Assembly (NCBI GenBank): GCA_003058495.1
Contig: QBVC01000019.1
Span: forward strand, 124,001-188,000
DNA length: 64,000 nucleotides
Direction: 5' to 3'
From: a gamma proteobacterium symbiont of Ctena orbiculata
GTDB taxonomy: Bacteria; Pseudomonadota; Gammaproteobacteria; Chromatiales; Chromatiaceae
Shown: positions 1 to 64,000 of the stretch, piece after piece
Layout: each line of letters opens with the position of its first letter
Position numbering within the stretch: the stretch's first letter is position 1
Translations under genes and position numbers: made by a program
Notes under the pieces: model-generated
Database searches by the model: none
The model's input: only the letters and a program-made list of their open reading frames with translations
Told to the model about the DNA's origin: nothing

Positions 1-465
1 CCGTTGCCTGCTGTCCGAGAACAGATAGCCATGGGTCGGTTTGGAGTGGTTCAGTGGCAGTGGCGTTACATCTAAATCCCCCAGGCGGCTGGTCTCGAAT
101 TGCCTCAGCGTGACGAATTCGAGGATCCCGGGGTTTTTGTAGAGATCCCCGCATCCCTCCGGGTCCGGCGGCGTGTAGACCGGTATGGATTCGCCGATGC
201 CCCAGCGCAGGTGAAACAGGCCCTGTAGATGGTCGACGTGGAAATGGGTCAGGAATATCGCATCAATCGTACCTGAGGGAAATCTTTCGCAGAGGTTAGA
301 CTGTCCGGCATCCAGCAACAGCCGTAGAGCGCCCGACTCCAACAGGGCGCTGGAGGCCGTGCGGCGCAGCCCGGGGTCCGCTGCAGCGGCTGTGCACAGA
401 TCGCAGTCACAGCCATACAGGGGAATACCGGCGGCATCGCCGCTGCCGAGCAGGGTCAGACGCAT
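1..465 (-). CDS. phnP: PhnP phosphoribosyl cyclic phosphodiesterase (partial, C-terminus off the window)
   Basis: Metallo-beta-lactamase-fold phosphodiesterase that opens the cyclic ribose phosphate formed by C-P lyase. Reading from the ATG at 463-465, the protein starts MRLTLLGSGDAAG and carries the metal-binding motif THFHVDH at about residues 73-79. Further along, near the window edge, is an NHSKPTHGYLF segment typical of PhnP. The frame stays open to base 1, so about 155 residues are visible and the C-terminus is missing. Its start overlaps the end of phnN by 10 bases, and it is the last visible gene of the phn operon. The identity rests on motif plus operon position; the truncation is only a window effect. 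Confidence 0.88.
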   Translation of the reverse strand, partial: MRLTLLGSGDAAGIPLYGCDCDLCTAAAADPGLRRTASSALLESGALRLLLDAGQSNLCERFPSGTIDAIFLTHFHVDHLQGLFHLRWGIGESIPVYTPPDPEGCGDLYKNPGILEFVTLRQFETSRLGDLDVTPLPLNHSKPTHGYLFSDSRQR

Positions 466-1022
466 AGCCGTTCTTTCTCGCCACTGATCAGTTCGACCAG
501 ACAGTCCCCCGCCTCGGCCAGGGTGCCGTTGTTGCTGATGCTCACCAGTCGCGGATGATCTATGTTGCGCTCCGGCAGTGCGGCCTGGATCAATCTTTTT
601 TCGATCTCTTCGCCACTCTCCCGCGCGCGGGCCAGGAGTCGATCGCGAAGCCTGTCCGCGCTTGCCGAAATCAGCACGGGGATCAACTGGGGATAGCCGG
701 ACTGCGCCAGGTCAAGATAGGCGCGCGAGCCGTTTACCACCACATCCAAGCCCATCTCGAGCCATTTGTCGATCTCTATGCCAATGCCGTACCAGGTGTC
801 GTGACTGCGCCATCGCATGGCAAAGCAGCCCATTTGGGCACGGCGGGCAAACTCCCCCCGGCTCAATGCCAAGTGATTTTCACCCCCCGCATCGGCAGGC
901 CGGGTGATGTAACGATGGGCAAAGACCACCTTCGTCTCGGCCCGCATATGCTGGCGTGCATAGGCGATGAGACTATCCTTGCCCACGCCGGAGGCGCCGA
1001 TGATATAAAAGAGTTCAGCCAT
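456..1022 (-). CDS. phnN: PhnN ribose 1,5-bisphosphokinase
   Basis: Makes PRPP from ribose 1,5-bisphosphate and ATP, the salvage end of the C-P lyase pathway. The 188-residue product begins MAELFYIIGASGVGKDS, with a guanylate-kinase-like P-loop (GASGVGKDS) at about residues 9-17. The open frame extends further upstream, but the ATG at 1022 puts the P-loop at the usual position and gives an 8-base overlap with phnM, so it is preferred. A cytosolic enzyme, translationally coupled to phnM and phnP. Family and context agree. Confidence 0.92.
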   Translation of the reverse strand: MAELFYIIGASGVGKDSLIAYARQHMRAETKVVFAHRYITRPADAGGENHLALSRGEFARRAQMGCFAMRWRSHDTWYGIGIEIDKWLEMGLDVVVNGSRAYLDLAQSGYPQLIPVLISASADRLRDRLLARARESGEEIEKRLIQAALPERNIDHPRLVSISNNGTLAEAGDCLVELISGEKERLCV

Positions 1023-2166
1023 GATCGTAGCGTACACGATAGGCCGGTTTGCCGTGCACCCATGCATCGGTAACCTGTGGCAATCCACCAGGTTCGCCGA
1101 CTGCGATCAGATCCGCCCTTTTACCCAGCTCGATGACCCCACGATCCTCGAGTTTTGCGGCCCTGGCGGGATTCGCCGTGACCAGGCGTACTGCTGAAGG
1201 CAGATCCAGATCCGTCTGCCCGGGCAGCGCCATTATCGCCATGATCAGCGTGGCGGGCGCATAATCCGCGCAAAGGCAGTCCGCCACCCCCTCATGGATG
1301 GCATCGATGGCCCGCATCGAACCCGACTGACTCTTGCCGCGGATGATGTTCGGTGCGCCGACGATGGTCGACATCCCCGCAGCCTTGGCCGCCCTCGCCG
1401 CCTCGAGGCAGATCGGGAACTCGGAGATATCGGCGCCGATGCCGCTCATGGTGGTTATGCGCTCGGCCGAGTCGTCGTCATGGCTTGCCACCGAGATGCC
1501 GGCTGCATGGGCGGCGAGGGCCAGTTCGTACATCCGCGCATAGGCGCCGCTGGCGGCCTCGACCTTGCGTTCGACCAGCACCTCCACTTCATCCGCGGTC
1601 TTTTTGTAGGTGCGGGTCAGATAGTCCCGGTAGGCCGCCATGTCCTTGAACTGTCCCTGTCCCGGGGTGTGGTCCATCATCGAGATCAGGTGCATCGACT
1701 GCTCGGCCAGCAGCTCCTTCAGAATCGGCAGCCCGGTTTCATCGGTAATCTCGTAGCGGCAATGGACCCGGTTGTCCACCAGTCCATGGGGGTGCCAGTG
1801 ATGCACGGCGCGGGCGATCTCGGCGGCGAAATGGTTGTTTCGCACGCCCAGCTCGTCATGGGCGAAGGAGAGGGCATGATAGACGGTGGTGATCCCCGCG
1901 GCGGCATTGCGCTTATCCGCCTGGGCGCAGGCAAAGGTCAAGGGGAAGTGCACATTGGGGCGCGGTTCGACCTCCTTTTCCAGGGCATCGCAGTGCAGGT
2001 CGACCATCCCCGGCAAAAGCCACTTGCCCTGCAGGTCGATCACCTCGCTACCGGCAGTGGATAGGGGATCGATCGCGGCGATCACACCGTCCTCGATCAG
2101 GACAGCGGTGTCAGGCACTATCTCATCGAACAATACCACCCGTGCGTGGGTGAGGCAGGTTTTCAT
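1015..2166 (-). CDS. phnM: PhnM alpha-D-ribose 1-methylphosphonate 5-triphosphate diphosphatase
   Basis: Amidohydrolase-superfamily enzyme that removes pyrophosphate from the ribose methylphosphonate triphosphate intermediate before C-P bond cleavage. The 383-residue protein has an N-terminal beta-rich part, the metal-site segment DLHCDALEKEVEPRP at about residues 56-70, and a later SHDDD motif that fits the metal-binding end of the barrel. Length is as expected for PhnM. It shares one base with phnL upstream and 8 bases with phnN downstream, consistent with a tightly coupled operon. Confidence 0.94.
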   Translation of the reverse strand: MKTCLTHARVVLFDEIVPDTAVLIEDGVIAAIDPLSTAGSEVIDLQGKWLLPGMVDLHCDALEKEVEPRPNVHFPLTFACAQADKRNAAAGITTVYHALSFAHDELGVRNNHFAAEIARAVHHWHPHGLVDNRVHCRYEITDETGLPILKELLAEQSMHLISMMDHTPGQGQFKDMAAYRDYLTRTYKKTADEVEVLVERKVEAASGAYARMYELALAAHAAGISVASHDDDSAERITTMSGIGADISEFPICLEAARAAKAAGMSTIVGAPNIIRGKSQSGSMRAIDAIHEGVADCLCADYAPATLIMAIMALPGQTDLDLPSAVRLVTANPARAAKLEDRGVIELGKRADLIAVGEPGGLPQVTDAWVHGKPAYRVRYDHG

Positions 2167-2891
2167 CAGGCGATCTCCTCCAGGGGTGAATCGGTCATGA
2201 TCGGAGGCTTAAGCTCGACAACCCTATCGGCAACCCTCTTCACCAGCTCGGGCTGGTGAAAGATGGCCAGCATGGCGACGCCCTCCTGTTTCAGTTTTTC
2301 TATCAGGCCGACCACGAGGTCACTGGTCTTGAGGTCGAGGCTCGCCGTGGGTTCGTCCAACAGCAGCAGCCGCGGCTTGGCGACCAAACCCCGGGCCAGG
2401 TTGACCCGCTGCTTCTCGCCGCCGGAGAAGGTGGCGGGGGAAATGCCCCACAGGCGCCGCGGCATGTTCATCGCGGCCAGCATGTCACGGGCCAAGGCCC
2501 TCGCCTCCTCCAGCGGACGGCCGCGTTGCACCAGGGGTTGCGCGACCACATCCTCGGTGACCTGGCGCGGCAGGAAACGGAGGAATTGGGTGACGAAAGC
2601 GATTTCGTTACGGCGCAGTTGCAGTATCCGGTGCTCGTCGGCCCGGGCCAGATCGATCTGTCGACCATCCGCCGTGGTATAGATCAGGCGTCCCGCGCTC
2701 GGCAGGTAGGTGCGGTAGATGCCCTTCAACAGGGAGGACTTGCCCGCACCGGTTGGACCGACGAGCGCTGTCAGGCTGCCGCTGAATACCTCCAGGTCCA
2801 CGTCATGGGAGGACGGGATGACCTTCCGCTGTTCATGCAGCACGAACTGCTTGCAGTAGCCCTCCACGCGCAGGATGGCTTGTTTCGTCAT
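2166..2891 (-). CDS. phnL: PhnL C-P lyase ABC-type ATPase subunit
   Basis: ABC-family ATPase of the C-P lyase machinery; with PhnG/H/I it takes part in forming the ribose phosphonate triphosphate. The 241-residue sequence has Walker A GPTGAGKSS, signature FSGGEKQR, Walker B LLLLDEPTAS and a switch histidine in IFHQPE. No membrane segment is present, as expected for a subunit acting on a soluble complex rather than a transporter. It begins 10 bases after phnK stops and abuts phnM. Confidence 0.93.
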   Translation of the reverse strand: MTKQAILRVEGYCKQFVLHEQRKVIPSSHDVDLEVFSGSLTALVGPTGAGKSSLLKGIYRTYLPSAGRLIYTTADGRQIDLARADEHRILQLRRNEIAFVTQFLRFLPRQVTEDVVAQPLVQRGRPLEEARALARDMLAAMNMPRRLWGISPATFSGGEKQRVNLARGLVAKPRLLLLDEPTASLDLKTSDLVVGLIEKLKQEGVAMLAIFHQPELVKRVADRVVELKPPIMTDSPLEEIA

Positions 2892-2901
2892 CTATATCTC
2901 C

Positions 2902-3732
2902 TCACAAGGCCGAGGCCACCAGGCGTTGGGTGTAGGCATGTTGCGGATCTTCAAGGATCTGGTCGGTGAGGCCGGTTTCGATCACCCGGCCATATTTCAT
3001 CACCAGGGTGCGATCGGCCAGCAGGCGGATCACCCCCAGGTCATGGGTGACCACGATCATGGCGGTATGGGATTGCTGCTGGATCTCCAGGATCAGGTCG
3101 AGAATCGCCGCCTGCACCGAGAGGTCGAGGCCGGTGGTGACCTCATCCAGGAACAGCAGCGGCGGACTGGTCGCCAGCGCCTTGGCGATCTGCACCCGCT
3201 GCTGCATGCCGCCGGAGAAGTTCTTCGGCATCTCGTCCATGCGCTCGGGCAAGACCTCGGTCCGGGTCAGCAGGCTGACCGCACGCTGGCGAATCCGGTC
3301 ATAGTTGTCCACATCGGACATCAGCAGGCGTTCGGCGATATTGCCCCCGGCGGAGATCTCGAAGTTCAGGCCCTGGTGGGGATTCTGGTAGACCATGCCG
3401 AAGCGCTGGTTGACCAGACGGCGCTGCTCGGCCTTGTTGAGCTCAAACAGCTCGTACGCCTCACCCTGGTCGTAAAAGGTGGCACTGCCGCCTGTCGGCT
3501 CCTGGTCGAAGTAGAGACACTTCACCGCGGTGGACTTGCCGGAACCGGACTCGCCCATGATGCCGAGGATCTCGCCGGCATAGAGATCGAAGGAGACATC
3601 ATGGGCCGCGACCACGCTGCCGCAGTCGGGGCAGATGTTGGAGTCGAAATCGGCACCGGTCTTGCGGTAACAGGCGGGGCAGCCCTTGTTGTAGCGTTTG
3701 CTGAGGTTACGGACCTTCAGCACCCTATCCAT
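2902..3732 (-). CDS. phnK: PhnK C-P lyase ABC-type ATPase subunit with a four-cysteine insertion
   Basis: ABC-type ATPase that docks on the PhnGHIJ core complex. The 276-residue product has Walker A GESGSGKST (residues 60-68), signature FSGGMQQR, Walker B LLFLDEVTTGLD and switch VVTHD. Before Walker A, residues 18-37 hold two CxxC pairs (CPAC at 18-21, CPDC at 34-37) spaced like a zinc ribbon. This segment is additional to the ordinary ABC fold as I recall it from enteric PhnK. It overlaps phnJ by 8 bases. The subunit identity is firm; metal binding by the insertion is inferred. Confidence 0.93.
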   Translation of the reverse strand: MDRVLKVRNLSKRYNKGCPACYRKTGADFDSNICPDCGSVVAAHDVSFDLYAGEILGIMGESGSGKSTAVKCLYFDQEPTGGSATFYDQGEAYELFELNKAEQRRLVNQRFGMVYQNPHQGLNFEISAGGNIAERLLMSDVDNYDRIRQRAVSLLTRTEVLPERMDEMPKNFSGGMQQRVQIAKALATSPPLLFLDEVTTGLDLSVQAAILDLILEIQQQSHTAMIVVTHDLGVIRLLADRTLVMKYGRVIETGLTDQILEDPQHAYTQRLVASAL

Positions 3733-4603
3733 TGATCACCTCCGGCGCGGACCGCCGCGTTAGCTGTTCGTCGCACCAGTCGGCGTCGGAACAGCGGTAG
3801 ACCTGATGACCGCTGTTGGAATCGACATACTCGTCGAGAAAGCTGCTGTCGCAGCCGCAGCGGGCACAGGCACGGCGCCTGCCCCGTTCGTCAAGGAACG
3901 CCTCGACGCGAAAGGGCTTGTCCTCGAAGGCCAGCGGTTCCGCCTTGGTGTAGGGAGGAACGGCGTAGATCTTTTTCTCGCGGCCGGCGCCAAGCAGCAC
4001 CAAGGCCTTCGACATATGCAGCTTGGGCACATCCCAGCGCGGTATGGGCGATGGATCGATAACATAATGGTCGTTGATCCGCGTCGGATAGCGGTGGGAG
4101 ATGGTGATCTCATCGAACTTGACGATATCCTCGTAGAGCTTGACCAGCAGGCGGGAGTAGTCCGCCTCCCCATGCAGCTGCTTGCGCTTCTCCTCCGAGG
4201 CCTCCACCACCACCAGGGGATCGGGATAGGGCACCTGCAGCACCAGCAGCTGATCCTCGCGCAGGGGCTTTTCCGGTATGCGGTGACGGGACTGGATCAG
4301 ATCCGCCTCCCCGGTGACCCGGGTGGTGCCCACCCCGGGACAGGTCATCTCGATGAATGCGCGCAGGTTGACCGCGTTGACCGAATCGTCCGAGCCCTGG
4401 TCGATCACCTTCAGGACCTCCCCCTCCCCGATCAGGGCAAGGGTGAGCTGCAGACCGCCGGTACCGAAACCGCGCCCCATGGGCATCTCCCGGCTCGAAT
4501 AGGGCACCTGGTAACCGGGTATGGCCACCGCCTTGAGGCTGGTGCGGCGTATCTCCTTCTTGGCGTACTCGTCGAGAAAGCCGAACTGTTGCGCGAGACT
4601 CAT
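3725..4603 (-). CDS. phnJ: PhnJ radical SAM C-P lyase
   Basis: Catalytic subunit that splits the carbon-phosphorus bond of ribose-linked alkylphosphonates using S-adenosylmethionine and a [4Fe-4S] cluster. The 292-residue product (start MSLAQQFGFLDEY) carries the non-canonical cysteine set C246, C249, C271 and C277 (CX2CX21CX5C). It also has Gly30 in AIPGYQVP, matching the glycyl-radical glycine (Gly32) of E. coli PhnJ. The open frame continues far upstream inside phnI, but the ATG at 4603 overlaps the phnI stop by 4 bases and matches the family N-terminus. All key residues are present, so the enzyme should be active. Confidence 0.96.
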   Translation of the reverse strand: MSLAQQFGFLDEYAKKEIRRTSLKAVAIPGYQVPYSSREMPMGRGFGTGGLQLTLALIGEGEVLKVIDQGSDDSVNAVNLRAFIEMTCPGVGTTRVTGEADLIQSRHRIPEKPLREDQLLVLQVPYPDPLVVVEASEEKRKQLHGEADYSRLLVKLYEDIVKFDEITISHRYPTRINDHYVIDPSPIPRWDVPKLHMSKALVLLGAGREKKIYAVPPYTKAEPLAFEDKPFRVEAFLDERGRRRACARCGCDSSFLDEYVDSNSGHQVYRCSDADWCDEQLTRRSAPEVING

Positions 4604-5712
4604 TCGCCCTGCTCCTGCGATTGCTTCGCCTGGGTGGCGCGCAGGCGGTCCATGTCGGACTGGAAGGTGACGTAGTGCGGCATCTTGTAGTGGGTGCAGA
4701 ATCCCATCGATTCGATACCGTCCACATGGAGCAGCACGAACTCCGGATCTTCGGATGGATTCCCCGGCCCATGCTGCACGCCGTTCTGCAGGGAGCGATC
4801 GAGTATCGCCATGCTGATCGCCTTGACCTCGTTGTGGCCGAAGCAGGCGCCGTAGCCAAGGGTGAAGAGCGGCTTGCCGCCCTCCTCGTCGGCCTCGTAC
4901 ATGGCAACCACCTCGCACTCGGTCAGCTCCACCTCGCCAATCTCCATCGGCTTACCGGTGATCGGATGGGGCAGAAACACCGGCAGATAGCCGACCCGCA
5001 ATTCAGCCACGGTGGGGTGGACATCGCCGTAGCCCCGCATGTTCGAATAGGCGATTGCCAGCAGCGACCCCTGTTCGCCGCGGGCCAGGGTCGCCAGGGC
5101 GGCGGAACGGGGCACCGGGAAGATCATCGGCTCGCGGGTGATATCGAAGGGGGTCTGCTGAGCACGCTGTTCATCCAGCGGCGCCAGCAGGCCATCCCTG
5201 CGCAGCTGTTGCAGCACCTTGGGGAAGGTGTCGGGTATCTCATCCACATTCAGATCCTTGAACCATTCACCGCTGACGGCGCGAAACCGCTCCGGGGACT
5301 CGTTAAGCAGTTCCATGCGCATCAAGCGCAGATGGTAGTCGGTGGTCGCACCGAGCATCTGTCCGCCCGGGATATCCTTGAATGCCGAAGAGATACGCCG
5401 GGTGATTCGCATATTGCGGGTGTCGAGCAGGTCGGTCTCCGCCAGTCTCGGCACGGTGGATCGGTATGCGCGCAGGATGAAGGCGGCCTCCAGACTGTCC
5501 CCCTGGGCCTGCTTTATCGCAAGGGATGCCAGGCGCGGATGATAGACCCCCCCCTCTGAGAGGACGCGGCCATGGAGCAGGCGCAGCTGGTTCTGGATGG
5601 TATCGGCCTGCAGCGGTTGCGCGCACTCCCCCTGGCGCGTGCGCAGATATTCGAGCACCGCCTTGGAACCCTCGATGGCCTGGCCACCCCCCTTGATCGC
5701 CACATACGCCAT
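4600..5712 (-). CDS. phnI: PhnI C-P lyase core subunit (nucleosidase component)
   Basis: Core subunit that, with PhnG, PhnH and PhnL, attaches the phosphonate to the ribose of ATP while displacing adenine. The 370-residue protein starts MAYVAIKGGGQAIEGS, the typical PhnI N-terminus. An upstream extension of the frame lies inside phnH and is rejected. Its first base overlaps the last base of phnH, and its stop overlaps the phnJ start, so the core subunits are translationally coupled. Length matches the family. Confidence 0.95.
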   Translation of the reverse strand: MAYVAIKGGGQAIEGSKAVLEYLRTRQGECAQPLQADTIQNQLRLLHGRVLSEGGVYHPRLASLAIKQAQGDSLEAAFILRAYRSTVPRLAETDLLDTRNMRITRRISSAFKDIPGGQMLGATTDYHLRLMRMELLNESPERFRAVSGEWFKDLNVDEIPDTFPKVLQQLRRDGLLAPLDEQRAQQTPFDITREPMIFPVPRSAALATLARGEQGSLLAIAYSNMRGYGDVHPTVAELRVGYLPVFLPHPITGKPMEIGEVELTECEVVAMYEADEEGGKPLFTLGYGACFGHNEVKAISMAILDRSLQNGVQHGPGNPSEDPEFVLLHVDGIESMGFCTHYKMPHYVTFQSDMDRLRATQAKQSQEQGE

Positions 5713-6263
5713 CAGACCACCTCCACCCTGGTGGTTCTCGGCAGCGCGAGGACCGCCGAGTCGTCCACGAGCAGCAGATCGACACCCAGGGGATAGCCGC
5801 AAACCCAATCCTCGCGCTGGCTGAGCCAATCAGGATGCAAGCCGGCGATGGCGCAGTCCGCATTGCCGTTGACGCCAGGACCCTCGAGGCTGATTTTCAG
5901 CTCACCCTCATGCAGCGAATCGACACAGATGATCAATGTGGCCGATTGCTCCGGACTTGGCAGGCTACCCAACCTGGGCTGAAACTGCGCCGCCTTGCTT
6001 CCCATGCAGAGGATGTAATCCGCCTCTTCAGGCGCTGCGGTTGAGGCCTGAAGCAGAGGCCAATCAGCCGCTTCCAGGAGGCCCTCCGGATCGGCCAGCG
6101 ACACTTCGGCATCGAGCAGGGTGGCCAACACGGCGGTGCTCGCGGGACTCCCCGCTTGATGCAAAATGGATTTCACCCATCCTGGATGGGAGATGGCGTC
6201 GAGCAGTGCGCGATAGTTCTGCTGCTGCACCTGCGCCGTCCAGATCGCCGAGACCTCAAGCAT
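5712..6263 (-). CDS. phnH: PhnH C-P lyase core subunit
   Basis: Structural core subunit of the PhnGHIJ complex. About 183 residues from the ATG at 6263, which overlaps the phnG stop codon and has a purine-rich GGATGAGG just upstream; an in-frame ATG at 6269 is an alternative. The sequence shows the PhnH pattern of an N-terminal helical segment (NYRALLDAISHPG), a central CMGSK stretch and a C-terminal LALPRTTRVEVV tail. No catalytic motif is expected in this subunit. Identity depends partly on position between phnG and phnI. Confidence 0.9.
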   Translation of the reverse strand: MLEVSAIWTAQVQQQNYRALLDAISHPGWVKSILHQAGSPASTAVLATLLDAEVSLADPEGLLEAADWPLLQASTAAPEEADYILCMGSKAAQFQPRLGSLPSPEQSATLIICVDSLHEGELKISLEGPGVNGNADCAIAGLHPDWLSQREDWVCGYPLGVDLLLVDDSAVLALPRTTRVEVV

Positions 6264-6720
6264 CCTCATCCCCCACGTCATCGAGGAGGGAGAAATCGAC
6301 CCGGGTTCGCGCCAGGATGGCCTTGCGCTCCCGACTCTGCCGTGCGCGCAGTTCGATACCCTCTTCGATCAGGGCTGCAACCTCTTCCCAACCCGGAAGC
6401 CGTGCGGCGAGCACCGCATCACAGAGCGCCATATGCTCTGCGCGTTCAACCCGGTCGTCCATCACAAGGGCGCAGCCTTCGGCCTGCTCTCCCCGCTCCG
6501 TGGTGACCCTCAGCCAGCATGTGGCCAAGGGAAATTCACCGAGATAGAAGGCGTCGCCGAGGGTTGTTTCACGCAGCTTGAGCATTCCCAATCCGCTCTG
6601 AGGCAGCGCCTTGGGCGTCACCTTCCAACTTCGGGGAAAGCGCTCCGTCAGCCTTGCCAGTGACTGTTCGGGCACTGCACTCAATGCACTCACCCACTCT
6701 TCTCTCGATAAATTGCTCAT
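6256..6720 (-). CDS. phnG: PhnG C-P lyase core subunit
   Basis: Small core subunit of the C-P lyase complex. The 154-residue product opens MSNLSREEWVSALS and has the PhnG pattern of a helical N-terminus, a PKALPQSGLGMLKLRETTLGD strand region and the ATCWLRVTTERGEQ segment. It follows phnE after a 55-base gap, the largest within the catalytic half of the operon, and overlaps phnH. Expected length and position. Confidence 0.92.
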   Translation of the reverse strand: MSNLSREEWVSALSAVPEQSLARLTERFPRSWKVTPKALPQSGLGMLKLRETTLGDAFYLGEFPLATCWLRVTTERGEQAEGCALVMDDRVERAEHMALCDAVLAARLPGWEEVAALIEEGIELRARQSRERKAILARTRVDFSLLDDVGDEDA

Positions 6721-6775
6721 TGTTCCAGATATCTATACAAATCTATGTTCATTCAGGCCCTTTGCATAAGGAACA

Positions 6776-7774
6776 TCACAGGGTTTTGGTACGCAGTTTC
6801 TGAGAGAACATTTCCAACGCAACCACGGTGATAAAGATCACCAGTAGAATGGTGGAAACATGGCTGTAATCGAACAGATCCCAACGCCCTTTCAGCTCCA
6901 TGCCTATGCCCCCCGCGCCGACGATGCCGAGCACGGTGGCGGTACGGATATTGCGCTCGAAGATATACTGCACATAGGCGATCCAGGCCGGCAGCACATG
7001 GGGAAAGACGGCAAAGCGCAGCACCTTCATGGTGTTGGCGCCGGAGGCGGCCAAGGCGGTTTGCGGGCCCGGCGGTGCGTTCTCTATCTCATCGGCGAAG
7101 AACTTGCCGAGCACGCCGCTGGTGTGGATCGCCAGTGCCAGCACCCCGGCGATGGGACCGAAGCCGTACATCAGCACCAGAAACAGGGCGATGATCAGTT
7201 CCGGCATGGCGCGGTGGAAACTGAGCCAGCCACGGGCGATGGTGTAGACGATCCTGTGGGGGGTGTAGTTGCGGCTGGAGAGGATACCCAGGGGCAGCGA
7301 GATCATCACCGAAATCACCGTACCCCAGAAGCCCATCTCGATGGTTTCCCACATCTTGGCCAGCACCTTGGTCAGATAACCGATGGGCTCGACAAGGAAT
7401 TCGGTGGTCTCGGCGGTCCAGGTATCCGTCAGGGCATCGTACTCCCTGTCTTCCGCGACCTCGATGTAGGAGAACAGCGGCGGATTGTCGCGATCGAATC
7501 CCTCCAGGCGATTGACAGCGGTACGATCGGAGATCTGCAGCGGGAAGGCCTTGCTGCCGAAGCGAACCGCACCATCGAGCACTTGCGACTCACCGATACC
7601 CGCCATGGAGAGCGCCGCTTTGCCCGTCTCGACAAAGGCCTTGTCCATCTCCGTGTTGTGCGCGGAAATCGACAGCAGGATTATGGCGACGAACAGGATA
7701 AGAATGTTCTTTGGGGTGACCGTACGATGAAGCTCCCACTGTTCCCAGGAGCGACCGGGAATATCGGTGCTCAT
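6776..7774 (-). CDS. phnE: PhnE phosphonate ABC transporter permease
   Basis: Inner-membrane permease for phosphonate uptake. The 332-residue protein has one N-terminal transmembrane segment (about residues 24-39) and a hydrophilic stretch of roughly 100 residues. The permease domain proper follows, with several membrane spans and the coupling-loop pattern AASGANTMKVLRFAVFPHV. E. coli PhnE is shorter, so the long loop after the first span is notable. Its start overlaps the phnC stop by 4 bases; phnG begins 55 bases after its end. Confidence 0.94.
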   Translation of the reverse strand: MSTDIPGRSWEQWELHRTVTPKNILILFVAIILLSISAHNTEMDKAFVETGKAALSMAGIGESQVLDGAVRFGSKAFPLQISDRTAVNRLEGFDRDNPPLFSYIEVAEDREYDALTDTWTAETTEFLVEPIGYLTKVLAKMWETIEMGFWGTVISVMISLPLGILSSRNYTPHRIVYTIARGWLSFHRAMPELIIALFLVLMYGFGPIAGVLALAIHTSGVLGKFFADEIENAPPGPQTALAASGANTMKVLRFAVFPHVLPAWIAYVQYIFERNIRTATVLGIVGAGGIGMELKGRWDLFDYSHVSTILLVIFITVVALEMFSQKLRTKTL

Positions 7775-8532
7775 GCGGCCACCTGTTTCAGGTGATCGGG
7801 TTTGGCCAACTCGTACAGCTCCGCCTGGGTCGCCTCGTCCATCGCATTGGGGTGGCCGTCAAAGAAGACCTGCCCCTGACGCAGGGCGACGATACGATCG
7901 GCAAACTCCAGTGCGTACTCCATCTGATGCAGGGTACAGACCACGGTCGCATCATGCTGTCTCGCCGCGCTCTTGAGACTGTCCAATACGCTGCGGCTCA
8001 TCGCCGGATCGAGACTTGCCACAGGCTCGTCCGCCAGCACCACTTCAGGCTCGGAATGGAATGCACGGGCGATGGCGACACGCTGCTGCTGACCGCCGGA
8101 AAGGGTCGATGCTCGCCGGTAGAGATGCTTCTCCTCCAGCCCCACTTCATGCAGAAGCTGGCAGGCCCTGCGTTGATCCTCCCGGGGAAAGGATTTCAGC
8201 AGACTGCGCCAAAAACCGACCTGCGGCAGTCTTCCTGTCAGCACGTTGTGCAGCACCGAGAGCCGGGGGACCAGATGCAGCTGCTGATGGATCATGCCGA
8301 CCTTTCTTTGGATCGTGCTGCGGGTTTTACGGCTGAGCTCGACTCCGCCGATGACCAGGTTGCCACCGCTCGGGACCACGACTCCGTTGACCATGTTCAT
8401 GAGGGTTGTCTTGCCGGCCCCGGAGGGACCGAGCAAGACGCAAAACTCCCCCTTTTTTACATGCAGTGAGACATTGTCAACCGCGCGTGTGCCGTCGTTG
8501 TAGATGCGACTAACCGAATTGAACTTCAACAT
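7771..8532 (-). CDS. phnC: PhnC phosphonate ABC transporter ATP-binding protein
   Basis: ATPase that powers phosphonate import with PhnE and PhnD. The 253-residue protein has Walker A GPSGAGKTT, signature LSGGQQQRVAIARA, Walker B VVLADEPVASLD and a switch histidine in TLHQM. It lies 63 bases downstream of phnD, a gap that contains a strong hairpin (8553-8582), and overlaps phnE by 4 bases. Confidence 0.95.
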   Translation of the reverse strand: MLKFNSVSRIYNDGTRAVDNVSLHVKKGEFCVLLGPSGAGKTTLMNMVNGVVVPSGGNLVIGGVELSRKTRSTIQRKVGMIHQQLHLVPRLSVLHNVLTGRLPQVGFWRSLLKSFPREDQRRACQLLHEVGLEEKHLYRRASTLSGGQQQRVAIARAFHSEPEVVLADEPVASLDPAMSRSVLDSLKSAARQHDATVVCTLHQMEYALEFADRIVALRQGQVFFDGHPNAMDEATQAELYELAKPDHLKQVAA

Positions 8533-8552
8533 CTCGACACCTCGATAGTTGG

Positions 8553-8582
8553 CGGCATGGGGTGTTTGGGGACCCCATGCCG
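8553..8582 (-). promoter_or_regulatory. Intergenic hairpin between phnD and phnC
   Basis: An 11-base perfect inverted repeat (CGGCATGGGGT and its complement) with an 8-base loop sits between the phnD stop and the phnC start. No T-run follows on the minus strand, so it is not a classic terminator. Such hairpins often stabilise the upstream binding-protein message or reduce read-through, raising PhnD relative to the membrane subunits. The structure is seen; the function is inferred. Confidence 0.6.
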
Positions 8583-8595
8583 GAGATGACTGTGC

Positions 8596-9516
8596 CTAGC
8601 GCTGTCCGGCCTTGCCGATCATGTCGGCCTTTACCTGCTTGGTCACCGCGGAGAGCTTGCCCAGCGCATCGAAGATCTTCTTGACGTCAAACTGGGTGTC
8701 GTAACGATCGACCTTCTTGCCGCCGTAGCCCCGGATCTTGGCGGGATCGATCTTGGTGTGAATCTCACTGAAGGCTTGACGCAATGTCGCCTTCTGTTCG
8801 GTGGTGAGCCCCTTGTTCATCGCCAGCGGCGGATTGGGTATCGGCTGGGATTTGGCCAAGGGTTTGAACTTGGCGGGATCGATGGCGCCTTTCTTCACCG
8901 CCTTGCCGAAAGAGTTGTAGGAGGCCGCGGCGGCATCCACCTTGCCTTCGGCCAGTGCTGCCAAAGAGGCGGAGTGAGAACCGGCGACTATGACCTTCTT
9001 GAGATCCTTGACCGGATCAACGTCGCCGGCAATCAACATGGCAACGGGAAAGTTGAAGGAAGAGGTGGAGTTTGGGCTGCCGAAGGCCATGCTTTTGCCT
9101 TTCAGATCGGAGATGCTGTTGATGCCGCTGTCCTTGGCTACGAAGATGCCGGAGTAATAGGAGGCATCGCCCTTTTTCACATCAACGGCGAGCAGATCCA
9201 CACCACACTTGTCGTTGGCCTGACCGAAGGTCACGGCGCCGTACCAGGCGATATCGGCCTGGTCGTTGCACATGCCTTCAACGACCGCGGCATAACTCGC
9301 GCCGGCACGCAGATCGAAATGAATACCGTAGTGTTCGGTAATCCCGTTGAACACCGGCGCATAATCGGCGGTGATGTCGTTGGTGCCGGTATCGGCCGGC
9401 ACCATCAATACCCGCAGGGGATTCGCTTTGGATCCATCTGGGAGGTTGGCAGCCAAGGCCGCACCGGATAACATAGCTGCGGCGATGCCCGCAGTTGCAA
9501 GCTTGATCAGTTTCAT
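8596..9516 (-). CDS. phnD: PhnD phosphonate-binding periplasmic protein
   Basis: Captures phosphonates in the periplasm for the PhnCE transporter. The 306-residue protein has a clear Sec signal peptide (MKLIKLATAGIAAAMLSGAALA, with cleavage expected just after it). Family patterns follow: the PADTGTNDITADYAPVF stretch, ADIAWYGAVTFGQA and FGSPNSTSSFNFP, which build the phosphonate pocket in this family. It follows phnF after 30 bases and precedes phnC. Confidence 0.95.
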   Translation of the reverse strand: MKLIKLATAGIAAAMLSGAALAANLPDGSKANPLRVLMVPADTGTNDITADYAPVFNGITEHYGIHFDLRAGASYAAVVEGMCNDQADIAWYGAVTFGQANDKCGVDLLAVDVKKGDASYYSGIFVAKDSGINSISDLKGKSMAFGSPNSTSSFNFPVAMLIAGDVDPVKDLKKVIVAGSHSASLAALAEGKVDAAAASYNSFGKAVKKGAIDPAKFKPLAKSQPIPNPPLAMNKGLTTEQKATLRQAFSEIHTKIDPAKIRGYGGKKVDRYDTQFDVKKIFDALGKLSAVTKQVKADMIGKAGQR

Positions 9517-9546
9517 TACTTTTCCTCGACAGTTAGGTAATGTTGA

Positions 9547-10278
9547 TTAGGGTTTGACGGACAATTGCGTGGCATCGCCTCTAAACCGCGTTACCACATA
9601 CTCAACCGGTTTCTGGCTATCGATCGCCACGTTCACACTTTTGACCCGCAGTACCGGCATATGGCGGGGAACATTCAGCAGTGACGCGTCATCCGATTCG
9701 GGAAGCACGGCACTGATCAGACTCTCACTGCGCTGCAATCTGGTGGCGCAGTATTTTTGCAGAAACGCGTGCAGCGAACCGCCGTGGTAGCTCTCCAGCA
9801 CCTGGGGACAGGCGGTCAGAGGCAGAAAATGGGAGATCACGCAAAAAGGCCTCCCTTCCACCTCCCTGAGGGTTTCCAGGAATATCACTTCACAACCCTC
9901 CGCAAGCTTTAGCCGGGCCGCCACGCCGCCGCTCGCCAGCACAACCTGTTTGCGGATAACCCGGCTGTGCGTGGTTACCCCGAGCGCCTCCAGCGTCTCG
10001 GTAAATCGGGTCTGAGGATTGATCGCATAGTCGATGGCCGGGGCGAGAACATAGACGCCTTTGCCATGGCGTCGTACAACCAAACCTTCAGCCACCAGTT
10101 CGTCAACGGCCCGGCGCAATGTGTGGCGATTGACGTTGAAGCGCTGTGCCAGGTCCGCTTCGGTGGGCAGGACATCGCCCGCTTCATAAAAATTCTGTAT
10201 CTCCTGACGGAGCATCTGGCTGATCTGCCGATAGACCGGCAATGAACCATCGCCGCGTTGTATATGCCGTACAGACAT
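9547..10278 (-). CDS. phnF: PhnF GntR/HutC-family transcriptional regulator
   Basis: Probable regulator of the phn operon, of which it is the first gene. The 243-residue protein has an N-terminal winged-helix GntR domain (EADLAQRFNVNRHTLRRAVD, about residues 40-59, with VVRRHGKGVYV as the wing). A C-terminal UTRA ligand-binding domain of the HutC type ends in VEYVVTRFRGD. A GAGGTGATCT Shine-Dalgarno lies just ahead of the ATG. The effector is unknown from sequence; a phosphonate or related metabolite is the usual suggestion. Confidence 0.9.
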   Translation of the reverse strand: MSVRHIQRGDGSLPVYRQISQMLRQEIQNFYEAGDVLPTEADLAQRFNVNRHTLRRAVDELVAEGLVVRRHGKGVYVLAPAIDYAINPQTRFTETLEALGVTTHSRVIRKQVVLASGGVAARLKLAEGCEVIFLETLREVEGRPFCVISHFLPLTACPQVLESYHGGSLHAFLQKYCATRLQRSESLISAVLPESDDASLLNVPRHMPVLRVKSVNVAIDSQKPVEYVVTRFRGDATQLSVKP

Positions 10279-10287
10279 CTAGATCAC

Positions 10288-10301
10288 CTCGTGGTTACGA
10301 G
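10288..10301 (-). promoter_or_regulatory. Small palindrome over the phnF ribosome-binding site (possible operator)
   Basis: CTCGT-GGTT-ACGAG, a 5-base inverted repeat with a 4-base spacer, lies 10 bases upstream of the phnF start and overlaps its Shine-Dalgarno. GntR-family regulators often bind short palindromes near their own promoters, so this may be an autoregulatory site. It is short and could be chance. Confidence 0.25.
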
Positions 10302-10456
10302 ACGAACACTACGCGCCAAATGTTACAAACCTGTTGTGGATTAAATTACGATTCCGTGAACACCCGCATGCATCTGTGGTAACTGCATACGGGGCTGGAT
10401 GATTAGGGAATAGCCAGCATCAATTCAGAAAAAACAATGAGTTGCATTTACTCAGG

Positions 10457-11023
10457 TCAGCGATTTACTTTTTTTCGAGCGGGGGCCCTCCTCTTCGTCT
10501 GCCTGCCCTGTTTAACCGGCTTCTCCTCCAGCTCCAGCTTCAACTCCAGTTTAACGCCTTTGCGGATAACGGTCGCACTTTCACTGTCGACAGACTCCAC
10601 CTTCCAATCGTTCTTATTCATACCCTGGGAAACACGGTACAGCTCGTTCGTCTCCAGATCGCGAATGATGGCAACCTTGTTTTCCGGCATCATGGCGACA
10701 CCTTCCAACTTCAAACGCAGTGGCTTGCTGGCTGTCCGGCCGGCCGTCTTTGGTTCGGGTTCAGCCGGTGGCAGCCTGCCCTCGACAAACAGCGGCCTTT
10801 GCGTAATCTCGTTATAGGCCTTTATCGATATCGGCACGAACCTGACCCCACCGCCGCGGTTGCCGCTTTCCGCTGATTCAGCCTGATCGGGTGTTTGTTC
10901 AGCCGCAGAAACCGTTGAACTGAAGGGTGACCGCCATTGGTAATAAAGGTTTGCGCACATCGCACCTATCGCCAACAACAGCAGCAGGGTCAGGTTATTG
11001 ATGCTGAACCTCCAGCTACTCAT
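10457..11023 (-). CDS. GspC-like type II secretion inner-membrane protein
   Basis: A 188-residue protein with a short cytoplasmic N-terminus, one membrane segment (about residues 9-27), a low-complexity linker and a periplasmic homology-region-like domain. That domain contains RPLFVEGRLPP, LRLKLEGVAMMPENKVAIIRD and VSQGMNKNDWKVESVD, the pattern found in GspC, where it binds the secretin. No PDZ domain follows, and the tail is Lys/Arg rich. It is last in the gsp cluster and overlaps gspM by 4 bases. Such genes are variously named gspC, gspN or pilP-like, so no symbol is given. Confidence 0.7.
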   Translation of the reverse strand: MSSWRFSINNLTLLLLLAIGAMCANLYYQWRSPFSSTVSAAEQTPDQAESAESGNRGGGVRFVPISIKAYNEITQRPLFVEGRLPPAEPEPKTAGRTASKPLRLKLEGVAMMPENKVAIIRDLETNELYRVSQGMNKNDWKVESVDSESATVIRKGVKLELKLELEEKPVKQGRQTKRRAPARKKVNR

Positions 11024-11616
11024 GAATCACCGCGCTTGATGTAACCGAGCACCAGAAAGTCCAGTTCCAACACTCTTATGGCTTCCGTCGGCTGCTGTTT
11101 GTTCGGCAGCCTCCTGCGCGCAAGATTCCTGCTGCGCAAGGTTATGTTGTCGATGAAGAGATAGGGTTTCTGGGTCTCCAGTTGATGCAGGATCTTTGTC
11201 AGGTTCTCCAGGGTACTCTTCATCCTGACGCGTATGGCAACGCCTTGCAGCATTTCATCCTGCGAGACCTGCACCGTCTGGGTGCTGATGATTTCACCTT
11301 TTCCGGCCGACACAACCTGCTTGATTTTGCGCTGCAGTTCCGCATTGGCCAGGGAGTCGGTGTTGCTTTGCAGATAGCGCAGGTCAGATTTACGGTTCAG
11401 CTTCAGCTTGGTGAATTCCAGCTGGTATCGATCGTCTTGAACGGCGATACGCCGATAGCGTTGAATCTGAAATTGCGTATCCTCGATCTGATCCTCATAT
11501 CTCTTGTTCATGGACCAGACCGGGTAAATCACCAAAATCAACAGCGCAGCCACCAGCAGCAACAGAATGGTCGCGGCCAAGGTACGTGATTGCTTTGGCG
11601 TCAGGGAGGAGAGCAT
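11020..11616 (-). CDS. gspM: GspM type II secretion inner-membrane platform protein
   Basis: A 198-residue bitopic protein with one membrane segment (about residues 11-31), a coiled-coil stretch (MNKRYEDQIEDTQFQIQRY) and a small periplasmic ferredoxin-like domain. This is the PilO/GspM architecture that partners GspL. It begins immediately after gspL ends and overlaps the GspC-like gene by 4 bases. Sequence identity to GspM is weak by eye, so the call leans on domain layout and position. Confidence 0.75.
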   Translation of the reverse strand: MLSSLTPKQSRTLAATILLLLVAALLILVIYPVWSMNKRYEDQIEDTQFQIQRYRRIAVQDDRYQLEFTKLKLNRKSDLRYLQSNTDSLANAELQRKIKQVVSAGKGEIISTQTVQVSQDEMLQGVAIRVRMKSTLENLTKILHQLETQKPYLFIDNITLRSRNLARRRLPNKQQPTEAIRVLELDFLVLGYIKRGDS

Positions 11617-12693
11617 CTAACCCTTACCCTCCTTGTTGCCTACCAGCTCCGCGGATATGTGAAAGCGTTCGGTATTGCTCTTTTTACTCCGGGTAACCGG
11701 CGACCTGAAAGTTACATTTTGAAACAGCTTCGATGTCTCCAGGATCGGAATCAGAGAGGCGGATGATGTCGACTGTCCATGCAGGTGAAGCGAACTATCC
11801 CTGACTTCGAAGTTGCTGACCCAGGTGTCATTCGGTATCAGCAGGGTCAGTTCCAGCAGGATCTCGAGCACCGATACCGAATTTAGTTTTTTCTCTTCCA
11901 GAAAGCTGTTTTCTTCCTTTGCTTTTTTCACCATCTCCCGAAGGGCGGCAACTTGGTTCGCCTTCGACCTGTGCTCATCGAGTTCACTCTCAAGCTGTTT
12001 TGCCAAAACCGATTTTTGCCAGACCGGCAGAACCATGTTTCCAATCAACAAAAGCAGCAGGATTAAAAACAGCATCAGGTTGACCAGGCGGTAGCGTTTC
12101 CGGGGTTTCTCCCGTTTCTCCGGCGGCAGCAGGTTGACCTCGTTTAAATCGGGGTTAATCTCTTCGCAGGGAGAGATGGCGTTGATTCGTACGTTGTTTT
12201 CCTCGAGCTGCTTCAGCGCCAGTGAGATCTTATCGATGGGCGCCAGAATCAGGGTGATGTCCAGGGTACGATTTTGCTTGTCGCGGGCATTGATCACATA
12301 GTCGTAGTAGACCTGGTCAGCGTTGAACGGGGTCTGTCGATCCATCTCGAACGCGAGCACTTCGCGCAGATTCTCTTCCGTCTCCAAGGGTAGCGAGACC
12401 TTCTTGAACAGATACTTTTTGGGCTCCAGGCAGAGCTTGATCGCACTGGCGGAGTTGACCACCCTTCGATGTTCCGCGTCGTTGAAATCAATGATTCGGA
12501 GATAGTTTTCGGCCACCTCCGCGCCGCTCATGCCCTGGTTGACTATGCGCAGCGTCTCGTCCTTGTAGAGCAGTTGTGCGGGCTTGCCGCCACGAAGAAG
12601 CGCACGAACCTTCTCCGGCATCAGCGCAGTGATCTCGCCACTCCACCAAAACCAGATACTCTTCAGCTGATATATCAAGGATTGCCTAGCCAT
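11617..12693 (-). CDS. gspL: GspL type II secretion platform protein
   Basis: A 358-residue protein with an N-terminal actin-like cytoplasmic domain (residues about 1-190). One membrane span follows near 206-226, then a coiled coil (QLESELDEHRSKANQVAALREM) and a C-terminal PilN-like periplasmic domain. GspL recruits the GspE ATPase to the membrane and pairs with GspM. Gene order gspK-L-M is standard for T2SS. Confidence 0.8.
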   Translation of the reverse strand: MARQSLIYQLKSIWFWWSGEITALMPEKVRALLRGGKPAQLLYKDETLRIVNQGMSGAEVAENYLRIIDFNDAEHRRVVNSASAIKLCLEPKKYLFKKVSLPLETEENLREVLAFEMDRQTPFNADQVYYDYVINARDKQNRTLDITLILAPIDKISLALKQLEENNVRINAISPCEEINPDLNEVNLLPPEKREKPRKRYRLVNLMLFLILLLLLIGNMVLPVWQKSVLAKQLESELDEHRSKANQVAALREMVKKAKEENSFLEEKKLNSVSVLEILLELTLLIPNDTWVSNFEVRDSSLHLHGQSTSSASLIPILETSKLFQNVTFRSPVTRSKKSNTERFHISAELVGNKEGKG

Positions 12694-12719
12694 CGAACGA
12701 TTTTAACGGGTTTTTATGT

Positions 12720-13595
12720 TCATAACGAATCATGCCAGGAACGAATCGAATAAGGTGAGTCATCCTGGCTTGTGATGTCGATATCAACCAGCAACCGCGT
12801 CCTTGCCCCCTGCCTGGAAACCGCCTCAACCCTGACGCGATAGACCGCGGCGGAAGCCTCCCCACCGCTTTCATCCAGCTCTGGGTCCTCGCCGTCGATG
12901 GCGTCGTAATCCAGCAGCCCGGAAGGCAAATCATCCGCCTCCAGTTCCCCCTTCAGCAGGGATATCAGCTCATCCGACGCATAGTCATGATCCACCGCAC
13001 CTGTATCGGAGTAGAGGGTGACATAGGGGCGCAGCCTGTCGACTTTGGCTGCATCAAAACCCATCACATAGGCAAGTTCATCGATGCTCGCCAGATCGCG
13101 TCCTGCAGTATCATAGGCGTAGCCGGCGCTTCGATAATCCGGGTCCTCCGCACCGTTGAGGTGGCGTAGATTATCCCCGTCCCGCCAGTCGATCAGCCGA
13201 TAGGCAAGCGCTTCCTGTTGCTGGAAATCATCGGCGATCAGGGCAAACAGATTGATCAGCTGATCCGTTGCCGCCTTGTTGAGATCCAGCAGCCCTGACG
13301 AGTTGCGAATCGAGAGGCTGAGCCTACCCTGGTCGGAATCGATTTGATGGATCCGACCGCTCTTCCAGCGCTGCTCCGGGTCGCTGACCATCAATTCGAT
13401 AATCGCCCGGTTGACGCCGCTCTCCGCCAGCAGCCGTGAGCGCAGCGCATCGATCGCGTTCGTCGTGAGCCTGGTTTCCACTTTCGAGTGAGTGGCGAAA
13501 CTGGCGGCGACGATCGTCAGCAGGGCGACCAGCCACAGCACCAGCACAAGGGCGACCCCCCGCTGGCCACCGGTTCTCCTCCCGGCCAGCATCAT
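12720..13595 (-). CDS. gspK: GspK minor pseudopilin
   Basis: A 291-residue minor pseudopilin with a basic leader (RRTGGQRG) followed by the hydrophobic helix VALVLVLWLVALLTIVAASF. Position 5 after the cleavage glycine is not glutamate, as is usual for GspK, which caps the pseudopilus tip. The large soluble part includes YRLIDWRDGDN, LASIDELAYVMGFD and RVRVEAVS, all typical of GspK. It overlaps gspJ by a few bases. Confidence 0.9.
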   Translation of the reverse strand: MMLAGRRTGGQRGVALVLVLWLVALLTIVAASFATHSKVETRLTTNAIDALRSRLLAESGVNRAIIELMVSDPEQRWKSGRIHQIDSDQGRLSLSIRNSSGLLDLNKAATDQLINLFALIADDFQQQEALAYRLIDWRDGDNLRHLNGAEDPDYRSAGYAYDTAGRDLASIDELAYVMGFDAAKVDRLRPYVTLYSDTGAVDHDYASDELISLLKGELEADDLPSGLLDYDAIDGEDPELDESGGEASAAVYRVRVEAVSRQGARTRLLVDIDITSQDDSPYSIRSWHDSL

Positions 13596-14293
13596 TGCGG
13601 CCTCCGCACTGCCACAGGATAGTCCTGGCGGATGCGGAAAAAGCTTTCCTGGATCCCGCCCTCGTCACCCCCCGAGCGGATTTTCAGGCCGATCAGACCG
13701 GGATAGTGGGCCGAGGTTGTCTCCCAGTTATCGTGCCAGTCTGCCCTTTTCTGGTCCCGCTTGCTGCCGAAGTAAGAAAACTCCACCGCTTCCAAGTCCG
13801 AGATCAGGACCCGGCGGGATCCTTTTTCAGGGAGAGTCAGCGCCGAGGCTTTCGGATCCATGGGGGCAAAATAGAGAACCAGGCTCGATCCCTGTTGCGG
13901 CGTTCTCTCCTCTACCAGAAGATACTCGAACAGACCGCCGGCACTGTATTGTTGTGGGGATTTCGATACGAACTGCAGCTGACGGGACTCGCCCTTGATG
14001 GCCAGAAGACGCTGGTTCTGATCGAGCCATACCAGGGGTACGAGATGCTGAACCATGGATGCCACTCTCTTCTGTATCAGGTGCTCATGCAAAATGGCAT
14101 CGCCATGACTGGTCAGGCTCTCCCAGCCTTTGAGATTGACAAACAGCATGCTGACCGAAGTGGTCATGATGATTGCCAGCAGCAACAGCGCAACCATGAC
14201 CTCCAACAGGGTGAATCCGTTGTCGCGGTTGACCACGGCCACCGCTTTACCGCTTGCCTGCCACCTTGGGGTCGATCGACTAGGGATTCCCAT
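13592..14293 (-). CDS. gspJ: GspJ minor pseudopilin
   Basis: A 233-residue minor pseudopilin from the ATG at 14293, overlapping gspI by 14 bases; a TTG two codons upstream is less likely. A leader with basic residues precedes the prepilin peptidase site G|FTLLEVMVALLLLAIIMTT, including the conserved Glu5. Downstream segments (LVPLVWLDQNQ, SDLEAVEFSYFG, GLIGLKIRSGG) fit GspJ. It forms part of the tip complex with GspI, GspK and GspH. Confidence 0.88.
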   Translation of the reverse strand: MGIPSRSTPRWQASGKAVAVVNRDNGFTLLEVMVALLLLAIIMTTSVSMLFVNLKGWESLTSHGDAILHEHLIQKRVASMVQHLVPLVWLDQNQRLLAIKGESRQLQFVSKSPQQYSAGGLFEYLLVEERTPQQGSSLVLYFAPMDPKASALTLPEKGSRRVLISDLEAVEFSYFGSKRDQKRADWHDNWETTSAHYPGLIGLKIRSGGDEGGIQESFFRIRQDYPVAVRRPQ

Positions 14294-14678
14294 GAACAAG
14301 CCCCATGCGCGTGAACGACACCTCTCTCTCTCCGCCCGGTGCCGGCCATGCTATTGTGATCGTCTCTTCGACGGGTAGCAGCGGTATCGTCAACTGCTTC
14401 TCATCCACCCAGCCGGGACGGGGCTGGCGCAGGTAGTGCCAGCTGAATCCCCCCGCTTCGCTCCCCTGTTCGTTGATGTTGCTGTTCAGTTTATCCGCTG
14501 CCATTTGCTCAAGCCGCGTGTGGGCAATCTGCACGGCCGTCAGATAGTCAGCGGATACCTGGTGGTTGCGCAGGGTCGTGGCGTTGATCCTGAGGATCAC
14601 ACTCATGGTCATGCTGAGAATGACGAACGCCACCAGCACCTCGATCAACGACATGCCTTCAGACTTTGAACGGATCAT
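14280..14678 (-). CDS. gspI: GspI minor pseudopilin
   Basis: A 132-residue minor pseudopilin with the short leader MIRSKSEG and the processed N-terminus MSLIEVLVAFVILSMTMSVI, including Glu5. The helix is followed by VQIAHTRLEQMAADKL, which fits GspI (A-x-x-x-x-E-Q motif), and a small soluble domain. It overlaps both gspH (20 bases) and gspJ. Confidence 0.88.
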   Translation of the reverse strand: MIRSKSEGMSLIEVLVAFVILSMTMSVILRINATTLRNHQVSADYLTAVQIAHTRLEQMAADKLNSNINEQGSEAGGFSWHYLRQPRPGWVDEKQLTIPLLPVEETITIAWPAPGGEREVSFTRMGLVHGNP

Positions 14679-15171
14679 TCGCTTTCAACTCGCCCGGTTC
14701 GACTACCTGGACCCGGCTTGTCAGCCAATCCACGGTGATGGCAAATCGCCGGCCACCGTTATCGAGCATCAACGAGCCGCCACTCGAACTGCCGTCTGGA
14801 AAGAATTTGAAAACCAGGACAGGTTGCTCGTTTGGCGAGTTGCCGCTTTCACCCCGGATAAACTGCAAACCTTCAGGGAGATGCCTGACCTCACCGCTGT
14901 TGACATGATCGCTTTTGTAGGCGTTGTTCGCCAGATCGAACTCTACCTTCGAGGGCAGGCCGGTCAGGATCGCGGTCTGTTGGATGTAGCGAATCTCCTG
15001 TGCCAGATCCCGCGCCGCCGCCTTCAGTTTCAGTGAGGGAAACGCCTTCTCGAACAGCGGCGGGGTCAGCCCGGCGAGGAGGCCCAGCAACAGCAGCACC
15101 AACATCAACTCGATGAGGGTAAATCCCCTTGATGGCGTTGGCCTGAGCCGAGCATTCGCTTTCATTGCCAC
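14659..15171 (-). CDS. gspH: GspH minor pseudopilin
   Basis: A 170-residue pseudopilin with leader ending RG and mature start FTLIELMLVLLLLGLLAGL (Glu5 present). The C-terminal domain contains FKFFPDGSSSGGSLML and RRFAITVDWLTSRVQV, a pattern characteristic of GspH rather than the major pseudopilin GspG. It follows gspF directly; no gspG lies between gspF and gspH, where it would normally be. Confidence 0.85.
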   Translation of the reverse strand: MAMKANARLRPTPSRGFTLIELMLVLLLLGLLAGLTPPLFEKAFPSLKLKAAARDLAQEIRYIQQTAILTGLPSKVEFDLANNAYKSDHVNSGEVRHLPEGLQFIRGESGNSPNEQPVLVFKFFPDGSSSGGSLMLDNGGRRFAITVDWLTSRVQVVEPGELKANDPFKV

Positions 15172-15172
15172 C

Positions 15173-16393
15173 TCACAACGCGACCAGTGAATTCACGCCC
15201 AGGATGGCTACCAGGATCGACATCACCACGCCGGCGATAATCAATCCCAGCACCAGTATCATCACCGGCTCCACCAGGCTCAATGCCCGCTTGATCAGGG
15301 TCTGCGTCTCCTGATCCAGGATCTCGGCGGTCTGCATCAGCATCGGCTCCAACTGTCCCGACTCTTCACCCACCCGTATCATCTGCAGTGCGAAGGGCGG
15401 AAACTGTCCGTGCTCGGTCAGCGGATCGGCAAGCCTTTGACCCGATTTCAGGCGGCTCACGACATGATCCATGCCGTCGGCTATGACATGATTGCTGATG
15501 GTATCCTTGACGATCGCAACCGACTTGAGCAGGGGTACTCCGTTCTCGAGCAGGGTTCCCAGGGTACGGCAGAAACGCGCCGCCTCGACCTGGCTTACGA
15601 TCGGACCGATGATCGGCAGTCCAAGCAATCTTCCATGCCATCGTTTCGCGCTCGTCCGGCGACCCATTTGCCATTTGAAAAAGATGACCAGCAGAAACAC
15701 CGCCAAGGCCAGGACCCATCCGTAATCCTGAAGAAAGCCGGCGATACCCATGGTAATGCGCGTCGACAGCGGCAGGGCCTGCCCCATGTCGCTGAAGAGC
15801 TCGCTGAACTGTGGGATCACATAGGTCATCAGAATCAGAATCGATGAAACCGCGACAAACAGCAGGATCGCCGGATAGATCAATGCCGATATCAGCGAGC
15901 TGCGCACCTCCTTGGCGCGCTCCAGGTGGACCGCCAGGCGTGCCAGGACACTCTCCAGGGCGCCACCGGACTCTCCGGCCCGCACCATCTGTACATAGAA
16001 ATTGTTGAACAGCCCACCCTCTTTGGCCAAGGCATCGGCGAAGGAGTTGCCGCTTTTCAGGCTGTCGCGGATACTGGTGAGGTGTTGGCTGAACAGGGTC
16101 GTCTCACCGGCAATGGTCACCAGGATTGCAAGCGCGCCGTCGAGGGGTTGTCCCGATTTCAGCAGGGTGGAGAGCTCGCGGGTGAAGGAGGCTATCTGGT
16201 CCGCGGAGACCGATTTGCGCTGAAAGCTTCTGCGCGGCAGGTGCTTGCCCTTCTGCCGGTTCTCCTCGATTCGGATCGGCACCTGTCCCTTGAGGTGGAT
16301 CTGGTTGACCGCATGGTCCCGGCTGACCGCCTGCAGCTCCCCTTCGACCACCTCGCCATCCGCACCCACAGCCTTGTAGAGGAACGAGGCCAT
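15173..16393 (-). CDS. gspF: GspF type II secretion inner-membrane protein
   Basis: Polytopic platform protein that couples the GspE ATPase to pseudopilus assembly. The 406-residue sequence shows two T2SSF domains: the first around residues 70-195 (SFTRELSTLLKSGQPLDGAL), the second around 270-395 (FCRTLGTLLENGVPLLKSV). Three hydrophobic spans lie near 170-190, 220-240 and 375-400. It sits 104 bases after gspE. Confidence 0.95.
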   Translation of the reverse strand: MASFLYKAVGADGEVVEGELQAVSRDHAVNQIHLKGQVPIRIEENRQKGKHLPRRSFQRKSVSADQIASFTRELSTLLKSGQPLDGALAILVTIAGETTLFSQHLTSIRDSLKSGNSFADALAKEGGLFNNFYVQMVRAGESGGALESVLARLAVHLERAKEVRSSLISALIYPAILLFVAVSSILILMTYVIPQFSELFSDMGQALPLSTRITMGIAGFLQDYGWVLALAVFLLVIFFKWQMGRRTSAKRWHGRLLGLPIIGPIVSQVEAARFCRTLGTLLENGVPLLKSVAIVKDTISNHVIADGMDHVVSRLKSGQRLADPLTEHGQFPPFALQMIRVGEESGQLEPMLMQTAEILDQETQTLIKRALSLVEPVMILVLGLIIAGVVMSILVAILGVNSLVAL

Positions 16394-16497
16394 GCCTAAC
16401 CCGCACCTCTCATACTCGTCTTATCTCGAGATGAAGTCACCTGTTTGCTATTCATGATTTATCCTGTCAGTAGGGTCCGCCCGGTGAGGAATGCGGC

Positions 16498-18246
16498 CTA
16501 GCTCTCCTGGGTGACTCGCAGCACTTCTTCAAGGGTGGTGATACCCCGCATCACCTTTTGCAGGCCATCCTCATACATCGACTTCGCACCCTCGCTCTTT
16601 GCACACGCGGCCAATGCATTCTTGTCCTTGCCCTGCAGGATCAGCGAGCGCAGACCCTCGGAGAGCTCGATCATCTCGATAATGGCGCTGCGGCCGCGAT
16701 AGCCGCTGCCGCTGCAGTGTTCGCAGCCTACGGCTTTAAACAGGGTCGCAGGGCCGGGAAACGGATCGAACCGGGCCGCTATCTCCGGCGGTGGATGGTA
16801 GGGCGCCTTGCACTCGGGGCAGAGATTCCTCACCAGGCGCTGGGCGACCACCGCGTTCACCGTCGAGGTAAGGAGGAATGCCTCTATGCCCATGTCAAGA
16901 AAACGGGTGATGCTGCCCGCGGCATCGTTGGTGTGGAGCGAAGAGAGCACCAGGTGGCCGGTGAGCGCCGACTGCACTGCGATCTGCGCGGTCTCCTGAT
17001 CACGAATCTCGCCAATCATGATGATGTCCGGATCCTGTCTCACGATGGAACGCAGCGCAGAACCGAAATCGAGCCCGATGTTCGGCTTGACCTGAATCTG
17101 ATTGACCCCTTCGATGTTGTACTCCACCGGATCCTCGACGGTAAGTATCTTGTGCTCCGGCCGATTGAGGTAGTTGAGTGCGGCGTAGAGGGAGGTTGTC
17201 TTACCGCTGCCGGTGGGTCCGGTCACCACCACGATACCGTGGGGACGGTCGAGTATCTGCAACAGCCGCGCCTCGATGGTGCGGTCAAAACCGAGGCTGG
17301 CAAAATCGAGATTGACGTGATCCCGCTGCAGCAATCTGAGCACCATGCTCTCGCCGTGCAGGGTCGGCACCGTGGAGACACGCATATCGAGGGTGGATCC
17401 GTGCACCCTGACCTTGAAGCGGCCATCCTGGGGCAGCCGGCGCTCCGCGATGTTGAGGTTTGCCATGATCTTGATGCGTGAGATCAGCGCCGGGGCGAGA
17501 TTGGCCGTGGGTGTCTCGGTTTCACGCAACAGTCCGTCGACCCGGTAGCGAACCTTCAGGCTGTTCTCGAAAGGCTCGATATGGATATCCGATGCCTTGG
17601 TGCCGACCGCCCGCTGGATGATCTGGTTGACCATCTTGATGACGGGTGCCTCACTGGCCAGCTCCTTGAGCTGCTCCACATCGTCGAGCAGCAGCTGATG
17701 TTCCATGCCGGCGCCATCTTCACCCTCCTCCTTCATCAGATCGCTGAACAGGGCCTGGATCACCTCGTCGATCTCGGAGGCGATACCGACCGCCAGCCTG
17801 ATCTGCTTGCCGCTGATCAGCTCCAGGGCATCGATGACGTAGCGATCGGTGGGATCGACCATGATCGCCACCAGGTGATCCTCCTGCTCCTCGTAAACCA
17901 CCAGGCGGTGCTGTTTGAGGAAATTGGTGGAGATGTTCTCGCTGATGTGCGAAAGGTCGGGATAGGCCTTTTGTTCGATGACCGGGACCTTGCAGAGGGT
18001 GGCCAGGCTGGCGGCAAGATCCCGGTCCGAGATCAACCCCAGCTGTAACAGAATGGTGCCGATGGACTGGTCGCTCTGCTGGGTCTCCTTGAGCCGCACC
18101 GCGCGTTCGGCATCGACGGCACCGAGCCGCCCTCCCTCCACCAGCGAGACACAGAGTGGATACTCGCCGTAGCTGAGTGCGCCTGCAGCCTCCTCGGGAG
18201 AGGGATTCTCCCTGGGTATCTGGCTAATCTCCTGTCTCACACGCAT
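16498..18246 (-). CDS. gspE: GspE type II secretion ATPase
   Basis: Cytoplasmic hexameric ATPase powering the type II secretion pseudopilus. The 582-residue protein has an N-terminal MshEN-like domain (to about 165) and Walker A GPTGSGKTTS. It also has the Asp box and Walker B region (LTVEDPVEY, IIMIGEIRDQETA), the His box LVLSSLHTNDAA and a CPEC/CEHC zinc module near 480-520. The closely related PilB differs in the N-domain; the surrounding gsp genes favour GspE. Confidence 0.95.
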   Translation of the reverse strand: MRVRQEISQIPRENPSPEEAAGALSYGEYPLCVSLVEGGRLGAVDAERAVRLKETQQSDQSIGTILLQLGLISDRDLAASLATLCKVPVIEQKAYPDLSHISENISTNFLKQHRLVVYEEQEDHLVAIMVDPTDRYVIDALELISGKQIRLAVGIASEIDEVIQALFSDLMKEEGEDGAGMEHQLLLDDVEQLKELASEAPVIKMVNQIIQRAVGTKASDIHIEPFENSLKVRYRVDGLLRETETPTANLAPALISRIKIMANLNIAERRLPQDGRFKVRVHGSTLDMRVSTVPTLHGESMVLRLLQRDHVNLDFASLGFDRTIEARLLQILDRPHGIVVVTGPTGSGKTTSLYAALNYLNRPEHKILTVEDPVEYNIEGVNQIQVKPNIGLDFGSALRSIVRQDPDIIMIGEIRDQETAQIAVQSALTGHLVLSSLHTNDAAGSITRFLDMGIEAFLLTSTVNAVVAQRLVRNLCPECKAPYHPPPEIAARFDPFPGPATLFKAVGCEHCSGSGYRGRSAIIEMIELSEGLRSLILQGKDKNALAACAKSEGAKSMYEDGLQKVMRGITTLEEVLRVTQES

Positions 18247-18347
18247 GACCTCTCAGGTGACTGGCCGGACTCTATTTGCTTGGAATACAATGCAATAACA
18301 CTACTGATCGCTCACAAGCCAAACTCGAGTCCAGAATTCCAAGTCTA

Positions 18348-20582
18348 TCAATTACTGGATGCCCGACGCCTTTGAAAGTCATCGTGAAACAGCGTGGCGT
18401 CGCGTATCTTTTCTCTCAGCTCCTGAGATATATCGTAGGCCTCTTGCGGGTTGCGTACCACCTTTGGTGTCAATGTCACGATCAATTCCGTACGGCTCAC
18501 ATCCTTGGTGGTGCTGCCGAACAGATTGCCGACCAGGGGAAGATGCATCAGACCCGGGATACCTGTTTTACCCCCCGTACTGCTTTCGCGGATCAGGCCG
18601 CCGAGCACCACGGTCTGACCGTCGTGGACGATCACCGTGCTCTCGATGGTGCGCTGGGATATGGAGACATTGCCGCCGCCTCCGACTGCCGGCGCGGTAC
18701 CCGGGGTACTCACCTCCTGGCTGATCTCGAGGGTCACCATTCCCCCGTCATTGATGCGTGGCGTTACCTGCAACAGGGTACCCGTATCACGGAACTGGAC
18801 CTCGGAGACGATTGGCGCATCCGGATCGGTGGTGCTCTGCGACGAACGGGTCACGATGGGAATCTGATCGCCGACGCGGAATCTCGCCGTTTGATTGTCG
18901 ATGACCATGATCTGGGGCGCCGACAGAAACTTCACCGACGATTCAGTCTCCAGGATATCGAAGAAGACCTTCAGATCGTTGGCGGTGTTGAACAGCCCAA
19001 GCGCAAAACCATCGCCGCCTGAGACACTATCGGGCAGGTTGCCCAATGCTCCCTGGTATGGGCGGCCGCTTCCGGTGGCGCCGTTAAAGAACCAGCGCAC
19101 ACCGTAGCTGAGATTGTCGCTGAGCTGCACCTCGGCGATGGTCGCCTCGATGAGTACCTGCTTGGGTGAGACGTCCAGCCGGCTTATGGTCGCCTTGATC
19201 TTCTGATAATTCAGCGGGCTCGCCATGACCAGGATGGCATTGTTGTCGGGATCGGCGATGATTGTCGCGGTGGTGTCCAATTCGGCTTGAGTTACCGCTG
19301 TAGGCAAACCGGCTCGTCTGACGGCTGCGGCTGCGCCAGCGGCTGCCGGCTGTTCCTTTGACAGCGCCGCCTTGCTGTCGGCATTGCTGTTTTTCAGGTC
19401 GATGCCGGTGGCAGTGGGGGAGCGGACGTTTGAGCGCAACAGGGGATCCCTGCTGCCCAAGGGACCTGAGTAGGTCGGCGCGGAGACTTCGTTGCCGAAT
19501 ATACTCTGCAGGATAGCGGCAATATTCTCGGCCTTGCCATTTTTCAGATGGTATACGTAGAGTCTGCGGTCAAGTGACTTGTCGCTGCCCTGGTCAAACT
19601 GGCTCACAAGCCTGCGCACATCCTTGATATACCTCGGCTGTTGGCTGATCACCATCACCGAGTTGAGCCTTTCGATGGGGATCAGCTTGATCATCCCCGC
19701 GAGGGGAGAGTTTTCGCTTGATCCGATAATGTGCTTTAGCTCTCCGGTGATGGTTTTTGCATCCGTGGCCTTGAGGGGGATCAGTGCGAACGACATTCCG
19801 CTGAGCCAATCGACATCAAACATTTCGATGGTTTGCAGCATGTTGTTGATCTTTTGGAAGGAACCGGTGATGATCAAAAGATTCCTCGCCCTGTCGACCC
19901 GAATCTGTTCCGATGGTGATGCGACGCTCTCCAAGACCTTCTTCATCTCGGATGCGGTGATATACTTCAACGGTACTATCTGTACACCCTGCCCCGCTTT
20001 CATTCTCGCCTTACCCTGGCCAACCGAGGGATTCAGCGCCATATCCTTCAGCTCTGTTGCGGGCAGGATCTTATAGAGGGCGCCGTTTCGCACCATCACG
20101 GCGCCGTTCATCTGCAAAATGTTCTCAAGAATAGGCAAAACCGCCTCGGTACTGACCGGGTAGGTGGTGTGAATTGTCACCTTGCCCTGTACCTTGTCAT
20201 CGATCAGGTAGTTTTCTCTGAGAATCTCCTCAAAGATGACCTTGACCACTTCGCGTAGATCCACCCCTTCGAAGTTGAGTGTGATATCGCCGCGGGCCGG
20301 CTGCGCTGTTTTACCGTTCGACTGCTGCTGCTTGAGAAACTTGCCGCTTCCCTCACGCATGAAGAATTCTGGCTCCACCGCTGCCTGCTCGGCGAGCACC
20401 AGCTCCTCATCGCCGTAGGCCTTGGGGGGAGCTGCCTGCTGACTCTCAGCCTGATCGGGAGTTATGATTCTGCTGCTCTTTGCCGGCTGTTCGAGTCCAG
20501 GTTGCTGTGCACAGGATGCCAACAGGAGAGAGAGCACCAATGGCGGCAATCTGGTCAGCAGGTTAAATTGTCTCTTACTCAT
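18348..20582 (-). CDS. gspD: GspD type II secretion secretin (lipoprotein)
   Basis: Outer-membrane secretin forming the exit channel. From the ATG at 20582 the 744-residue protein starts with a lipoprotein signal (PPLVLSLLLASC), so the channel may be self-anchored. N0-N3 domains follow (LNFEGVDLREVVKVIFEEIL onward), a Ser/Ala-rich linker inside N3, and the C-terminal secretin domain with VGDQIPIVTRSS, FRDTGTLLQVTPRIN and VVLGGLIRESS. The frame runs further upstream, but the lipobox fixes the start. gspE follows after 101 bases. Confidence 0.95.
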   Translation of the reverse strand: MSKRQFNLLTRLPPLVLSLLLASCAQQPGLEQPAKSSRIITPDQAESQQAAPPKAYGDEELVLAEQAAVEPEFFMREGSGKFLKQQQSNGKTAQPARGDITLNFEGVDLREVVKVIFEEILRENYLIDDKVQGKVTIHTTYPVSTEAVLPILENILQMNGAVMVRNGALYKILPATELKDMALNPSVGQGKARMKAGQGVQIVPLKYITASEMKKVLESVASPSEQIRVDRARNLLIITGSFQKINNMLQTIEMFDVDWLSGMSFALIPLKATDAKTITGELKHIIGSSENSPLAGMIKLIPIERLNSVMVISQQPRYIKDVRRLVSQFDQGSDKSLDRRLYVYHLKNGKAENIAAILQSIFGNEVSAPTYSGPLGSRDPLLRSNVRSPTATGIDLKNSNADSKAALSKEQPAAAGAAAAVRRAGLPTAVTQAELDTTATIIADPDNNAILVMASPLNYQKIKATISRLDVSPKQVLIEATIAEVQLSDNLSYGVRWFFNGATGSGRPYQGALGNLPDSVSGGDGFALGLFNTANDLKVFFDILETESSVKFLSAPQIMVIDNQTARFRVGDQIPIVTRSSQSTTDPDAPIVSEVQFRDTGTLLQVTPRINDGGMVTLEISQEVSTPGTAPAVGGGGNVSISQRTIESTVIVHDGQTVVLGGLIRESSTGGKTGIPGLMHLPLVGNLFGSTTKDVSRTELIVTLTPKVVRNPQEAYDISQELREKIRDATLFHDDFQRRRASSN

Positions 20583-21167
20583 CAGACTTCCAATAACTCC
20601 CAAAGCTCCATATTTCAGCGCTCTGCATGATGCTAACATGGCTCCATACAATCACAGCAGATTTAACAAGGTAAAGAGATTGATGGGATGGTGTATTTAT
20701 TGATGGGGTAATACCATACCTTATGCTGCATAAATACCCTACCCTGTCGTCTACTGTTTCCATCCTGCTCTTCCTCCAATCCTTTTTTCAGGCATCAGAA
20801 CAATTGACAAACTAGCTATAAAATCAACATGTTAGCGAGTATTTCACTAGGCATTCGAAGTCCCGGGGCGGGGGGGGTTGAATCTCTGTCTTCAGGTCGA
20901 TCAAACTCGATTGCACAGCGGCAATTAACACCCTCTCCTGGTTATCTCCAATCCCCGCCTGGCAGCAACAATACGCATCAATCAATCATGTCTTGGATTC
21001 TATTTATTGCCTGGGTGAGGTTTTGTCTATTTTTTCCGCATGGAACGGAATTAACAAGCATCTTCGGATGCCATACGGTAATGTCGATGCGGCCGATCAC
21101 CGCCCGACATTGAAGATGCGACCTCGATGGCGAATAGGATGTGGGTCCGATGTTTGCTGCGCTGAAT
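20583..21167. other. Intergenic region upstream of gspD
   Basis: 585 bases between the gspD start and the stop of the sensor kinase gene, both on the minus strand. It is more AT-rich than its surroundings near 20620-20830 and should hold the gspD promoter. A G-run (GGGGCGGGGGGGG) lies near 20865-20880. The short frames here have no recognisable protein features. No terminator hairpin with a T-run was identified. Confidence 0.5.
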
Positions 21168-22565
21168 TCAAAACACCCAGACGGACTTCACTTCAATAAT
21201 ATTGTTGAACCTGGGAGCAGTGGAGAAATCACCACCCGAGAGAATCGTTCTCTCCTTCATCAGCTGAAAATAATCCGGCAAGCTGTCTTTAGCATCCACC
21301 CTGTCACTGGCCAGCACTGCCCTCATGCACAATCCGCCTTCAATCCGCTCCAAGAACAAATGCAGCTTGCCTGTCATTTTTTGATCGAAACAGATGGCAT
21401 GTAATATATCTTTTACCAGACGATAAAGAATCGCCTTGCGTTCAGATGAGATATCATCCTCCTTGAGGAGGAATTTAATCTCGATTTCAATTCCGGTGGT
21501 CACGGTATGACATTCCGATACCAGTGAGTTCAATGCCGATTTGAGACCGAAATCGTCAAGGCTGGGCGGGCGCAAATCCATCGCCACCGCCCTGATTTTG
21601 TGCGCAGCCTGTTGCAGCATGGGCACGATCTCTGTTGAGATTTGGTTGGACTCGCCATCTTTTTCCTGCTGACTGATGGACAGAATGTATTTCTCCAGCT
21701 GCATTTTGACACCGGAAAGGGTCTGCACCACATCCTCATGCAAATCGAAGGCAATGCGCTTCTTCTCATCTTCCTGGGCGTTGATCATCTTCGCAGTGAG
21801 AAACTCCAGCATCATCTTTTTCTCTCTGGTGATGCGGTGTTGATCCTCAATGATCCGCTCGGAACGCTTGATGTGCATAAGCAGAAACATATAAAGAATC
21901 AGCATCAACAACAGGGTGGTCAGCATGAGGATGATTATTGTCCTCATCGCATGGCTGATATAGCCGCTGATGTCGTAATAGATCTCCATCACGCCCAGTA
22001 CCGGGGCGTTCTCGCTTACCCGTATCGGTACATAGGTCTGCACCAGATTGACATCTCGGTTGTTGGTGTTGAAAATGCTGAAATTGTCCCGATAATTCAA
22101 AACCGTTCTCGGATTGCCCGCCAATGCGGATATAAATCCGTCGTTATCCTCATCTTCTTCTTCGTAGACATCCGATCGGGTAGAGTAAGCCACCCGCCCA
22201 GTCCTATCATACAGCTTTATCCTGTCGACATTGGTGTCCCTGACCATTCTCTGCATGGCGCGCTCGAGCATCGGTTCGAACGGCATCTCACCGGGTTTTA
22301 TCTTGTTTAGCTTGAGAAGGTTCAGGAAGGTTACGAAATGATCATTGAGAGCATACTCTGTAGCGATGGTCAGCGACTCGTTGCTCTTTTTTGCGGATTC
22401 CTGGATGATGAGCGAGGTCTCGTAGCGAAAAAGAAACAGGATGACGATGGCAATCAGGATGATTGCAACAAAACTTGTGACGCCATAGCGTTTCGCTAGC
22501 TGATAGTCGGGGCTGTAGCTGCTGGTATGGCCTTGCTTATAATTATCCACTGCTTCTGCCGTCAT
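21168..22565 (-). CDS. Membrane sensor histidine kinase (HisKA_3) with a degenerate ATPase domain
   Basis: A 465-residue NarX-like sensor protein. Two membrane spans (about 30-47 and 207-230) enclose a periplasmic sensing domain of about 155 residues with an acidic loop (EEEDEDNDG). A linker leads to the HisKA_3 dimerisation domain with the phospho-acceptor pattern FDLHEDVVQTLSG (His276) and the LRPPSLDDFGL motif. The expected ATPase motifs then fail. Where an N-box with Asn is expected there is VKDILHAICFD, and no DxGxG or GxGL motif is visible to the end. It may need a partner kinase or act as a receptor only. Ligand unknown. Confidence 0.85.
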   Translation of the reverse strand: MTAEAVDNYKQGHTSSYSPDYQLAKRYGVTSFVAIILIAIVILFLFRYETSLIIQESAKKSNESLTIATEYALNDHFVTFLNLLKLNKIKPGEMPFEPMLERAMQRMVRDTNVDRIKLYDRTGRVAYSTRSDVYEEEDEDNDGFISALAGNPRTVLNYRDNFSIFNTNNRDVNLVQTYVPIRVSENAPVLGVMEIYYDISGYISHAMRTIIILMLTTLLLMLILYMFLLMHIKRSERIIEDQHRITREKKMMLEFLTAKMINAQEDEKKRIAFDLHEDVVQTLSGVKMQLEKYILSISQQEKDGESNQISTEIVPMLQQAAHKIRAVAMDLRPPSLDDFGLKSALNSLVSECHTVTTGIEIEIKFLLKEDDISSERKAILYRLVKDILHAICFDQKMTGKLHLFLERIEGGLCMRAVLASDRVDAKDSLPDYFQLMKERTILSGGDFSTAPRFNNIIEVKSVWVF

Positions 22566-23341
22566 AAAATGCGAAGAGAGCCTATTCCAAATTCATGCCT
22601 TATGAGACCATCCAATCAATCAGATTCCCTGAACCTCCTTCACCAGCTACATTTGCGATGTAGTATCCCATGGATCCAAAATATTGATCAGGCGCCGCAC
22701 TCACCCTTGTATCGATGGTAGTATAGGGCAGATCATCCATCATGTGTTCGATTTTTTCAAAAAAACAGTCGCGATAACTCGTGGTGCGAAATTGCTTCGC
22801 GACATCTCCCGTCCTCTTTGCTCAAAACCGGTTGAACGGCTGTATCTCTTTCGCACTGCCGCCATCCAGCTCTCCCCAGCTGATCTGCAGCAGCGATCCC
22901 GGGATGGTTGCGCTCGATAAATTGGGAGTGATCTGGCCAAAGGGCCTGGAGTTGCTTGAGCCGTACCAGCACTTCGACAGGAAGCGTCAAAAAAGTGGTG
23001 CGGCTTTATTTATTGATTGTAAGTTGTTTATTTTACTATAAATAATAGCGGAACAACAGCAAGAATATCTATCCTGAAGTTTACTTCTGGTCCGCCTGTC
23101 ATACCCAGGACAATGGAAGAAAATATGGCAGCCTATCTTGTGGCGGCTCGCCTGGGGCTTATTAATTGTCTTTTTGTGTCATCGTGAGTTAATCTTATGA
23201 TTTGAACCTGGCTTGTGGAACGAGCGGTTGAAAGATGCATCATATTCAATCGCATCTAATCCAGATGAAACCGACAACAAAGCTGCAATGCATTCCAGCA
23301 TCCGTACCCATTAAGTATCTATAGACAGCACTCGGGTGACC
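22566..23341. other. Divergent intergenic region between the sensor kinase and the NarL-type regulator
   Basis: 776 bases separate the two divergent signalling genes. The right part (23000-23340) is AT-rich and should contain the regulator promoter. The middle (about 22740-23000) is GC-richer and open in several frames on both strands (e.g. minus 22757-22990, 77 codons; plus 22781-23041, 86 codons). I recognise no family in any of them. It may be a decayed gene or chance. Confidence 0.45.
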
Positions 23342-24004
23342 ATGAATACGGATAAAAAGAGAATTATCATCGCCGAAGATCATAATATTCTGCGCGCCGG
23401 GCTCAAGGCGCTGCTGACATCCAATCCCCAGTTTGACGTGATTGGAGAAGCCGATAACGGTCGCGATGCAATCCGCCGTGTTATCGAACTGAAACCCGAC
23501 CTAGTAATCATGGACCTGAATATGCCGGGGCTAAACGGCATGGATGCAATACGTGAAATTAAAGAGCGCATACCGGAGATAAAAACTCTGGTGCTGACTG
23601 TGCATAGCGAGGAAGAGTATGTCCTGGCCAGCCTGAAAGCGGGGGCCAACGGATATGTACTGAAGGACGCAACGCAGAACGAGTTAATGACGGCGGCGGA
23701 ACGTGTACTGAAGGGCAAGACCTATCTGAGTTCCGAAATCACCGACAAGGTGATCAGCAGCTACCTGAACACCAACAACGTAAGCCAGGAACCGATGACA
23801 CGCTGGGATACTGTGACCCAGAGAGAGCGGCAGATATTAAAGCTTATCGCCGAAGGCCATACCAACAAAAGCATGGCTGAGTATCTTTGTATCAGTGTGA
23901 AGACAGTGGAGAAACATCGAGCGAACCTGATGAAAAAGCTCGATCTGCACAGTGTTTCAGCGTTGACGACTTACGCCCTCGATAAGGGCATTATCAACCG
24001 TTGA
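23342..24004 (+). CDS. NarL/LuxR-family response regulator
   Basis: About 220 residues from the ATG at 23342; an in-frame GTG at 23336 is the alternative. The N-terminal receiver domain has the acidic pair AEDH, phospho-acceptor Asp in VIMDLNMPG, Thr/Ser in VLTVHS and Lys in YVLKDA. The C-terminal LuxR-type HTH has TQRERQILKLIAEGHTNKSM and SVKTVEKHRANLMKKL. Predicted DNA-binding partner of the HisKA_3 kinases on either side. Its 3' end overlaps the 3' end of the convergent soluble kinase by 11 bases. Confidence 0.93.
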   Translation: MNTDKKRIIIAEDHNILRAGLKALLTSNPQFDVIGEADNGRDAIRRVIELKPDLVIMDLNMPGLNGMDAIREIKERIPEIKTLVLTVHSEEEYVLASLKAGANGYVLKDATQNELMTAAERVLKGKTYLSSEITDKVISSYLNTNNVSQEPMTRWDTVTQRERQILKLIAEGHTNKSMAEYLCISVKTVEKHRANLMKKLDLHSVSALTTYALDKGIINR

Positions 24005-24848
24005 GCGCAACCTTCTTGAGCGGGAATGAGACACTGATCTCCACACCCTGATCAACCGCCGCTTTTACCTGAAGCGCGGCATTCACTGAACTGGCGCGCT
24101 CGCGCATGCTCATCAAGCCAATTCCCAATCTGCCTTTGATTTCGCTGGGATCAAAGCCGATGCCATCATCGAGAATTGAGAGTTCGATGGTATCGCGGGT
24201 ACGTGACAGCTTAACCTTGACCAGGTTCGCCTGCGAATACTTCATTGCATTGTTCAGCGACTCCTGAACGATCCTGTAGATGACACTCTTATACTCTTCA
24301 GGAATATTCGCTTCGTCAATGTTGAACTCGGTAAACACTTCGAACTTCGAACTGAGCCTGGAAATCTGGCGACACTGCCAGGTGATGGCTGCGAGGACAC
24401 CGAGATCATCGAGTATGGCGGGACGTATCGAACTGCAAATTGTCCTCACTTCATTCATCGCCTGCTTGACCATGGATGAGAGTGCCTGCAGCGAGTCCAT
24501 GTGATCTTCAGAAACTCCCTTATCCCCAACCTGATCGTCGCAGCCGTCAAGACATCTTTGAATGTGCAGGTTCATACTGGTGAGCAGTTGCCCCACACCG
24601 TCATGCAACTCCCTTGAGATTCTCTTCTTCTCCTCCTCATCTGCGTTGATGCGATTCGAAGGAAAGTCTGAATAGTCGATGAGATCCGGAATAGCGGGAA
24701 CGAAACGAGATTCGATCAAGGACATCTTGTCTTTAATCGTTTTGGCTGTATTAGCAGATTTGGTCTTAGGAGAGATAGCAGATACCGAGAGCGTCAGCAG
24801 GGATTGCCCCACTAAATCTAAATCATTCTTTTCCTTCACCAATGTCAT
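23994..24848 (-). CDS. Soluble HisKA_3 histidine kinase with intact ATPase domain
   Basis: A 284-residue cytosolic kinase without membrane spans or a recognisable sensor domain. The first 65 residues are low in motif content. Then comes EEEKKRISRELHDGVGQLL (phospho-acceptor His82), the IRPAILDDLGVLAAI motif, and a complete HATPase: N-box IVQESLNNAMKYSQA, G1 ILDDGIGFD and G2 GRLGIGLMSMRERA. The nearby membrane sensor lacks these ATPase motifs, so this protein could supply the missing kinase activity. It converges on the response regulator gene with an 11-base overlap. Confidence 0.9.
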   Translation of the reverse strand: MTLVKEKNDLDLVGQSLLTLSVSAISPKTKSANTAKTIKDKMSLIESRFVPAIPDLIDYSDFPSNRINADEEEKKRISRELHDGVGQLLTSMNLHIQRCLDGCDDQVGDKGVSEDHMDSLQALSSMVKQAMNEVRTICSSIRPAILDDLGVLAAITWQCRQISRLSSKFEVFTEFNIDEANIPEEYKSVIYRIVQESLNNAMKYSQANLVKVKLSRTRDTIELSILDDGIGFDPSEIKGRLGIGLMSMRERASSVNAALQVKAAVDQGVEISVSFPLKKVALNG

Positions 24849-25247
24849 CTAATGCCCCCGCATCTCCCTTCATTGACGGCGCTCCAGGACGCACATCCTG
24901 AAAGCCCGCAATGATTAATTGGTATTATGTGAATCGAATCCCAAAAACGCTCGATTCGTTAGGGATTACACTGCATTGATTGTGCCATATTTGATATTTA
25001 TTATTATTAACATATAGTTAGTATTATAATTTGATGTATTTTATTATTAACAAAAATTAGTCTCTGTAAACTATCCCGACAAATATGCACTTAATTCCCA
25101 TACCCATATGGGTGAAATGCCCCATATTCATCTTCCCTGTCGGAAATATTTACATTATTTAACACGATGCAATGATAAATATGCTTGAAATTTACGGGAT
25201 ATATTTCATTTGAATGACAATCCTTTGCCGACGGCGGGGAGTGCCGG
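24849..25247. other. AT-rich intergenic region upstream of the soluble kinase
   Basis: 399 bases, strikingly AT-rich between about 24960 and 25200, between the soluble kinase start and the kdsB stop. It probably holds the kinase promoter. It contains the perfect 12-base palindrome ACCCATATGGGT at 25102-25113. No open frame of note. Confidence 0.55.
25102..25113. promoter_or_regulatory. 12-base palindrome, candidate regulator site
   Basis: ACCCATATGGGT is a perfect palindrome about 255 bases upstream of the soluble kinase start. Its left half with the preceding T reads TACCCAT, which fits the NarL heptamer TACYYMT, and the right half is a near match on the other strand. The two heptamers abut rather than being separated by two bases as in the classic NarL arrangement. 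A NarL-family regulator is encoded about 1.1 kb away. Regulatory use is inferred. Confidence 0.3.
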
Positions 25248-26003
25248 CTAGGCCAACAGTTCGGAAACCCTTTTCAGGTCATCCTGGGTGTCGACGCCAT
25301 GACCAGGCTCAATTGTCGCCCCGCTGACATGGATCTTGTCGCCGTGCCACAACACCCTGAGTTGTTCCAGAGACTCAGCGCGTTCTATCGGCGCACGCTG
25401 CAGAGTGACATAGCGGGAGAGATATCCGGATCGATAGGCGTACAGGCCAATATGGCGGGCGAAGGCCGTATCCGCGGGTAGCGGCGTATCGCCGTTGAGA
25501 AACTCATCCCGATGCCAGGGCACCGGTGCACGGCTGAAATAGAGGGCATACCCCGCTTCGTCGGTAACCACCTTGACCACATGAGGATCGAAGAGCATGT
25601 TGCGCTCGGTGATGGCCGTTGAGAGGGTGGTCACAGCCGCCGGCTTGTGGCTGTCCATATCCCGTGCGACCTGCAGTAGCAGCTGGGGCGGCATACAGGG
25701 CTCATCACCCTGCAGATTGACGATGATCTCATCATCCGCCCAGCCACGGCTGGAGACCACCTCGGCGATACGGTCTGAACCGCTGCGATGCCTTTCCGAG
25801 GTCATACAGACATCTGCGGAAAACCCTCGGCAGGCATCGGCAATCTGCTGATTGTCGGTAGCAATCACAACCTCGCTGGCGCCGCTCTCAAGCGCACGTT
25901 GATAGACATGCTGGATCATCGGCTTTCCCGCCAGCTCCAGTAACGGTTTGCCGGGAAGCCGGACCGAGGCGTAGCGTGCGGGAATGACGACCTTGAACTG
26001 CAT
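25248..26003 (-). CDS. kdsB: KdsB 3-deoxy-manno-octulosonate cytidylyltransferase
   Basis: Activates Kdo as CMP-Kdo for lipopolysaccharide inner-core synthesis. The 251-residue protein shows the family N-terminus VIPARYASVRLPGKPL, EVVIATDNQQIADAC, TSERHRSGSDRIAEV, NLQGDEP (metal/nucleotide site) and FSRAPVPWHRD. Full length. It starts at the last base of the Trm112-like gene, in the order lpxK-ycaR-kdsB common in gammaproteobacteria. Confidence 0.96.
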   Translation of the reverse strand: MQFKVVIPARYASVRLPGKPLLELAGKPMIQHVYQRALESGASEVVIATDNQQIADACRGFSADVCMTSERHRSGSDRIAEVVSSRGWADDEIIVNLQGDEPCMPPQLLLQVARDMDSHKPAAVTTLSTAITERNMLFDPHVVKVVTDEAGYALYFSRAPVPWHRDEFLNGDTPLPADTAFARHIGLYAYRSGYLSRYVTLQRAPIERAESLEQLRVLWHGDKIHVSGATIEPGHGVDTQDDLKRVSELLA

Positions 26004-26200
26004 CAGCTGCCGGCTTCGCTGGAGATCTCTTCATCCGCCGCCAGTTTTCTCGCCTCATCCTCCAGCATTACCGGTATTTCATCCCGGATCGGAAAGGCCA
26101 TCCGATCGATGGGGCAGATAAGCTCGGCAGCTCTCTTGTTGTAGGTAAGTTTCCCCTTGCAAAGCGGGCAAACCAGGATATCAAGCAGTCTTCTGTCCAT
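26003..26200 (-). CDS. Trm112/YcaR family small protein
   Basis: A 65-residue protein beginning [20 protein letters not shown], with CPLC and a later [20 protein letters not shown] segment, the pattern of the Trm112/UPF0434 (YcaR) family. It usually lies between lpxK and kdsB, as here, overlapping lpxK by 20 bases and kdsB by one base. Cysteines could bind zinc, although only three are present. The precise role is not known from sequence. Confidence 0.9.
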
Positions 26201-27176
26201 CTCTGAACCTTTCAGTCATTGCTACCAGGGCATTTTCAAAACCGGGATCCACCTCGGCCGTCGTCGGTACGTACCAATGGCCGGGCTGTGCGAATAGTTC
26301 GCACTTTACCGCATCTTTCTCAGTCATGAGAACTGTCTGGCCCTCGAAGGCCTGCAAATCATCCGCGCTGAAGGGGTGGTGGTCGGGAAAGGAGTGCCGA
26401 TGGATGGTCAATCCCGACCCCTCGAGCAGCTTGAAAAACCGCTCCGGATGACCAATCCCGGCAACCGCATGCACCGGGCCGGCGTTGAATCCGCCCAGGG
26501 CTCTCGCCTCGCCCCGTCCATCCAGAGCGACCGCTTCCGCGGCTTTCAACCGCATGCTGTGCCGATCCCCATTCGCCGCGCCATTGATGATCACCAGATC
26601 CGTCTCCGCCAGCCGCCTGCTCCTTTCACGCAGTGGGCCCGCCGGCAGGCAGAGGCCGTTGCCGAAAAGACGTACGCCATCAATCACCGCAATCTCCAGA
26701 TCCCTGCCCAGGGCGTAGTGCTGCATGCCGTCATCGGAGATGATCAGGTCACATGGATGATCGGCCAGCAGGCGTTGCGCCACGGTTGCTCTATCCGGCC
26801 CTGCATAGACCGGGCAGCCGGTTCGCCTGCTCAGCAGGAGCGCCTCGTCACCCACCTCGCTGGCCAAGGTGTCGGGAGCCACTTCACGGGGCCATTGCCG
26901 GGAATTCCCGCCGTAACCCCGGGTCACGATCCCCGGTTTGAAACCGAGTTGGCGCATTTTTTCAGCAAGCCAGATCACCAGTGGCGTCTTGCCGGTCCCC
27001 CCGACGCTGATGTTTCCAACCACGATAACAGGCACATCGAGCCCAACCACTCGCAGCAGCCCGATGCGAAACAGCAAACGACGGACCGCGGTGACGAGAC
27101 AAAAGATGGCCGCAAGGGGCAGCAGCAACAGGGTCAAAGCGCTCCACCCGCTCCACGATGCTTCGATTGCGTTCAA
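26181..27176 (-). CDS. lpxK: LpxK tetraacyldisaccharide 4'-kinase
   Basis: Inner-membrane-associated kinase that phosphorylates the 4' position of the lipid A precursor. The 331-residue protein has an N-terminal hydrophobic anchor ([20 protein letters not shown]) and P-loop [12 protein letters not shown] at about residues 54-65. Further motifs are [39 protein letters not shown] and [11 protein letters not shown]. Length and motifs are complete. It follows exbD after 13 bases. Confidence 0.95.
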
Positions 27177-27189
27177 GCCCGGGTGGCCC

Positions 27190-27609
27190 TTACTCTGCTA
27201 TGGGACGATGGGCGGAAAAGGTCATCTTGGTCAGACCCAGCTGGCTTGCCGCATCCATCGCCGTCATCACCGACTGATGGGGGGTTCGGGCATCGGCATT
27301 GATGATCACCGGCAGGTTGCGCCGGTCCCCGACTGCCTTTCTGATCGCCTGTTTCAGGGTTTCGATTTCGGTATTCACCACTTCGCGCTGGTTGACGAAA
27401 AAGGTACCGGAAATATTGATGGTGATATCGAGTTCCTCTTTCTGGCGCTCCACCTCTTCACCCGTCGCCTCGGGGAGTTCGATCATGATCTGGCTCTCGC
27501 GCTCGAATGTGGTCGAGACCATGAAGAAAATGAGAAGCAGAAAAACCACATCGATAAGTGGTGTGATATCGACTTCCGGCGACTTGCGTGGAGAGGGACG
27601 CAGGTTCAT
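27190..27609 (-). CDS. exbD: ExbD-family biopolymer transport protein
   Basis: A 139-residue bitopic inner-membrane protein: a cytoplasmic N-terminus (MNLRPSPRKSPEVDITPLIDVVFLLLIFFMV, with the functional Asp in the membrane helix) followed by a periplasmic domain. With ExbB it forms a proton-driven motor. It overlaps exbB by 4 bases and precedes lpxK, a common gammaproteobacterial order. No tonB is nearby, so its partner cannot be named. Confidence 0.92.
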   Translation of the reverse strand: MNLRPSPRKSPEVDITPLIDVVFLLLIFFMVSTTFERESQIMIELPEATGEEVERQKEELDITINISGTFFVNQREVVNTEIETLKQAIRKAVGDRRNLPVIINADARTPHQSVMTAMDAASQLGLTKMTFSAHRPIAE

Positions 27610-28220
27610 CGCAGCTCCCTCTCCCCGTGAATCACCTCGACCAGCTTCAGCGCCTGCTCCTCCATGCCGATCACCAGCCTGTCGATGAGGCCGCTGAAAT
27701 AGCGGTGAAACATCAGGCTCGGTATCGCCACGGAGAGGCCTGCGGCCGTGGTGATCAAGGCCTCGGAGATGCCCCCCGCCAGCACGCCGGGGTCACCCAC
27801 GCCGGCGGTCACAATGACGCTGAAGACCTTGATCATACCGATCACGGTGCCCAGCAGACCAAGCAAGGGGGATATCGAGGCGATGGTGCCGAGGGTGTTG
27901 AGATAGCGTTCAAGGTCATGTACAACCTGTCTTCCCACCTCTTCTATCGCCTCTTTCATCACCTCTTTATTATGGTCCCGGTTGATCAGTCCCGCCGCCA
28001 GAATCCTCCCCAAGGGAGAACTTTCTTTCAGTTTGTCGAGATCGGCCAGATTGAGCTTGTCGTCCCGGTGCAGCTGCAGAATCTGCCTCATCAGATATTC
28101 TGGCATGACCCGCTTTCGCTGCAGCGACCAAATTCTCTCGATAACGATCCCCAGGGCAACAATGGAGCAGGCGATGATGGGCAGCATCAGCCATCCGCCG
28201 GACTTTACCAGTTCTAACAC
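27606..28220 (-). CDS. exbB: ExbB/TolQ-family proton channel protein
   Basis: A 204-residue protein with three membrane spans (about 7-29, 105-130 and 155-175), including LGLLGTVIGMIKVF and the GISEALITTAAGLSVAIPSL helix that lines the channel. Works with ExbD. First gene of an exbB-exbD-lpxK-ycaR-kdsB run on the minus strand. TolQ is excluded by the absence of tolR/A/B neighbours. Confidence 0.92.
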   Translation of the reverse strand: MLELVKSGGWLMLPIIACSIVALGIVIERIWSLQRKRVMPEYLMRQILQLHRDDKLNLADLDKLKESSPLGRILAAGLINRDHNKEVMKEAIEEVGRQVVHDLERYLNTLGTIASISPLLGLLGTVIGMIKVFSVIVTAGVGDPGVLAGGISEALITTAAGLSVAIPSLMFHRYFSGLIDRLVIGMEEQALKLVEVIHGERELR

Positions 28221-28354
28221 CTTGTCTCTGTCCTATAGTCTTTCGTAAAGTAGATAATATCCGATTCCCTTATGATACTTGATGAATAGCGCAATCTAAA
28301 ATTGATGGCTGCAAACTTCCAATCCTGCCGTCCAATCGCTGCGCAATCAGCCAT

Positions 28355-30637
28355 TCAGTCACTCCAGTAGCGGCGGTTGTGTTGACGATAGAGCCGAGGG
28401 GTCAGCCCGGTCTGCCGCATACCAATCCGAAACTCTATCGCCCCGGTCTCGGCAGTATTCAGTATAACCGCACCTTGCTTCCGCCAACGTCGAACGACCT
28501 CATCTTTTGGAAAGCCGTAGCTGTTTCTATAACCGCTTGAAATCAGTACCCAGTCGGGATCGACGGCAGTTACAAACGACGCGGAGGAGGAACTCGCCGA
28601 TCCGTGGTGCGGCGCCACCACGATTTCCGATGCCAGTTCCTCGGCATGATGAGCCAGCAACGACCTTTCACCCTGGGCCTCGATATCACCCGGCAACAGA
28701 ACGCGCCTCTCTCCGATGCTAATCTGCATGACGCAGGAGCGATCATTTGGCCGCACCAGGCGTTCACCCCGGTTTGGATGCAACAGGGTGAAACCAACCC
28801 CGTCCCAGTGCCAGGATTCACCTGCTACGCAGTCCCGCGCCTGAGCGATGGGTTCAGCTTCACCCGCCAGGATATCAGCGATCGGAAACGCCTGTTTCAA
28901 CGCACTGTAGCCACCGGCATGATCCATATCGCCATTGCTCAGCAACAAGCGGTCGATGCCCTTATGCCCCCGTGCCCGAAGATAGGGAATAAGCACCGAT
29001 TCTGCAGAATTGAAACCTGACGTGAAGGCCGGACCCGTATCATAGACCATGAGATGATGTTCGGTTTCAATGACGCAGGCCAGCCCCTGTCCGACATCCA
29101 ACAGTGTAAACCATAGCTCACCATGAGAAGGCCGTGGCGGTTGGGCGAGAAACAGGGGTGCGACCAGGCACAGCGCCAAGCCGCGTCCCGGTATTCCTCC
29201 CGGGAGCATCCACAAAAGAGTGCCCAGCAGGGCCGCCAGCCAGACCCAAGCAGCCACATCGGGCAGTGTGATAACGGCGTAGGGGAGCGTGGAAAACCAA
29301 ACCAGCAGCTGATAGGTTTGGCTGGCCATCCACCCCAGCAGCCCGAACCACCATCCGGCCAACAGGGTAATCGGCAGCAGCGGCAGACCGATCAACACCA
29401 GGGGCACGAGAACCAGGGTAAACCAGGGCACCATGATCAGATTCACCACCAGCGCAATCAGTGAACCCTGGCCGAAAAAGAGAAACAGAAGCGGCAGCAA
29501 GCCCAGGGTGACGAACCACTGCACACGCAGCATCTGCCGCCACCCTGTCCAGGGGGCGAGGCGTCCACCGACACTCCAGACAATCACCGCCACCGCACCG
29601 AAGGAGAGCCAAAACCCGGCAGACAGGGTCGCCATGGGATCGAGCAGAACCACCAGGAACAGCGCCAGGACCAGGCTTCTACCCGGGGCAATCCGGCGCC
29701 CGAGCAAGACACTGCCGAGGGCTGCCACCAGCATCAGCAGCGCACGTTGCGTGGGCAGGGAGAACCCGGCCAATGCGGCATAGGCAAAGGCCCCGGCAAG
29801 CGCCGCGACCGACCCCGCCTTGAGCGCCGGAACGCTCAGGGTCAAGCGCTCACTGCGGCGCCAGAGCCATTGGCCGAGAAACAGCATCCAACCCGCAACA
29901 ATGCCGATATGGAGTCCCGATATGGCAACCAGGTGGTTGGTCCCGGTGAGGCTGAAGACACGCCACTCCGTCGAACCAAAGCCTCGTTTATCGCCTATCG
30001 CCAAGGCACTGAGGAGGGATGCCGCGCCCGGTTGGTCCGCTTCACGCGCGATCAGCAGGGCGATTCTCTGACGCAACCGATCAAACCATGCAGTGCCCGG
30101 CTGTTGCTCCAGGATCCTGTTGCCATGCCACTTCCTGACATACCCCTTTGCCGCTATTCCCTGGCTGTAGAGCCAGCGTTCGAAATCCCCTCCCGCGGGA
30201 TTTTGCGCTCCCCTCGGCCGTTTCAGTCTGACTTTCAGACGCCATCTGTCGCCGACACGAATCGTCTCGCCGGGTCGATACCAGCTTAACTGCAGCCTGG
30301 ACAAGGCCACCGCATTGCCCCCGCTGTCGTGGAGCTGATCCACATCCGCTTGAAAACGGACCAGCCGGCCCCGCACGCTCGGCAGGGTTGCGACGACCGC
30401 CTCCAGCACCAGGTCTTCACCTTCCAGTTCGGCGGGCAGGCGGTCTTGCAGCCGGTCGGTGGCGCAGAGGAGACTCCAACCCGCACCGGCAAACAGGGCC
30501 AACAAGGAGCGCCCCAGGGGATAACGCCAAGAGAGTGCCAGGGGTGCGAGAGCGGCGAACCACCAGCTCGATGGAAGGGTCTGTAGCTGATGAAAAAGCG
30601 TGGCGCCGACCACAAAGCTGATCAGAATTAAATTCAC
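28355..30637 (-). CDS. comEC: ComEC/Rec2 DNA internalisation channel protein
   Basis: Polytopic protein for transport of single-stranded DNA across the inner membrane in natural transformation. The 760-residue sequence has an N-terminal membrane/OB-fold region and a central competence domain with TGTNHLVAISGLHIGIVAG. Many spans follow, then a C-terminal metallo-beta-lactamase domain with LLDVGQGLACVIE, NGDMDHAGGYSALK and VVAPHHGS. All three modules are present and in frame. It lies 134 bases upstream of exbB on the same strand. Competence itself cannot be judged from this gene alone. Confidence 0.94.
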   Translation of the reverse strand: MNLILISFVVGATLFHQLQTLPSSWWFAALAPLALSWRYPLGRSLLALFAGAGWSLLCATDRLQDRLPAELEGEDLVLEAVVATLPSVRGRLVRFQADVDQLHDSGGNAVALSRLQLSWYRPGETIRVGDRWRLKVRLKRPRGAQNPAGGDFERWLYSQGIAAKGYVRKWHGNRILEQQPGTAWFDRLRQRIALLIAREADQPGAASLLSALAIGDKRGFGSTEWRVFSLTGTNHLVAISGLHIGIVAGWMLFLGQWLWRRSERLTLSVPALKAGSVAALAGAFAYAALAGFSLPTQRALLMLVAALGSVLLGRRIAPGRSLVLALFLVVLLDPMATLSAGFWLSFGAVAVIVWSVGGRLAPWTGWRQMLRVQWFVTLGLLPLLFLFFGQGSLIALVVNLIMVPWFTLVLVPLVLIGLPLLPITLLAGWWFGLLGWMASQTYQLLVWFSTLPYAVITLPDVAAWVWLAALLGTLLWMLPGGIPGRGLALCLVAPLFLAQPPRPSHGELWFTLLDVGQGLACVIETEHHLMVYDTGPAFTSGFNSAESVLIPYLRARGHKGIDRLLLSNGDMDHAGGYSALKQAFPIADILAGEAEPIAQARDCVAGESWHWDGVGFTLLHPNRGERLVRPNDRSCVMQISIGERRVLLPGDIEAQGERSLLAHHAEELASEIVVAPHHGSASSSSASFVTAVDPDWVLISSGYRNSYGFPKDEVVRRWRKQGAVILNTAETGAIEFRIGMRQTGLTPRLYRQHNRRYWSD

Positions 30638-30786
30638 GACACTCCCTGTCGATAATCCCTAGTGTGTAACCGAAACTTCCACGCAGCCAGGTTGTACTAA
30701 GCTTAAACATGCTTCACTATTGCATCTCGATTCAGACCTGCCGCGCTGAAATCAACGGATGCCAAAGCGGATATTTTCCCTGAATT

Positions 30787-31332
30787 ATGCCAAAAAGATT
30801 GATCAAAAGCCTGTTGCCCCACCATGAAGAGGTGAGAAATCACAAGCATTTGAAGCTTTTTGGCTCGCTGATGCATGACCCCAACCTCTGGCATCTCAAC
30901 AGGCACTCGGTCTCAGGCGCCTTCGCCGTCGGCCTCTTCATGGCCTTCATTCCGCTCCCTCTGCAGATGGTGTTCGCCGCCGCGGCGGCAATCTTCTTTC
31001 GCGTCAACCTCCCCCTCTCCGTGGCCCTGGTATGGATCACCAATCCGATCACCATTCCACCGATGTTCTACTTCGCCTACCTGGTGGGAACCTGGGTCAC
31101 CGGTGAAACCGCCACCCTCGAACCTTTTCAGCTCAGCTGGGAATGGGTGCAAAGCCTGGGGATTGAGATCCTGGTCCCTCTGGTTATCGGCTCCCTGATC
31201 TGCGCCACCGTTTCATCCATCCTCGGCTATAGCCTGATTCTCTGGATCTGGCGCTGGCATGCGGTGGAAAGGTGGAAGGCCAGACGCCTCAGAAAGAAGC
31301 GCCAGGGTACGCCTTCTACGCCCTCAACTTAA
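30787..31332 (+). CDS. DUF2062 membrane protein
   Basis: A 181-residue protein with the DUF2062 pattern: the N-terminal [23 protein letters not shown] segment, [23 protein letters not shown], and three to four hydrophobic spans ending in a basic C-terminal tail. It is divergent from comEC and converges on lolD, overlapping its end by 9 bases. Function is not established for the family; a role in the envelope is only a guess from its location. Confidence 0.88.
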
Positions 31333-32010
31333 TTGCAACCTGCCATCCACCAGCTGCCAGGTATGGTCCATCCTGGACGCCAGCTCCGGATCATGGGTAA
31401 CCACCACGAAACTGGTGTTGCTCTCCCTGTTCAATCGCAACAACAGCTCATAGACCTGTTCGGCGTTTTTTCTGTCCAGGTTTCCCGTCGGCTCGTCCGC
31501 CAATACACAGTCGGGTTGATGGACCAGGGCCCTCGCCAGGGCGGCTCTTTGCCGCTCGCCCCCGGAGAGTTCGTTGGGTTTGTGCTCTACCCGCGCGCCC
31601 AGTCCGACCTGCTGCAGCATCGCCTCGGCCATGGCCCTCGCCTTGGCCGCCGGTTCGCCTCCGATCAACAGCGGCATGGCCACATTTTCCAATGCGCTGA
31701 ACTCCGGCAGCAGGTGGTGGAATTGATAGACGAAACCCATATGGCGGTTTCTGAGCAGACCCTTACTGCGCTCATTGAGGCTGAGCAGATCCTTGTCATG
31801 CAACAGAACCTGTCCGGAGTCCGGCTTGTCCAAGCCACCCAAACAGTGCAGCAGGGTGCTTTTGCCAGAACCAGAGGCGCCGATAATCGCAACCCGTTCA
31901 CCCCGTCGTATGGTCAGGTCGACACCTTGCAGCACCTCCACATGGAGATCGCCCTGGGTGAAGGTCCGCACCAGGTTGTCGGCCTTCAATACGATCTCCC
32001 GGCTACTCAT
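31324..32010 (-). CDS. lolD: LolD lipoprotein-releasing ATPase
   Basis: ATPase of the LolCDE complex that releases outer-membrane lipoproteins to LolA. From the ATG at 32010, 228 residues: Walker [11 protein letters not shown]-loop [20 protein letters not shown] (a LolD hallmark), signature [15 protein letters not shown], Walker [13 protein letters not shown] and VVTHD. The open frame extends upstream into lolC, but this start gives an 8-base overlap typical of lolC-lolD. Confidence 0.95.
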
Positions 32011-33250
32011 AACGCAGCGCCTCCGCCGGTTGGGTTCGCGATGCCTTCCAGGCGGGATAGAGGGTTGCCAGGATGGTGATAACGAACGCGGCAAAACCGA
32101 TGAACAGCACATCGGCGAGATGGGGATCGGAGGGAAGCTTGTTGATGTAGTAGATGTTGGGATCGAGAAAGTTGATCTCGAATGCCGATTCGATCCGGCT
32201 GACAATCTCCTCCACGTTGATTGCCAGCAGGACCCCCCCGATCATGCCGAGTATATTGCCGACGATTCCGATGGTCGCACCCTGCACCATGAAGATGCCC
32301 ATGATCGATCGGGGTGATGCCCCCAGGGTGCGCAATATGGCGATATCGGACTGTTTGTCGGTCACCACCATCACCATCGTGGAGACGATATTGAAGGCGG
32401 CGACCGCGACGATCAGCGACAGGATGATCGTCATCATCCGCTTCTCGGTCTGCAGGGCGGCGAAGAAGTTTCGATGCTGCATGGTCCAGTCACTGATACG
32501 GTAGTAGCCACCCATCTTCAGCGCCAACTCCCGCGAAACCTGCGGCGCCAGATAGAGATCATCCAGCTTCAGGCGGATCCCGGAAACGCCCGACTCGAGA
32601 CGCATCAGCTTGGCCGCATCCTCGATATGCATGATGGCGACACCCCGGTCGTACTCTCCCATACCCACCTGAAAGATCGCTACCACGGTAAATCGTTTCA
32701 GGCGCGGCATGATCCCGGCCGGGGTGACATTCACCTGGGGCGTCACCAGGGTCACCCTGTCGCCGACCCCGACCCCCAGCACCAGGGCCAGTTCGCGTCC
32801 GAGAATCAGGCCGTACTGGCCCGCCTGCAGGGCCTCCACGGAACCGTGGGTTATGGCGGTAAGCACCTCGGAAACCTTCCCCTCCTGGTCCGGCAGTATG
32901 CCCCGCAACAGCACCCCGCTGACCTTCTGCCCGCTGATCAGCATGCCCTGGCCCTCCACGTAGGGGGCCTCGCCGACCACGTGGGGGTAGGTCGCCGCTT
33001 CCGCCTGTACCTCGGACCAATCCTTTAATTCACCGTTGACCCCGGATATCGTGGCATGGGATGTCATACCGAGAATCCGTTCACGGACTTCCTTGTGAAA
33101 GCCGTTCATAACTGATAGGACGACGATCAACGCCACCACTCCCAGCATGATCCCCAGCATCGAGATCAGGGAGATGAAGGAGATAAAATGATTACGCCGC
33201 TTGGCGCGTGTATAGCGAAGGCCGATATAGAATTCGATCGGTTTGAACAT
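32003..33250 (-). CDS. lolC: LolC/LolE-family lipoprotein-releasing permease
   Basis: Inner-membrane permease of the Lol system. The 415-residue protein starts [20 protein letters not shown], with a first span near residues 25-50 ([24 protein letters not shown]). A large periplasmic domain follows, then three further spans from about 270 on, with the FtsX/MacB-type [21 protein letters not shown]. Only one permease gene is present with lolD, so a single protein may fill both LolC and LolE roles, as in organisms with LolF. Confidence 0.9.
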
Positions 33251-33519
33251 AACGGGCCATTAAACCTTCATCTGACACACCCATCCCGGGTGCTGTGCAT
33301 TGGCTGGGCGAGATTCGCCGAGTCGGATAGCCTAACAAAAATGGACGGGAATAGCGGCCCTATTTTTTGATTTGACACGATTCCCCCTGACGCAGGGTCG
33401 CATAACCATGGCAATTGCATTTGACTATACTGGCACAATGAAAGAAAAACTTTTTATTTTCTAGACTTAGGTATGAGTGCTATATTATTTCCTGAAGAGA
33501 CCAAATCGGAGTTGCTCAG

Positions 33520-33810
33520 ATGACTTTTCGTATCACCACCCTTTCTGCCGCGATTATCTGCCTGCTTGCGCTACCGGCATCCGCTGATGTGCTGCTGATC
33601 GAATCGATCCATTCCGTACCCATCAACAGTGAAGAGGGCATCCCCCGTCCCAAACGCAGCATGTCGATGGATCAAGTCGCCCAGCGTTACGGTCAACCCG
33701 TGACCGCATACCCCAGCGTGGGCGAGCCACCGATCACCCGTTGGGACTACAGCGGCTATTCCGTTTTCTTTGAATACGACCTGGTCCTGACTTCGGTGGT
33801 TCATCGCTAA
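33520..33810 (+). CDS. Small exported protein of unknown function
   Basis: A 96-residue protein with a clear signal peptide (ITTLSAAIICLLALPASA). A short mature part carries RPKRSMSMDQVAQRYGQP and GEPPITRWDYSGYSVFFEYD followed by VLTSVVH. This pattern recurs in small gammaproteobacterial periplasmic proteins and loosely resembles the BamE/SmpA fold. A function cannot be assigned. It stands alone, with about 270 bases of upstream DNA and an inverted repeat downstream. Confidence 0.8.
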   Translation: MTFRITTLSAAIICLLALPASADVLLIESIHSVPINSEEGIPRPKRSMSMDQVAQRYGQPVTAYPSVGEPPITRWDYSGYSVFFEYDLVLTSVVHR

Positions 33811-33842
33811 ACTCTCACCCGTCCCGGTTCCGAGCCATCCAT

Positions 33843-33914
33843 GGTGCGGCAAGCCGCACCCTACCCTATCTCCGATCGCGGTCTGTTTTTGCGTAGGGTG
33901 CGGCTTGCCGCACC
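33843..33914. repeat. Paired REP-like inverted repeat
   Basis: Two 22-base arms, 33843-33864 (starting GGTGCGGCAAGCCGCACC) and 33893-33914, are exact reverse complements separated by 28 bases. Each arm is also internally palindromic (GGTGCGGC-AA-GCCGCACC). This matches the layout of REP/BIME-type intergenic repeats. It lies between the small exported protein gene and the trpD2-like gene and could also act as a transcription barrier. Confidence 0.8.
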
Positions 33915-34038
33915 GTTCATGTCCGCTCCGATCCCGCGCAATCCAGCACCGATACCGAGCCTGATTCGGTAATTCTTGACAATTTTACTCAGTTATTTAT
34001 ACTGCGCTGCATTAAGTCGATCGAACAGGTAGTACTTC

Positions 34039-35145
34039 ATGACTGACACCATGACCTCCGAAGAGTTGATGCACTCAATCATTCAGCGCATCGCCACCGG
34101 CCCGGAGTTGAGCAAGGATATCTCCCTTGAGGAGGCGAGCGATGGCATGTCGGCCATACTCAGGGGCGAGATCGACGAGGTCCAGGCGGCGATATTCCTC
34201 ATCGCCTTGCGGATGAAGCGGGAGACCGATGACGAGAACAAGGGGGCATTGGATGCCATCCTCAAGATCTCTCAGAGCCGGGAGGTGGATGTAGAGCAGC
34301 TGATCTCACTGGCCGATCCCTACGATGGGGTCAACCGCAACCTGCCGATCGCGCCTTTTGTGCCTGCGGTTCTGGCGGCCTGCGGCCTGCCCTGCGTCAG
34401 CCACGGGCTCGATGCCGTGGGACCGAAATTCGGTGTCACCCACCGCCATGTCCTGAAGGAAGTCGGTATCGATGTGGATATCGACCTCGATCGGGCCGCC
34501 TCCCGCCTGGAGGATCCGGAATTGGGTTGGGCCTACGTGGATCAGCGTAGCTTCTGTCCCGGCCTCCACGACTTGACCGGGTTGCGACGGAAGATCATCA
34601 AGCGGCAGGTCCTGACCACGGTGGAGGTCTTGGCGAAACCCCTGGTCGGCAGAAACAAGACCCATCTCGTCACCGGATATGTACACAAACCCTACCCGGC
34701 AAAATACGCATCACTGGCCCGTTTTGCCGGATTCGAGGGGTGTCTGCTGGTACGCGGTATCGAGGGGGGGGTCATCCCATCCCTGAGACAGCAGGGTCTG
34801 CTCCACCGCTACGACGATCTCGGCGCGGAACAAGCGGTGGAGATCTCACCCGAGAGTCTCGGGATCACCCAAGCCGTCAGGGCCGTGCCGATACCGGAGG
34901 ACGAAGCGATCGCAACCAATGGCGATGAGGTCGCCCGCATCAGGGATGTGCGCGCGGCCGCCAGGGCAGCCGCCGAGCGCGGCATGCAAGCGCTTCAAGG
35001 CGAACAGGGTCCGGCCTACGACGCCCTGGTCTACAGCAGTGCCTTGATCCTCTGGCATGCCGGGGATTTCGCAACCATCGAATCGGCGGCGCAGAGGGTG
35101 CGCCAGGTACTTGACTCGGGTCTTGCCCATCAGAGAATCAGGTAG
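34039..35145 (+). CDS. TrpD2-like glycosyl transferase/phosphoribosyltransferase family protein
   Basis: A 368-residue protein with the anthranilate phosphoribosyltransferase-like fold: an N-terminal helical domain (SLEEASDGMSAILRGEIDEVQAAIFLIAL) and a C-terminal part with a CGLPCVSHGLDAVGPKFGVTH region. The canonical PRPP-binding TrpD glycine motif is altered, so tryptophan synthesis is unlikely, and no trp genes surround it. Such YbiB/TrpD2 proteins bind nucleic acid in some species. It precedes the Rieske gene by 8 bases, probably in one transcript. Confidence 0.8.
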   Translation: MTDTMTSEELMHSIIQRIATGPELSKDISLEEASDGMSAILRGEIDEVQAAIFLIALRMKRETDDENKGALDAILKISQSREVDVEQLISLADPYDGVNRNLPIAPFVPAVLAACGLPCVSHGLDAVGPKFGVTHRHVLKEVGIDVDIDLDRAASRLEDPELGWAYVDQRSFCPGLHDLTGLRRKIIKRQVLTTVEVLAKPLVGRNKTHLVTGYVHKPYPAKYASLARFAGFEGCLLVRGIEGGVIPSLRQQGLLHRYDDLGAEQAVEISPESLGITQAVRAVPIPEDEAIATNGDEVARIRDVRAAARAAAERGMQALQGEQGPAYDALVYSSALILWHAGDFATIESAAQRVRQVLDSGLAHQRIR

Positions 35146-35153
35146 CGGTAACC

Positions 35154-35474
35154 ATGGCTGAGTGGGTTGAGGTTGCGCAGCTTGGCGAACTTCCCCCCGG
35201 GACGATGAAGCGTGTCGACCTGGCCGGCCGGCGGTTCCTGCTGGCGAACGCCGATGGCCAGCTCTACGCCGTCGATGATCTCTGTAGCCATGAAGAGGTC
35301 TCCCTCTACCTGGGCTGTCTCGAGGGGGATACCGTAAAGTGCTCCCTGCACGGCAGTCGCTTCAGCCTGAAAAGCGGTCTGCCCCTGGACGAACCGGCGA
35401 CAGAACCGATCAATACCTATCCCGTCAAAGTCACTGCCGAGCGTATCTATTTACTTGCAAAATCACCCAATTAG
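35154..35474 (+). CDS. Rieske [2Fe-2S] ferredoxin-like protein
   Basis: A 106-residue soluble protein with the cluster ligands CSH (about residues 43-45) and CSLH (62-65), spaced as in Rieske-type ferredoxins and NirD. No signal peptide or membrane anchor, so it acts in the cytoplasm as an electron carrier or small subunit. It lies 8 bases after the TrpD2-like gene. No reductase partner is adjacent, so the redox partner is unknown. Confidence 0.9.
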   Translation: MAEWVEVAQLGELPPGTMKRVDLAGRRFLLANADGQLYAVDDLCSHEEVSLYLGCLEGDTVKCSLHGSRFSLKSGLPLDEPATEPINTYPVKVTAERIYLLAKSPN

Positions 35475-35485
35475 GAGTGATTTAG

Positions 35486-35499
35486 GTGATCTAGATCAA
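35486..35499. promoter_or_regulatory. FNR-like binding site upstream of a small membrane peptide
   Basis: GTGAT-CTAG-ATCAA matches the FNR/Dnr consensus TTGAT-N4-ATCAA at nine of ten positions. A TACTATATA stretch near 35539-35547 could be a -10 element, which would put the site near -60 from the start point, a normal class I position. It lies ahead of the 45-residue ORF at 35626 and, further on, the ccm operon. The core CTAG is identical to the site at 45733. Confidence 0.55.
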
Positions 35500-35625
35500 A
35501 AATACCTTGCTTCCCAGACTAGCGTACCTAGGGTAATTACTATATATTCCCCCCACTAACAAAAAAATCGTCCGTTAGGGCATTACAATTTCACCACCAA
35601 GTTAAATTTCCGGGGGACATGTCCG

Positions 35626-35763
35626 GTGAAATATCTGTTTGTATTGGTAGTCGCATTCTGCTTGACCCTGGTTTGGCAAACATCCAATATTGCTAAGCGT
35701 ACCCCCAACCTGCAGAGTTTCGAGCAGGAGCAGGTCATAATAAAGACGCCTCAAGCGACCTGA
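35626..35763 (+). CDS. 45-residue putative single-span membrane peptide
   Basis: A short frame from GTG at 35626 to TGA at 35761-35763. Translation gives (M)KYLFVLVVAFCLTLVWQTS as an N-terminal hydrophobic segment, then a polar tail NIAKRTPNLQSFEQEQVIIK. A GGGGGA Shine-Dalgarno lies about 8 bases upstream, and an FNR-like site lies about 130 bases upstream. The N-terminus could be a membrane anchor or a signal sequence. No family is recognised. Similar small peptides accompany cytochrome complexes, but nothing here proves that. Confidence 0.5.
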   Translation: MKYLFVLVVAFCLTLVWQTSNIAKRTPNLQSFEQEQVIIKTPQAT

Positions 35764-36106
35764 ATCCCTGACCCGGCCGTTCCCATAACAACCCCCCTGT
35801 AGACTACAACCAGCTCCTTTAGTAAATAATAAGAAACTGAAGATCACCGCACACCGATTTCATTTCGTGACAGAGTACTGATTTCATTAGGGAATCAGTT
35901 CGCTCTATCCGAATCAAAATATAGAGCCTGATGGCTAGATATGGGAATATCATCCCAATTGCTTGCGAGAGCAGCCATGCCCAGCTGAAGGGAGTTCGAT
36001 TTTTGTTGAGGCCTTGGAGTGAGATCGGGTAAGGTTGTGCACTTTTCCAAAGCTCTGTTTCCGACTCCATTGAACAGAGTAACAACGATAAAACGACATT
36101 ATACTT
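35764..36106. other. Intergenic region upstream of ccmA
   Basis: 343 bases between the small peptide gene and ccmA, moderately AT-rich. It may contain the ccm promoter. I see only a weak CTGATT/AATCAG inverted repeat near 35878-35898 and no coding signal. Confidence 0.45.
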
Positions 36107-36760
36107 GTGACAGCTGCATCCACGCCCTCCTCCTCCGTCGCCTACGAAGCGCGCTCCCTGCAGTGCATTCGCGACGACCGGATACTATTCGAGGATCTGA
36201 GCTTCAGCATCAATCCGGGCCAGGCATTGGTTTTGGAGGGGCGCAACGGCAGCGGAAAAACCTCACTGTTGAGGATCCTCTGCGGGATACGCCTGCCGGA
36301 ATCGGGAGAGCTGCTGTGGGAGGGTGCGGACATCTTCAAACTGGGGCCTGAATTTCACGAGCATATCGCCTACCTGGGCCACAAAGACGGATCCAAACTC
36401 GACCTGACCCCTTTGGAAAACCTGCGTATCGCCCGCGGACTGGGCAAGGCACAGGAGGGTATCGACCTGGAAGATGCCCTGGACCAGGTCGGCCTCTACG
36501 GTTTCGAGGATATTCCGACACGCAATCTCTCAGCGGGCCAACAGCGCCGCCTTGCGATCGCGCGACTATTGATTACCGATGCGAGGCTATGGATCCTGGA
36601 CGAGCCGTTCACCTCCCTCGACCGTAAAGGCATTGAGCATATGGAGCGCCTGTTCGAGGGACATCTCAACCGCGGTGGCATGGCTGCGATGACCACCCAC
36701 CACCGGATCGGCTTCAAGGAAGATATTCAACTGGTACGAATAAACCTGTCGGAACGATGA
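36107..36760 (+). CDS. ccmA: CcmA heme exporter ATPase
   Basis: ATP-binding subunit of the CcmABCD complex that releases holo-CcmE during cytochrome c maturation. The 217-residue protein begins at a GTG. It has Walker A GRNGSGKTS, signature LSAGQQRRLAIARLL, Walker B LWILDEPFTSLD and the CcmA-typical TTHH switch. It overlaps ccmB by 4 bases and opens the operon. Confidence 0.95.
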   Translation: MTAASTPSSSVAYEARSLQCIRDDRILFEDLSFSINPGQALVLEGRNGSGKTSLLRILCGIRLPESGELLWEGADIFKLGPEFHEHIAYLGHKDGSKLDLTPLENLRIARGLGKAQEGIDLEDALDQVGLYGFEDIPTRNLSAGQQRRLAIARLLITDARLWILDEPFTSLDRKGIEHMERLFEGHLNRGGMAAMTTHHRIGFKEDIQLVRINLSER

Positions 36761-37440
36761 GCACCCTATCTCTCACAAGCGCTTTCAGCCTGCTGCTAAA
36801 AAGGGACTTGGTTCTCGCCTACCGCCGGCGCGCGGAACTGGTCAACCCGATGCTCTTTTTCGTCCTGGTTACGGCCATGTTCCCGCTGGGCATCGGCAAT
36901 GACGCCAAGCTGATCGAGGCCGTCGGCCCGGGGGTCATCTGGGTTGCCGCCCTCCTCGCCGCCCTGCTCTCACTCGATAGCATGTTCCGCTCCGACTACG
37001 ATGACGGCTCGTTGGAGCAGTTCATGCTGAGCGCCCACCCGGTCTCCATCCTGGTGCTGGCGAAGATTCTGGCCCACTGGCTGGTCACCGGCCTCCCCCT
37101 TTTCATCGTCGCGCCCCTGCTCGCGGTGCTGCTGAATATTCCCGCATCCGCGATCCCCACCCTGATGCTGACCCTGATCCTGGGCACCCCGGTGCTCAGC
37201 CTGATCGGTTCCGTCGGTGTCGCCCTGACCGTGGGACTGCGCCGCGGCGGCGTTATACTTTCACTGCTGGTGCTGCCCCTCTTCGTGCCGGTATTGATCT
37301 TTGCCACGGATGCTGTAAAAACTGCAATTGTCGGCATACCGACGACGGCGCAACTCTCCATCCTGTCCGCCATGCTGGTTGGTTCCCTGGTGTTGGCGCC
37401 GATGGCGACTGCCGCTTCATTGAGAATCAGTTTGAGTTGA
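36757..37440 (+). CDS. ccmB: CcmB heme exporter permease
   Basis: Inner-membrane subunit of CcmABCD. The 227-residue protein has six hydrophobic spans, the N-terminal LLLKRDLVLAYRRRAELVNPMLFFVLV and the VLAKILAHWLVTGLPL region typical of CcmB. Full length. It ends one base before the ccmC start. Confidence 0.95.
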   Translation: MSTLSLTSAFSLLLKRDLVLAYRRRAELVNPMLFFVLVTAMFPLGIGNDAKLIEAVGPGVIWVAALLAALLSLDSMFRSDYDDGSLEQFMLSAHPVSILVLAKILAHWLVTGLPLFIVAPLLAVLLNIPASAIPTLMLTLILGTPVLSLIGSVGVALTVGLRRGGVILSLLVLPLFVPVLIFATDAVKTAIVGIPTTAQLSILSAMLVGSLVLAPMATAASLRISLS

Positions 37441-37441
37441 T

Positions 37442-38188
37442 ATGATCATTCGCTTTTTTCATCAAATGGGTTCGCCGCGCTATTTCTATAATGTAGCGGG
37501 CAAGATGATCCCCTGGTTTATGGTCGGGTTTCTGATCACCCTGGTGCTGGGCCTCTACAACGGTCTGTTCGTCGCCCCACCCGACTATCAGCAGGGCGAG
37601 AGCTACCGCATCATCTATATTCACGTGCCCGCCGCCTGGATGTCGATGTTCATCTACGTGGTGATGGCGGTCTCCGGCCTGATCAGTCTGGTCTGGCGCA
37701 TCAAGATGACGGAGATCATCGTCATCAGCAGCGCCACCGTGGGGGCCTCGTTCACCTTTCTGGCCCTCGCCACCGGCTCGCTCTGGGGCAAGCCGATGTG
37801 GGGAACCTGGTGGGTATGGGATGCACGGCTGACCTCCGAATTGCTGCTGCTGTTTCTCTACCTCGGCATCATCGCGCTGCACAGCGCCATCGAGGACAAG
37901 AGGGTGGCGGCCCGCGCGGTCTCGATCCTGGCCCTGGTCGGGGTGGTCAACATCCCCGTCATTCACTATTCGGTCGAGTGGTGGAACACCCTGCACCAGC
38001 CTGCAACGATTACAAAATTCGACAAACCCTCGATGGATATGAGTATGCTGATTCCGCTGCTAACCATGGCCATCTCATTTAAACTTTACTATGGCGCTGT
38101 GGTCTTAATGCGCGCGCGCGCGGAAATCGTCGAGCGAGAACGCAACTCCCGCTGGGTGCAGGAGCTGGTTGAAGAGGAGGCGAAATGA
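37442..38188 (+). CDS. ccmC: CcmC heme-handling protein
   Basis: Delivers heme to CcmE in the periplasm. The 248-residue protein has six spans and the tryptophan-rich motif WGKPMWGTWWVWDARLTSE, with flanking His residues (IYIHVPAAW, VIHYSVEWWNTLHQ) that ligate heme. It overlaps ccmD by 4 bases. Confidence 0.96.
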   Translation: MIIRFFHQMGSPRYFYNVAGKMIPWFMVGFLITLVLGLYNGLFVAPPDYQQGESYRIIYIHVPAAWMSMFIYVVMAVSGLISLVWRIKMTEIIVISSATVGASFTFLALATGSLWGKPMWGTWWVWDARLTSELLLLFLYLGIIALHSAIEDKRVAARAVSILALVGVVNIPVIHYSVEWWNTLHQPATITKFDKPSMDMSMLIPLLTMAISFKLYYGAVVLMRARAEIVERERNSRWVQELVEEEAK

Positions 38189-38352
38189 GCGAATTCCTCG
38201 CCATGGGTGGATACGCCGTCTACGTCTGGCCCTCCTTTCTGCTGGCGCTGATCGTCCTGGTTGCCAATGTGGTGGCCCCCATGCGGCAGCGCAAGCGAGT
38301 ATTAACCGATATCGCCCGAAAACTACGTCGGGCCAGGAAAGAACAGAGATGA
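38185..38352 (+). CDS. ccmD: CcmD heme exporter small subunit
   Basis: A 55-residue protein beginning MSEFLAMGGYAVYVWPSF, with a single membrane helix (LLALIVLVANVVAP) and a basic C-terminus (MRQRKRVLTDIARKLRRARK), the standard CcmD form. It supports the interaction of CcmE with CcmABC. It overlaps ccmC by 4 bases at its start and ccmE by 4 bases at its end. Confidence 0.93.
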   Translation: MSEFLAMGGYAVYVWPSFLLALIVLVANVVAPMRQRKRVLTDIARKLRRARKEQR

Positions 38353-38810
38353 ACCCCATACGCAAAAAACGACTCACCCTGATCGGCCTGATGGTTGCAG
38401 GTATCGCTGTCGCCACCTGGCTGGCGCTCAACGCCTTCGACGAGAATCTGATGTTCTTCTTCTCGCCTACCGAAGTGGCCGAGGGCAAGGCACCCACCGC
38501 CCACCCGTTTCGCATCGGGGGCCTGGTCGAGGTCGACAGCGTGAAGCGCAAACCCGACGGCCTGACCACCGCCTTCTCGCTCACCGATAACGCCAAGGCG
38601 GTCACCGTGGAGTATACCGGCATCCTGCCCGACCTGTTCCGCGAGGGCCAGGGCATAGTCGCCATGGGACAGTTGAACGAGTCGGGTATCTTCATCGCCA
38701 GCGAGGTGCTCGCCAAGCATGACGAGAACTATATGCCACCCGAGGTGGCGGCTTCCCTGAAGACCGCCCATGACGACGGGGTGAAGAATATGCAGTCGAG
38801 AGTCCAATGA
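38349..38810 (+). CDS. ccmE: CcmE periplasmic heme chaperone
   Basis: Carries heme covalently on a histidine for transfer to apocytochromes. The 153-residue protein from ATG 38349 has an N-terminal anchor (LTLIGLMVAGIAVATWLAL) and an OB-fold. The heme-binding His is in EVLAKHDENYMPPEV, near residue 126. The upstream frame extension lies inside ccmD and is rejected. Confidence 0.96.
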   Translation: MNPIRKKRLTLIGLMVAGIAVATWLALNAFDENLMFFFSPTEVAEGKAPTAHPFRIGGLVEVDSVKRKPDGLTTAFSLTDNAKAVTVEYTGILPDLFREGQGIVAMGQLNESGIFIASEVLAKHDENYMPPEVAASLKTAHDDGVKNMQSRVQ

Positions 38811-40804
38811 TTCCCGAACTCGGTCACTTCGCGCTGATTCTCGCCCTCTGCCTGGCGGTCACCCAGGCGGTCGTGCCCCTGGTCGGCTCCTATACCCGCA
38901 CCGCCTCGTGGATGGCGGCATCGCGCTCCCTGGCCTGGGGGCAGTTCGTGTTCCTCGGCATTTCGCTGATCATTCTGACCAACGCCTTTCTGAGCAACGA
39001 CTTTTCCGTGATCTACGTGGCCCAGCACGGCAACACCAAGCTGCCCGATATCTACAAGATATCCGCGGTCTGGGGGGCCCATGAAGGCTCGCTCCTGTTA
39101 TGGGCCTTTATGCTCGCCAGCTGGAGCGTGGCGATCGCCGTTTTCAGCCGCAACCTGCCCCTGGAGATGGTATCCCGGGTGCTCTCGGTGATGGGTATGA
39201 TCAGCATCGGTTTTCTGCTCTTCATGCTGCTCACTTCAAATCCCTTTGACCGGACCTTCCCCGCGCCCCTCGAGGGGGGCGAGTTGAATCCCATGCTCCA
39301 GGATCCCGGTCTGGCGATCCATCCGCCCATGCTCTACATGGGCTATGTGGGCTTTTCCGTCGCCTTCGCCTTCGCCATCGCCGCCCTGCTGGGCGGGCGC
39401 CTCGACGCCTCCTGGGCACGCTGGTCGCGCCCCTGGACGACCATCGCCTGGGTCTTTCTCACCCTGGGCATCGCCCTCGGAAGCTGGTGGGCCTATTATG
39501 AGCTGGGTTGGGGCGGATGGTGGTTCTGGGATCCGGTGGAGAACGCCTCTTTCATGCCCTGGCTGGTGGGCACCGCGCTGATCCACTCCCTGGCGGTTAC
39601 CGAAAAGCGCGGCGCCTTCAAGAGCTGGACCGTGCTGCTCGCGATCTCCGCCTTCTCCCTGAGCCTGCTCGGCACCTTCCTGGTGCGTTCCGGGGTGCTC
39701 ACCTCGGTCCACTCCTTCGCCTCCGATCCGGCGCGGGGTATCTTCATCCTCGCCTTCCTGCTGATCGTCATCGGCGGCTCCCTGTTCCTCTACACCTGGC
39801 GCGCCCCCTATATCTCCGGCGGCGGCCGCTTCGATCTGATATCCCGGGAGACATTTCTCCTGGGTAACAACCTCCTGCTATCGGTGTTCGCGGCCCTGGT
39901 GCTCCTCGGCACCCTCGCCCCGCTCATCTATGACGCCCTCGATCTGGGCAAGATCTCGGTGGGCTTTCCCTGGTTCAACAAGATGTTCCTGCTCACCACC
40001 CCCTTTCTCGCCCTGCTCATGGGTATGGGCACCCTGGCCCGCTGGAAACACGCCGAACCCTCCCAGTTGGTGAAACAGCTACGGGCCGCTTTCGTCATCA
40101 GCCTGCTGTTCGGCCTGCTCAGCCTGCTGCCGATGTTCTCCGGCGGCAACTGGCTGGTAGGACTCGGCATGGGATTGGCGATGTGGATTGCCACCTCCCA
40201 CGTGGTCAACCTCCGCGATCGGCTGAAGCACAAGCAGGGATTTTCCGGCTTCTGGCTCGACCTGAAAAGCGGCGGACGCAGCTATTACGGCATGATCCTC
40301 GCCCATCTGGGGGTCGCGGTATTCATCGTCGGGGTGACCATGGTGAGCAACTACGGCATCGAACAGGATGTCCGCATGAGTCCTGGGGACGTGAGTGAGA
40401 TAGCGGGCCACAGCTTCAGGTTTGAAGGGGTCAAACGCACCCCGGGACCCAACTACAATGCCCATCGCGGTACTTTCCAGGTGAGCAAGGACGGCGAACA
40501 CCTGATCACCCTGGAGCCGGAGAAGCGTACCTATTTCGTACAGACCAAACCGATGACGGAGGCCGCCATCGATTGGGGAATCACCCGGGACCTCTATGTC
40601 TCCCTGGGCGAACCGCTTGGGGGCGGCGATTGGAGTCTTCGGCTCTACTACAAACCCTATGTGCGCTGGATCTGGCTGGGCGGGCTGTTGATGGGCCTGG
40701 GCGGCATCCTATCGGTTACCGATCGGCGCTACCGCACCGCCAGGGTGAAATCGGCTCAGCGGGTCGGTGGCGGCAGTACCGCAGCGGCCGCTTCCGGGAG
40801 TTGA
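38807..40804 (+). CDS. ccmF: CcmF cytochrome c heme lyase subunit
   Basis: Large polytopic subunit that reduces and ligates heme to apocytochrome c. The 665-residue protein carries the WWD signature GWGGWWFWDPVENASFMPWL, about 14 spans, and conserved His residues (e.g. in LAIHPPMLYMGYVG). Full length. It overlaps ccmE by 4 bases; ccmG follows after 6 bases. Confidence 0.96.
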   Translation: MIPELGHFALILALCLAVTQAVVPLVGSYTRTASWMAASRSLAWGQFVFLGISLIILTNAFLSNDFSVIYVAQHGNTKLPDIYKISAVWGAHEGSLLLWAFMLASWSVAIAVFSRNLPLEMVSRVLSVMGMISIGFLLFMLLTSNPFDRTFPAPLEGGELNPMLQDPGLAIHPPMLYMGYVGFSVAFAFAIAALLGGRLDASWARWSRPWTTIAWVFLTLGIALGSWWAYYELGWGGWWFWDPVENASFMPWLVGTALIHSLAVTEKRGAFKSWTVLLAISAFSLSLLGTFLVRSGVLTSVHSFASDPARGIFILAFLLIVIGGSLFLYTWRAPYISGGGRFDLISRETFLLGNNLLLSVFAALVLLGTLAPLIYDALDLGKISVGFPWFNKMFLLTTPFLALLMGMGTLARWKHAEPSQLVKQLRAAFVISLLFGLLSLLPMFSGGNWLVGLGMGLAMWIATSHVVNLRDRLKHKQGFSGFWLDLKSGGRSYYGMILAHLGVAVFIVGVTMVSNYGIEQDVRMSPGDVSEIAGHSFRFEGVKRTPGPNYNAHRGTFQVSKDGEHLITLEPEKRTYFVQTKPMTEAAIDWGITRDLYVSLGEPLGGGDWSLRLYYKPYVRWIWLGGLLMGLGGILSVTDRRYRTARVKSAQRVGGGSTAAAASGS

Positions 40805-40810
40805 CCACTG

Positions 40811-41356
40811 ATGAATCGCTATTTACGTTACTCCATCCCGCTGCTGGTATTCGTGCTGATCGCATCTTTTCTGGCCTGGGGTCTCAAGCGGGACTACAAC
40901 CCGAGACATATCCCCTCCCCGCTCATTGGGAAGTCGATACCCGACTTTGAACTGCCAACCGTGGAGAGTCCCGACACATTGGTAAAGACCAGCGATCTCC
41001 AGGGCAGAGTCTATCTCCTCAACGTATGGGCGACCTGGTGCGTCTCCTGTCGCGCCGAACACGAGACCCTGGTCCACCTCTCGCGCTCCGGCAAGGTCGA
41101 AATCGTCGGCCTCAACTGGAAGGACGAGCGGGACAAGGCCCGGGCCTGGCTGAGCCAGCTCGGGGATCCCTACACCATCAATATCTTTGACAAGAAGGGA
41201 CGCACCGCCATCGACCTGGGGGTATATGGCGCGCCGGAGACCTTTCTGGTGGACAGCAAGGGCGTCATCCACTATAAGCACGCCGGCCCGATGACCATGG
41301 AGCTGTTCAATGAAACGCTGCTCCCCCTGATTGAAGACTTGAAGCCTCGAGGATAA
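40811..41356 (+). CDS. ccmG: CcmG/DsbE periplasmic thiol-disulfide oxidoreductase
   Basis: Membrane-anchored thioredoxin-like protein that keeps CXXCH cysteines reduced. The 181-residue protein has an N-terminal anchor (SIPLLVFVLIASFLAWGL), the active site WATWCVSCRAEH and the DsbE-type VYGAPETFLVDSKG loop with a cis-proline region. Standard position between ccmF and ccmH. Confidence 0.95.
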   Translation: MNRYLRYSIPLLVFVLIASFLAWGLKRDYNPRHIPSPLIGKSIPDFELPTVESPDTLVKTSDLQGRVYLLNVWATWCVSCRAEHETLVHLSRSGKVEIVGLNWKDERDKARAWLSQLGDPYTINIFDKKGRTAIDLGVYGAPETFLVDSKGVIHYKHAGPMTMELFNETLLPLIEDLKPRG

Positions 41357-41361
41357 GCGAA

Positions 41362-41844
41362 GTGCGCCATCTTCTCCTGACCCTGATCCTGCTATTGAAT
41401 CTCCCGCCTGGCCTCCATGCCGCAACGCTGGCCGAGTACACCTTCGATGAACCGGACAAGGCAGAGGATTTCCGCGACATCATCGAAGAGATGCGCTGCC
41501 TGGTCTGTCAGAATGAATCCCTCGCCGGATCCAATGCCGAACTCGCCATCGATCTGCGCAACGAGATCTACGAGATGATGAAGAGCGGCCAGGAGAAACA
41601 GGACATCATCAATTTCATGGTTGCCCGCTACGGTGATTTCGTTCTCTACAGTCCGCCCCTCAAACCCACGACCTATCCGATATGGTTTGGTCCCCTGATC
41701 GTGTTCCTGATCGGCGGTGTGGTGCTTTTCCGCATACTCAGACGCAAAAACGTTACCCGGGAGACAGAACTCTCTGCAGAAGAGGAACAACGACTGAATC
41801 GGCTGTTAAACCAGTCGAACGACCAGAGAGACGCAGATCAATGA
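41362..41844 (+). CDS. ccmH: CcmH cytochrome c maturation protein
   Basis: Thiol-handling subunit of the heme lyase complex. The 160-residue protein starts at GTG 41362 and has a signal peptide (LLLTLILLLNLPPGLHA). The redox motif MRCLVCQNESLAGSNA follows, then one membrane span (IWFGPLIVFLIGGVVLFRIL). It corresponds to the short CcmH/CcmL form; the TPR part is the separate ccmI gene, which it overlaps by 4 bases. Confidence 0.95.
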   Translation: MRHLLLTLILLLNLPPGLHAATLAEYTFDEPDKAEDFRDIIEEMRCLVCQNESLAGSNAELAIDLRNEIYEMMKSGQEKQDIINFMVARYGDFVLYSPPLKPTTYPIWFGPLIVFLIGGVVLFRILRRKNVTRETELSAEEEQRLNRLLNQSNDQRDADQ

Positions 41845-43139
41845 CCCTATTCTGGATGATTATTGTCGGGTTCACGTTCCTGGCCATGGCCTTTGTCGCA
41901 CTGCCGCTGATGCGCAAGCAGGTCAAAAACAGCATCACCTCCGATGAACTCAACCTGGCCGTTTTCAAGCAGCAACTCGCCGAGCTCGACAACGATCTGG
42001 AATCCGGCATTCTCGACCAGGCCCGCTATGAAGCGGCGCGCAGGGATCTTGAAAAAGAGCTGCTGACGGATATATCCGACAAACCGCAACAACCCGATAG
42101 CAAGGCCAGGGGCCAGCTCATGGCACTCACCGCACTGGCGATACCGGTGGCCGCCCTGGTGATCTATCAGCTGCTCGGCTCCCCGGAGATCATCCAGCGT
42201 CTGGCCGGCCAGCCCGCGACCCTGCCCGCCGCCTCCAGCCAGGCAGGGTCTCGAGCCCCCAATATGGAGAACATGCCGCCGATGGATGAGTTGGTGAAAC
42301 GGCTTGCAGCGAAAATGGAGCAGCAGCCTGACAACCAGGAGGGGTGGATCATGCTGGGGCGCAGCTACATGGCGCTGAACGACCGCTCGGCGGCGATTAA
42401 TGCCTTCGAGCGTGCCATGGAGATCGGCGACGAAAATATCGGCCTCCTGCTGGCCTATGCCGAGGCCATCGCCTCCGGCAGCGGAAACGACTTTACCGGC
42501 CGCGCGGCGCCGATGGTCGAAAAGGCGTTCGAACTTGAACCGAACGATCCCAATGTCCTCTGGATCGCCGGCATACTCGCCTATCAGCGCACGCAGTACC
42601 AGGATGCCATAAACCGCTGGTCGACACTGCGGGGGATGTTGAAACCGCAGAGCGCGGAACTCGAATCGGTGAACAGCGCCCTGGACGACGCCCGAGCCCA
42701 GTTGGGACTGCCCCCGGAAGAGCCGGAACTGCCGAGCATCGCACAAGCCAAGGCACCGGCGCCGGTGGTTGAAAAGGTTGTCGAGAATAGGGGCAAGTCG
42801 CTGAGAGTCGAAATTTCGCTCTCACCGGATATGGAGCAGAAGGCAAAACCGGACGACCTGTTGTTCATCTATGCCAAGGCGATGAGCGGACCGCCCATGC
42901 CGCTGGCGGCGGTGCGGAAAAAGGTCAGCGACCTCCCCCTCGCTATCAACCTGGATGACAGCATGGCGATGATGCCGCAGATGAGGCTCTCTCAACACGC
43001 CAAGGTATCGGTGGGCGCACGTATCTCCCTCTCGGGAAGCCCCACTGCCCAGAGCGGCGACCTCGAGGGCGAAACCAGTGCGGTCAGCCCGGGTCAGGCG
43101 GAAATCGTAAAGGTGGTGATCGATTCGGTTCACCCTTGA
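41841..43139 (+). CDS. ccmI: CcmI apocytochrome c chaperone (TPR)
   Basis: The 432-residue protein from ATG 41841 has two N-terminal membrane segments (MTLFWMIIVGFTFLAMAFVA and about residues 92-112) with a cytoplasmic loop between. A periplasmic TPR domain follows (EGWIMLGRSYMALNDRSAAINAFERA) and then a C-terminal beta domain (RVEISLSPDMEQ). CcmI presents apocytochrome c to CcmFH. It closes the ccm operon. Confidence 0.94.
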   Translation: MTLFWMIIVGFTFLAMAFVALPLMRKQVKNSITSDELNLAVFKQQLAELDNDLESGILDQARYEAARRDLEKELLTDISDKPQQPDSKARGQLMALTALAIPVAALVIYQLLGSPEIIQRLAGQPATLPAASSQAGSRAPNMENMPPMDELVKRLAAKMEQQPDNQEGWIMLGRSYMALNDRSAAINAFERAMEIGDENIGLLLAYAEAIASGSGNDFTGRAAPMVEKAFELEPNDPNVLWIAGILAYQRTQYQDAINRWSTLRGMLKPQSAELESVNSALDDARAQLGLPPEEPELPSIAQAKAPAPVVEKVVENRGKSLRVEISLSPDMEQKAKPDDLLFIYAKAMSGPPMPLAAVRKKVSDLPLAINLDDSMAMMPQMRLSQHAKVSVGARISLSGSPTAQSGDLEGETSAVSPGQAEIVKVVIDSVHP

Positions 43140-43390
43140 CCTGCCGCAGCAGGGCTTATCGACCCCGCCCATTCCCTCTTCATCGCGCCGGCCCGCATAC
43201 GCTTGAGGCCCCTCCTGTTCCCGGTAAACTGCCGTTGATGCCGGTTTTCTCGGATTTACCTGTTCAAGCTCAACAACTCCTGCCATCTGGTTGATATACT
43301 GGCTTAACCAAAAGAAAACTAATATCCTTTTGCCGGTATCTTTCGTCAAATCCTTGGAAAGACCCGCGTATTCCGCTGATAGGAGTCACT

Positions 43391-45427
43391 ATGGCCAGTT
43401 ATTCGACCCACGACATTCGCAATATCGCCCTCGTTGGGCATGCAGGAGCTGGCAAGACCAGTCTGATCGAATCCCTGCTCCATCGGAGCGGCATGATTCA
43501 CACTGCTGGCAGTGTCGAGAGAGGCGATACCGTCTGTGATTATGACGATATGGAAAAAGAGGCGCAGCACTCCCTCGACGTCGCAATCGCCCACCTCGCC
43601 CATGAAGACAAGCAGGTGAACCTGATCGACACACCGGGATATGGCGACTTTCTCGGCCGGGGAATCAGTATTCTTCCGGCCGTGGAGACGGCGGCCGTCG
43701 TGGTCAACGCCTCCGCGGGTATAGAACCGGTCACCATCCGCATGATGGAAGCGGCAAAAAGAAGGAACCTATGCCGCTTTATCATCGTCAACAAGATCGA
43801 TGCCGACGACGTCGATTATGGAGCACTGATGGAGAGCCTGCAGGAGAGCTTCGGCAAGGAGTGCCTGCCCATCAATCTACCCGCCGAGAACGGCCGGAGA
43901 GTCATCGATTGTTTCTTTCAGCCCGGCGGCGATCCAACCGACTTCTCATCGGTTTCCCAGGCCCACGACAATATGGTCGACCAGGTGGTCGAGGTTGACG
44001 AGGAGTTGATGGAGCTCTACCTCGAACAGGGAGAGGCGCTGGAACCGGAACAACTCCACGATCCCTTTGAGAAGGCGCTGCGTGAGGGTCATCTGATACC
44101 TGTCTGTTTCACCTCCGTCGAAAACGGCGCCGGCATCGATGAAATGCTGGCCCTGTTTGCACGCCTGATGCCCGATCCCACCGAGGGGAATCCACCTCCA
44201 TTCATGAAGGGCGAAGGGGCCGACATGCAACCGGTCGAGGTTACACCCGACCCCGGCAGGCATGTCATTGGACATGTTTTCAAGGTCCTCAACGACCCCT
44301 TCCGGGGCAAATTGGGGATCTTTCGCGTACATCAGGGCACCCTGGAAACCAATGCCCAACTCTATATTGGCGATGCCCGCAAGCCGTTCAAGGTGAACCA
44401 CCTGCTCAGGCTTCAGGGAAAGGAACAGGATGAGATGAGCCAGGCGGTACCCGGTGATATCTGTGCCGTGGCAAGGATCGAAGATATCCATTTCGATGCC
44501 GTGCTCCATGACTCCCACGACGAGGACCATCACCATCTGCGTTCCATCGAATGCCCGGTTCCGTTGTTCGGCCTTGCCATCAACACCACCAAGCGGGGTG
44601 ATGAACAGAAACTGGGCGACGCCCTGCACAAGCTCGAAGATGAAGATCCCTGCTTCCACGTTGAGCACAATGTCAGTCTGAACGAGACCGTAATGCGCGG
44701 CCTCGGGGAGATGCACCTGGAAGTTTTGCTGCAGCAGATCAAGAAAAAGTATGGCGTCGAAATTGAAACCCATCCACCCAGCATCGCCTATCGCGAGACC
44801 ATCACACGCAAGGCCGAGGCAAACTATCGACACAAAAAGCAGACCGGTGGCGCCGGCCAGTTCGGTGAGGTGCATATTCGTATAGAGCCCCTTGCTCGGG
44901 GTGAGGGCTTTGAGTTCGTCAACAAGATCGTCGGCGGCGCGATTCCGGGTCAGTTCATCCCCGCTGTCGAGAAAGGGGTGAAGCAGGCCATGGATGAAGG
45001 CGCGATCGGTGGATTTGCGATGCAGGACCTTCGCGTGATTGTCTATGACGGCAAGTACCACGCGGTCGACTCCAAGGAGATTGCCTTTGTCACCGCCGGT
45101 AAGAAGGCCTTTCTAGAGGCAGTTGAAAAAGCCGGGCCGGTGATACTGGAACCGATCGTGAATATCTCCATTACCACCCCTGACAATTTCATGGGCGACT
45201 TGACCGGCGATCTTGCGGGGCGACGCGGTCAGATCAGCGGAACTGAATCGGGGCACAACAACATGCTGGTGATAAAAGGCCAGGCGCCGCTTGCGGAACT
45301 GGAGGGATATGCCACCCAACTCAAGGCGATGACCGGCGGCGAAGGCAACTATACAATCGAATTCAGTCACTATGAGGCGGTGCCCGCCAATGTGCAGCAG
45401 CAACTCAAAGCGGCTAAAGGGGAGTAG
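43391..45427 (+). CDS. Elongation factor G-like GTPase (EF-G2 type)
   Basis: A 678-residue translational GTPase with G1 GHAGAGKTS, G3 DTPGYGDF and G4 NKID, then EF-G domains II-V (for instance RGLGEMHLEVLLQQIKKKYG and AIGGFAMQDLRVIVYDGKYHAVDSKE). It is slightly shorter than canonical EF-G, starts MASYSTHDIRNIALVGHAG and is not linked to rpsL/rpsG/tuf, so it is the paralogous EF-G-like protein rather than the main FusA. Its own terminator lies downstream (45519-45560). Confidence 0.92.
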   Translation: MASYSTHDIRNIALVGHAGAGKTSLIESLLHRSGMIHTAGSVERGDTVCDYDDMEKEAQHSLDVAIAHLAHEDKQVNLIDTPGYGDFLGRGISILPAVETAAVVVNASAGIEPVTIRMMEAAKRRNLCRFIIVNKIDADDVDYGALMESLQESFGKECLPINLPAENGRRVIDCFFQPGGDPTDFSSVSQAHDNMVDQVVEVDEELMELYLEQGEALEPEQLHDPFEKALREGHLIPVCFTSVENGAGIDEMLALFARLMPDPTEGNPPPFMKGEGADMQPVEVTPDPGRHVIGHVFKVLNDPFRGKLGIFRVHQGTLETNAQLYIGDARKPFKVNHLLRLQGKEQDEMSQAVPGDICAVARIEDIHFDAVLHDSHDEDHHHLRSIECPVPLFGLAINTTKRGDEQKLGDALHKLEDEDPCFHVEHNVSLNETVMRGLGEMHLEVLLQQIKKKYGVEIETHPPSIAYRETITRKAEANYRHKKQTGGAGQFGEVHIRIEPLARGEGFEFVNKIVGGAIPGQFIPAVEKGVKQAMDEGAIGGFAMQDLRVIVYDGKYHAVDSKEIAFVTAGKKAFLEAVEKAGPVILEPIVNISITTPDNFMGDLTGDLAGRRGQISGTESGHNNMLVIKGQAPLAELEGYATQLKAMTGGEGNYTIEFSHYEAVPANVQQQLKAAKGE

Positions 45428-45518
45428 TCGCAACAGGATGACACCTGCTTGTCGCACGTTATAGGCAGTTATATGTACCCACTTATAGGTAGTCCCGTAC
45501 AACCGACTGGGTAAGCTG

Positions 45519-45560
45519 AAACCGCTCTGTTTTTTCAGCGTTAGAACAGAGCGGTTTTTT
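45519..45560 (+). terminator. Rho-independent terminator after the EF-G-like gene
   Basis: A 13-base stem (AAACCGCTCTGTT with its complement AACAGAGCGGTTT), a short loop and a T-run at 45555-45561. Located about 95 bases after the stop codon. Strong by eye. Confidence 0.88.
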
Positions 45561-45732
45561 TATATTTCGATTCTTGATAAAAGCCTCGAAAGCGAAAGTA
45601 AAAAAAGCAAAAAAACCAATCAAGCATGCGGCGAAATGAGATTTCCTGTTTACAAAAAGTATCCAAAAACAGGGCATTTAGACGGTTTTTTTAAACAATG
45701 TATTTTACAAAATAATGAATCGCTAGAAATGC

Positions 45733-45746
45733 TTGATCTAGATCAA
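45733..45746. promoter_or_regulatory. Perfect FNR-type palindrome upstream of the octaheme operon
   Basis: TTGATCTAGATCAA is an exact match to the FNR/Dnr consensus TTGAT-N4-ATCAA. With a -10-like TTATAG at 45771-45776 the start point would fall near 45783, so the site is centred near -43, close to the class II activating position. This suggests activation at low oxygen or by an NO-responsive FNR-family regulator. The regulator cannot be named from this window. Confidence 0.7.
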
Positions 45747-46026
45747 GGCAGTCCCCTCCCCGAATCGTTGTTATAGGCCTGTGTAAGCATAAAACGAACA
45801 GGGTTTTACTGACTGGATAACTAAGTGAGACCATGCAGTCCCCATATCAATAACAATCTGGGGTTGGGGGAAAAGTCGTAACCATCCTTTCTTTATAATT
45901 TGGCTTGCTCAATCAATTTGGGGGGACTCATCCGTTGCGCTTGTGCTGCGTCATTTCATTTTCGTACGAATCACCTGTGCCACCGATGAATCTCTTCCTT
46001 ACTGTCAACCCATTAAGGAGGGAGCT

Positions 46027-47520
46027 ATGAAATGCTTCGGTAATGGTCGATTCAGCGCAATATTGGGGAGTGTTGCAGCGGGAATCACGCTGCTGCTGCA
46101 AGTCTCGACGGTAGATGCTGCAAGACCGTCTGGCGAGATTGGTAAAGATTGGGGTAACCCGAAAGGCCACGAATGTGTCGAGTGTCACTGGATGGAAGAT
46201 CCAGGTCTGACCATGGAGTGGAACAACAGCCAGCATGGACAGAGTGGCGTCAACTGCCTCGACTGTCACGAGGCCAAAGCGGAAGACAAGGATGGATTCG
46301 AACATGAGGGACAGCGCATCTCCATCATCGTGACGCCTAAGGACTGCTCCAAGTGTCACTCCGTTGAATTCGAAGAGATGGACGGCTCCCACCACTCCAA
46401 AGGCGGCCAGATCCTGGCATCCCTCGATAACCTGCTCGGTGAAGTGGTCGGTGGTCCGGCGGCGGTGAATGCCGGTTGCCGTCAGTGTCACGGTTCCAAG
46501 GTCGAAATCGGCGATGACGGCAAACCGCTGCCGACCACCTGGCCCAACACCGGTATCGGCCGCCTCAATCCTGACGGTTCCGCCGGCTCCTGTACCGCCT
46601 GTCACGGTCGCCATCGTTTCTCCAAGGCCCAGGCCCGCACACCTGACACCTGCGGCAAGTGTCACGTCGGTCCCGACCATCCGCAGATCGAGGTCTACAA
46701 CGAGTCCAAGCACGGCATCATCTATCGCGCCAAGGTCGATGAGATGAACATGGAGTCGGACAAATGGGTCGCCGGTGTTGACTACTCTGCAGCTCCCACC
46801 TGTGCCACCTGCCACATGAGCGCCGGCGGTAAAGAGGGCAAGACCCATAACGTGGGTGACCGTATCTCCTGGACCCTGCGTCCGCCGATCTCCCAGAAGA
46901 TCAACCTGGTGCGTCTGGAAAACGGTCAGGAATTTGACGTTAAGGAGGGTAAGAAAATACCCAAGGTCGGCGACAAGGCCAAGGGCTCTACTGTTATCGA
47001 AGTGGTTACCTGGAAAGAGCGCCGCAAAAAGATGCAGGAGGTCTGCAAGGCCTGCCACAGCGACAGTGTCATCAACGGTCACTACAACCAGTTCGACAAC
47101 GTGGTGGAGCTCTACAACGAGAAATTCGCCAAACCGATCGCAGCTGTGATGGGTGAGTTGAAAAAGAACGGCTATATCACCAAGGCCCCGTTTGACGACA
47201 AGATCGAGTGGACCTGGTGGGAGATCTGGCATCACGAAGGTCGTCGTGCCCGTCACGGCGCCTCCATGAGTGGTCCCGACTATACCTGGTGGCATGGTAT
47301 CTATGACGTTGCCAAGCATACCTACATGAAGTGGATACCTGAGCTGAAGGATGTCTCAATGAAGAAAGACGGCAACGAGGACTTCGCCAACAAGATGCTG
47401 GACAAGTACTTCAAGCCGATCGACGGCCACACCTGGTACTTCGAGGGCATGAGCAAAGAAGCCATCGAGAAGGTGCGCAAAGGGTTTGAAGAGCGTTACG
47501 GTAAAGGTGCGCTTAAGTAG
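46027..47520 (+). CDS. Octaheme c-type cytochrome, hydroxylamine oxidoreductase (HAO) family
   Basis: A 497-residue exported protein with an N-terminal signal segment (ILGSVAAGITLLLQVSTVDA) and eight CXXCH motifs at residues 50, 77, 107, 151, 189, 209, 259 and 340. The spacing and segments such as WNNSQHGQSGVNCLDCHEA and VTPKDCSKCHSVEFEEMDGS are typical of the HAO family. A PDYTWWHG segment with Tyr419 lies where an HAO heme-crosslinking tyrosine might be, but this cannot be settled without alignment. It could oxidise hydroxylamine or, like the reductive HAO of Campylobacter relatives, reduce nitrite or hydroxylamine. Start ATG 46027 has a strong Shine-Dalgarno. First gene of a group with flavocytochrome c genes. 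Confidence 0.9.
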   Translation: MKCFGNGRFSAILGSVAAGITLLLQVSTVDAARPSGEIGKDWGNPKGHECVECHWMEDPGLTMEWNNSQHGQSGVNCLDCHEAKAEDKDGFEHEGQRISIIVTPKDCSKCHSVEFEEMDGSHHSKGGQILASLDNLLGEVVGGPAAVNAGCRQCHGSKVEIGDDGKPLPTTWPNTGIGRLNPDGSAGSCTACHGRHRFSKAQARTPDTCGKCHVGPDHPQIEVYNESKHGIIYRAKVDEMNMESDKWVAGVDYSAAPTCATCHMSAGGKEGKTHNVGDRISWTLRPPISQKINLVRLENGQEFDVKEGKKIPKVGDKAKGSTVIEVVTWKERRKKMQEVCKACHSDSVINGHYNQFDNVVELYNEKFAKPIAAVMGELKKNGYITKAPFDDKIEWTWWEIWHHEGRRARHGASMSGPDYTWWHGIYDVAKHTYMKWIPELKDVSMKKDGNEDFANKMLDKYFKPIDGHTWYFEGMSKEAIEKVRKGFEERYGKGALK

Positions 47521-47538
47521 TTCCCTTTAACACCATGT

Positions 47539-47576
47539 ACCCCTTCAGGCTTAACCGCCTGAGGGGGTCTTTTTTT
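47539..47576 (+). terminator. Hairpin and T-run between the octaheme gene and the TPR gene
   Basis: A GC-rich stem (CCCCTTCAGGC paired with GCCTGAGGGG, loop TTAACC) followed by seven T residues. It looks like a rho-independent terminator or partial attenuator about 20 bases after the octaheme stop. It may make the octaheme transcript more abundant than the downstream genes. Confidence 0.8.
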
Positions 47577-47601
47577 CATCTTCCTGTAGCAGAGGTCATT
47601 C

Positions 47602-48048
47602 ATGGGGAGACTACTCATCTATCTGCTGACGATCTCACTCAGCCTGGGTGGACTCACGTCGGTAATGGCACAAGAGAGTGTCGAACAGTTGATCGCGGAT
47701 GCACGGCGTTTATCCGAATCGGGCAACCTGCCTGAAGCACACGCTATACTGATTAAGGCGGTCGAGACAGATCCGCAGTCCTCATTCGCCCATACCCGGC
47801 TTGGGGGGGTGGAACTGTTGCAACGCAACTATCAGTCCGGCATCAAGCGTTTTCAACAGGCGATCATGCTGGACCGCACAAATGCGGATGCCTTCGTCGG
47901 CCTGGCTGTCGCCTACCTGCATCTGGGCCGCTACGCCCTGGCCAGGGAGGCACTGAAAGAAGCGGAGCAACTGGGTCCGTCGAAACAGCAAGATATCGAT
48001 AAAGTACTGGCCTGGCTCGATCAAAGATCCGGAAAACAGGGACATTGA
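47602..48048 (+). CDS. Periplasmic TPR-repeat protein
   Basis: A 148-residue protein with a signal peptide (LLIYLLTISLSLGGLTSVMA) and about three TPR units (ESGNLPEAHAILIKAVETDP, LLQRNYQSGIKRFQQAIMLD, LHLGRYALAREALKEAEQL). TPR proteins act as scaffolds or assembly helpers. Lying between the octaheme cytochrome and the diheme cytochrome, it may assist assembly or docking of the redox partners. No specific family is recognised. Confidence 0.82.
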   Translation: MGRLLIYLLTISLSLGGLTSVMAQESVEQLIADARRLSESGNLPEAHAILIKAVETDPQSSFAHTRLGGVELLQRNYQSGIKRFQQAIMLDRTNADAFVGLAVAYLHLGRYALAREALKEAEQLGPSKQQDIDKVLAWLDQRSGKQGH

Positions 48049-48074
48049 GTCACGGTCCACCTGAGGAGATATTC

Positions 48075-48743
48075 ATGAAAATAAACAGAAAACTGTTAAA
48101 GACACTGATCGTCGGCGTGTTTTTTGGCTGGCTGGTGTCGAGCTGTACCACCACCGACAGTGCAATGAAAAAAGAGGCCGCCGCGCCTGCCGCAAAAGCT
48201 GCGGCAGAGATGGCTCCCGCGAAGCCAAAAGGTGTCCGATCCCCCTCCATGCTGGCCAATACCTGCGCCGGCTGCCATGGCACCGACGGTGCCAGTGCGG
48301 GTGATGCGATGCCCATCATCGGCGGCCTGGAGAAGGAGTATCTGCAGCTCGTGCTCGCCGAGTACAAGAGCGGCGAGCGTGATTCTACCATTATGGGTCG
48401 TATCGCCAAGGGCTACTCTGATAACGAACTGAAGGCGATCGCCTCCTATATCGCCGACAAACCTTGGGTTTCCAGCACAGCCAAGGCTGACAAAAAGCTC
48501 GCGGCGATAGGCAAAAAGATCCATCAAGAGAAGTGCAAAACATGCCATGAGGATGGCGGCCGGGTTCAGGAGGACGATGCTCCCCGTCTGGCAGGACAGT
48601 GGCCGGACTTCACCATGATCTACCTGAAGGACTGCCACAAAAAAGGCCGACGTTGTCAGCCGAGAAAAATGGGTAAACGAGTCTCCCAACTCTCAGAAAA
48701 TGAGTTGCGGGCCATGGCTCACTACTATCTGAGCGAGAAATAA
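48075..48743 (+). CDS. Diheme cytochrome c lipoprotein, FccA-like
   Basis: A 222-residue protein with lipobox LVSSC (Cys24), an Ala/Lys-rich linker, and two cytochrome c domains with CAGCH (residues 64-68) and CKTCH (154-158). Paired repeats (LQLVLAEYKSGERDSTIMGRIAKG and its C-terminal counterpart) match the FccA/SoxF-type diheme cytochromes. FccA normally has a plain signal peptide, so the lipid anchor is unusual. Two extra cysteines (187, 194) lie in the second domain. Start ATG 48075 is 26 bases after the TPR stop; the FccB-like gene follows after 12 bases, implying a flavocytochrome c complex. Confidence 0.88.
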   Translation: MKINRKLLKTLIVGVFFGWLVSSCTTTDSAMKKEAAAPAAKAAAEMAPAKPKGVRSPSMLANTCAGCHGTDGASAGDAMPIIGGLEKEYLQLVLAEYKSGERDSTIMGRIAKGYSDNELKAIASYIADKPWVSSTAKADKKLAAIGKKIHQEKCKTCHEDGGRVQEDDAPRLAGQWPDFTMIYLKDCHKKGRRCQPRKMGKRVSQLSENELRAMAHYYLSEK

Positions 48744-48755
48744 GGGGGGAGCACA

Positions 48756-50042
48756 ATGGCTAAACTGACACGCAGAAATTTTATCAAGGCTGGCGGCGCC
48801 TGTGCGGCGCTTGGTGCCGCGACGGCATTCAGCCCTGCTTCATTCGCTAAAGGCGCCAAAGGCCGCGTGATTGTAATCGGCGGTGGTTATGGCGGTTCCA
48901 TCGCGGCCAAGTATATTAAAAAGGCCGATCCCTCGATCGATGTCACATTGATAGAGAAAAACACCCAGTATGTCTCCTGTCCGCTCAGTAATGAGGTTCT
49001 CGGAGGGGAGCGCGACATCGGCAGCATCACCTTCAACTACAAGGCCATGAGCCAGAACCACAAGGTCAAGGTGGTGCATGACGAGGTGGTGGAGATCGAT
49101 GCGGCCAACCATAGCGTAAAGGTTGCCGGTGGAAATCAATATCAGTATGACAAACTTGTTGTTTCACCGGGTATCGACTTCCGTTTCGAGAAGATCGAAG
49201 GCCATAGCGCCGCGGTGGCCGAGAAGATTCCCCACGCCTGGAAGGCGGGACCCCAAACCACTCTTCTGCACAAGCAGTTGATGGCGATGAAGGACGGCGG
49301 TGTCTGCTATATCGCCGCCCCGCCCAACCCCTTCCGTTGTCCGCCGGGACCCTATGAGCGTGCAGCGCAGATAGCCCACTACTTCAAGCGGCACAAGCCC
49401 AAATCGAAGGTCATCATTCTCGATGCCAAGGACAAGTTCTCCAAGCAGGGCCTCTTCATGCAGGGCTACAAGAAGTTCTACGGCGATACCATTGAGTGGG
49501 TCAGCGGCGCCAACGGCGGTATCATCGAAGCGATCGATGCGGACAACATGACCCTGGTGGGTCAGGTAGACGAGTACAAGGGTGATGTCCTCAACGTTAT
49601 CCCCGCACAGAAGGCGGGTAAGATCGCGCAAATGGCTGGCTTGACCGACGATTCCGGCTGGTGTCCGGTCAATCAGGGCACCTTCGAATCTAAAATCCAT
49701 AAGGATATCTATGTCATCGGCGACGCCAGCATTGCCGGCAAGATGCCCAAGTCGGGTTACGCCGCAAATTCACAGGGCAAGGTCTGCGCCGCTGCAATCG
49801 TTGCCACCCTGAACGGCGAGCCGCCGGGTGAACCATCCTACGTGAACACCTGCTACAGCATCATCTCTCCCGAATGGGGCATCTCGGTGGCCGCGGTCTA
49901 TCAGCTGGTCGACGGCAAGATTGTGGGTGTTAAGGGTGCGGGCGGCCTCTCCCCCATGGATGCCTCTGCGGAGACGAGGGCCGTCGAAGTGCAATATGCG
50001 CGCAGCTGGTTCAAGAACATCACCTCTGACATGTTTACCTAA
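48756..50042 (+). CDS. FccB-like flavocytochrome c sulfide dehydrogenase flavoprotein
   Basis: A 428-residue Tat-exported flavoprotein (signal TRRNFIKAGG) with FAD motif VIVIGGGYGGSIAAKYIKK. Cys75 in YVSCPLSNEV corresponds to the residue that holds FAD covalently in flavocytochrome c. Cys195 (PFRCPPGPYERA) and Cys366 (NTCYSI) fit the redox disulfide that attacks sulfide. YVIGDASIAGKMPKSGYAANSQ is the second FAD-binding segment. It should oxidise sulfide to zero-valent sulfur and pass electrons to the diheme subunit. Orphan FccB-type proteins exist with other substrates, so the substrate is inferred from intact residues. Confidence 0.9.
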   Translation: MAKLTRRNFIKAGGACAALGAATAFSPASFAKGAKGRVIVIGGGYGGSIAAKYIKKADPSIDVTLIEKNTQYVSCPLSNEVLGGERDIGSITFNYKAMSQNHKVKVVHDEVVEIDAANHSVKVAGGNQYQYDKLVVSPGIDFRFEKIEGHSAAVAEKIPHAWKAGPQTTLLHKQLMAMKDGGVCYIAAPPNPFRCPPGPYERAAQIAHYFKRHKPKSKVIILDAKDKFSKQGLFMQGYKKFYGDTIEWVSGANGGIIEAIDADNMTLVGQVDEYKGDVLNVIPAQKAGKIAQMAGLTDDSGWCPVNQGTFESKIHKDIYVIGDASIAGKMPKSGYAANSQGKVCAAAIVATLNGEPPGEPSYVNTCYSIISPEWGISVAAVYQLVDGKIVGVKGAGGLSPMDASAETRAVEVQYARSWFKNITSDMFT

Positions 50043-50085
50043 CAAAAAAAGTCTCGGAAGAGTCACAATTAAAACAGGCAAGTTT

Positions 50086-50110
50086 AGCGCCGCTATGCGG
50101 CGCTTTTTTT
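50086..50110 (+). terminator. Rho-independent terminator of the octaheme/flavocytochrome operon
   Basis: Stem AGCGCCGC paired with GCGGCGCT around a TAT loop, followed by a run of T residues at 50104-50111. Located about 45 bases after the FccB-like stop. Confidence 0.88.
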
Positions 50111-50168
50111 TGCACTCTGCTGATTCGATAGGACAATAAACCGACAACAACCAGTCGCAAATGTTTTT

Positions 50169-50387
50169 AGTCCGCAAATGAACGCGAATGAACGCAAATT
50201 TTGCACTAGCAAATGTTCAGTATAGAAAACCGGGAAAGGAATCTGTGGTGATCACACAGCCCTCTCGCCTTGCCTGGCGGCACAATGCCGCTGGATATGG
50301 TGTGGGCTTGGATCCTATTGACAAAAATATTGCTCACTAGCTATAGCATTAATCCGTTTTGCGTTTATTAGCGTTCATTCGCGGACT
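50169..50387. repeat. Terminal-inverted-repeat element 1
   Basis: About 219 bases bounded by 30-base imperfect inverted repeats: 50169-50198 begins AGTCCGCAAATGAACGCGAA, and the reverse complement of 50358-50387 begins AGTCCGCGAATGAACGCTAA (27 of 30 positions agree). Each end contains smaller CGCAAAT/AACGC units in tandem. No coding frame inside. Related ends occur at 57367-57577 and 58665-58806, so this is a dispersed non-coding element, MITE-like in form. Confidence 0.8.
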
Positions 50388-50393
50388 GAATCC

Positions 50394-51563
50394 CTATCGA
50401 ACGGAACGGTACACGCCCTCGTACTGTCGCTTGTTCATCACCAACTGCCATAGTTGTCCTTGGCGGCTGCGGAAGAAACCCGCGCAGGAGTGCAGGTAGT
50501 ATTTCCACATGCGGTAAAAGCGCTCGTCGTAGCGCTTCTTCAGTTCAGGCCAGGCCCGATCAAAATTCTGCCACCAGGCCATCAGTGTTCGATCATAGTC
50601 GACCCCGAAATTATGCCAATCCTCGATCAGGAATACCGCTTCTGTGGATTTAGTGATCTCCGATGCGGAGGGAAGTTTGCCATTGGGAAAGATATATTTA
50701 TCGATCCATGGGTCCAGTGATTTGACTGTTTTTCGCTGTCCTATGGTCTGCATTAAAAACAGACCGTTGTCGACAAGCAGCCGCCTGACCGTTTTGAAGT
50801 AGGTGCAATAGTTCTTGTGGCCGACATGTTCAAACATCCCCACCGATACCACTTTGTCAAAGCTGCCGGTCATCCTCCGGTAGTCCTGCAGTTCCACCTT
50901 GACGGGAAGGTTTTTACATCGCTCACGTGCCAATTGCTGCTGGGCTTTCGATATGGTGACACCAACCGCACTGACTCCGTAATTCTCGGCTGCATATTGC
51001 ATCAAGCCGCCCCAGCCACAACCTATATCGAGTAATCTTTGTCCGGCTTGCCGTTGCAGCTTACGGCAGATTAAATCGAGTTTGTCACGTTGGGCCTGTT
51101 CCAGGTTATCCGCCGATTCCCAATAGCCGCATGAGTAGCTCATGCTCGAGTCGAGCATGGCTGCGAATACATCGTTGCCGATATCATAGTGTTGTTTGCC
51201 CACCAGAAAGGCTCGCTTTATCGACTGCAGGTTGAATAGATAACGGCGACACAACTCAATCAGCATAGCCAATTTGAACCAGCCGGCGATCTGTTCATCG
51301 ATTCCTGCAGCCATCAAGCGTGTAAACAGCTGATCAAGGGCATGACATCCCCAGTAGCCATGCATGTAGGCCTCCCCAAAGCCGAGCGAACCTTGTGTCA
51401 AGATACACCTGTAGAGTGCTTTGTCATTGACTTGGATGTCCCATGGCCGATTGCCGTTAAAACGAACATCCGCCTTTTCAAGAAGGTCGACAAGCACCTT
51501 GGGGTGGGCAAGCTCTCCCTCTCGCCTGCTATGCAGATCATGATTGATATTCACGACAGGCAT
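50394..51563 (-). CDS. cfa: Cyclopropane-fatty-acyl-phospholipid synthase
   Basis: Methylates the double bond of membrane phospholipid acyl chains with S-adenosylmethionine to form a cyclopropane ring. The 389-residue protein has the LGFGEAYMHGYWGC segment, the YSCGYW motif and the SAM-binding motif RLLDIGCGWGGLMQYAAENY. Further on are FDKVVSVGMFEHVGHKNY (bicarbonate/acid region) and a C-terminal CAGFFRSRQGQLWQ. Typical Cfa length. Confidence 0.95.
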   Translation of the reverse strand: MPVVNINHDLHSRREGELAHPKVLVDLLEKADVRFNGNRPWDIQVNDKALYRCILTQGSLGFGEAYMHGYWGCHALDQLFTRLMAAGIDEQIAGWFKLAMLIELCRRYLFNLQSIKRAFLVGKQHYDIGNDVFAAMLDSSMSYSCGYWESADNLEQAQRDKLDLICRKLQRQAGQRLLDIGCGWGGLMQYAAENYGVSAVGVTISKAQQQLARERCKNLPVKVELQDYRRMTGSFDKVVSVGMFEHVGHKNYCTYFKTVRRLLVDNGLFLMQTIGQRKTVKSLDPWIDKYIFPNGKLPSASEITKSTEAVFLIEDWHNFGVDYDRTLMAWWQNFDRAWPELKKRYDERFYRMWKYYLHSCAGFFRSRQGQLWQLVMNKRQYEGVYRSVR

Positions 51564-52044
51564 CGGCAGCCTCCTCTCAAATGACTGGCTAAAAATCCAC
51601 CCCGCCTATGGTCAATGTTTGAACATTGACAGACGTATTCAGCCGCTCAACATTGGCGCTTGTTTATTGTTGATTATGCAATACCTGCCACAGCGCATTT
51701 GTCCACCACTGACAAGTTGCGACAGGAAATTATTTTTCTTTCCTTATGTGTATAGCTACGTTTAGCGCCTCCGGCCGGTTTCAATTCAAGCAGTCGCAAT
51801 TTGTTACCGCAGCTTTGCCGAATATCTATCCACTTCCGATTGACCGGAATGAAATATCCTGCTGCTGACAACAACAGACCGTCAGATGACAGAAGATTCC
51901 CCGCTACCCGGAGGACACATCGTTCATGTCATGCAATCAAACCGCACCAGACTTTCAATATCTCGTTATATATCCACGCATCCAATGACTCCCTTTATCC
52001 ATAATTAACCCTGCGCAATTCGCTTAATTCGCTGTCATCCTTCT
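51564..52044. other. Intergenic region between cfa and rpfF
   Basis: 481 bases between the cfa start and the rpfF stop, both on the minus strand; it should contain the cfa promoter. No hairpin with a T-run, repeat or credible small gene was noticed. Confidence 0.45.
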
Positions 52045-52959
52045 TTAACCATGACTCTGCATCGGCATTTGAGTCTGTTTTTCCTCTGCCTGCTGCTGAC
52101 TCATCATCTTAGTCTGCGCCCTGACAAGACGCGACATGGCGGAGATATCCCGATCACTGAGGGAAAAGGCTGCATCCACCCAATCATGGGCGATATCCAG
52201 CAATTCCTGTTTCTCCAGGGGCAGGACACGGTTGCGCATATTGAGAACGGATCTTCTGGTGATGTTCGATTTCTTGAGACGCTTGATGAATGACCTGAGC
52301 GCAATCTCACCCTCGCCGGGATCTGCAACCATATCGACAATGCCCATCTCGTAGAGCTGCTCCGCGGTGTAACCCTCGGCGTTGACGATCATCCGCTCCA
52401 CCATAGCGGGAGAGATCCGCCTGGCCAGGAATGAGTAGGCTCCCATGCCGGGGAACATGTTGAATACGACCTCGGGAAACTTAAAGACGGTTCCAGCTTC
52501 AGCAATGATGTAGTCGCTGGAGAGGGCCGCCTCGAATCCAGCACCCAGTGCAGTACCGGTGACCAGTGATATGGTGCGGACATTGGCATTGAGATTGACG
52601 AAATTGGCATACAGTACATCGATACTCAGGTCGGCGTACGCTTGCAGGGTCTGCCGGTCCCCGGAATTTATCATCTCCACGAAGAATTTGAGATCACCGC
52701 CGAGATTGAAAACATCGGGAACATCGGAGGCAAAAACCACAAAGTCAATCTCCTCTGTTGACTCCCCAGCGTTGAGATAGTCACTGGTCCATGATTGGAA
52801 ATTGTTGATATCCTTCAATAATTGGTGTGAGAAACAGGGAATCGCACCGGGGTCCATGGCAAACGTAAGGGTCTTGTAACTCTCGTCATAACGGACATTA
52901 AGTGTGTCGAAAGTGAGTTCAGATAAGGATTGAGTGGGTACGGCTTTCAGCATTTTCAT
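52045..52959 (-). CDS. rpfF: RpfF-family DSF signal synthase (crotonase fold)
   Basis: Enoyl-CoA hydratase-like enzyme; RpfF proteins make the diffusible signal factor, a cis-2-unsaturated fatty acid, from acyl-ACP. The 304-residue product contains DVFNLGGDLKFFVEMINSGD, TISLVTGTALGAGFEAALSSD and FPEVVFNMFPGMGAYSFLARR. Glu143 and Glu163 sit two positions from the catalytic Glu141 and Glu161 of Xanthomonas RpfF, so the active site appears intact. A C-terminal Gln/Met-rich tail (MMSQQQAEEKQTQ) is extra. It is divergent from an RpfC-like sensor kinase, the usual partner. A plain fatty-acid hydratase is less likely. Confidence 0.9.
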   Translation of the reverse strand: MKMLKAVPTQSLSELTFDTLNVRYDESYKTLTFAMDPGAIPCFSHQLLKDINNFQSWTSDYLNAGESTEEIDFVVFASDVPDVFNLGGDLKFFVEMINSGDRQTLQAYADLSIDVLYANFVNLNANVRTISLVTGTALGAGFEAALSSDYIIAEAGTVFKFPEVVFNMFPGMGAYSFLARRISPAMVERMIVNAEGYTAEQLYEMGIVDMVADPGEGEIALRSFIKRLKKSNITRRSVLNMRNRVLPLEKQELLDIAHDWVDAAFSLSDRDISAMSRLVRAQTKMMSQQQAEEKQTQMPMQSHG

Positions 52960-53346
52960 TTCCTCTAGGCATAGGTGTTATTGAGTCTGGTGTCTGATAT
53001 GTTTAGCATCCCATCACGAGATAAAATGCGATGGTGGTTTTATCTTAGGCTTTGCCACCCTAGGATAGAAACAGCATTTCATGAAATGGTTAAAAGAGTG
53101 CGTCATCGTAGCGATATGATCGTGAACCATTTCGGCTTTCCTTGGGAAGGAAAATCCGATAAGCAATTGATCTTGGGCAACATAAAATGCCATTTAACTA
53201 TTTTATGGGAAATTAATTCTTATTATGGGCATAAATTATAGTATTTACAGCCGCTAATATTGTTCTATACATTCACAAAGATGGCTTTTTATACCGATGA
53301 GCGGCCCAGTAAAACCAGGAATCAGTAACTTAGGGGTATCGCGGCC
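52960..53346. other. Divergent promoter region of rpfF and the RpfC-like gene
   Basis: 387 bases, AT-rich from about 53160 on, between two divergent starts; both promoters should lie here. A plus-strand frame (52975-53241, 88 codons) has no family features, and its composition looks non-coding. No palindrome stands out. Confidence 0.5.
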
Positions 53347-55914
53347 ATGGCCGGCAATATGTTGAAAGAGGTTTTCAGACTACCCAGGCTCAGCTTCTTG
53401 TCTACGGGACTGAGCGATGAGGCGCGTCTGGAATATGAGCAGGGACTGATTCGACTCTTCTTTACCTTCATCGTCTTCACCTATCTGCTCATATCCGATC
53501 TGACCAATCCCCTCGGTAGCACCCACTCAACCGCCACATCCCTTGCCGCCGGTTACGAGGTGTTTTCGATTCTGATCCTGCTGACCTTTATCAAGGTCAA
53601 ACAGGGTTCGAAGCTGCGTAAGATCATCACCATGCTGGGTGATCACTCGATGACCTGCCTGGCCATGTACGGGGCCGGTGAGGTCGGCGCTCCGCTGTTT
53701 ACGGTCCTTCTCTGGATCACCGTCGGTTATGGCGCCCGCTTCGGCAACAACTACCTCTACCTGGGCATGCTGCTATCGACATCGGGTTTCTTCGTCGTGA
53801 TCAACACCACGCCCTTCTGGCTTCAGCACCCGGTGGTAGGCTACGGATTGATAGTAACCAATATCATCATACCCATATTCGTTTCCAAGATTCTCGGTCA
53901 ACTGGTGGAGGCAAAGGCAACCGCCGAAGCGGCCAACCAGGCAAAGGGTCGATTTCTTGCCAATATGAGCCACGAGATGCGCACGCCGCTGACCGGCATC
54001 ATCGGTGTTTCTCAGCTGCTGATGACCGAAAATCTGGCAAAGCGGGTCGAGAAAAAGATCCACACTATCGACTCGTCTGCCAGACATCTGCTCACCCTGA
54101 TCGATGATGTCCTCGATTTTTCGAAAATCGATGCGGGTGAAATCAAGATCGAACATCAGGAATTCGACCTGCATGCACTGGTAACCACGGTCAGCGCCTC
54201 CCTCGAACCGATCGCCCGCGAGAAGCAGATCAGCCTGATGACCCATATCTCTCCTGATGTGCCGTTCAACCTGCTGGGTGATCATCACCGCATTCAACAG
54301 GTGTTGAACAATCTTGTCGGCAACGCCATCAAATTCACCCACCAGGGCTACGTCGATATCAGGGTCAATCCGTTGAGCACATCCGACTCCGGGGTGAACT
54401 TGCGCTTCGAGGTCATCGACACCGGTATCGGTATGGCACAGGAGGGGCTGAAGAATCTCTTTCAGCGCTTCAATCAGATCGATGACTCGATCACCAGAGA
54501 GTATGGCGGTTCCGGGCTGGGTACTACCATTTCCAAAGAACTGGTCAACTGCATGGGCGGCGATATCTATGTCGAAAGCACCCTGGGGAAAGGCTCTCGG
54601 TTCTATTTCGATCTCCCGCTGGAGATACCGGAATCGGCAAAGGAACAGAGCTACACCGGCCACACCACAATCACCTATACCAACAGTCTGCAGTTCTATA
54701 ACCGGATCAATAAACCGCTTAAGCTTTGGGATATAGGTAATGATGCCGTCAGCACCCTTGACGAACTGGCCGATCATGTGGAGCAGACCACGGCAAGCTC
54801 AGATCAACAGCCGCTGGTACTCCTGGATGCTGAACATGTCGGCGAAAACATTGCGACGCTGACTGATAGACTGAGGCAAGCAGCCAGGGATCAGGTTCAT
54901 CTGATTCTGATCGATACCAACAGCAAGTTTCAGCCGTTCGAGATCCCAGCGGGTATCGATTCCGTCGTCTTCAACCTGGAAAACCGAAGACAGCTCTACA
55001 ACGCCATACACACCGCGTTCCTCGACACCACCCTGCCGGAGGGTGTGCAGGCGATCGACAGCTGGGATCAGCCGCAAGACCAGGAAAAACTGAAGATTCT
55101 TGTAGCTGAAGACACCGCCGTCAACCGCCTTATCCTCGGTGAGATGCTGACCAAGGCTGGATTTGAGGTCGAACTGGTCGAGGATGGAGAGAGCGCCCTG
55201 GAGAAATTCGAAGAGAGCGAGTTCGACCTGGCCATCCTCGATATGCAGATGCCGCGTATCGGCGGTCTGGATGTCATCCGTGAATACAATGCGGGTCACG
55301 GCCTGATCAAAGAGATCCCCTTTATCATACTCACCGCGAATATCTCCAAGGAGGCGGAGCTGCTGTGCCGGGAGGCCGGTGCCGATGTCTATCTGCAAAA
55401 GCCAATCGACATCAAGGCCCTGCTCAATGAGATACAGCGCCTGACGGACAGCGGGGAGAGGATATCCGAGCTGCCCGCCAGCTACCGGACAAGCAGAAAA
55501 ACAACCCCCTTTACCTCCAGGAAACCGCAGTATCTGAATAGAGACACACTCGATCAATTGACCCGGTTGAGCAGCCGCGAGGATTTTTTCGAGGAGCTGG
55601 CCAACAACTTCCTTACCGATGTCTACAGCTGCATCGACCGCATGGAGGTTGCGATCGAAGGTGCCGATATCGTCCAGATCATCGACGATGCCCACGCCAT
55701 CAAAGGCGCCGCAGGCAACATCGGCGCCACCCACCTCTTCGACAAGGCGAGCAAATTGAACCGTGCCTCGAGCGAGGAGATCAGAACCAATGGCGCCTCC
55801 CTGTTAAGCGAGCTGACCGCCGTCATCGAGGAAACCAAGGCCGCCTTGGAGCAGTATCTCGTGGACAACCACATCGAGATCAAGCTGGTCACCCGCGAAG
55901 GAAGCGCCGACTGA
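53347..55914 (+). CDS. rpfC: RpfC-like hybrid sensor histidine kinase
   Basis: An 855-residue hybrid kinase. Order: N-terminal membrane sensor with about five or six spans (residues 35-185); HisKA with [10 protein letters not shown] (His209); HATPase with [16 protein letters not shown] and [10 protein letters not shown]; a receiver-like stretch without phosphoacceptor (about 488-560); an intact receiver with AEDTAVNRL and LDMQMPR (Asp632); and an HPt domain with [14 protein letters not shown] (His783). RpfC has this layout and senses DSF through its N-terminal input region. It is divergent from rpfF. The cognate HD-GYP regulator RpfG is not in the window, so the output is unknown. Confidence 0.88.
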
Positions 55915-56123
55915 GGCGCGCCAAACACTCCCCTAAGCCAGCCAATGCCTTGAACGGGCTCCTGTTGCGCCTGCCGAATCCCACCGTTTCACCCGCCTGA
56001 CGCCATTCTCCCGCTGCCATGACGTTTGCCGTGCAGGGCAGGCAGCGTCCTAGGGGATCAGAAATGTAGTATTGATAATAAAAAGCATATAGATTCTCTA
56101 TAAACCTTAGCCAAGGGTCCTCG

Positions 56124-57308
56124 ATGTCGAGCCAGATCGGTCGGTTCAAAGTGTTGTCAGGGGGAGTGATCAGCCTCATTCTGATGCTGGGCATCGCCCG
56201 GTTCGCCTATACCCCCCTGCTCCCCATCATGTTAGAGCAGGCGGGGCTGGGGCTGTCCGAGGGGGGCTGGTTGACCGCCGTCAACTATCTGGGCTACCTC
56301 TGCGGCGCCATCACCGCTTCGCTGATCAACGATCTGGTACTGAAGGACCGTCTCTACCGCATCGGCCTGGTGGTGGCCGTGGTATCCACCCTGGGCATGG
56401 GATTGACCGACGATATTTGGCTCTGGTCGTTCTACCGCTTCATCGCCGGTTTGAGCAGCGCTGCGGGACTGCTGCTGGGTTCAGGCCTCATCCTGAACTG
56501 GCTGATTCGCCATGGACACCGCAGTGAACTGGGGATCCATTTCAGCGGTGTCGGCCTGGGTATCGCATTCGGCGCCATTGCCGTTGAGCTGATGAGCCAC
56601 CACTTCGACTGGCGCGGCCAATGGCTGATGCTGAGCCTGCTCGGCACGCTGATGCTCCTCCCCGCCTGGGCATGGCTGCCGCCTCCGGACCGCAGCAAGG
56701 TCACGAACAGCGGCAAGGTGATGGTCGACAAACCGCCCAGCCGCCGCTTTCTGCTGCTCTTCATGGCCGCCTATTTCTGCGCCGGTGCCGGTTACGTGGT
56801 CAGCGCCACCTTTATCGTCGCCATTATCGACGAGATGCCCGGACTCCGGGGGCTGGGGACATGGAGTTTCTTCATCCTCGGCATGGCCGCGGCCCCTGCC
56901 TGCATCCTGTGGGATCTGGTGGCGCGCCGCAGCGGTGACATCGACGCCCTGCTTATCGCCTTTTGTCTGCAGACCCTTGGCATACTGCTGCCGGTAGTCG
57001 TTCCAAGCCCCATGATGGCGATGGCGGGTGCCCTGCTGTTTGGCGGGACGTTCATCGGCATCGTCAGCCTGGTCCTGACCATGGCGGGACGCTACTACCC
57101 CACCCGCCCGGCCAAGATGATGGGTAAGATGACCATCGCCTATGGGATCGCGCAGATCGTGATCCCGGCGATCACCGGTCTTCTCGCCGAGCGCAGCGGC
57201 AGCTACAGCGACGGGCTCTATCTGGCGGCGGCGATCATGGCCCTGGGCACGCTGTTGATTGTGGGCCTGAGGGTCCTGGAGTCCAACCAGACCAGCGCCA
57301 TTTCATAA
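56124..57308 (+). CDS. YbfB/YjiJ-family MFS transporter
   Basis: A 394-residue major facilitator with about 12 membrane spans. The N-terminal pattern LILMLGIARFAYTPLLPIMLEQAGLGLSEGGWLTAVNYLGYLCGA is characteristic of the YbfB/YjiJ group. Substrate unknown. It stands alone, with no regulator or enzyme partner next to it. Confidence 0.9.
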   Translation: MSSQIGRFKVLSGGVISLILMLGIARFAYTPLLPIMLEQAGLGLSEGGWLTAVNYLGYLCGAITASLINDLVLKDRLYRIGLVVAVVSTLGMGLTDDIWLWSFYRFIAGLSSAAGLLLGSGLILNWLIRHGHRSELGIHFSGVGLGIAFGAIAVELMSHHFDWRGQWLMLSLLGTLMLLPAWAWLPPPDRSKVTNSGKVMVDKPPSRRFLLLFMAAYFCAGAGYVVSATFIVAIIDEMPGLRGLGTWSFFILGMAAAPACILWDLVARRSGDIDALLIAFCLQTLGILLPVVVPSPMMAMAGALLFGGTFIGIVSLVLTMAGRYYPTRPAKMMGKMTIAYGIAQIVIPAITGLLAERSGSYSDGLYLAAAIMALGTLLIVGLRVLESNQTSAIS

Positions 57309-57653
57309 TCCTCGGACCAATTGATCATTCGACGGCTTTGCCCTGATCATGGAAGTAGCAATTCAAGCCGCAAATGAACGCGAATCACCGCAAATAGACG
57401 CAAAATATCGGCTGTTTGTCTATTACAGACATATCAACGGCAATCCATGGTGACGCGATCTTAATTGACAAGCTGATTGTCCACCAGTGCTGGGGAGTTG
57501 CGGGATGCTGGACGATGTACCTGAAAAACAGTTATTTTATTTGCGATAATTGGTGGTGATTCGCGTCCATTCGCGGTTAAGGAAATCAGTGATTTGCTGA
57601 TCGCCATGCCCATTGATCATTGAACACAAATATGTGCTGAACAACCCCGTTTT
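57309..57653. other. Intergenic region with repeat element 2
   Basis: 345 bases between the MFS gene and dusA, almost filled by the element at 57367-57577. The remaining bases ahead of dusA may carry its promoter. Confidence 0.6.
57367..57577. repeat. Terminal-inverted-repeat element 2
   Basis: About 211 bases with ends GCCGCAAATGAACGCGAATC (left) and, on the opposite strand at the right end, ACCGCGAATGGACGCGAATC. The ends match for about 24 bases and then diverge. The same end sequence family bounds elements at 50169 and 58665, while the interior differs from both. No coding frame. Confidence 0.75.
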
Positions 57654-58655
57654 ATGCTCGATCGTAAACTCTCCGTCGCCCCGATGCTGGACTGGACAGA
57701 CCGCTACTGTCGCTATTTCCTGCGCCTGATCTCCAAGCATGCGGTGCTCTACACGGAGATGGTCACCACCGGGGCACTGCTGCACGGCAATCGGTCACGC
57801 TTCCTCGATTTCGATCCCAGCGAACACCCGTTGGCGCTGCAGCTCGGCGGCAGTGATCCGCAAGCGCTCGCTGAATGCGCAAAAATGGGCAGCCAGTGGG
57901 GCTATGACGAGATCAACCTCAACGTCGGCTGCCCCTCCGGCCGGGTGCAGTCGGGACGCTTCGGTGCCTGTCTGATGATCACCCCTGAACTGGTCGCCGA
58001 CTGCGTCAAGGCGATGCGGGACAGGGTCGCCATCGATGTCACCGTCAAGCACCGTATCGGGGTGGATGAACGTGACAGCTATCAGGAGCTCTGTGATTTT
58101 GTCGGCACAGTGGCGGAGGCCGGCTGCGAGATCTTCATCGTGCATGCCCGCAAGGCCTGGCTGCAGGGGTTGAGTCCGAAGCAGAATCGCGAGATCCCGC
58201 CCCTCTCCTATGCCACGGTGCATCGCCTGAAACGGGATTTCCCCCGGCTTGAGGTGATCATCAACGGTGGCATTACCCGTCTCGACCAGGCAATGGAGCA
58301 ACTCGAGCGGGTCGATGGCGTGATGATCGGCCGCGAGGCCTATCACAACCCATGGATCCTGGCCGAAGCCGACCGGCTTATCTTCGGCCAGTCCCAATCC
58401 CCGTTGACCCGACTCCAGGTGGTGGAGTCGTTGATTCCTTTTGTCGAACAGGAGACCGCGAGGGGCACACCGATCAACCGCATCACCCGCCACATACTCG
58501 GCCTGTTCCAGGGTCAACCCGGCGCCAGGAAATGGCGTCGCGCATTGAGCGAAGGGGCGCACTTGGCTGGTGCCGACAGTGGTCTGTTACGCCAGGCGGC
58601 GGCACATGTGGTCGAGGCGGCAAACCGGAGCGGCGAACCGCACCCGACAGCCTGA
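57654..58655 (+). CDS. dusA: DusA tRNA-dihydrouridine(20/20a) synthase
   Basis: FMN enzyme that reduces uridine 20/20a in tRNA D-loops. The 333-residue protein starts MLDRKLSVAPMLDWTDRYCRYFLRL. It has the NLNVGCPSGRVQSGRFGACLM segment with the catalytic Cys, the VTVKHRIGVDERDSY region, FIVHARKAWLQGLSPKQNRE, and VIINGGITRL/GVMIGREAYHNPW for FMN phosphate. These are DusA-specific features. Full length. Confidence 0.96.
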   Translation: MLDRKLSVAPMLDWTDRYCRYFLRLISKHAVLYTEMVTTGALLHGNRSRFLDFDPSEHPLALQLGGSDPQALAECAKMGSQWGYDEINLNVGCPSGRVQSGRFGACLMITPELVADCVKAMRDRVAIDVTVKHRIGVDERDSYQELCDFVGTVAEAGCEIFIVHARKAWLQGLSPKQNREIPPLSYATVHRLKRDFPRLEVIINGGITRLDQAMEQLERVDGVMIGREAYHNPWILAEADRLIFGQSQSPLTRLQVVESLIPFVEQETARGTPINRITRHILGLFQGQPGARKWRRALSEGAHLAGADSGLLRQAAAHVVEAANRSGEPHPTA

Positions 58656-58664
58656 AAACGCCGG

Positions 58665-58806
58665 CCGCAAATGGACGCTGATCACCGCGAATGTTCGCAA
58701 ATCGGATAGTTGATATTAGCCATGTTCAGTCATCGACAGCTTGCGAAGCTCAAAACAGTTCTTTAGAAGTTCGCTATATTTCGCGGTGATCAGCGTCCAT
58801 TTGCGG
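58665..58806. repeat. Terminal-inverted-repeat element 3
   Basis: About 142 bases bounded by perfect 27-base inverted repeats, 58665-58691 (starting CCGCAAATGGACGCTGATCA) and 58780-58806. It has the shortest interior of the three related elements and lies directly after the dusA stop. No coding frame. Confidence 0.85.
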
Positions 58807-58883
58807 TTTTTATATATCAAACGGGCAAGGGCACCCCTCATCCGCTGCGGAGAGGGCATGCCATCACCCGGGTTTGGCTTTTG

Positions 58884-59456
58884 TTACTGCCTGATCCCCT
58901 CGACAGAGAGTTCCAGCTGGACCGTTTTCGAGGCAGGCCCCAGATCGAAGTCAATGCCGAAGTCGGCAAGGGCGATCTCGGTGGTGCCGAAGAAACCCCG
59001 GCGATAGCCGCCCCAGGGATCCTTGCCATGGCCGATATGCTCGACCGCGATCACCACCGGCTTGGTGACACCGCGCAGGGTGAGATCGCCTTTCAGCTCG
59101 GCCTTGCCGTCGCCCTTTTCGCTGAAGGAGGTCGAGACGAATGATGCCTTGGGGTATTTGTCCACGTAGAGAAAATCCTCGTCACGCAGATGCTTGTCAC
59201 GCTCCCCATGGTTGCTGTCGACGCTGGCCGGATTGATATCCACCGTTATCTTTGCCGCCTGGGGATTCTTCTCGTCATAGCTGAAACTGCCGCTGAATTC
59301 GTTGAAGCGCCCCAGCAGCCAGCTGTAGCCGAGATGCTTGATGCGGAATTGGATGAAGGCATGGGAGCCCTTGGTGTCGATTACATAATTTTCCGCCTGA
59401 AGGGGTGCGGTAAAAATGAAGCTTGCAGCTATCAATGGTATTAAAAGGTTTTTCAT
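58884..59456 (-). CDS. YceI-family periplasmic protein
   Basis: A lipocalin-like YceI protein that binds isoprenoid-type lipids in relatives. About 190 residues from the ATG at 59456, preceded by GGAG; an ATG 4 codons upstream is in frame but less well placed. Signal peptide LLIPLIAASFIFTAPLQA. Mature motifs include DTKGSHAFIQFRIKHLGYSW, DPNSVDS-like INPASVDSNHGERDKHL and KGDLTLRGVTKPVVIAVE. The nearby cytochrome b561 gene is a frequent YceI neighbour. Confidence 0.93.
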   Translation of the reverse strand: MKNLLIPLIAASFIFTAPLQAENYVIDTKGSHAFIQFRIKHLGYSWLLGRFNEFSGSFSYDEKNPQAAKITVDINPASVDSNHGERDKHLRDEDFLYVDKYPKASFVSTSFSEKGDGKAELKGDLTLRGVTKPVVIAVEHIGHGKDPWGGYRRGFFGTTEIALADFGIDFDLGPASKTVQLELSVEGIRQ

Positions 59457-59499
59457 CGGTTTCTCCATATGTCTATTGATACAAACTTTCAGTCTAAGA

Positions 59500-59603
59500 G
59501 CGGCTGGCGGTCATCTTTCGTAGCAGCGGCATGGACGCCGCGGTAGCCCCGTCAGTACAAGGACGTGCTGTCGGGGCGGCGTAGAAAGATGACCGCCAGC
59601 CGC
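59500..59603 (+). repeat. Structured palindromic repeat, copy A
   Basis: 104 bases bounded by perfect 20-base inverted repeats (GCGGCTGGCGGTCATCTTTC at 59500-59519 and its complement at 59584-59603). Inside are two more hairpins: GCGGC-ATGGAC-GCCGC, and GCCCCGTCAG paired with CTGTCGGGGC with one mismatch. Together they would fold as a three-way junction in RNA or single-stranded DNA. Copy B is at 59705-59834 in reverse orientation. Confidence 0.8.
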
Positions 59604-59704
59604 GTAGAAATTGGCTAATACTCCTTGTCAATTTGACCAAACAAATCACTTTTGTAGCTTCTCTTAATAAAGCAATAAAAACTGAGTTCTTAAGCGGGCT
59701 CTAC

Positions 59705-59834
59705 GCGGCTGATGGTGCTCTTTCTCCACCGCCCCAACAGCACATCCCTGCGCCCGAGGGAAGTGCCCTTGGGGTATGCTGACGGGGCTCCTGCGGCATC
59801 CCTGCCGCTGCTGCGAAAGACCACCACCAGCCGC
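59705..59834 (-). repeat. Structured palindromic repeat, copy B
   Basis: 130 bases, related to copy A when read on the opposite strand. The outer stem has 18 of 20 pairs, the GCGGC-AGGGAT-GCCGC arm is kept, and the GCCCCGTCAGCA arm pairs with TGCTGTTGGGGC. An additional 26-base insertion (near 59750-59775) adds its own small hairpin. Conservation of the arms despite base changes suggests the fold matters. Confidence 0.75.
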
Positions 59835-59871
59835 TCGTTTAACTGTTGGTTGGTAGTTTCCAATCGATAGG

Positions 59872-60471
59872 CTAAGCAACTTCTCTTCCCCGCACCAGTT
59901 GTTGCGTGATAGTGGCGACCCGGGCACCGTAGGCCTCTGCGGTGGCGATATCCCCCGTGGAGGGCGCATCGCCGGGATCGACCTGAAAGCTGGCCGCCAT
60001 CGGCCCGGAATAGGATCCGATCCGGTTCATCACCTCGGGGCCCGGACCCTGGATGCGATTCATCGAATCGGGATCGCTGGCCGCTGGATGCATCCCCAGG
60101 CTGACGTAGATCATGCCCTGCTGCATGGCGTTGATCATCAGCCCCACCAGGGTATTGAGCTTGTCCCCGGAGTAGGAGCTGGAATTGGTGAAGGCCCCCG
60201 CCACCTTGTCCTTCCAGGCCTGGGTGAACCACTTGGCCGCCGCGGTCTCGAGGAACTTCTTCATCTCCGCCGACATACTGCCCATGTAGGTGGGAGTGCC
60301 GAAGATGATGCCATCCGCATCGTCCAGGCCGTCCAGGTCGGCCCCCGCCTCTTCCGTGGTGAGCAGCCGGGCCTCCACACCCGCGACCGATGCGGCCCCC
60401 CTGTGCACGGCCTCCGCCTGCAACTTGGTGTGGCCGAAGCCACTGTGATAGACAATTGCAACCTTTGTCAT
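59872..60471 (-). CDS. WrbA-like flavodoxin-family NAD(P)H:quinone oxidoreductase
   Basis: A 199-residue flavoprotein with the FMN phosphate loop YHSGFGHTKLQAEAV, GIIFGTPTYMGSMSAEMKKFLE and a KVAGAFTNSSSYSGDKLNT segment, matching the WrbA/flavodoxin-like NADPH-dependent reductase family. The usual WrbA C-terminus differs, so a general quinone reductase is the safer name. It overlaps the cytochrome b561 gene by 4 bases, third in a pirin-cytochrome b561-reductase operon. Confidence 0.85.
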   Translation of the reverse strand: MTKVAIVYHSGFGHTKLQAEAVHRGAASVAGVEARLLTTEEAGADLDGLDDADGIIFGTPTYMGSMSAEMKKFLETAAAKWFTQAWKDKVAGAFTNSSSYSGDKLNTLVGLMINAMQQGMIYVSLGMHPAASDPDSMNRIQGPGPEVMNRIGSYSGPMAASFQVDPGDAPSTGDIATAEAYGARVATITQQLVRGREVA

Positions 60472-61040
60472 CCGATTCTCTCCTCCGGGTTGTGTCGGAT
60501 CCCCAGCATGCGCTTGAGGGTCCAGTCGTGGTCAAAAAAGTGGTGTTTCAGCGCCGCCAGGGTGTGCAGCAGACTGAGCAGAACGATGCTCCAGGCAAGG
60601 TAGAGATGAACCTTGCCGGCGATATCCTCCTGACCGTCGATGCCGCTCAGGGCCGCGGGGATGGTGAACCAGTCGAAGACCTCCAGCGGCCGGCCATCGG
60701 CGGTGGTGATCAGATAGCCGCTGATCATGACGATGAAGATCAGCAGGTAGAGCAACCAGTGCATCAGGGTCGCAGCCAGGCGTTCGTAACCCTTGTGGGT
60801 CGGCAGATGGTCCGGTCGCGGCGAGACGAAACGCCACCCGAGACGCAGCAGCAGCACCAGGAAGAGCACCACGCCTATACCCTTGTGCCACCAGGGCCCG
60901 AGCTGGTACCAGGGATCGTAGTAGCCCAGATCGCGCATCCACAGGCCGAGGCCGAAGAGGCCATAGATCACCAGGGCCACCAGCCAATGGAGCAGGATCG
61001 AGACCAGGCCGTAGTTCTCCCTGTCATTGGCAAGGCGCAT
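60468..61040 (-). CDS. Cytochrome b561-family membrane protein
   Basis: A 190-residue diheme b-type cytochrome with four spans. His residues in ILLHWLVALVIYGLFGLG, LMHWLLYLLIFIVMISGY and KVHLYLAWSIVLLSLLHTL are the probable heme ligands. It could pass electrons from the quinone pool to periplasmic partners. It starts at the last base of the pirin gene and overlaps the reductase gene by 4 bases. Confidence 0.92.
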   Translation of the reverse strand: MRLANDRENYGLVSILLHWLVALVIYGLFGLGLWMRDLGYYDPWYQLGPWWHKGIGVVLFLVLLLRLGWRFVSPRPDHLPTHKGYERLAATLMHWLLYLLIFIVMISGYLITTADGRPLEVFDWFTIPAALSGIDGQEDIAGKVHLYLAWSIVLLSLLHTLAALKHHFFDHDWTLKRMLGIRHNPEERIG

Positions 61041-61885
61041 CAGAAACGGCCCTCCTGGTAGTCACTGAATGCCTGTTGCAACTCCGCTTCGCTGTTCATG
61101 ACGAAGGGACCGCGCCTGGCGATGGGCTCGTTGAGGGGCTGGCCCGCCACCAACAGCAGACGGCTCGCTTCCTGCGCTGTAATCTCTAGGCTGTCACCCT
61201 GATCCAGCACGGCCAGACTGCTCCCTTCCAGCCTGGTCCCATCGATCCTAACCGATCCCTCGATGAGATAGACAAAGCCATTGTAGGAAAGCGGCAAAGG
61301 CTCGCTGAAACGGCTATCCACAGGCAGCGTGATATCGTAGAAGAGCGCCGGCGTCGCCAGCTCGCTCACCGGTCCGGTCGTCTGCCGTGAGGTCTGTCCC
61401 GCCACCACACGAAGCTCGACGCCATCACTGCGCCGCTCCCGCGGTATCGCCTCGCGGTCGAACTCCTGGTAGCGCGGCGCAATCATCTTCTGACCTGACG
61501 GCAGGTTGACCCAGAGCTGAAAGCCCGACAACAGACCGTCCTGCTGCTGCGGCATCTCGGAGTGGATCACCCCCCTCCCGGCGGTCATCCACTGCACGCC
61601 CCCCGTCTCCAGGAGACCGGTATGGCCGGCATTGTCCCGGTGCTCCACCTGACCGGCCAGCAGGTAGGTCACGGTCTCGAATCCACGGTGCGGATGGGGT
61701 GGAAAACCACCGATGTAGTCGTTCGGGTCGTCGGATACGAAGTGGTCCAGGAGTAAAAAGGGATCGAACTGGGGCAGCTGGGGTCCGCCGATGACCCGGG
61801 TAAGGCGTACCCCGGCCCCATCGGATGTCTCCTGTCCGACCACGATTCGCTTGATGCCTCGTCTGTTCTGAACAAGCTGTTCCAT
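61040..61885 (-). CDS. Pirin-family protein
   Basis: A cupin-fold protein of 281 residues from the ATG at 61885 (Shine-Dalgarno GGAGGCTGTC). Motifs include FPPHPHRGFETVTYLLAGQ and GVIHSEMPQQ, whose His and Glu bind the metal, and SELATPALFYDITLPV in the C-terminal cupin. Bacterial pirins often have quercetinase activity or act in redox stress. An upstream frame extension is rejected. Divergent LysR regulator 114 bases away. Confidence 0.93.
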   Translation of the reverse strand: MEQLVQNRRGIKRIVVGQETSDGAGVRLTRVIGGPQLPQFDPFLLLDHFVSDDPNDYIGGFPPHPHRGFETVTYLLAGQVEHRDNAGHTGLLETGGVQWMTAGRGVIHSEMPQQQDGLLSGFQLWVNLPSGQKMIAPRYQEFDREAIPRERRSDGVELRVVAGQTSRQTTGPVSELATPALFYDITLPVDSRFSEPLPLSYNGFVYLIEGSVRIDGTRLEGSSLAVLDQGDSLEITAQEASRLLLVAGQPLNEPIARRGPFVMNSEAELQQAFSDYQEGRF

Positions 61886-61999
61886 GACAGCCTCCTCGCA
61901 TAATTGCTTAGTAATTTGATTGGTTATTGCCCAGTTTAGGTTGTTAATTGGGAAGATAAAGACCACAATTCGGGAAACACTGTTGCAGAATTTGGAACA

Positions 62000-62914
62000 A
62001 TGGACCGATTAGAGTGCTTAGAGAGCTTTGTCGCCGTGGTTGAGTCGGGTCAGTTCAGCGCGGCCGCGGAACGCCTGGGATTGGGAAAATCGGTGATCAG
62101 CCGGCGGGTGTCGGAGCTCGAGGAGTATCTGGGCGCCCTGCTGATCCAGCGCACCACGCGCCGCCTCTCCCTCACCGAGGCCGGCCGCACCTTCTACCCA
62201 AGGGCGATTCAGCTGCTGGAGGACCTGGCGGAGGCGGAGCAGTCCGTCTCCAGCGCCCAGCACGCCCTGAGCGGACGCATTCGTCTCGCCGCCCCCCTCT
62301 CCTTCGGCCTGATGCACCTCGCCCCCGCGATAAACAGCTTCATGACCCGGCATCCGGGGGTGATCCTCGACATGGACTTCAACGACAGCCAGGTCGACCT
62401 GGTCCAGGAGGGCGTGGACCTGGCCCTGCGCATCGGCCAGCTCGAGGACTCCACCATGGTCGCCCTGCCCCTGGCGCCGGTGCGCACGGTGGTCTGCGCC
62501 AGTCCGGGCTACCTCGCCCGCTACGGCACGCCGGAGACACCGCAGGCCCTGTCGAGCCATCAGTGCCTCTGCTACTCGAATCTGCCGGAGCCGCAAAAGT
62601 GGCGATTCATCGACAGCGAGGGCGGAACACACAGCGTGAGGGTGGATAGTCGCATGCAGGCCAACAACGGCCAGATCATCCTCGAGGCCGCCGCATCGGG
62701 ACAGGGTATCTGCCTCTCTCCCACCTTCATCGCCTATAGAACCATCCTCGAGGGACGCCTGGTGCCGATCCTCAGCGATTACAAGATCCCCGAGGCCACC
62801 GCCTACGCCATCTACCCGAACCGCCGTTTCATACCGCAGCGGGTCAGGGTGCTGGCGGAGTACTTTCGTGAGCTGTTTGGGGAGCGGCCTTATTGGGATG
62901 AGGGATTGACCTAA
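62000..62914 (+). CDS. LysR-family transcriptional regulator
   Basis: A 304-residue regulator with an N-terminal winged HTH (SGQFSAAAERLGLGKSVISRRVSELEEYLGALL) and a C-terminal substrate-binding domain (LRIGQLEDSTMVALPLAPVR). Divergent from the pirin-cytochrome b561-reductase operon, which it probably controls, as is common for this type next to pirin genes. Its stop overlaps the end of the convergent BNR-repeat gene by 4 bases. Confidence 0.93.
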   Translation: MDRLECLESFVAVVESGQFSAAAERLGLGKSVISRRVSELEEYLGALLIQRTTRRLSLTEAGRTFYPRAIQLLEDLAEAEQSVSSAQHALSGRIRLAAPLSFGLMHLAPAINSFMTRHPGVILDMDFNDSQVDLVQEGVDLALRIGQLEDSTMVALPLAPVRTVVCASPGYLARYGTPETPQALSSHQCLCYSNLPEPQKWRFIDSEGGTHSVRVDSRMQANNGQIILEAAASGQGICLSPTFIAYRTILEGRLVPILSDYKIPEATAYAIYPNRRFIPQRVRVLAEYFRELFGERPYWDEGLT

Positions 62915-64000
62915 TTTACCGGTGAGTACAAACCGGGTACGGCGCCATTGTCTCCCGTATAGAGCAGTTCTGATTCATTGTTAAAGCCTGCCGGTAAGCT
63001 CACTTTGGACCAACTTCCCCCACCATCTCTTGTGAAATAGAGACCTTTACCGGTAACAGGCCCCCAATTGACACTTGGTGGACTTGAAGATGTATCCTCA
63101 TAGGCTTCCTGACACTGGGTCAATGCCAACACCACATCCTTGTCGCCGGGTGACTTGCCAATAGGGATCACATTGTCCACGCGTCCTTCCCAAACGCTAA
63201 GTGATTCGCAAGTCAGGTCAAAGGGTGCATTCATAGCAGGCGACCAACTCATTCCACCATCAGTGGAAAGATGCAAGGCCACTCCATTATGATAATCAGC
63301 AAGCGACTCTGAACGCAGATCCACCCAACCAAGTAAACGTTCATTCCCCATGTACTCAAAATGTTGGATGCAATAAGTTACCTTGTTATTAGGATCCGTA
63401 TGATCGCCGCATTCAGAGGAGAAGTCTGTCAGCTGATAATAACTGGCGCCCCCATCATCGGTGCGCATCATGATAGAGTCAAATGGAAAATCACCACCCT
63501 CCCGGCGCCCGGGTGGATTTCCCTCCAGGTAACCGGCAAAGCCGAAAGATGAGTTACCCAAATAGTCCACCTCCGGTAATCCCCCTGTGCCCAAACCCGG
63601 GGCACCTAACCAACTCCCCGGCGCTCCCAATGCATTGGATTGAAAAAGTTGGAACTCCCGTGGTCCACCTGCTTCTCCAGGGTGTTGAACCCGGATCCCG
63701 GCCAGTCCTTGTTCGCCTGTATATACAATACTTTCATAGACAGAAAAAGTATCAGACCCAAGCGCCGCGCCGACAAGTAACGGCTGCCATGTAAAATCCA
63801 CAAGCTCCCATGTTTGGCCATAGTCCGTACTATGCGCCATACTGTTTTCGGATCTGCCTGCCATTATATTTCCATCGTCATCCATGTAATCGATATAACT
63901 GAAGTGAACCAGCAGTTCACCTTCTCCCAGGTTGATCGCTTTGTGGACCAGTACACGATTGCCCGTAAACAGGGTAGTGTCAGTAACGGGCTTATAAAAC
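62911..64000 (-). CDS. BNR/Asp-box repeat protein (partial, N-terminus off the window)
   Basis: At least 362 residues of a beta-propeller-like protein; the frame is open to base 64000, so the start lies beyond the window. Asp-box motifs (S-x-D-x-G-x-T/S-W) are visible as STDYGQTW, STDGGMSW, TRDGGGSW and a weaker RTDDGGASY. Such proteins are often secreted sialidase-like or photosynthesis-assembly-like propellers; no catalytic motif is seen. The DNA is visibly more AT-rich than the genes before it, with less biased codon use, suggesting a different history. It converges on the LysR gene. Confidence 0.85.
   Translation of the reverse strand, partial: FYKPVTDTTLFTGNRVLVHKAINLGEGELLVHFSYIDYMDDDGNIMAGRSENSMAHSTDYGQTWELVDFTWQPLLVGAALGSDTFSVYESIVYTGEQGLAGIRVQHPGEAGGPREFQLFQSNALGAPGSWLGAPGLGTGGLPEVDYLGNSSFGFAGYLEGNPPGRREGGDFPFDSIMMRTDDGGASYYQLTDFSSECGDHTDPNNKVTYCIQHFEYMGNERLLGWVDLRSESLADYHNGVALHLSTDGGMSWSPAMNAPFDLTCESLSVWEGRVDNVIPIGKSPGDKDVVLALTQCQEAYEDTSSSPPSVNWGPVTGKGLYFTRDGGGSWSKVSLPAGFNNESELLYTGDNGAVPGLYSPVN

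What the first reader, a model, noticed from the sequence alone, without database searches (positions are those of the whole stretch)
45733..50042. FNR-boxed operon joining an HAO-like octaheme cytochrome to a flavocytochrome c sulfide dehydrogenase pair
Seen: eight CXXCH motifs in an HAO-type protein, followed on the same strand by a TPR protein, a diheme FccA-like lipoprotein and an FccB-like flavoprotein with intact Cys75, Cys195 and Cys366. A perfect TTGAT-N4-ATCAA site lies upstream. Known: FccAB oxidises sulfide; HAO-family octahemes oxidise hydroxylamine or reduce nitrite. Inference: this could be a periplasmic unit that moves sulfide electrons to nitrite or hydroxylamine reduction, or that detoxifies hydroxylamine, under low oxygen. 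I do not know of a described system with this gene order.
Basis: partly seen in the sequence, partly recalled or inferred. Interest (0 to 1): 0.8.

Follow-up and report, generated by a model that had tools for sequence, protein, structure and literature searches.

The report
Sulfide dehydrogenase beside octaheme nitrogen-oxide reductase
In a clam-symbiont bacterium, genes for a sulfide-oxidising enzyme sit next to an eight-heme protein that looks like a nitrite or hydroxylamine reductase, and the same set recurs in other sulfur bacteria, in some beside nitrate-sensing genes, which suggests that sulfide electrons are used to reduce nitrite in the outer cell compartment.

Summary
An exact FNR-type site (45733-45746), an octaheme HAO-superfamily gene (start 46027), a periplasmic TPR gene, a diheme FccA lipoprotein and an FccB with its three key cysteines lie in this order. 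Correction: a terminator-like hairpin (47539-47568) separates the octaheme gene from TPR-fccAB, so a single operon is not shown. The genome is of the Ca. Thiodiazotropha type.

Of 55 octaheme loci read, 49 have TPR next (three misses are contig ends), 24 have FccAB within 8 kb, in three arrangements, and 48 have an FNR-type box upstream (shuffles: 0.09). In some purple sulfur bacteria NarXL, Crp/Fnr, NapA or NnrS stand there too. The octaheme lacks NeHAO's cross-link tyrosine (Trp instead) but keeps the Asp-His pair, so it is probably reductive.

Best reading: a nitrite (NO, hydroxylamine) reductase fed with sulfide electrons by FccAB. The nitrogen-oxide context is well supported; the electron route and the product are inferred, and 30 of 55 loci have no FccAB beside the octaheme. 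New variant of a known kind (reverse-HURM-like reductase with a sulfide-dehydrogenase donor).

The parts
45733..45746 (.). FNR/DNR-type palindrome TTGATCTAGATCAA, centre about 287 nt before the octaheme start codon
45772..45777 (+). possible -10 element (TATAGG, 4 of 6); spacing roughly that of a class II FNR promoter (spacing rule recalled); similar in the Thiodiazotropha relatives, not consistent in other genera
   Evidence: inference
46027..47520 (+). octaheme c-type cytochrome of the HAO superfamily, 497 aa, signal peptide by sight, 8 CXXCH; D217-H218 = NeHAO D267-H268; W421 at the place of cross-link Y467
47539..47568 (+). terminator-like hairpin (12 pairs; -24.1 kcal/mol for the 42-nt segment folded) followed by CTTTTTTTC, between octaheme and TPR genes
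47602..48048 (+). TPR protein with a signal peptide by sight, 148 aa; found next to the octaheme gene in 49 of 55 loci
48075..48743 (+). diheme FccA-like cytochrome subunit with a lipobox (VSSC) and an Ala/Lys/Pro-rich linker
48756..50042 (+). FccB-like flavoprotein of flavocytochrome c sulfide dehydrogenase, Tat signal, Cys75/195/366
50086..50104 (+). terminator-like hairpin with T-run after fccB

Best explanation
The locus makes a periplasmic, anoxia-induced nitrogen-oxide reductase with its own sulfide-oxidising electron input. FccB oxidises sulfide, passes electrons to the diheme FccA, and from there, directly or through a small soluble cytochrome, to the octaheme cytochrome, which reduces nitrite (and/or NO, hydroxylamine). 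The TPR protein most likely helps the multiheme protein mature or dock. An FNR-family regulator switches the octaheme on; the hairpin after it probably makes the octaheme transcript more abundant than the TPR-fccAB part. Shown: gene identities, box, hairpin, conservation, neighbourhood, loss of the cross-link tyrosine. Inferred: reductive direction, substrate, electron route, TPR role, attenuation.
For: Sequence: HAO superfamily, best solved relative 4qo5; NeHAO D267-H268 kept and Y467 replaced by Trp in 23 of 23 group-A rows. Linkage: TPR next to it in 49 of 55 loci; FccAB within 8 kb in 24 of 55, in three arrangements; 26 of 27 family genomes with an FccB of 583 bits or more (cut chosen after seeing the list) also carry this octaheme, against 22 of 167 of the rest (the genomes are related, so the p-value overstates). 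Context: NarXL in 6 genomes within about 10 kb, NapA in 4 genomes by its model and 1 by tblastn within about 12 kb, a Crp/Fnr-type gene in 11 fetched loci, NnrS after fccAB in 4. FNR-type box in 48 of 55 loci; the same box precedes nirS and an fnr-like gene in the own genome. 24 of 48 octaheme-positive genomes have Nap/Nar but no cytochrome cd1 match over 200 bits, and 47 of 48 have no strong NrfA match. Relative BOGUAY_0691, 44% identical, also without the tyrosine, was measured as a weak nitrite reductase (passages of PMC6449678; located here).
Against: No complete FccAB beside 31 of 55 octaheme loci (one has a remnant; some flanks are short), so FccAB is not obligatory. Nap/Nar is not enriched: 37 of 48 octaheme-positive against 18 of 26 hand-picked negative genomes, and 9 of 48 positives show no NapA/NarG above cut-off or in large pieces. 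The own genome also has NirS, so the octaheme would not be its only nitrite reductase. BOGUAY_0691 is reported to oxidise hydroxylamine and hydrazine too, without the tyrosine, so the tyrosine rule is not strict. The box is missing in 7 of 55 loci. A hairpin splits the transcript. NirK and NirB were not searched. No activity or expression data.
Confidence: 0.5

Rival explanations
1. The octaheme is a nitrogen-oxide reductase fed by the general periplasmic cytochrome or quinol pool; FccAB is only co-regulated and feeds the same pool, with no dedicated electron path.
For: Octaheme-TPR without FccAB in beta-proteobacterial bins, a Magnetococcales bin and genus g42; hairpin between the two parts; the FccBs beside the octaheme are not one clade (label needs 8 changes on the tree).
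Against: FccAB stands beside the octaheme in three arrangements, and in the window's gene order in at least four families (f1, f16, f63, f132; Thiothrix may be one of these), more than shared regulation needs.
Confidence: 0.25
2. The octaheme detoxifies hydroxylamine or NO formed during nitrate respiration, by oxidation or reduction, and FccAB keeps it in the right redox state.
For: HAO superfamily; Asp-His pair kept; NnrS after fccAB in some relatives; BOGUAY_0691 is reported to oxidise hydroxylamine (PMC6449678 passages).
Against: No cross-link tyrosine; an electron-donating partner (FccAB) fits reduction, not oxidation.
Confidence: 0.12
3. The octaheme acts on sulfur compounds (polysulfide, sulfite, tetrathionate) downstream of FccAB.
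For: The named genomes with FccAB beside it are sulfur bacteria (L207-L209 are unnamed); an octaheme plus cytochrome b561 in purple sulfur bacteria is reported as up-regulated by sulfide (passage of PMC6374484), though that description fits the tetrathionate-reductase-type octaheme seen in L035 better (my inference).
Against: NarXL, Nap, NnrS and FNR-type neighbourhood; octaheme-TPR without FccAB in four beta-proteobacterial loci (box in one of the four, L114) and in L110.
Confidence: 0.08
4. Chance or inertia: neighbouring but unrelated genes.
For: No FccAB or remnant beside 30 of 55 octaheme loci.
Against: With 1-8 FccB-like matches in the genomes that have any, chance proximity within 10 kb would be a few percent per locus (my estimate); observed 24 of 55 in three arrangements.
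Confidence: 0.05

Closest known systems
reverse-HURM / epsilon-Hao nitrite reduction (Nautilia profundicola HaoA with CycB/NapC; passages of PMC3701875)
   Same: octaheme HAO-superfamily protein without the cross-link tyrosine, nitrate-respiration context, proposed nitrite reduction in the periplasm
   Different: electron donor there is a NapC/CycB-type quinol dehydrogenase; here FccAB sulfide dehydrogenase and a TPR protein are beside the octaheme
Orange octaheme cytochrome BOGUAY_0691 of Beggiatoaceae (PMC6449678 passages and section 18)
   Same: related octaheme (44% identity), Asp-His pair, no cross-link tyrosine, sulfide- and nitrate-using host
   Different: separate clade; no TPR or FccAB beside it in the 13 kb read, of which only 1.6 kb lies downstream; Nap genes upstream according to the paper
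IhOCC of Ignicoccus hospitalis (PDB 4qo5; the name IhOCC is recalled)
   Same: best solved relative, matched in three stretches
   Different: His of the Asp-His pair is Val in the alignment; neighbourhood not checked
Nitrosomonas HAO (1fgj, 6m0p)
   Same: fold family by sequence, Asp267-His268 equivalents
   Different: Tyr467 cross-link residue missing here; HAO oxidises hydroxylamine
Flavocytochrome c sulfide dehydrogenase FccAB of Allochromatium vinosum (1fcd; organism recalled)
   Same: diheme FccA and FAD protein FccB with the three cysteines
   Different: lipobox on FccA in part of Thiodiazotropha; FccB on another branch; placed beside an octaheme

Membership tests
Hydroxylamine oxidoreductase proper (HAO, P460 type) | eight CXXCH hemes | tested here: met
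Hydroxylamine oxidoreductase proper (HAO, P460 type) | active-site Asp267-His268 equivalents | tested here: met
   D217-H218; the role of the pair is recalled
Hydroxylamine oxidoreductase proper (HAO, P460 type) | cross-link tyrosine Tyr467 | tested here: not met
   Trp421 aligns there
Reductive HAO-type octaheme (epsilon-Hao / reverse-HURM) | octaheme of the HAO superfamily without the tyrosine | tested here: met
Reductive HAO-type octaheme (epsilon-Hao / reverse-HURM) | NapC/CycB-type quinol dehydrogenase partner | tested here: not met
   none called within about 7 kb on either side in the window; NapC lies near some relatives' clusters and near another fccAB of the own genome (L074)
Reductive HAO-type octaheme (epsilon-Hao / reverse-HURM) | reduces nitrite to hydroxylamine or ammonium | not testable with these tools
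   needs biochemistry
Octaheme nitrite/tetrathionate reductase (ONR/OTR) | match to the tetrathionate-reductase octaheme family TIGR04315, or a CXXCK heme | tested here: not met
   no TIGR04315 hit, all eight motifs CXXCH; the other octaheme beside the paralog at G000:C2 does match it
Flavocytochrome c sulfide dehydrogenase (FccAB) | FccB FCSD domains, FAD-linking Cys and redox Cys pair | tested here: met
   cysteine roles recalled
Flavocytochrome c sulfide dehydrogenase (FccAB) | adjacent cytochrome subunit with two CXXCH | tested here: met
Flavocytochrome c sulfide dehydrogenase (FccAB) | sulfide oxidation activity | not testable with these tools
FNR-controlled operon | conserved FNR-type box upstream | tested here: met
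   48 of 55 loci
FNR-controlled operon | one transcript from octaheme to fccB | tested here: inconclusive
   terminator-like hairpin inside; no RNA data

The most novel reading that the evidence does not exclude
A dedicated periplasmic sulfide:nitrite oxidoreductase: FccAB hands sulfide electrons straight to a reductive HAO-type octaheme, coupling sulfide oxidation to nitrite reduction (possibly ammonification) outside the quinone pool, as a protection against both compounds in lucinid symbionts and in purple sulfur bacteria that have Nap but no strong NrfA or cd1-reductase match.
Probability: 0.33. Interest if true: 0.8.

Novelty: new variant of a known kind. Interest (0 to 1): 0.62.

Why it matters
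It would link the sulfur and nitrogen cycles in one periplasmic module, offer a candidate nitrite reductase for sulfur bacteria that have Nap or Nar but no cd1 reductase (24 of the 48 octaheme-positive genomes of the family) and, with one exception among the 48 (G151), no strong NrfA match (NirK and NirB not searched), and give flavocytochrome c, whose role is unclear because a knock-out oxidises sulfide at the same rate (passage of PMC10892978), a testable partner.

Tried and rejected
Structure prediction of the octaheme from 14 sequences gave mean pLDDT 55, so no fold search was run. A lipid anchor on FccA as a general feature was rejected: a lipobox placed like the window's is seen in the window, L036-L040 and L082, not in L041/L042 nor in most others (pattern hits in L068, L069, L086, L087 lie elsewhere or in other contexts; Thiothrix L098 has a Cys after a possible signal that the pattern misses). 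That the orange Beggiatoa protein is the same clade was tested by locating it with the paper's primers: it is a different clade. That octaheme presence follows Nap/Nar was not supported. A -10 element was similar only within the genus. Hairpin with T-run after the octaheme: 18 of 55 loci reach -17 kcal/mol or lower; no shuffle control was made for it. In the tree, rows L161, L215 and L217 are probably another multiheme frame of their locus (long branches, in L215/L217 another motif) and I disregard them; L079 was put in the TPR-linked group although no TPR was found beside it. Gene clusters from my simple gene caller were noisy in GC-rich genomes and adjacency was recounted by tblastn. A 69%-identical fragment in another family (G476) was not followed. 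NrfA: besides the strong match in G151, many genomes have matches of at most 30 bits, some over the family's low cut-off; I did not count these. Papers: searches gave none; others gave lists; I looked into 13 papers with find or one section (twelve gave passages, PMC6712303 held none of the terms). None of these passages describes this gene order, but most listed papers were not opened; Ferousi 2021 (not held), Haase 2017 and the original orange-protein paper were seen only as references.
Full report
What is there. The window holds, on the + strand, an exact FNR-type palindrome at 45733-45746, an octaheme gene whose ATG behind a ribosome-binding-like site is at 46027, a TPR gene, a diheme FccA gene and an FccB gene. 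Pfam and solved-structure searches give Multi-haem_cyto and 4qo5/1fgj for the octaheme, TPR families for the second, cytochrome c and 3vrd_A/1fcd_C for the third, FCSD domains and 5n1t/1fcd_A for the fourth. The three FccB cysteines align with those of 1fcd. Upstream lie genes that look like a ccm cluster and an EF-G-like gene (by sight).

Whose genome. The nearest named record (99% identity over the octaheme) is a gamma-proteobacterial symbiont of the lucinid clam Ctena orbiculata; Ca. Thiodiazotropha endoloripes and taylori follow at 94-95%. The window lies in a 4.5 Mb, 51-contig genome; that it is Ca. Thiodiazotropha or close kin is inferred from these hits.

Conservation. In 194 genomes of the family, 48 carry an octaheme of the window type (counted at over 600 bits, below which the next match has 495; list). 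I read 41 of these 48 with flanks, plus nine named loci and five loci from other families of the class, 55 in all. TPR follows in 49; of the six misses three are contig ends and three are one genus (L078-L080). FccAB lies within 8 kb in 24, and as a truncated remnant in one more (L072): twelve times in the window's order (the window, L036-L042, Thiothrix fructosivorans L098, and L207-L209 from three other families), nine times divergently (among them Thiocystis minor and violacea and Thiomargarita nelsonii), three times in other arrangements. Octaheme-TPR without FccAB occurs in four beta-proteobacterial loci, a Magnetococcales bin and genus g42, among others. The more distant octahemes L115-L167 (46-56% identity) show no TPR or FccAB beside them in the held flanks, some of which are short; nor do L204-L206 and L212-L217.

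Regulation. In a 440-nt stretch ending just inside the gene, 26 of 55 loci hold the exact box and 48 of 55 TTGAY-N4-RTCAA; 100 shuffles gave means of 0.01 and 0.09. The seven without are L050, L069, L070, L109, L111, L112, L113. In the own genome the exact box also precedes nirS and genes that by sight are fnr, a norE-like gene and a diheme cytochrome; of the 20 boxes read there, four (L218, L219, L221, L229) lie inside long reading frames with no gene start listed. A Crp/Fnr-type gene was called in 11 fetched loci.

Nitrogen context. In Thiocystis violacea the order is fccB, fccA (divergent), octaheme, TPR, narL, narX (opposite strand), crp/fnr, napA, then napC; Halochromatium glycolicum has octaheme, TPR, narL, narX, crp, napA; H. 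salexigens has octaheme, TPR, narL, narX, crp, fccA, fccB, nnrS (families). NarXL stands near the octaheme in six genomes in all (L053, L061, L064, L066, L070, L095). NarL passes its NCBIfam cut-off; the kinase's best hits are NarQ/NarX below their cut-offs. NapA is on the octaheme's contig within about 12 kb in four genomes by its model (G101, G151, G147, G081) and in one by tblastn at 52% (L209). Among 48 octaheme-positive genomes 37 have NapA or NarG above cut-off (two more have NapA in pieces), 15 a cytochrome cd1 match over 200 bits, 1 a strong NrfA match; 24 have Nap/Nar and no such cd1 match. Against an easy story: 18 of 26 hand-picked octaheme-negative genomes also have Nap/Nar, and NirK and NirB were not searched.

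Direction of the octaheme. The Nitrosomonas-type HAO of L186 was tied to 6m0p/1fgj residue by residue; the profile alignment puts Trp421 of the window protein at Tyr467. In one search, 23 of 23 group-A rows have Trp there; of the rows I keep, only the two true HAO rows L186 and L181 have Tyr. The NeHAO Asp267-His268 pair is kept in all 23, while the 50% paralog in the own genome has Asp-Ser. Papers seen in passages state that absence of the tyrosine is taken to favour reduction (PMC8940962; PMC3701875). The related orange Beggiatoa protein, found here with the paper's primers as L204, is 44% identical, has Gln at that place, and is reported as a weak nitrite reductase that also oxidises hydroxylamine and hydrazine (PMC6449678). 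So the direction is likely reductive, not proved.

FccB. In a quick tree of 38 FccB rows (24 linked to the octaheme, 12 not, 2 from the PDB) the window's protein sits with other octaheme-linked FccBs; Thiothrix, L208 and Thiomargarita FccBs fall on the A. vinosum side, and the linked rows are not one clade (8 changes of the label; shuffled mean 11.7; 8 of 500 shuffles as low). Several of the 12 unlinked rows come from genomes whose octaheme is on another contig or farther off. Two branch ends (5n1t, 1fcd) are long. 26 of 27 genomes with an FccB of 583 bits or more (cut chosen after seeing the list) carry the octaheme against 22 of 167 others, but the genomes are related. More than one pairing of an FccAB with this octaheme, or replacement, is suggested.

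Mechanism. I commit to sulfide electrons entering at FccB, moving through FccA to the octaheme, which reduces nitrite or a close nitrogen oxide; probability about 0.5. The potentials of sulfide and nitrite allow it (established knowledge). The TPR protein's role (maturation or docking) is a guess from its constancy and the NrfG precedent (recalled; NrfG only a weak hit).

Novelty. The parts are known; the combination was not seen in the ten paper searches made nor in the passages of the papers I looked into; this library lacks most subscription journals. I file it as a new variant of the reductive HAO-type (reverse-HURM-like) module.

Noticed in passing
own genome G000:C2:85651-89760 (locus L075): A second fccAB pair lies behind an exact FNR-type box (C2:89747) and a 669-aa protein with nine CXXCH and, by sight, a membrane part; another multiheme-FccAB pairing under the same kind of site.
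   Followed up: partly
own genome G000:C2:106138-111626 (locus L035): A 50%-identical octaheme paralog with Asp-Ser instead of Asp-His stands divergent to a cytochrome c554-like pentaheme, a TIGR04315 tetrathionate-reductase-type octaheme and a cytochrome-b-like gene.
   Followed up: partly
L204:9824-11359: The biochemically studied orange octaheme BOGUAY_0691 was identified in an unnamed Beggiatoaceae-family genome through the published primers, allowing comparison.
   Followed up: yes
own genome C45 (locus L234), C34 (L231), C35 (L233): Exact FNR-type boxes precede nirS and, by sight, an fnr-like regulator and a norE-like gene, outlining a denitrification regulon.
   Followed up: partly
L066:10845-12149, L069:8596-9759, L062, L086: NnrS gene right after fccAB in Halochromatium-type and related genomes.
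   Followed up: partly
window 36107-43139: Genes that look like cytochrome c maturation (ccm) genes about 3 kb upstream of the octaheme gene, kept in the genus (by sight).
   Followed up: no
G007:C1:193923-195203 (locus L173): A congener carries a further HAO-like octaheme type with Pro-His instead of Asp-His; the window's own genome had no match at that threshold.
   Followed up: no
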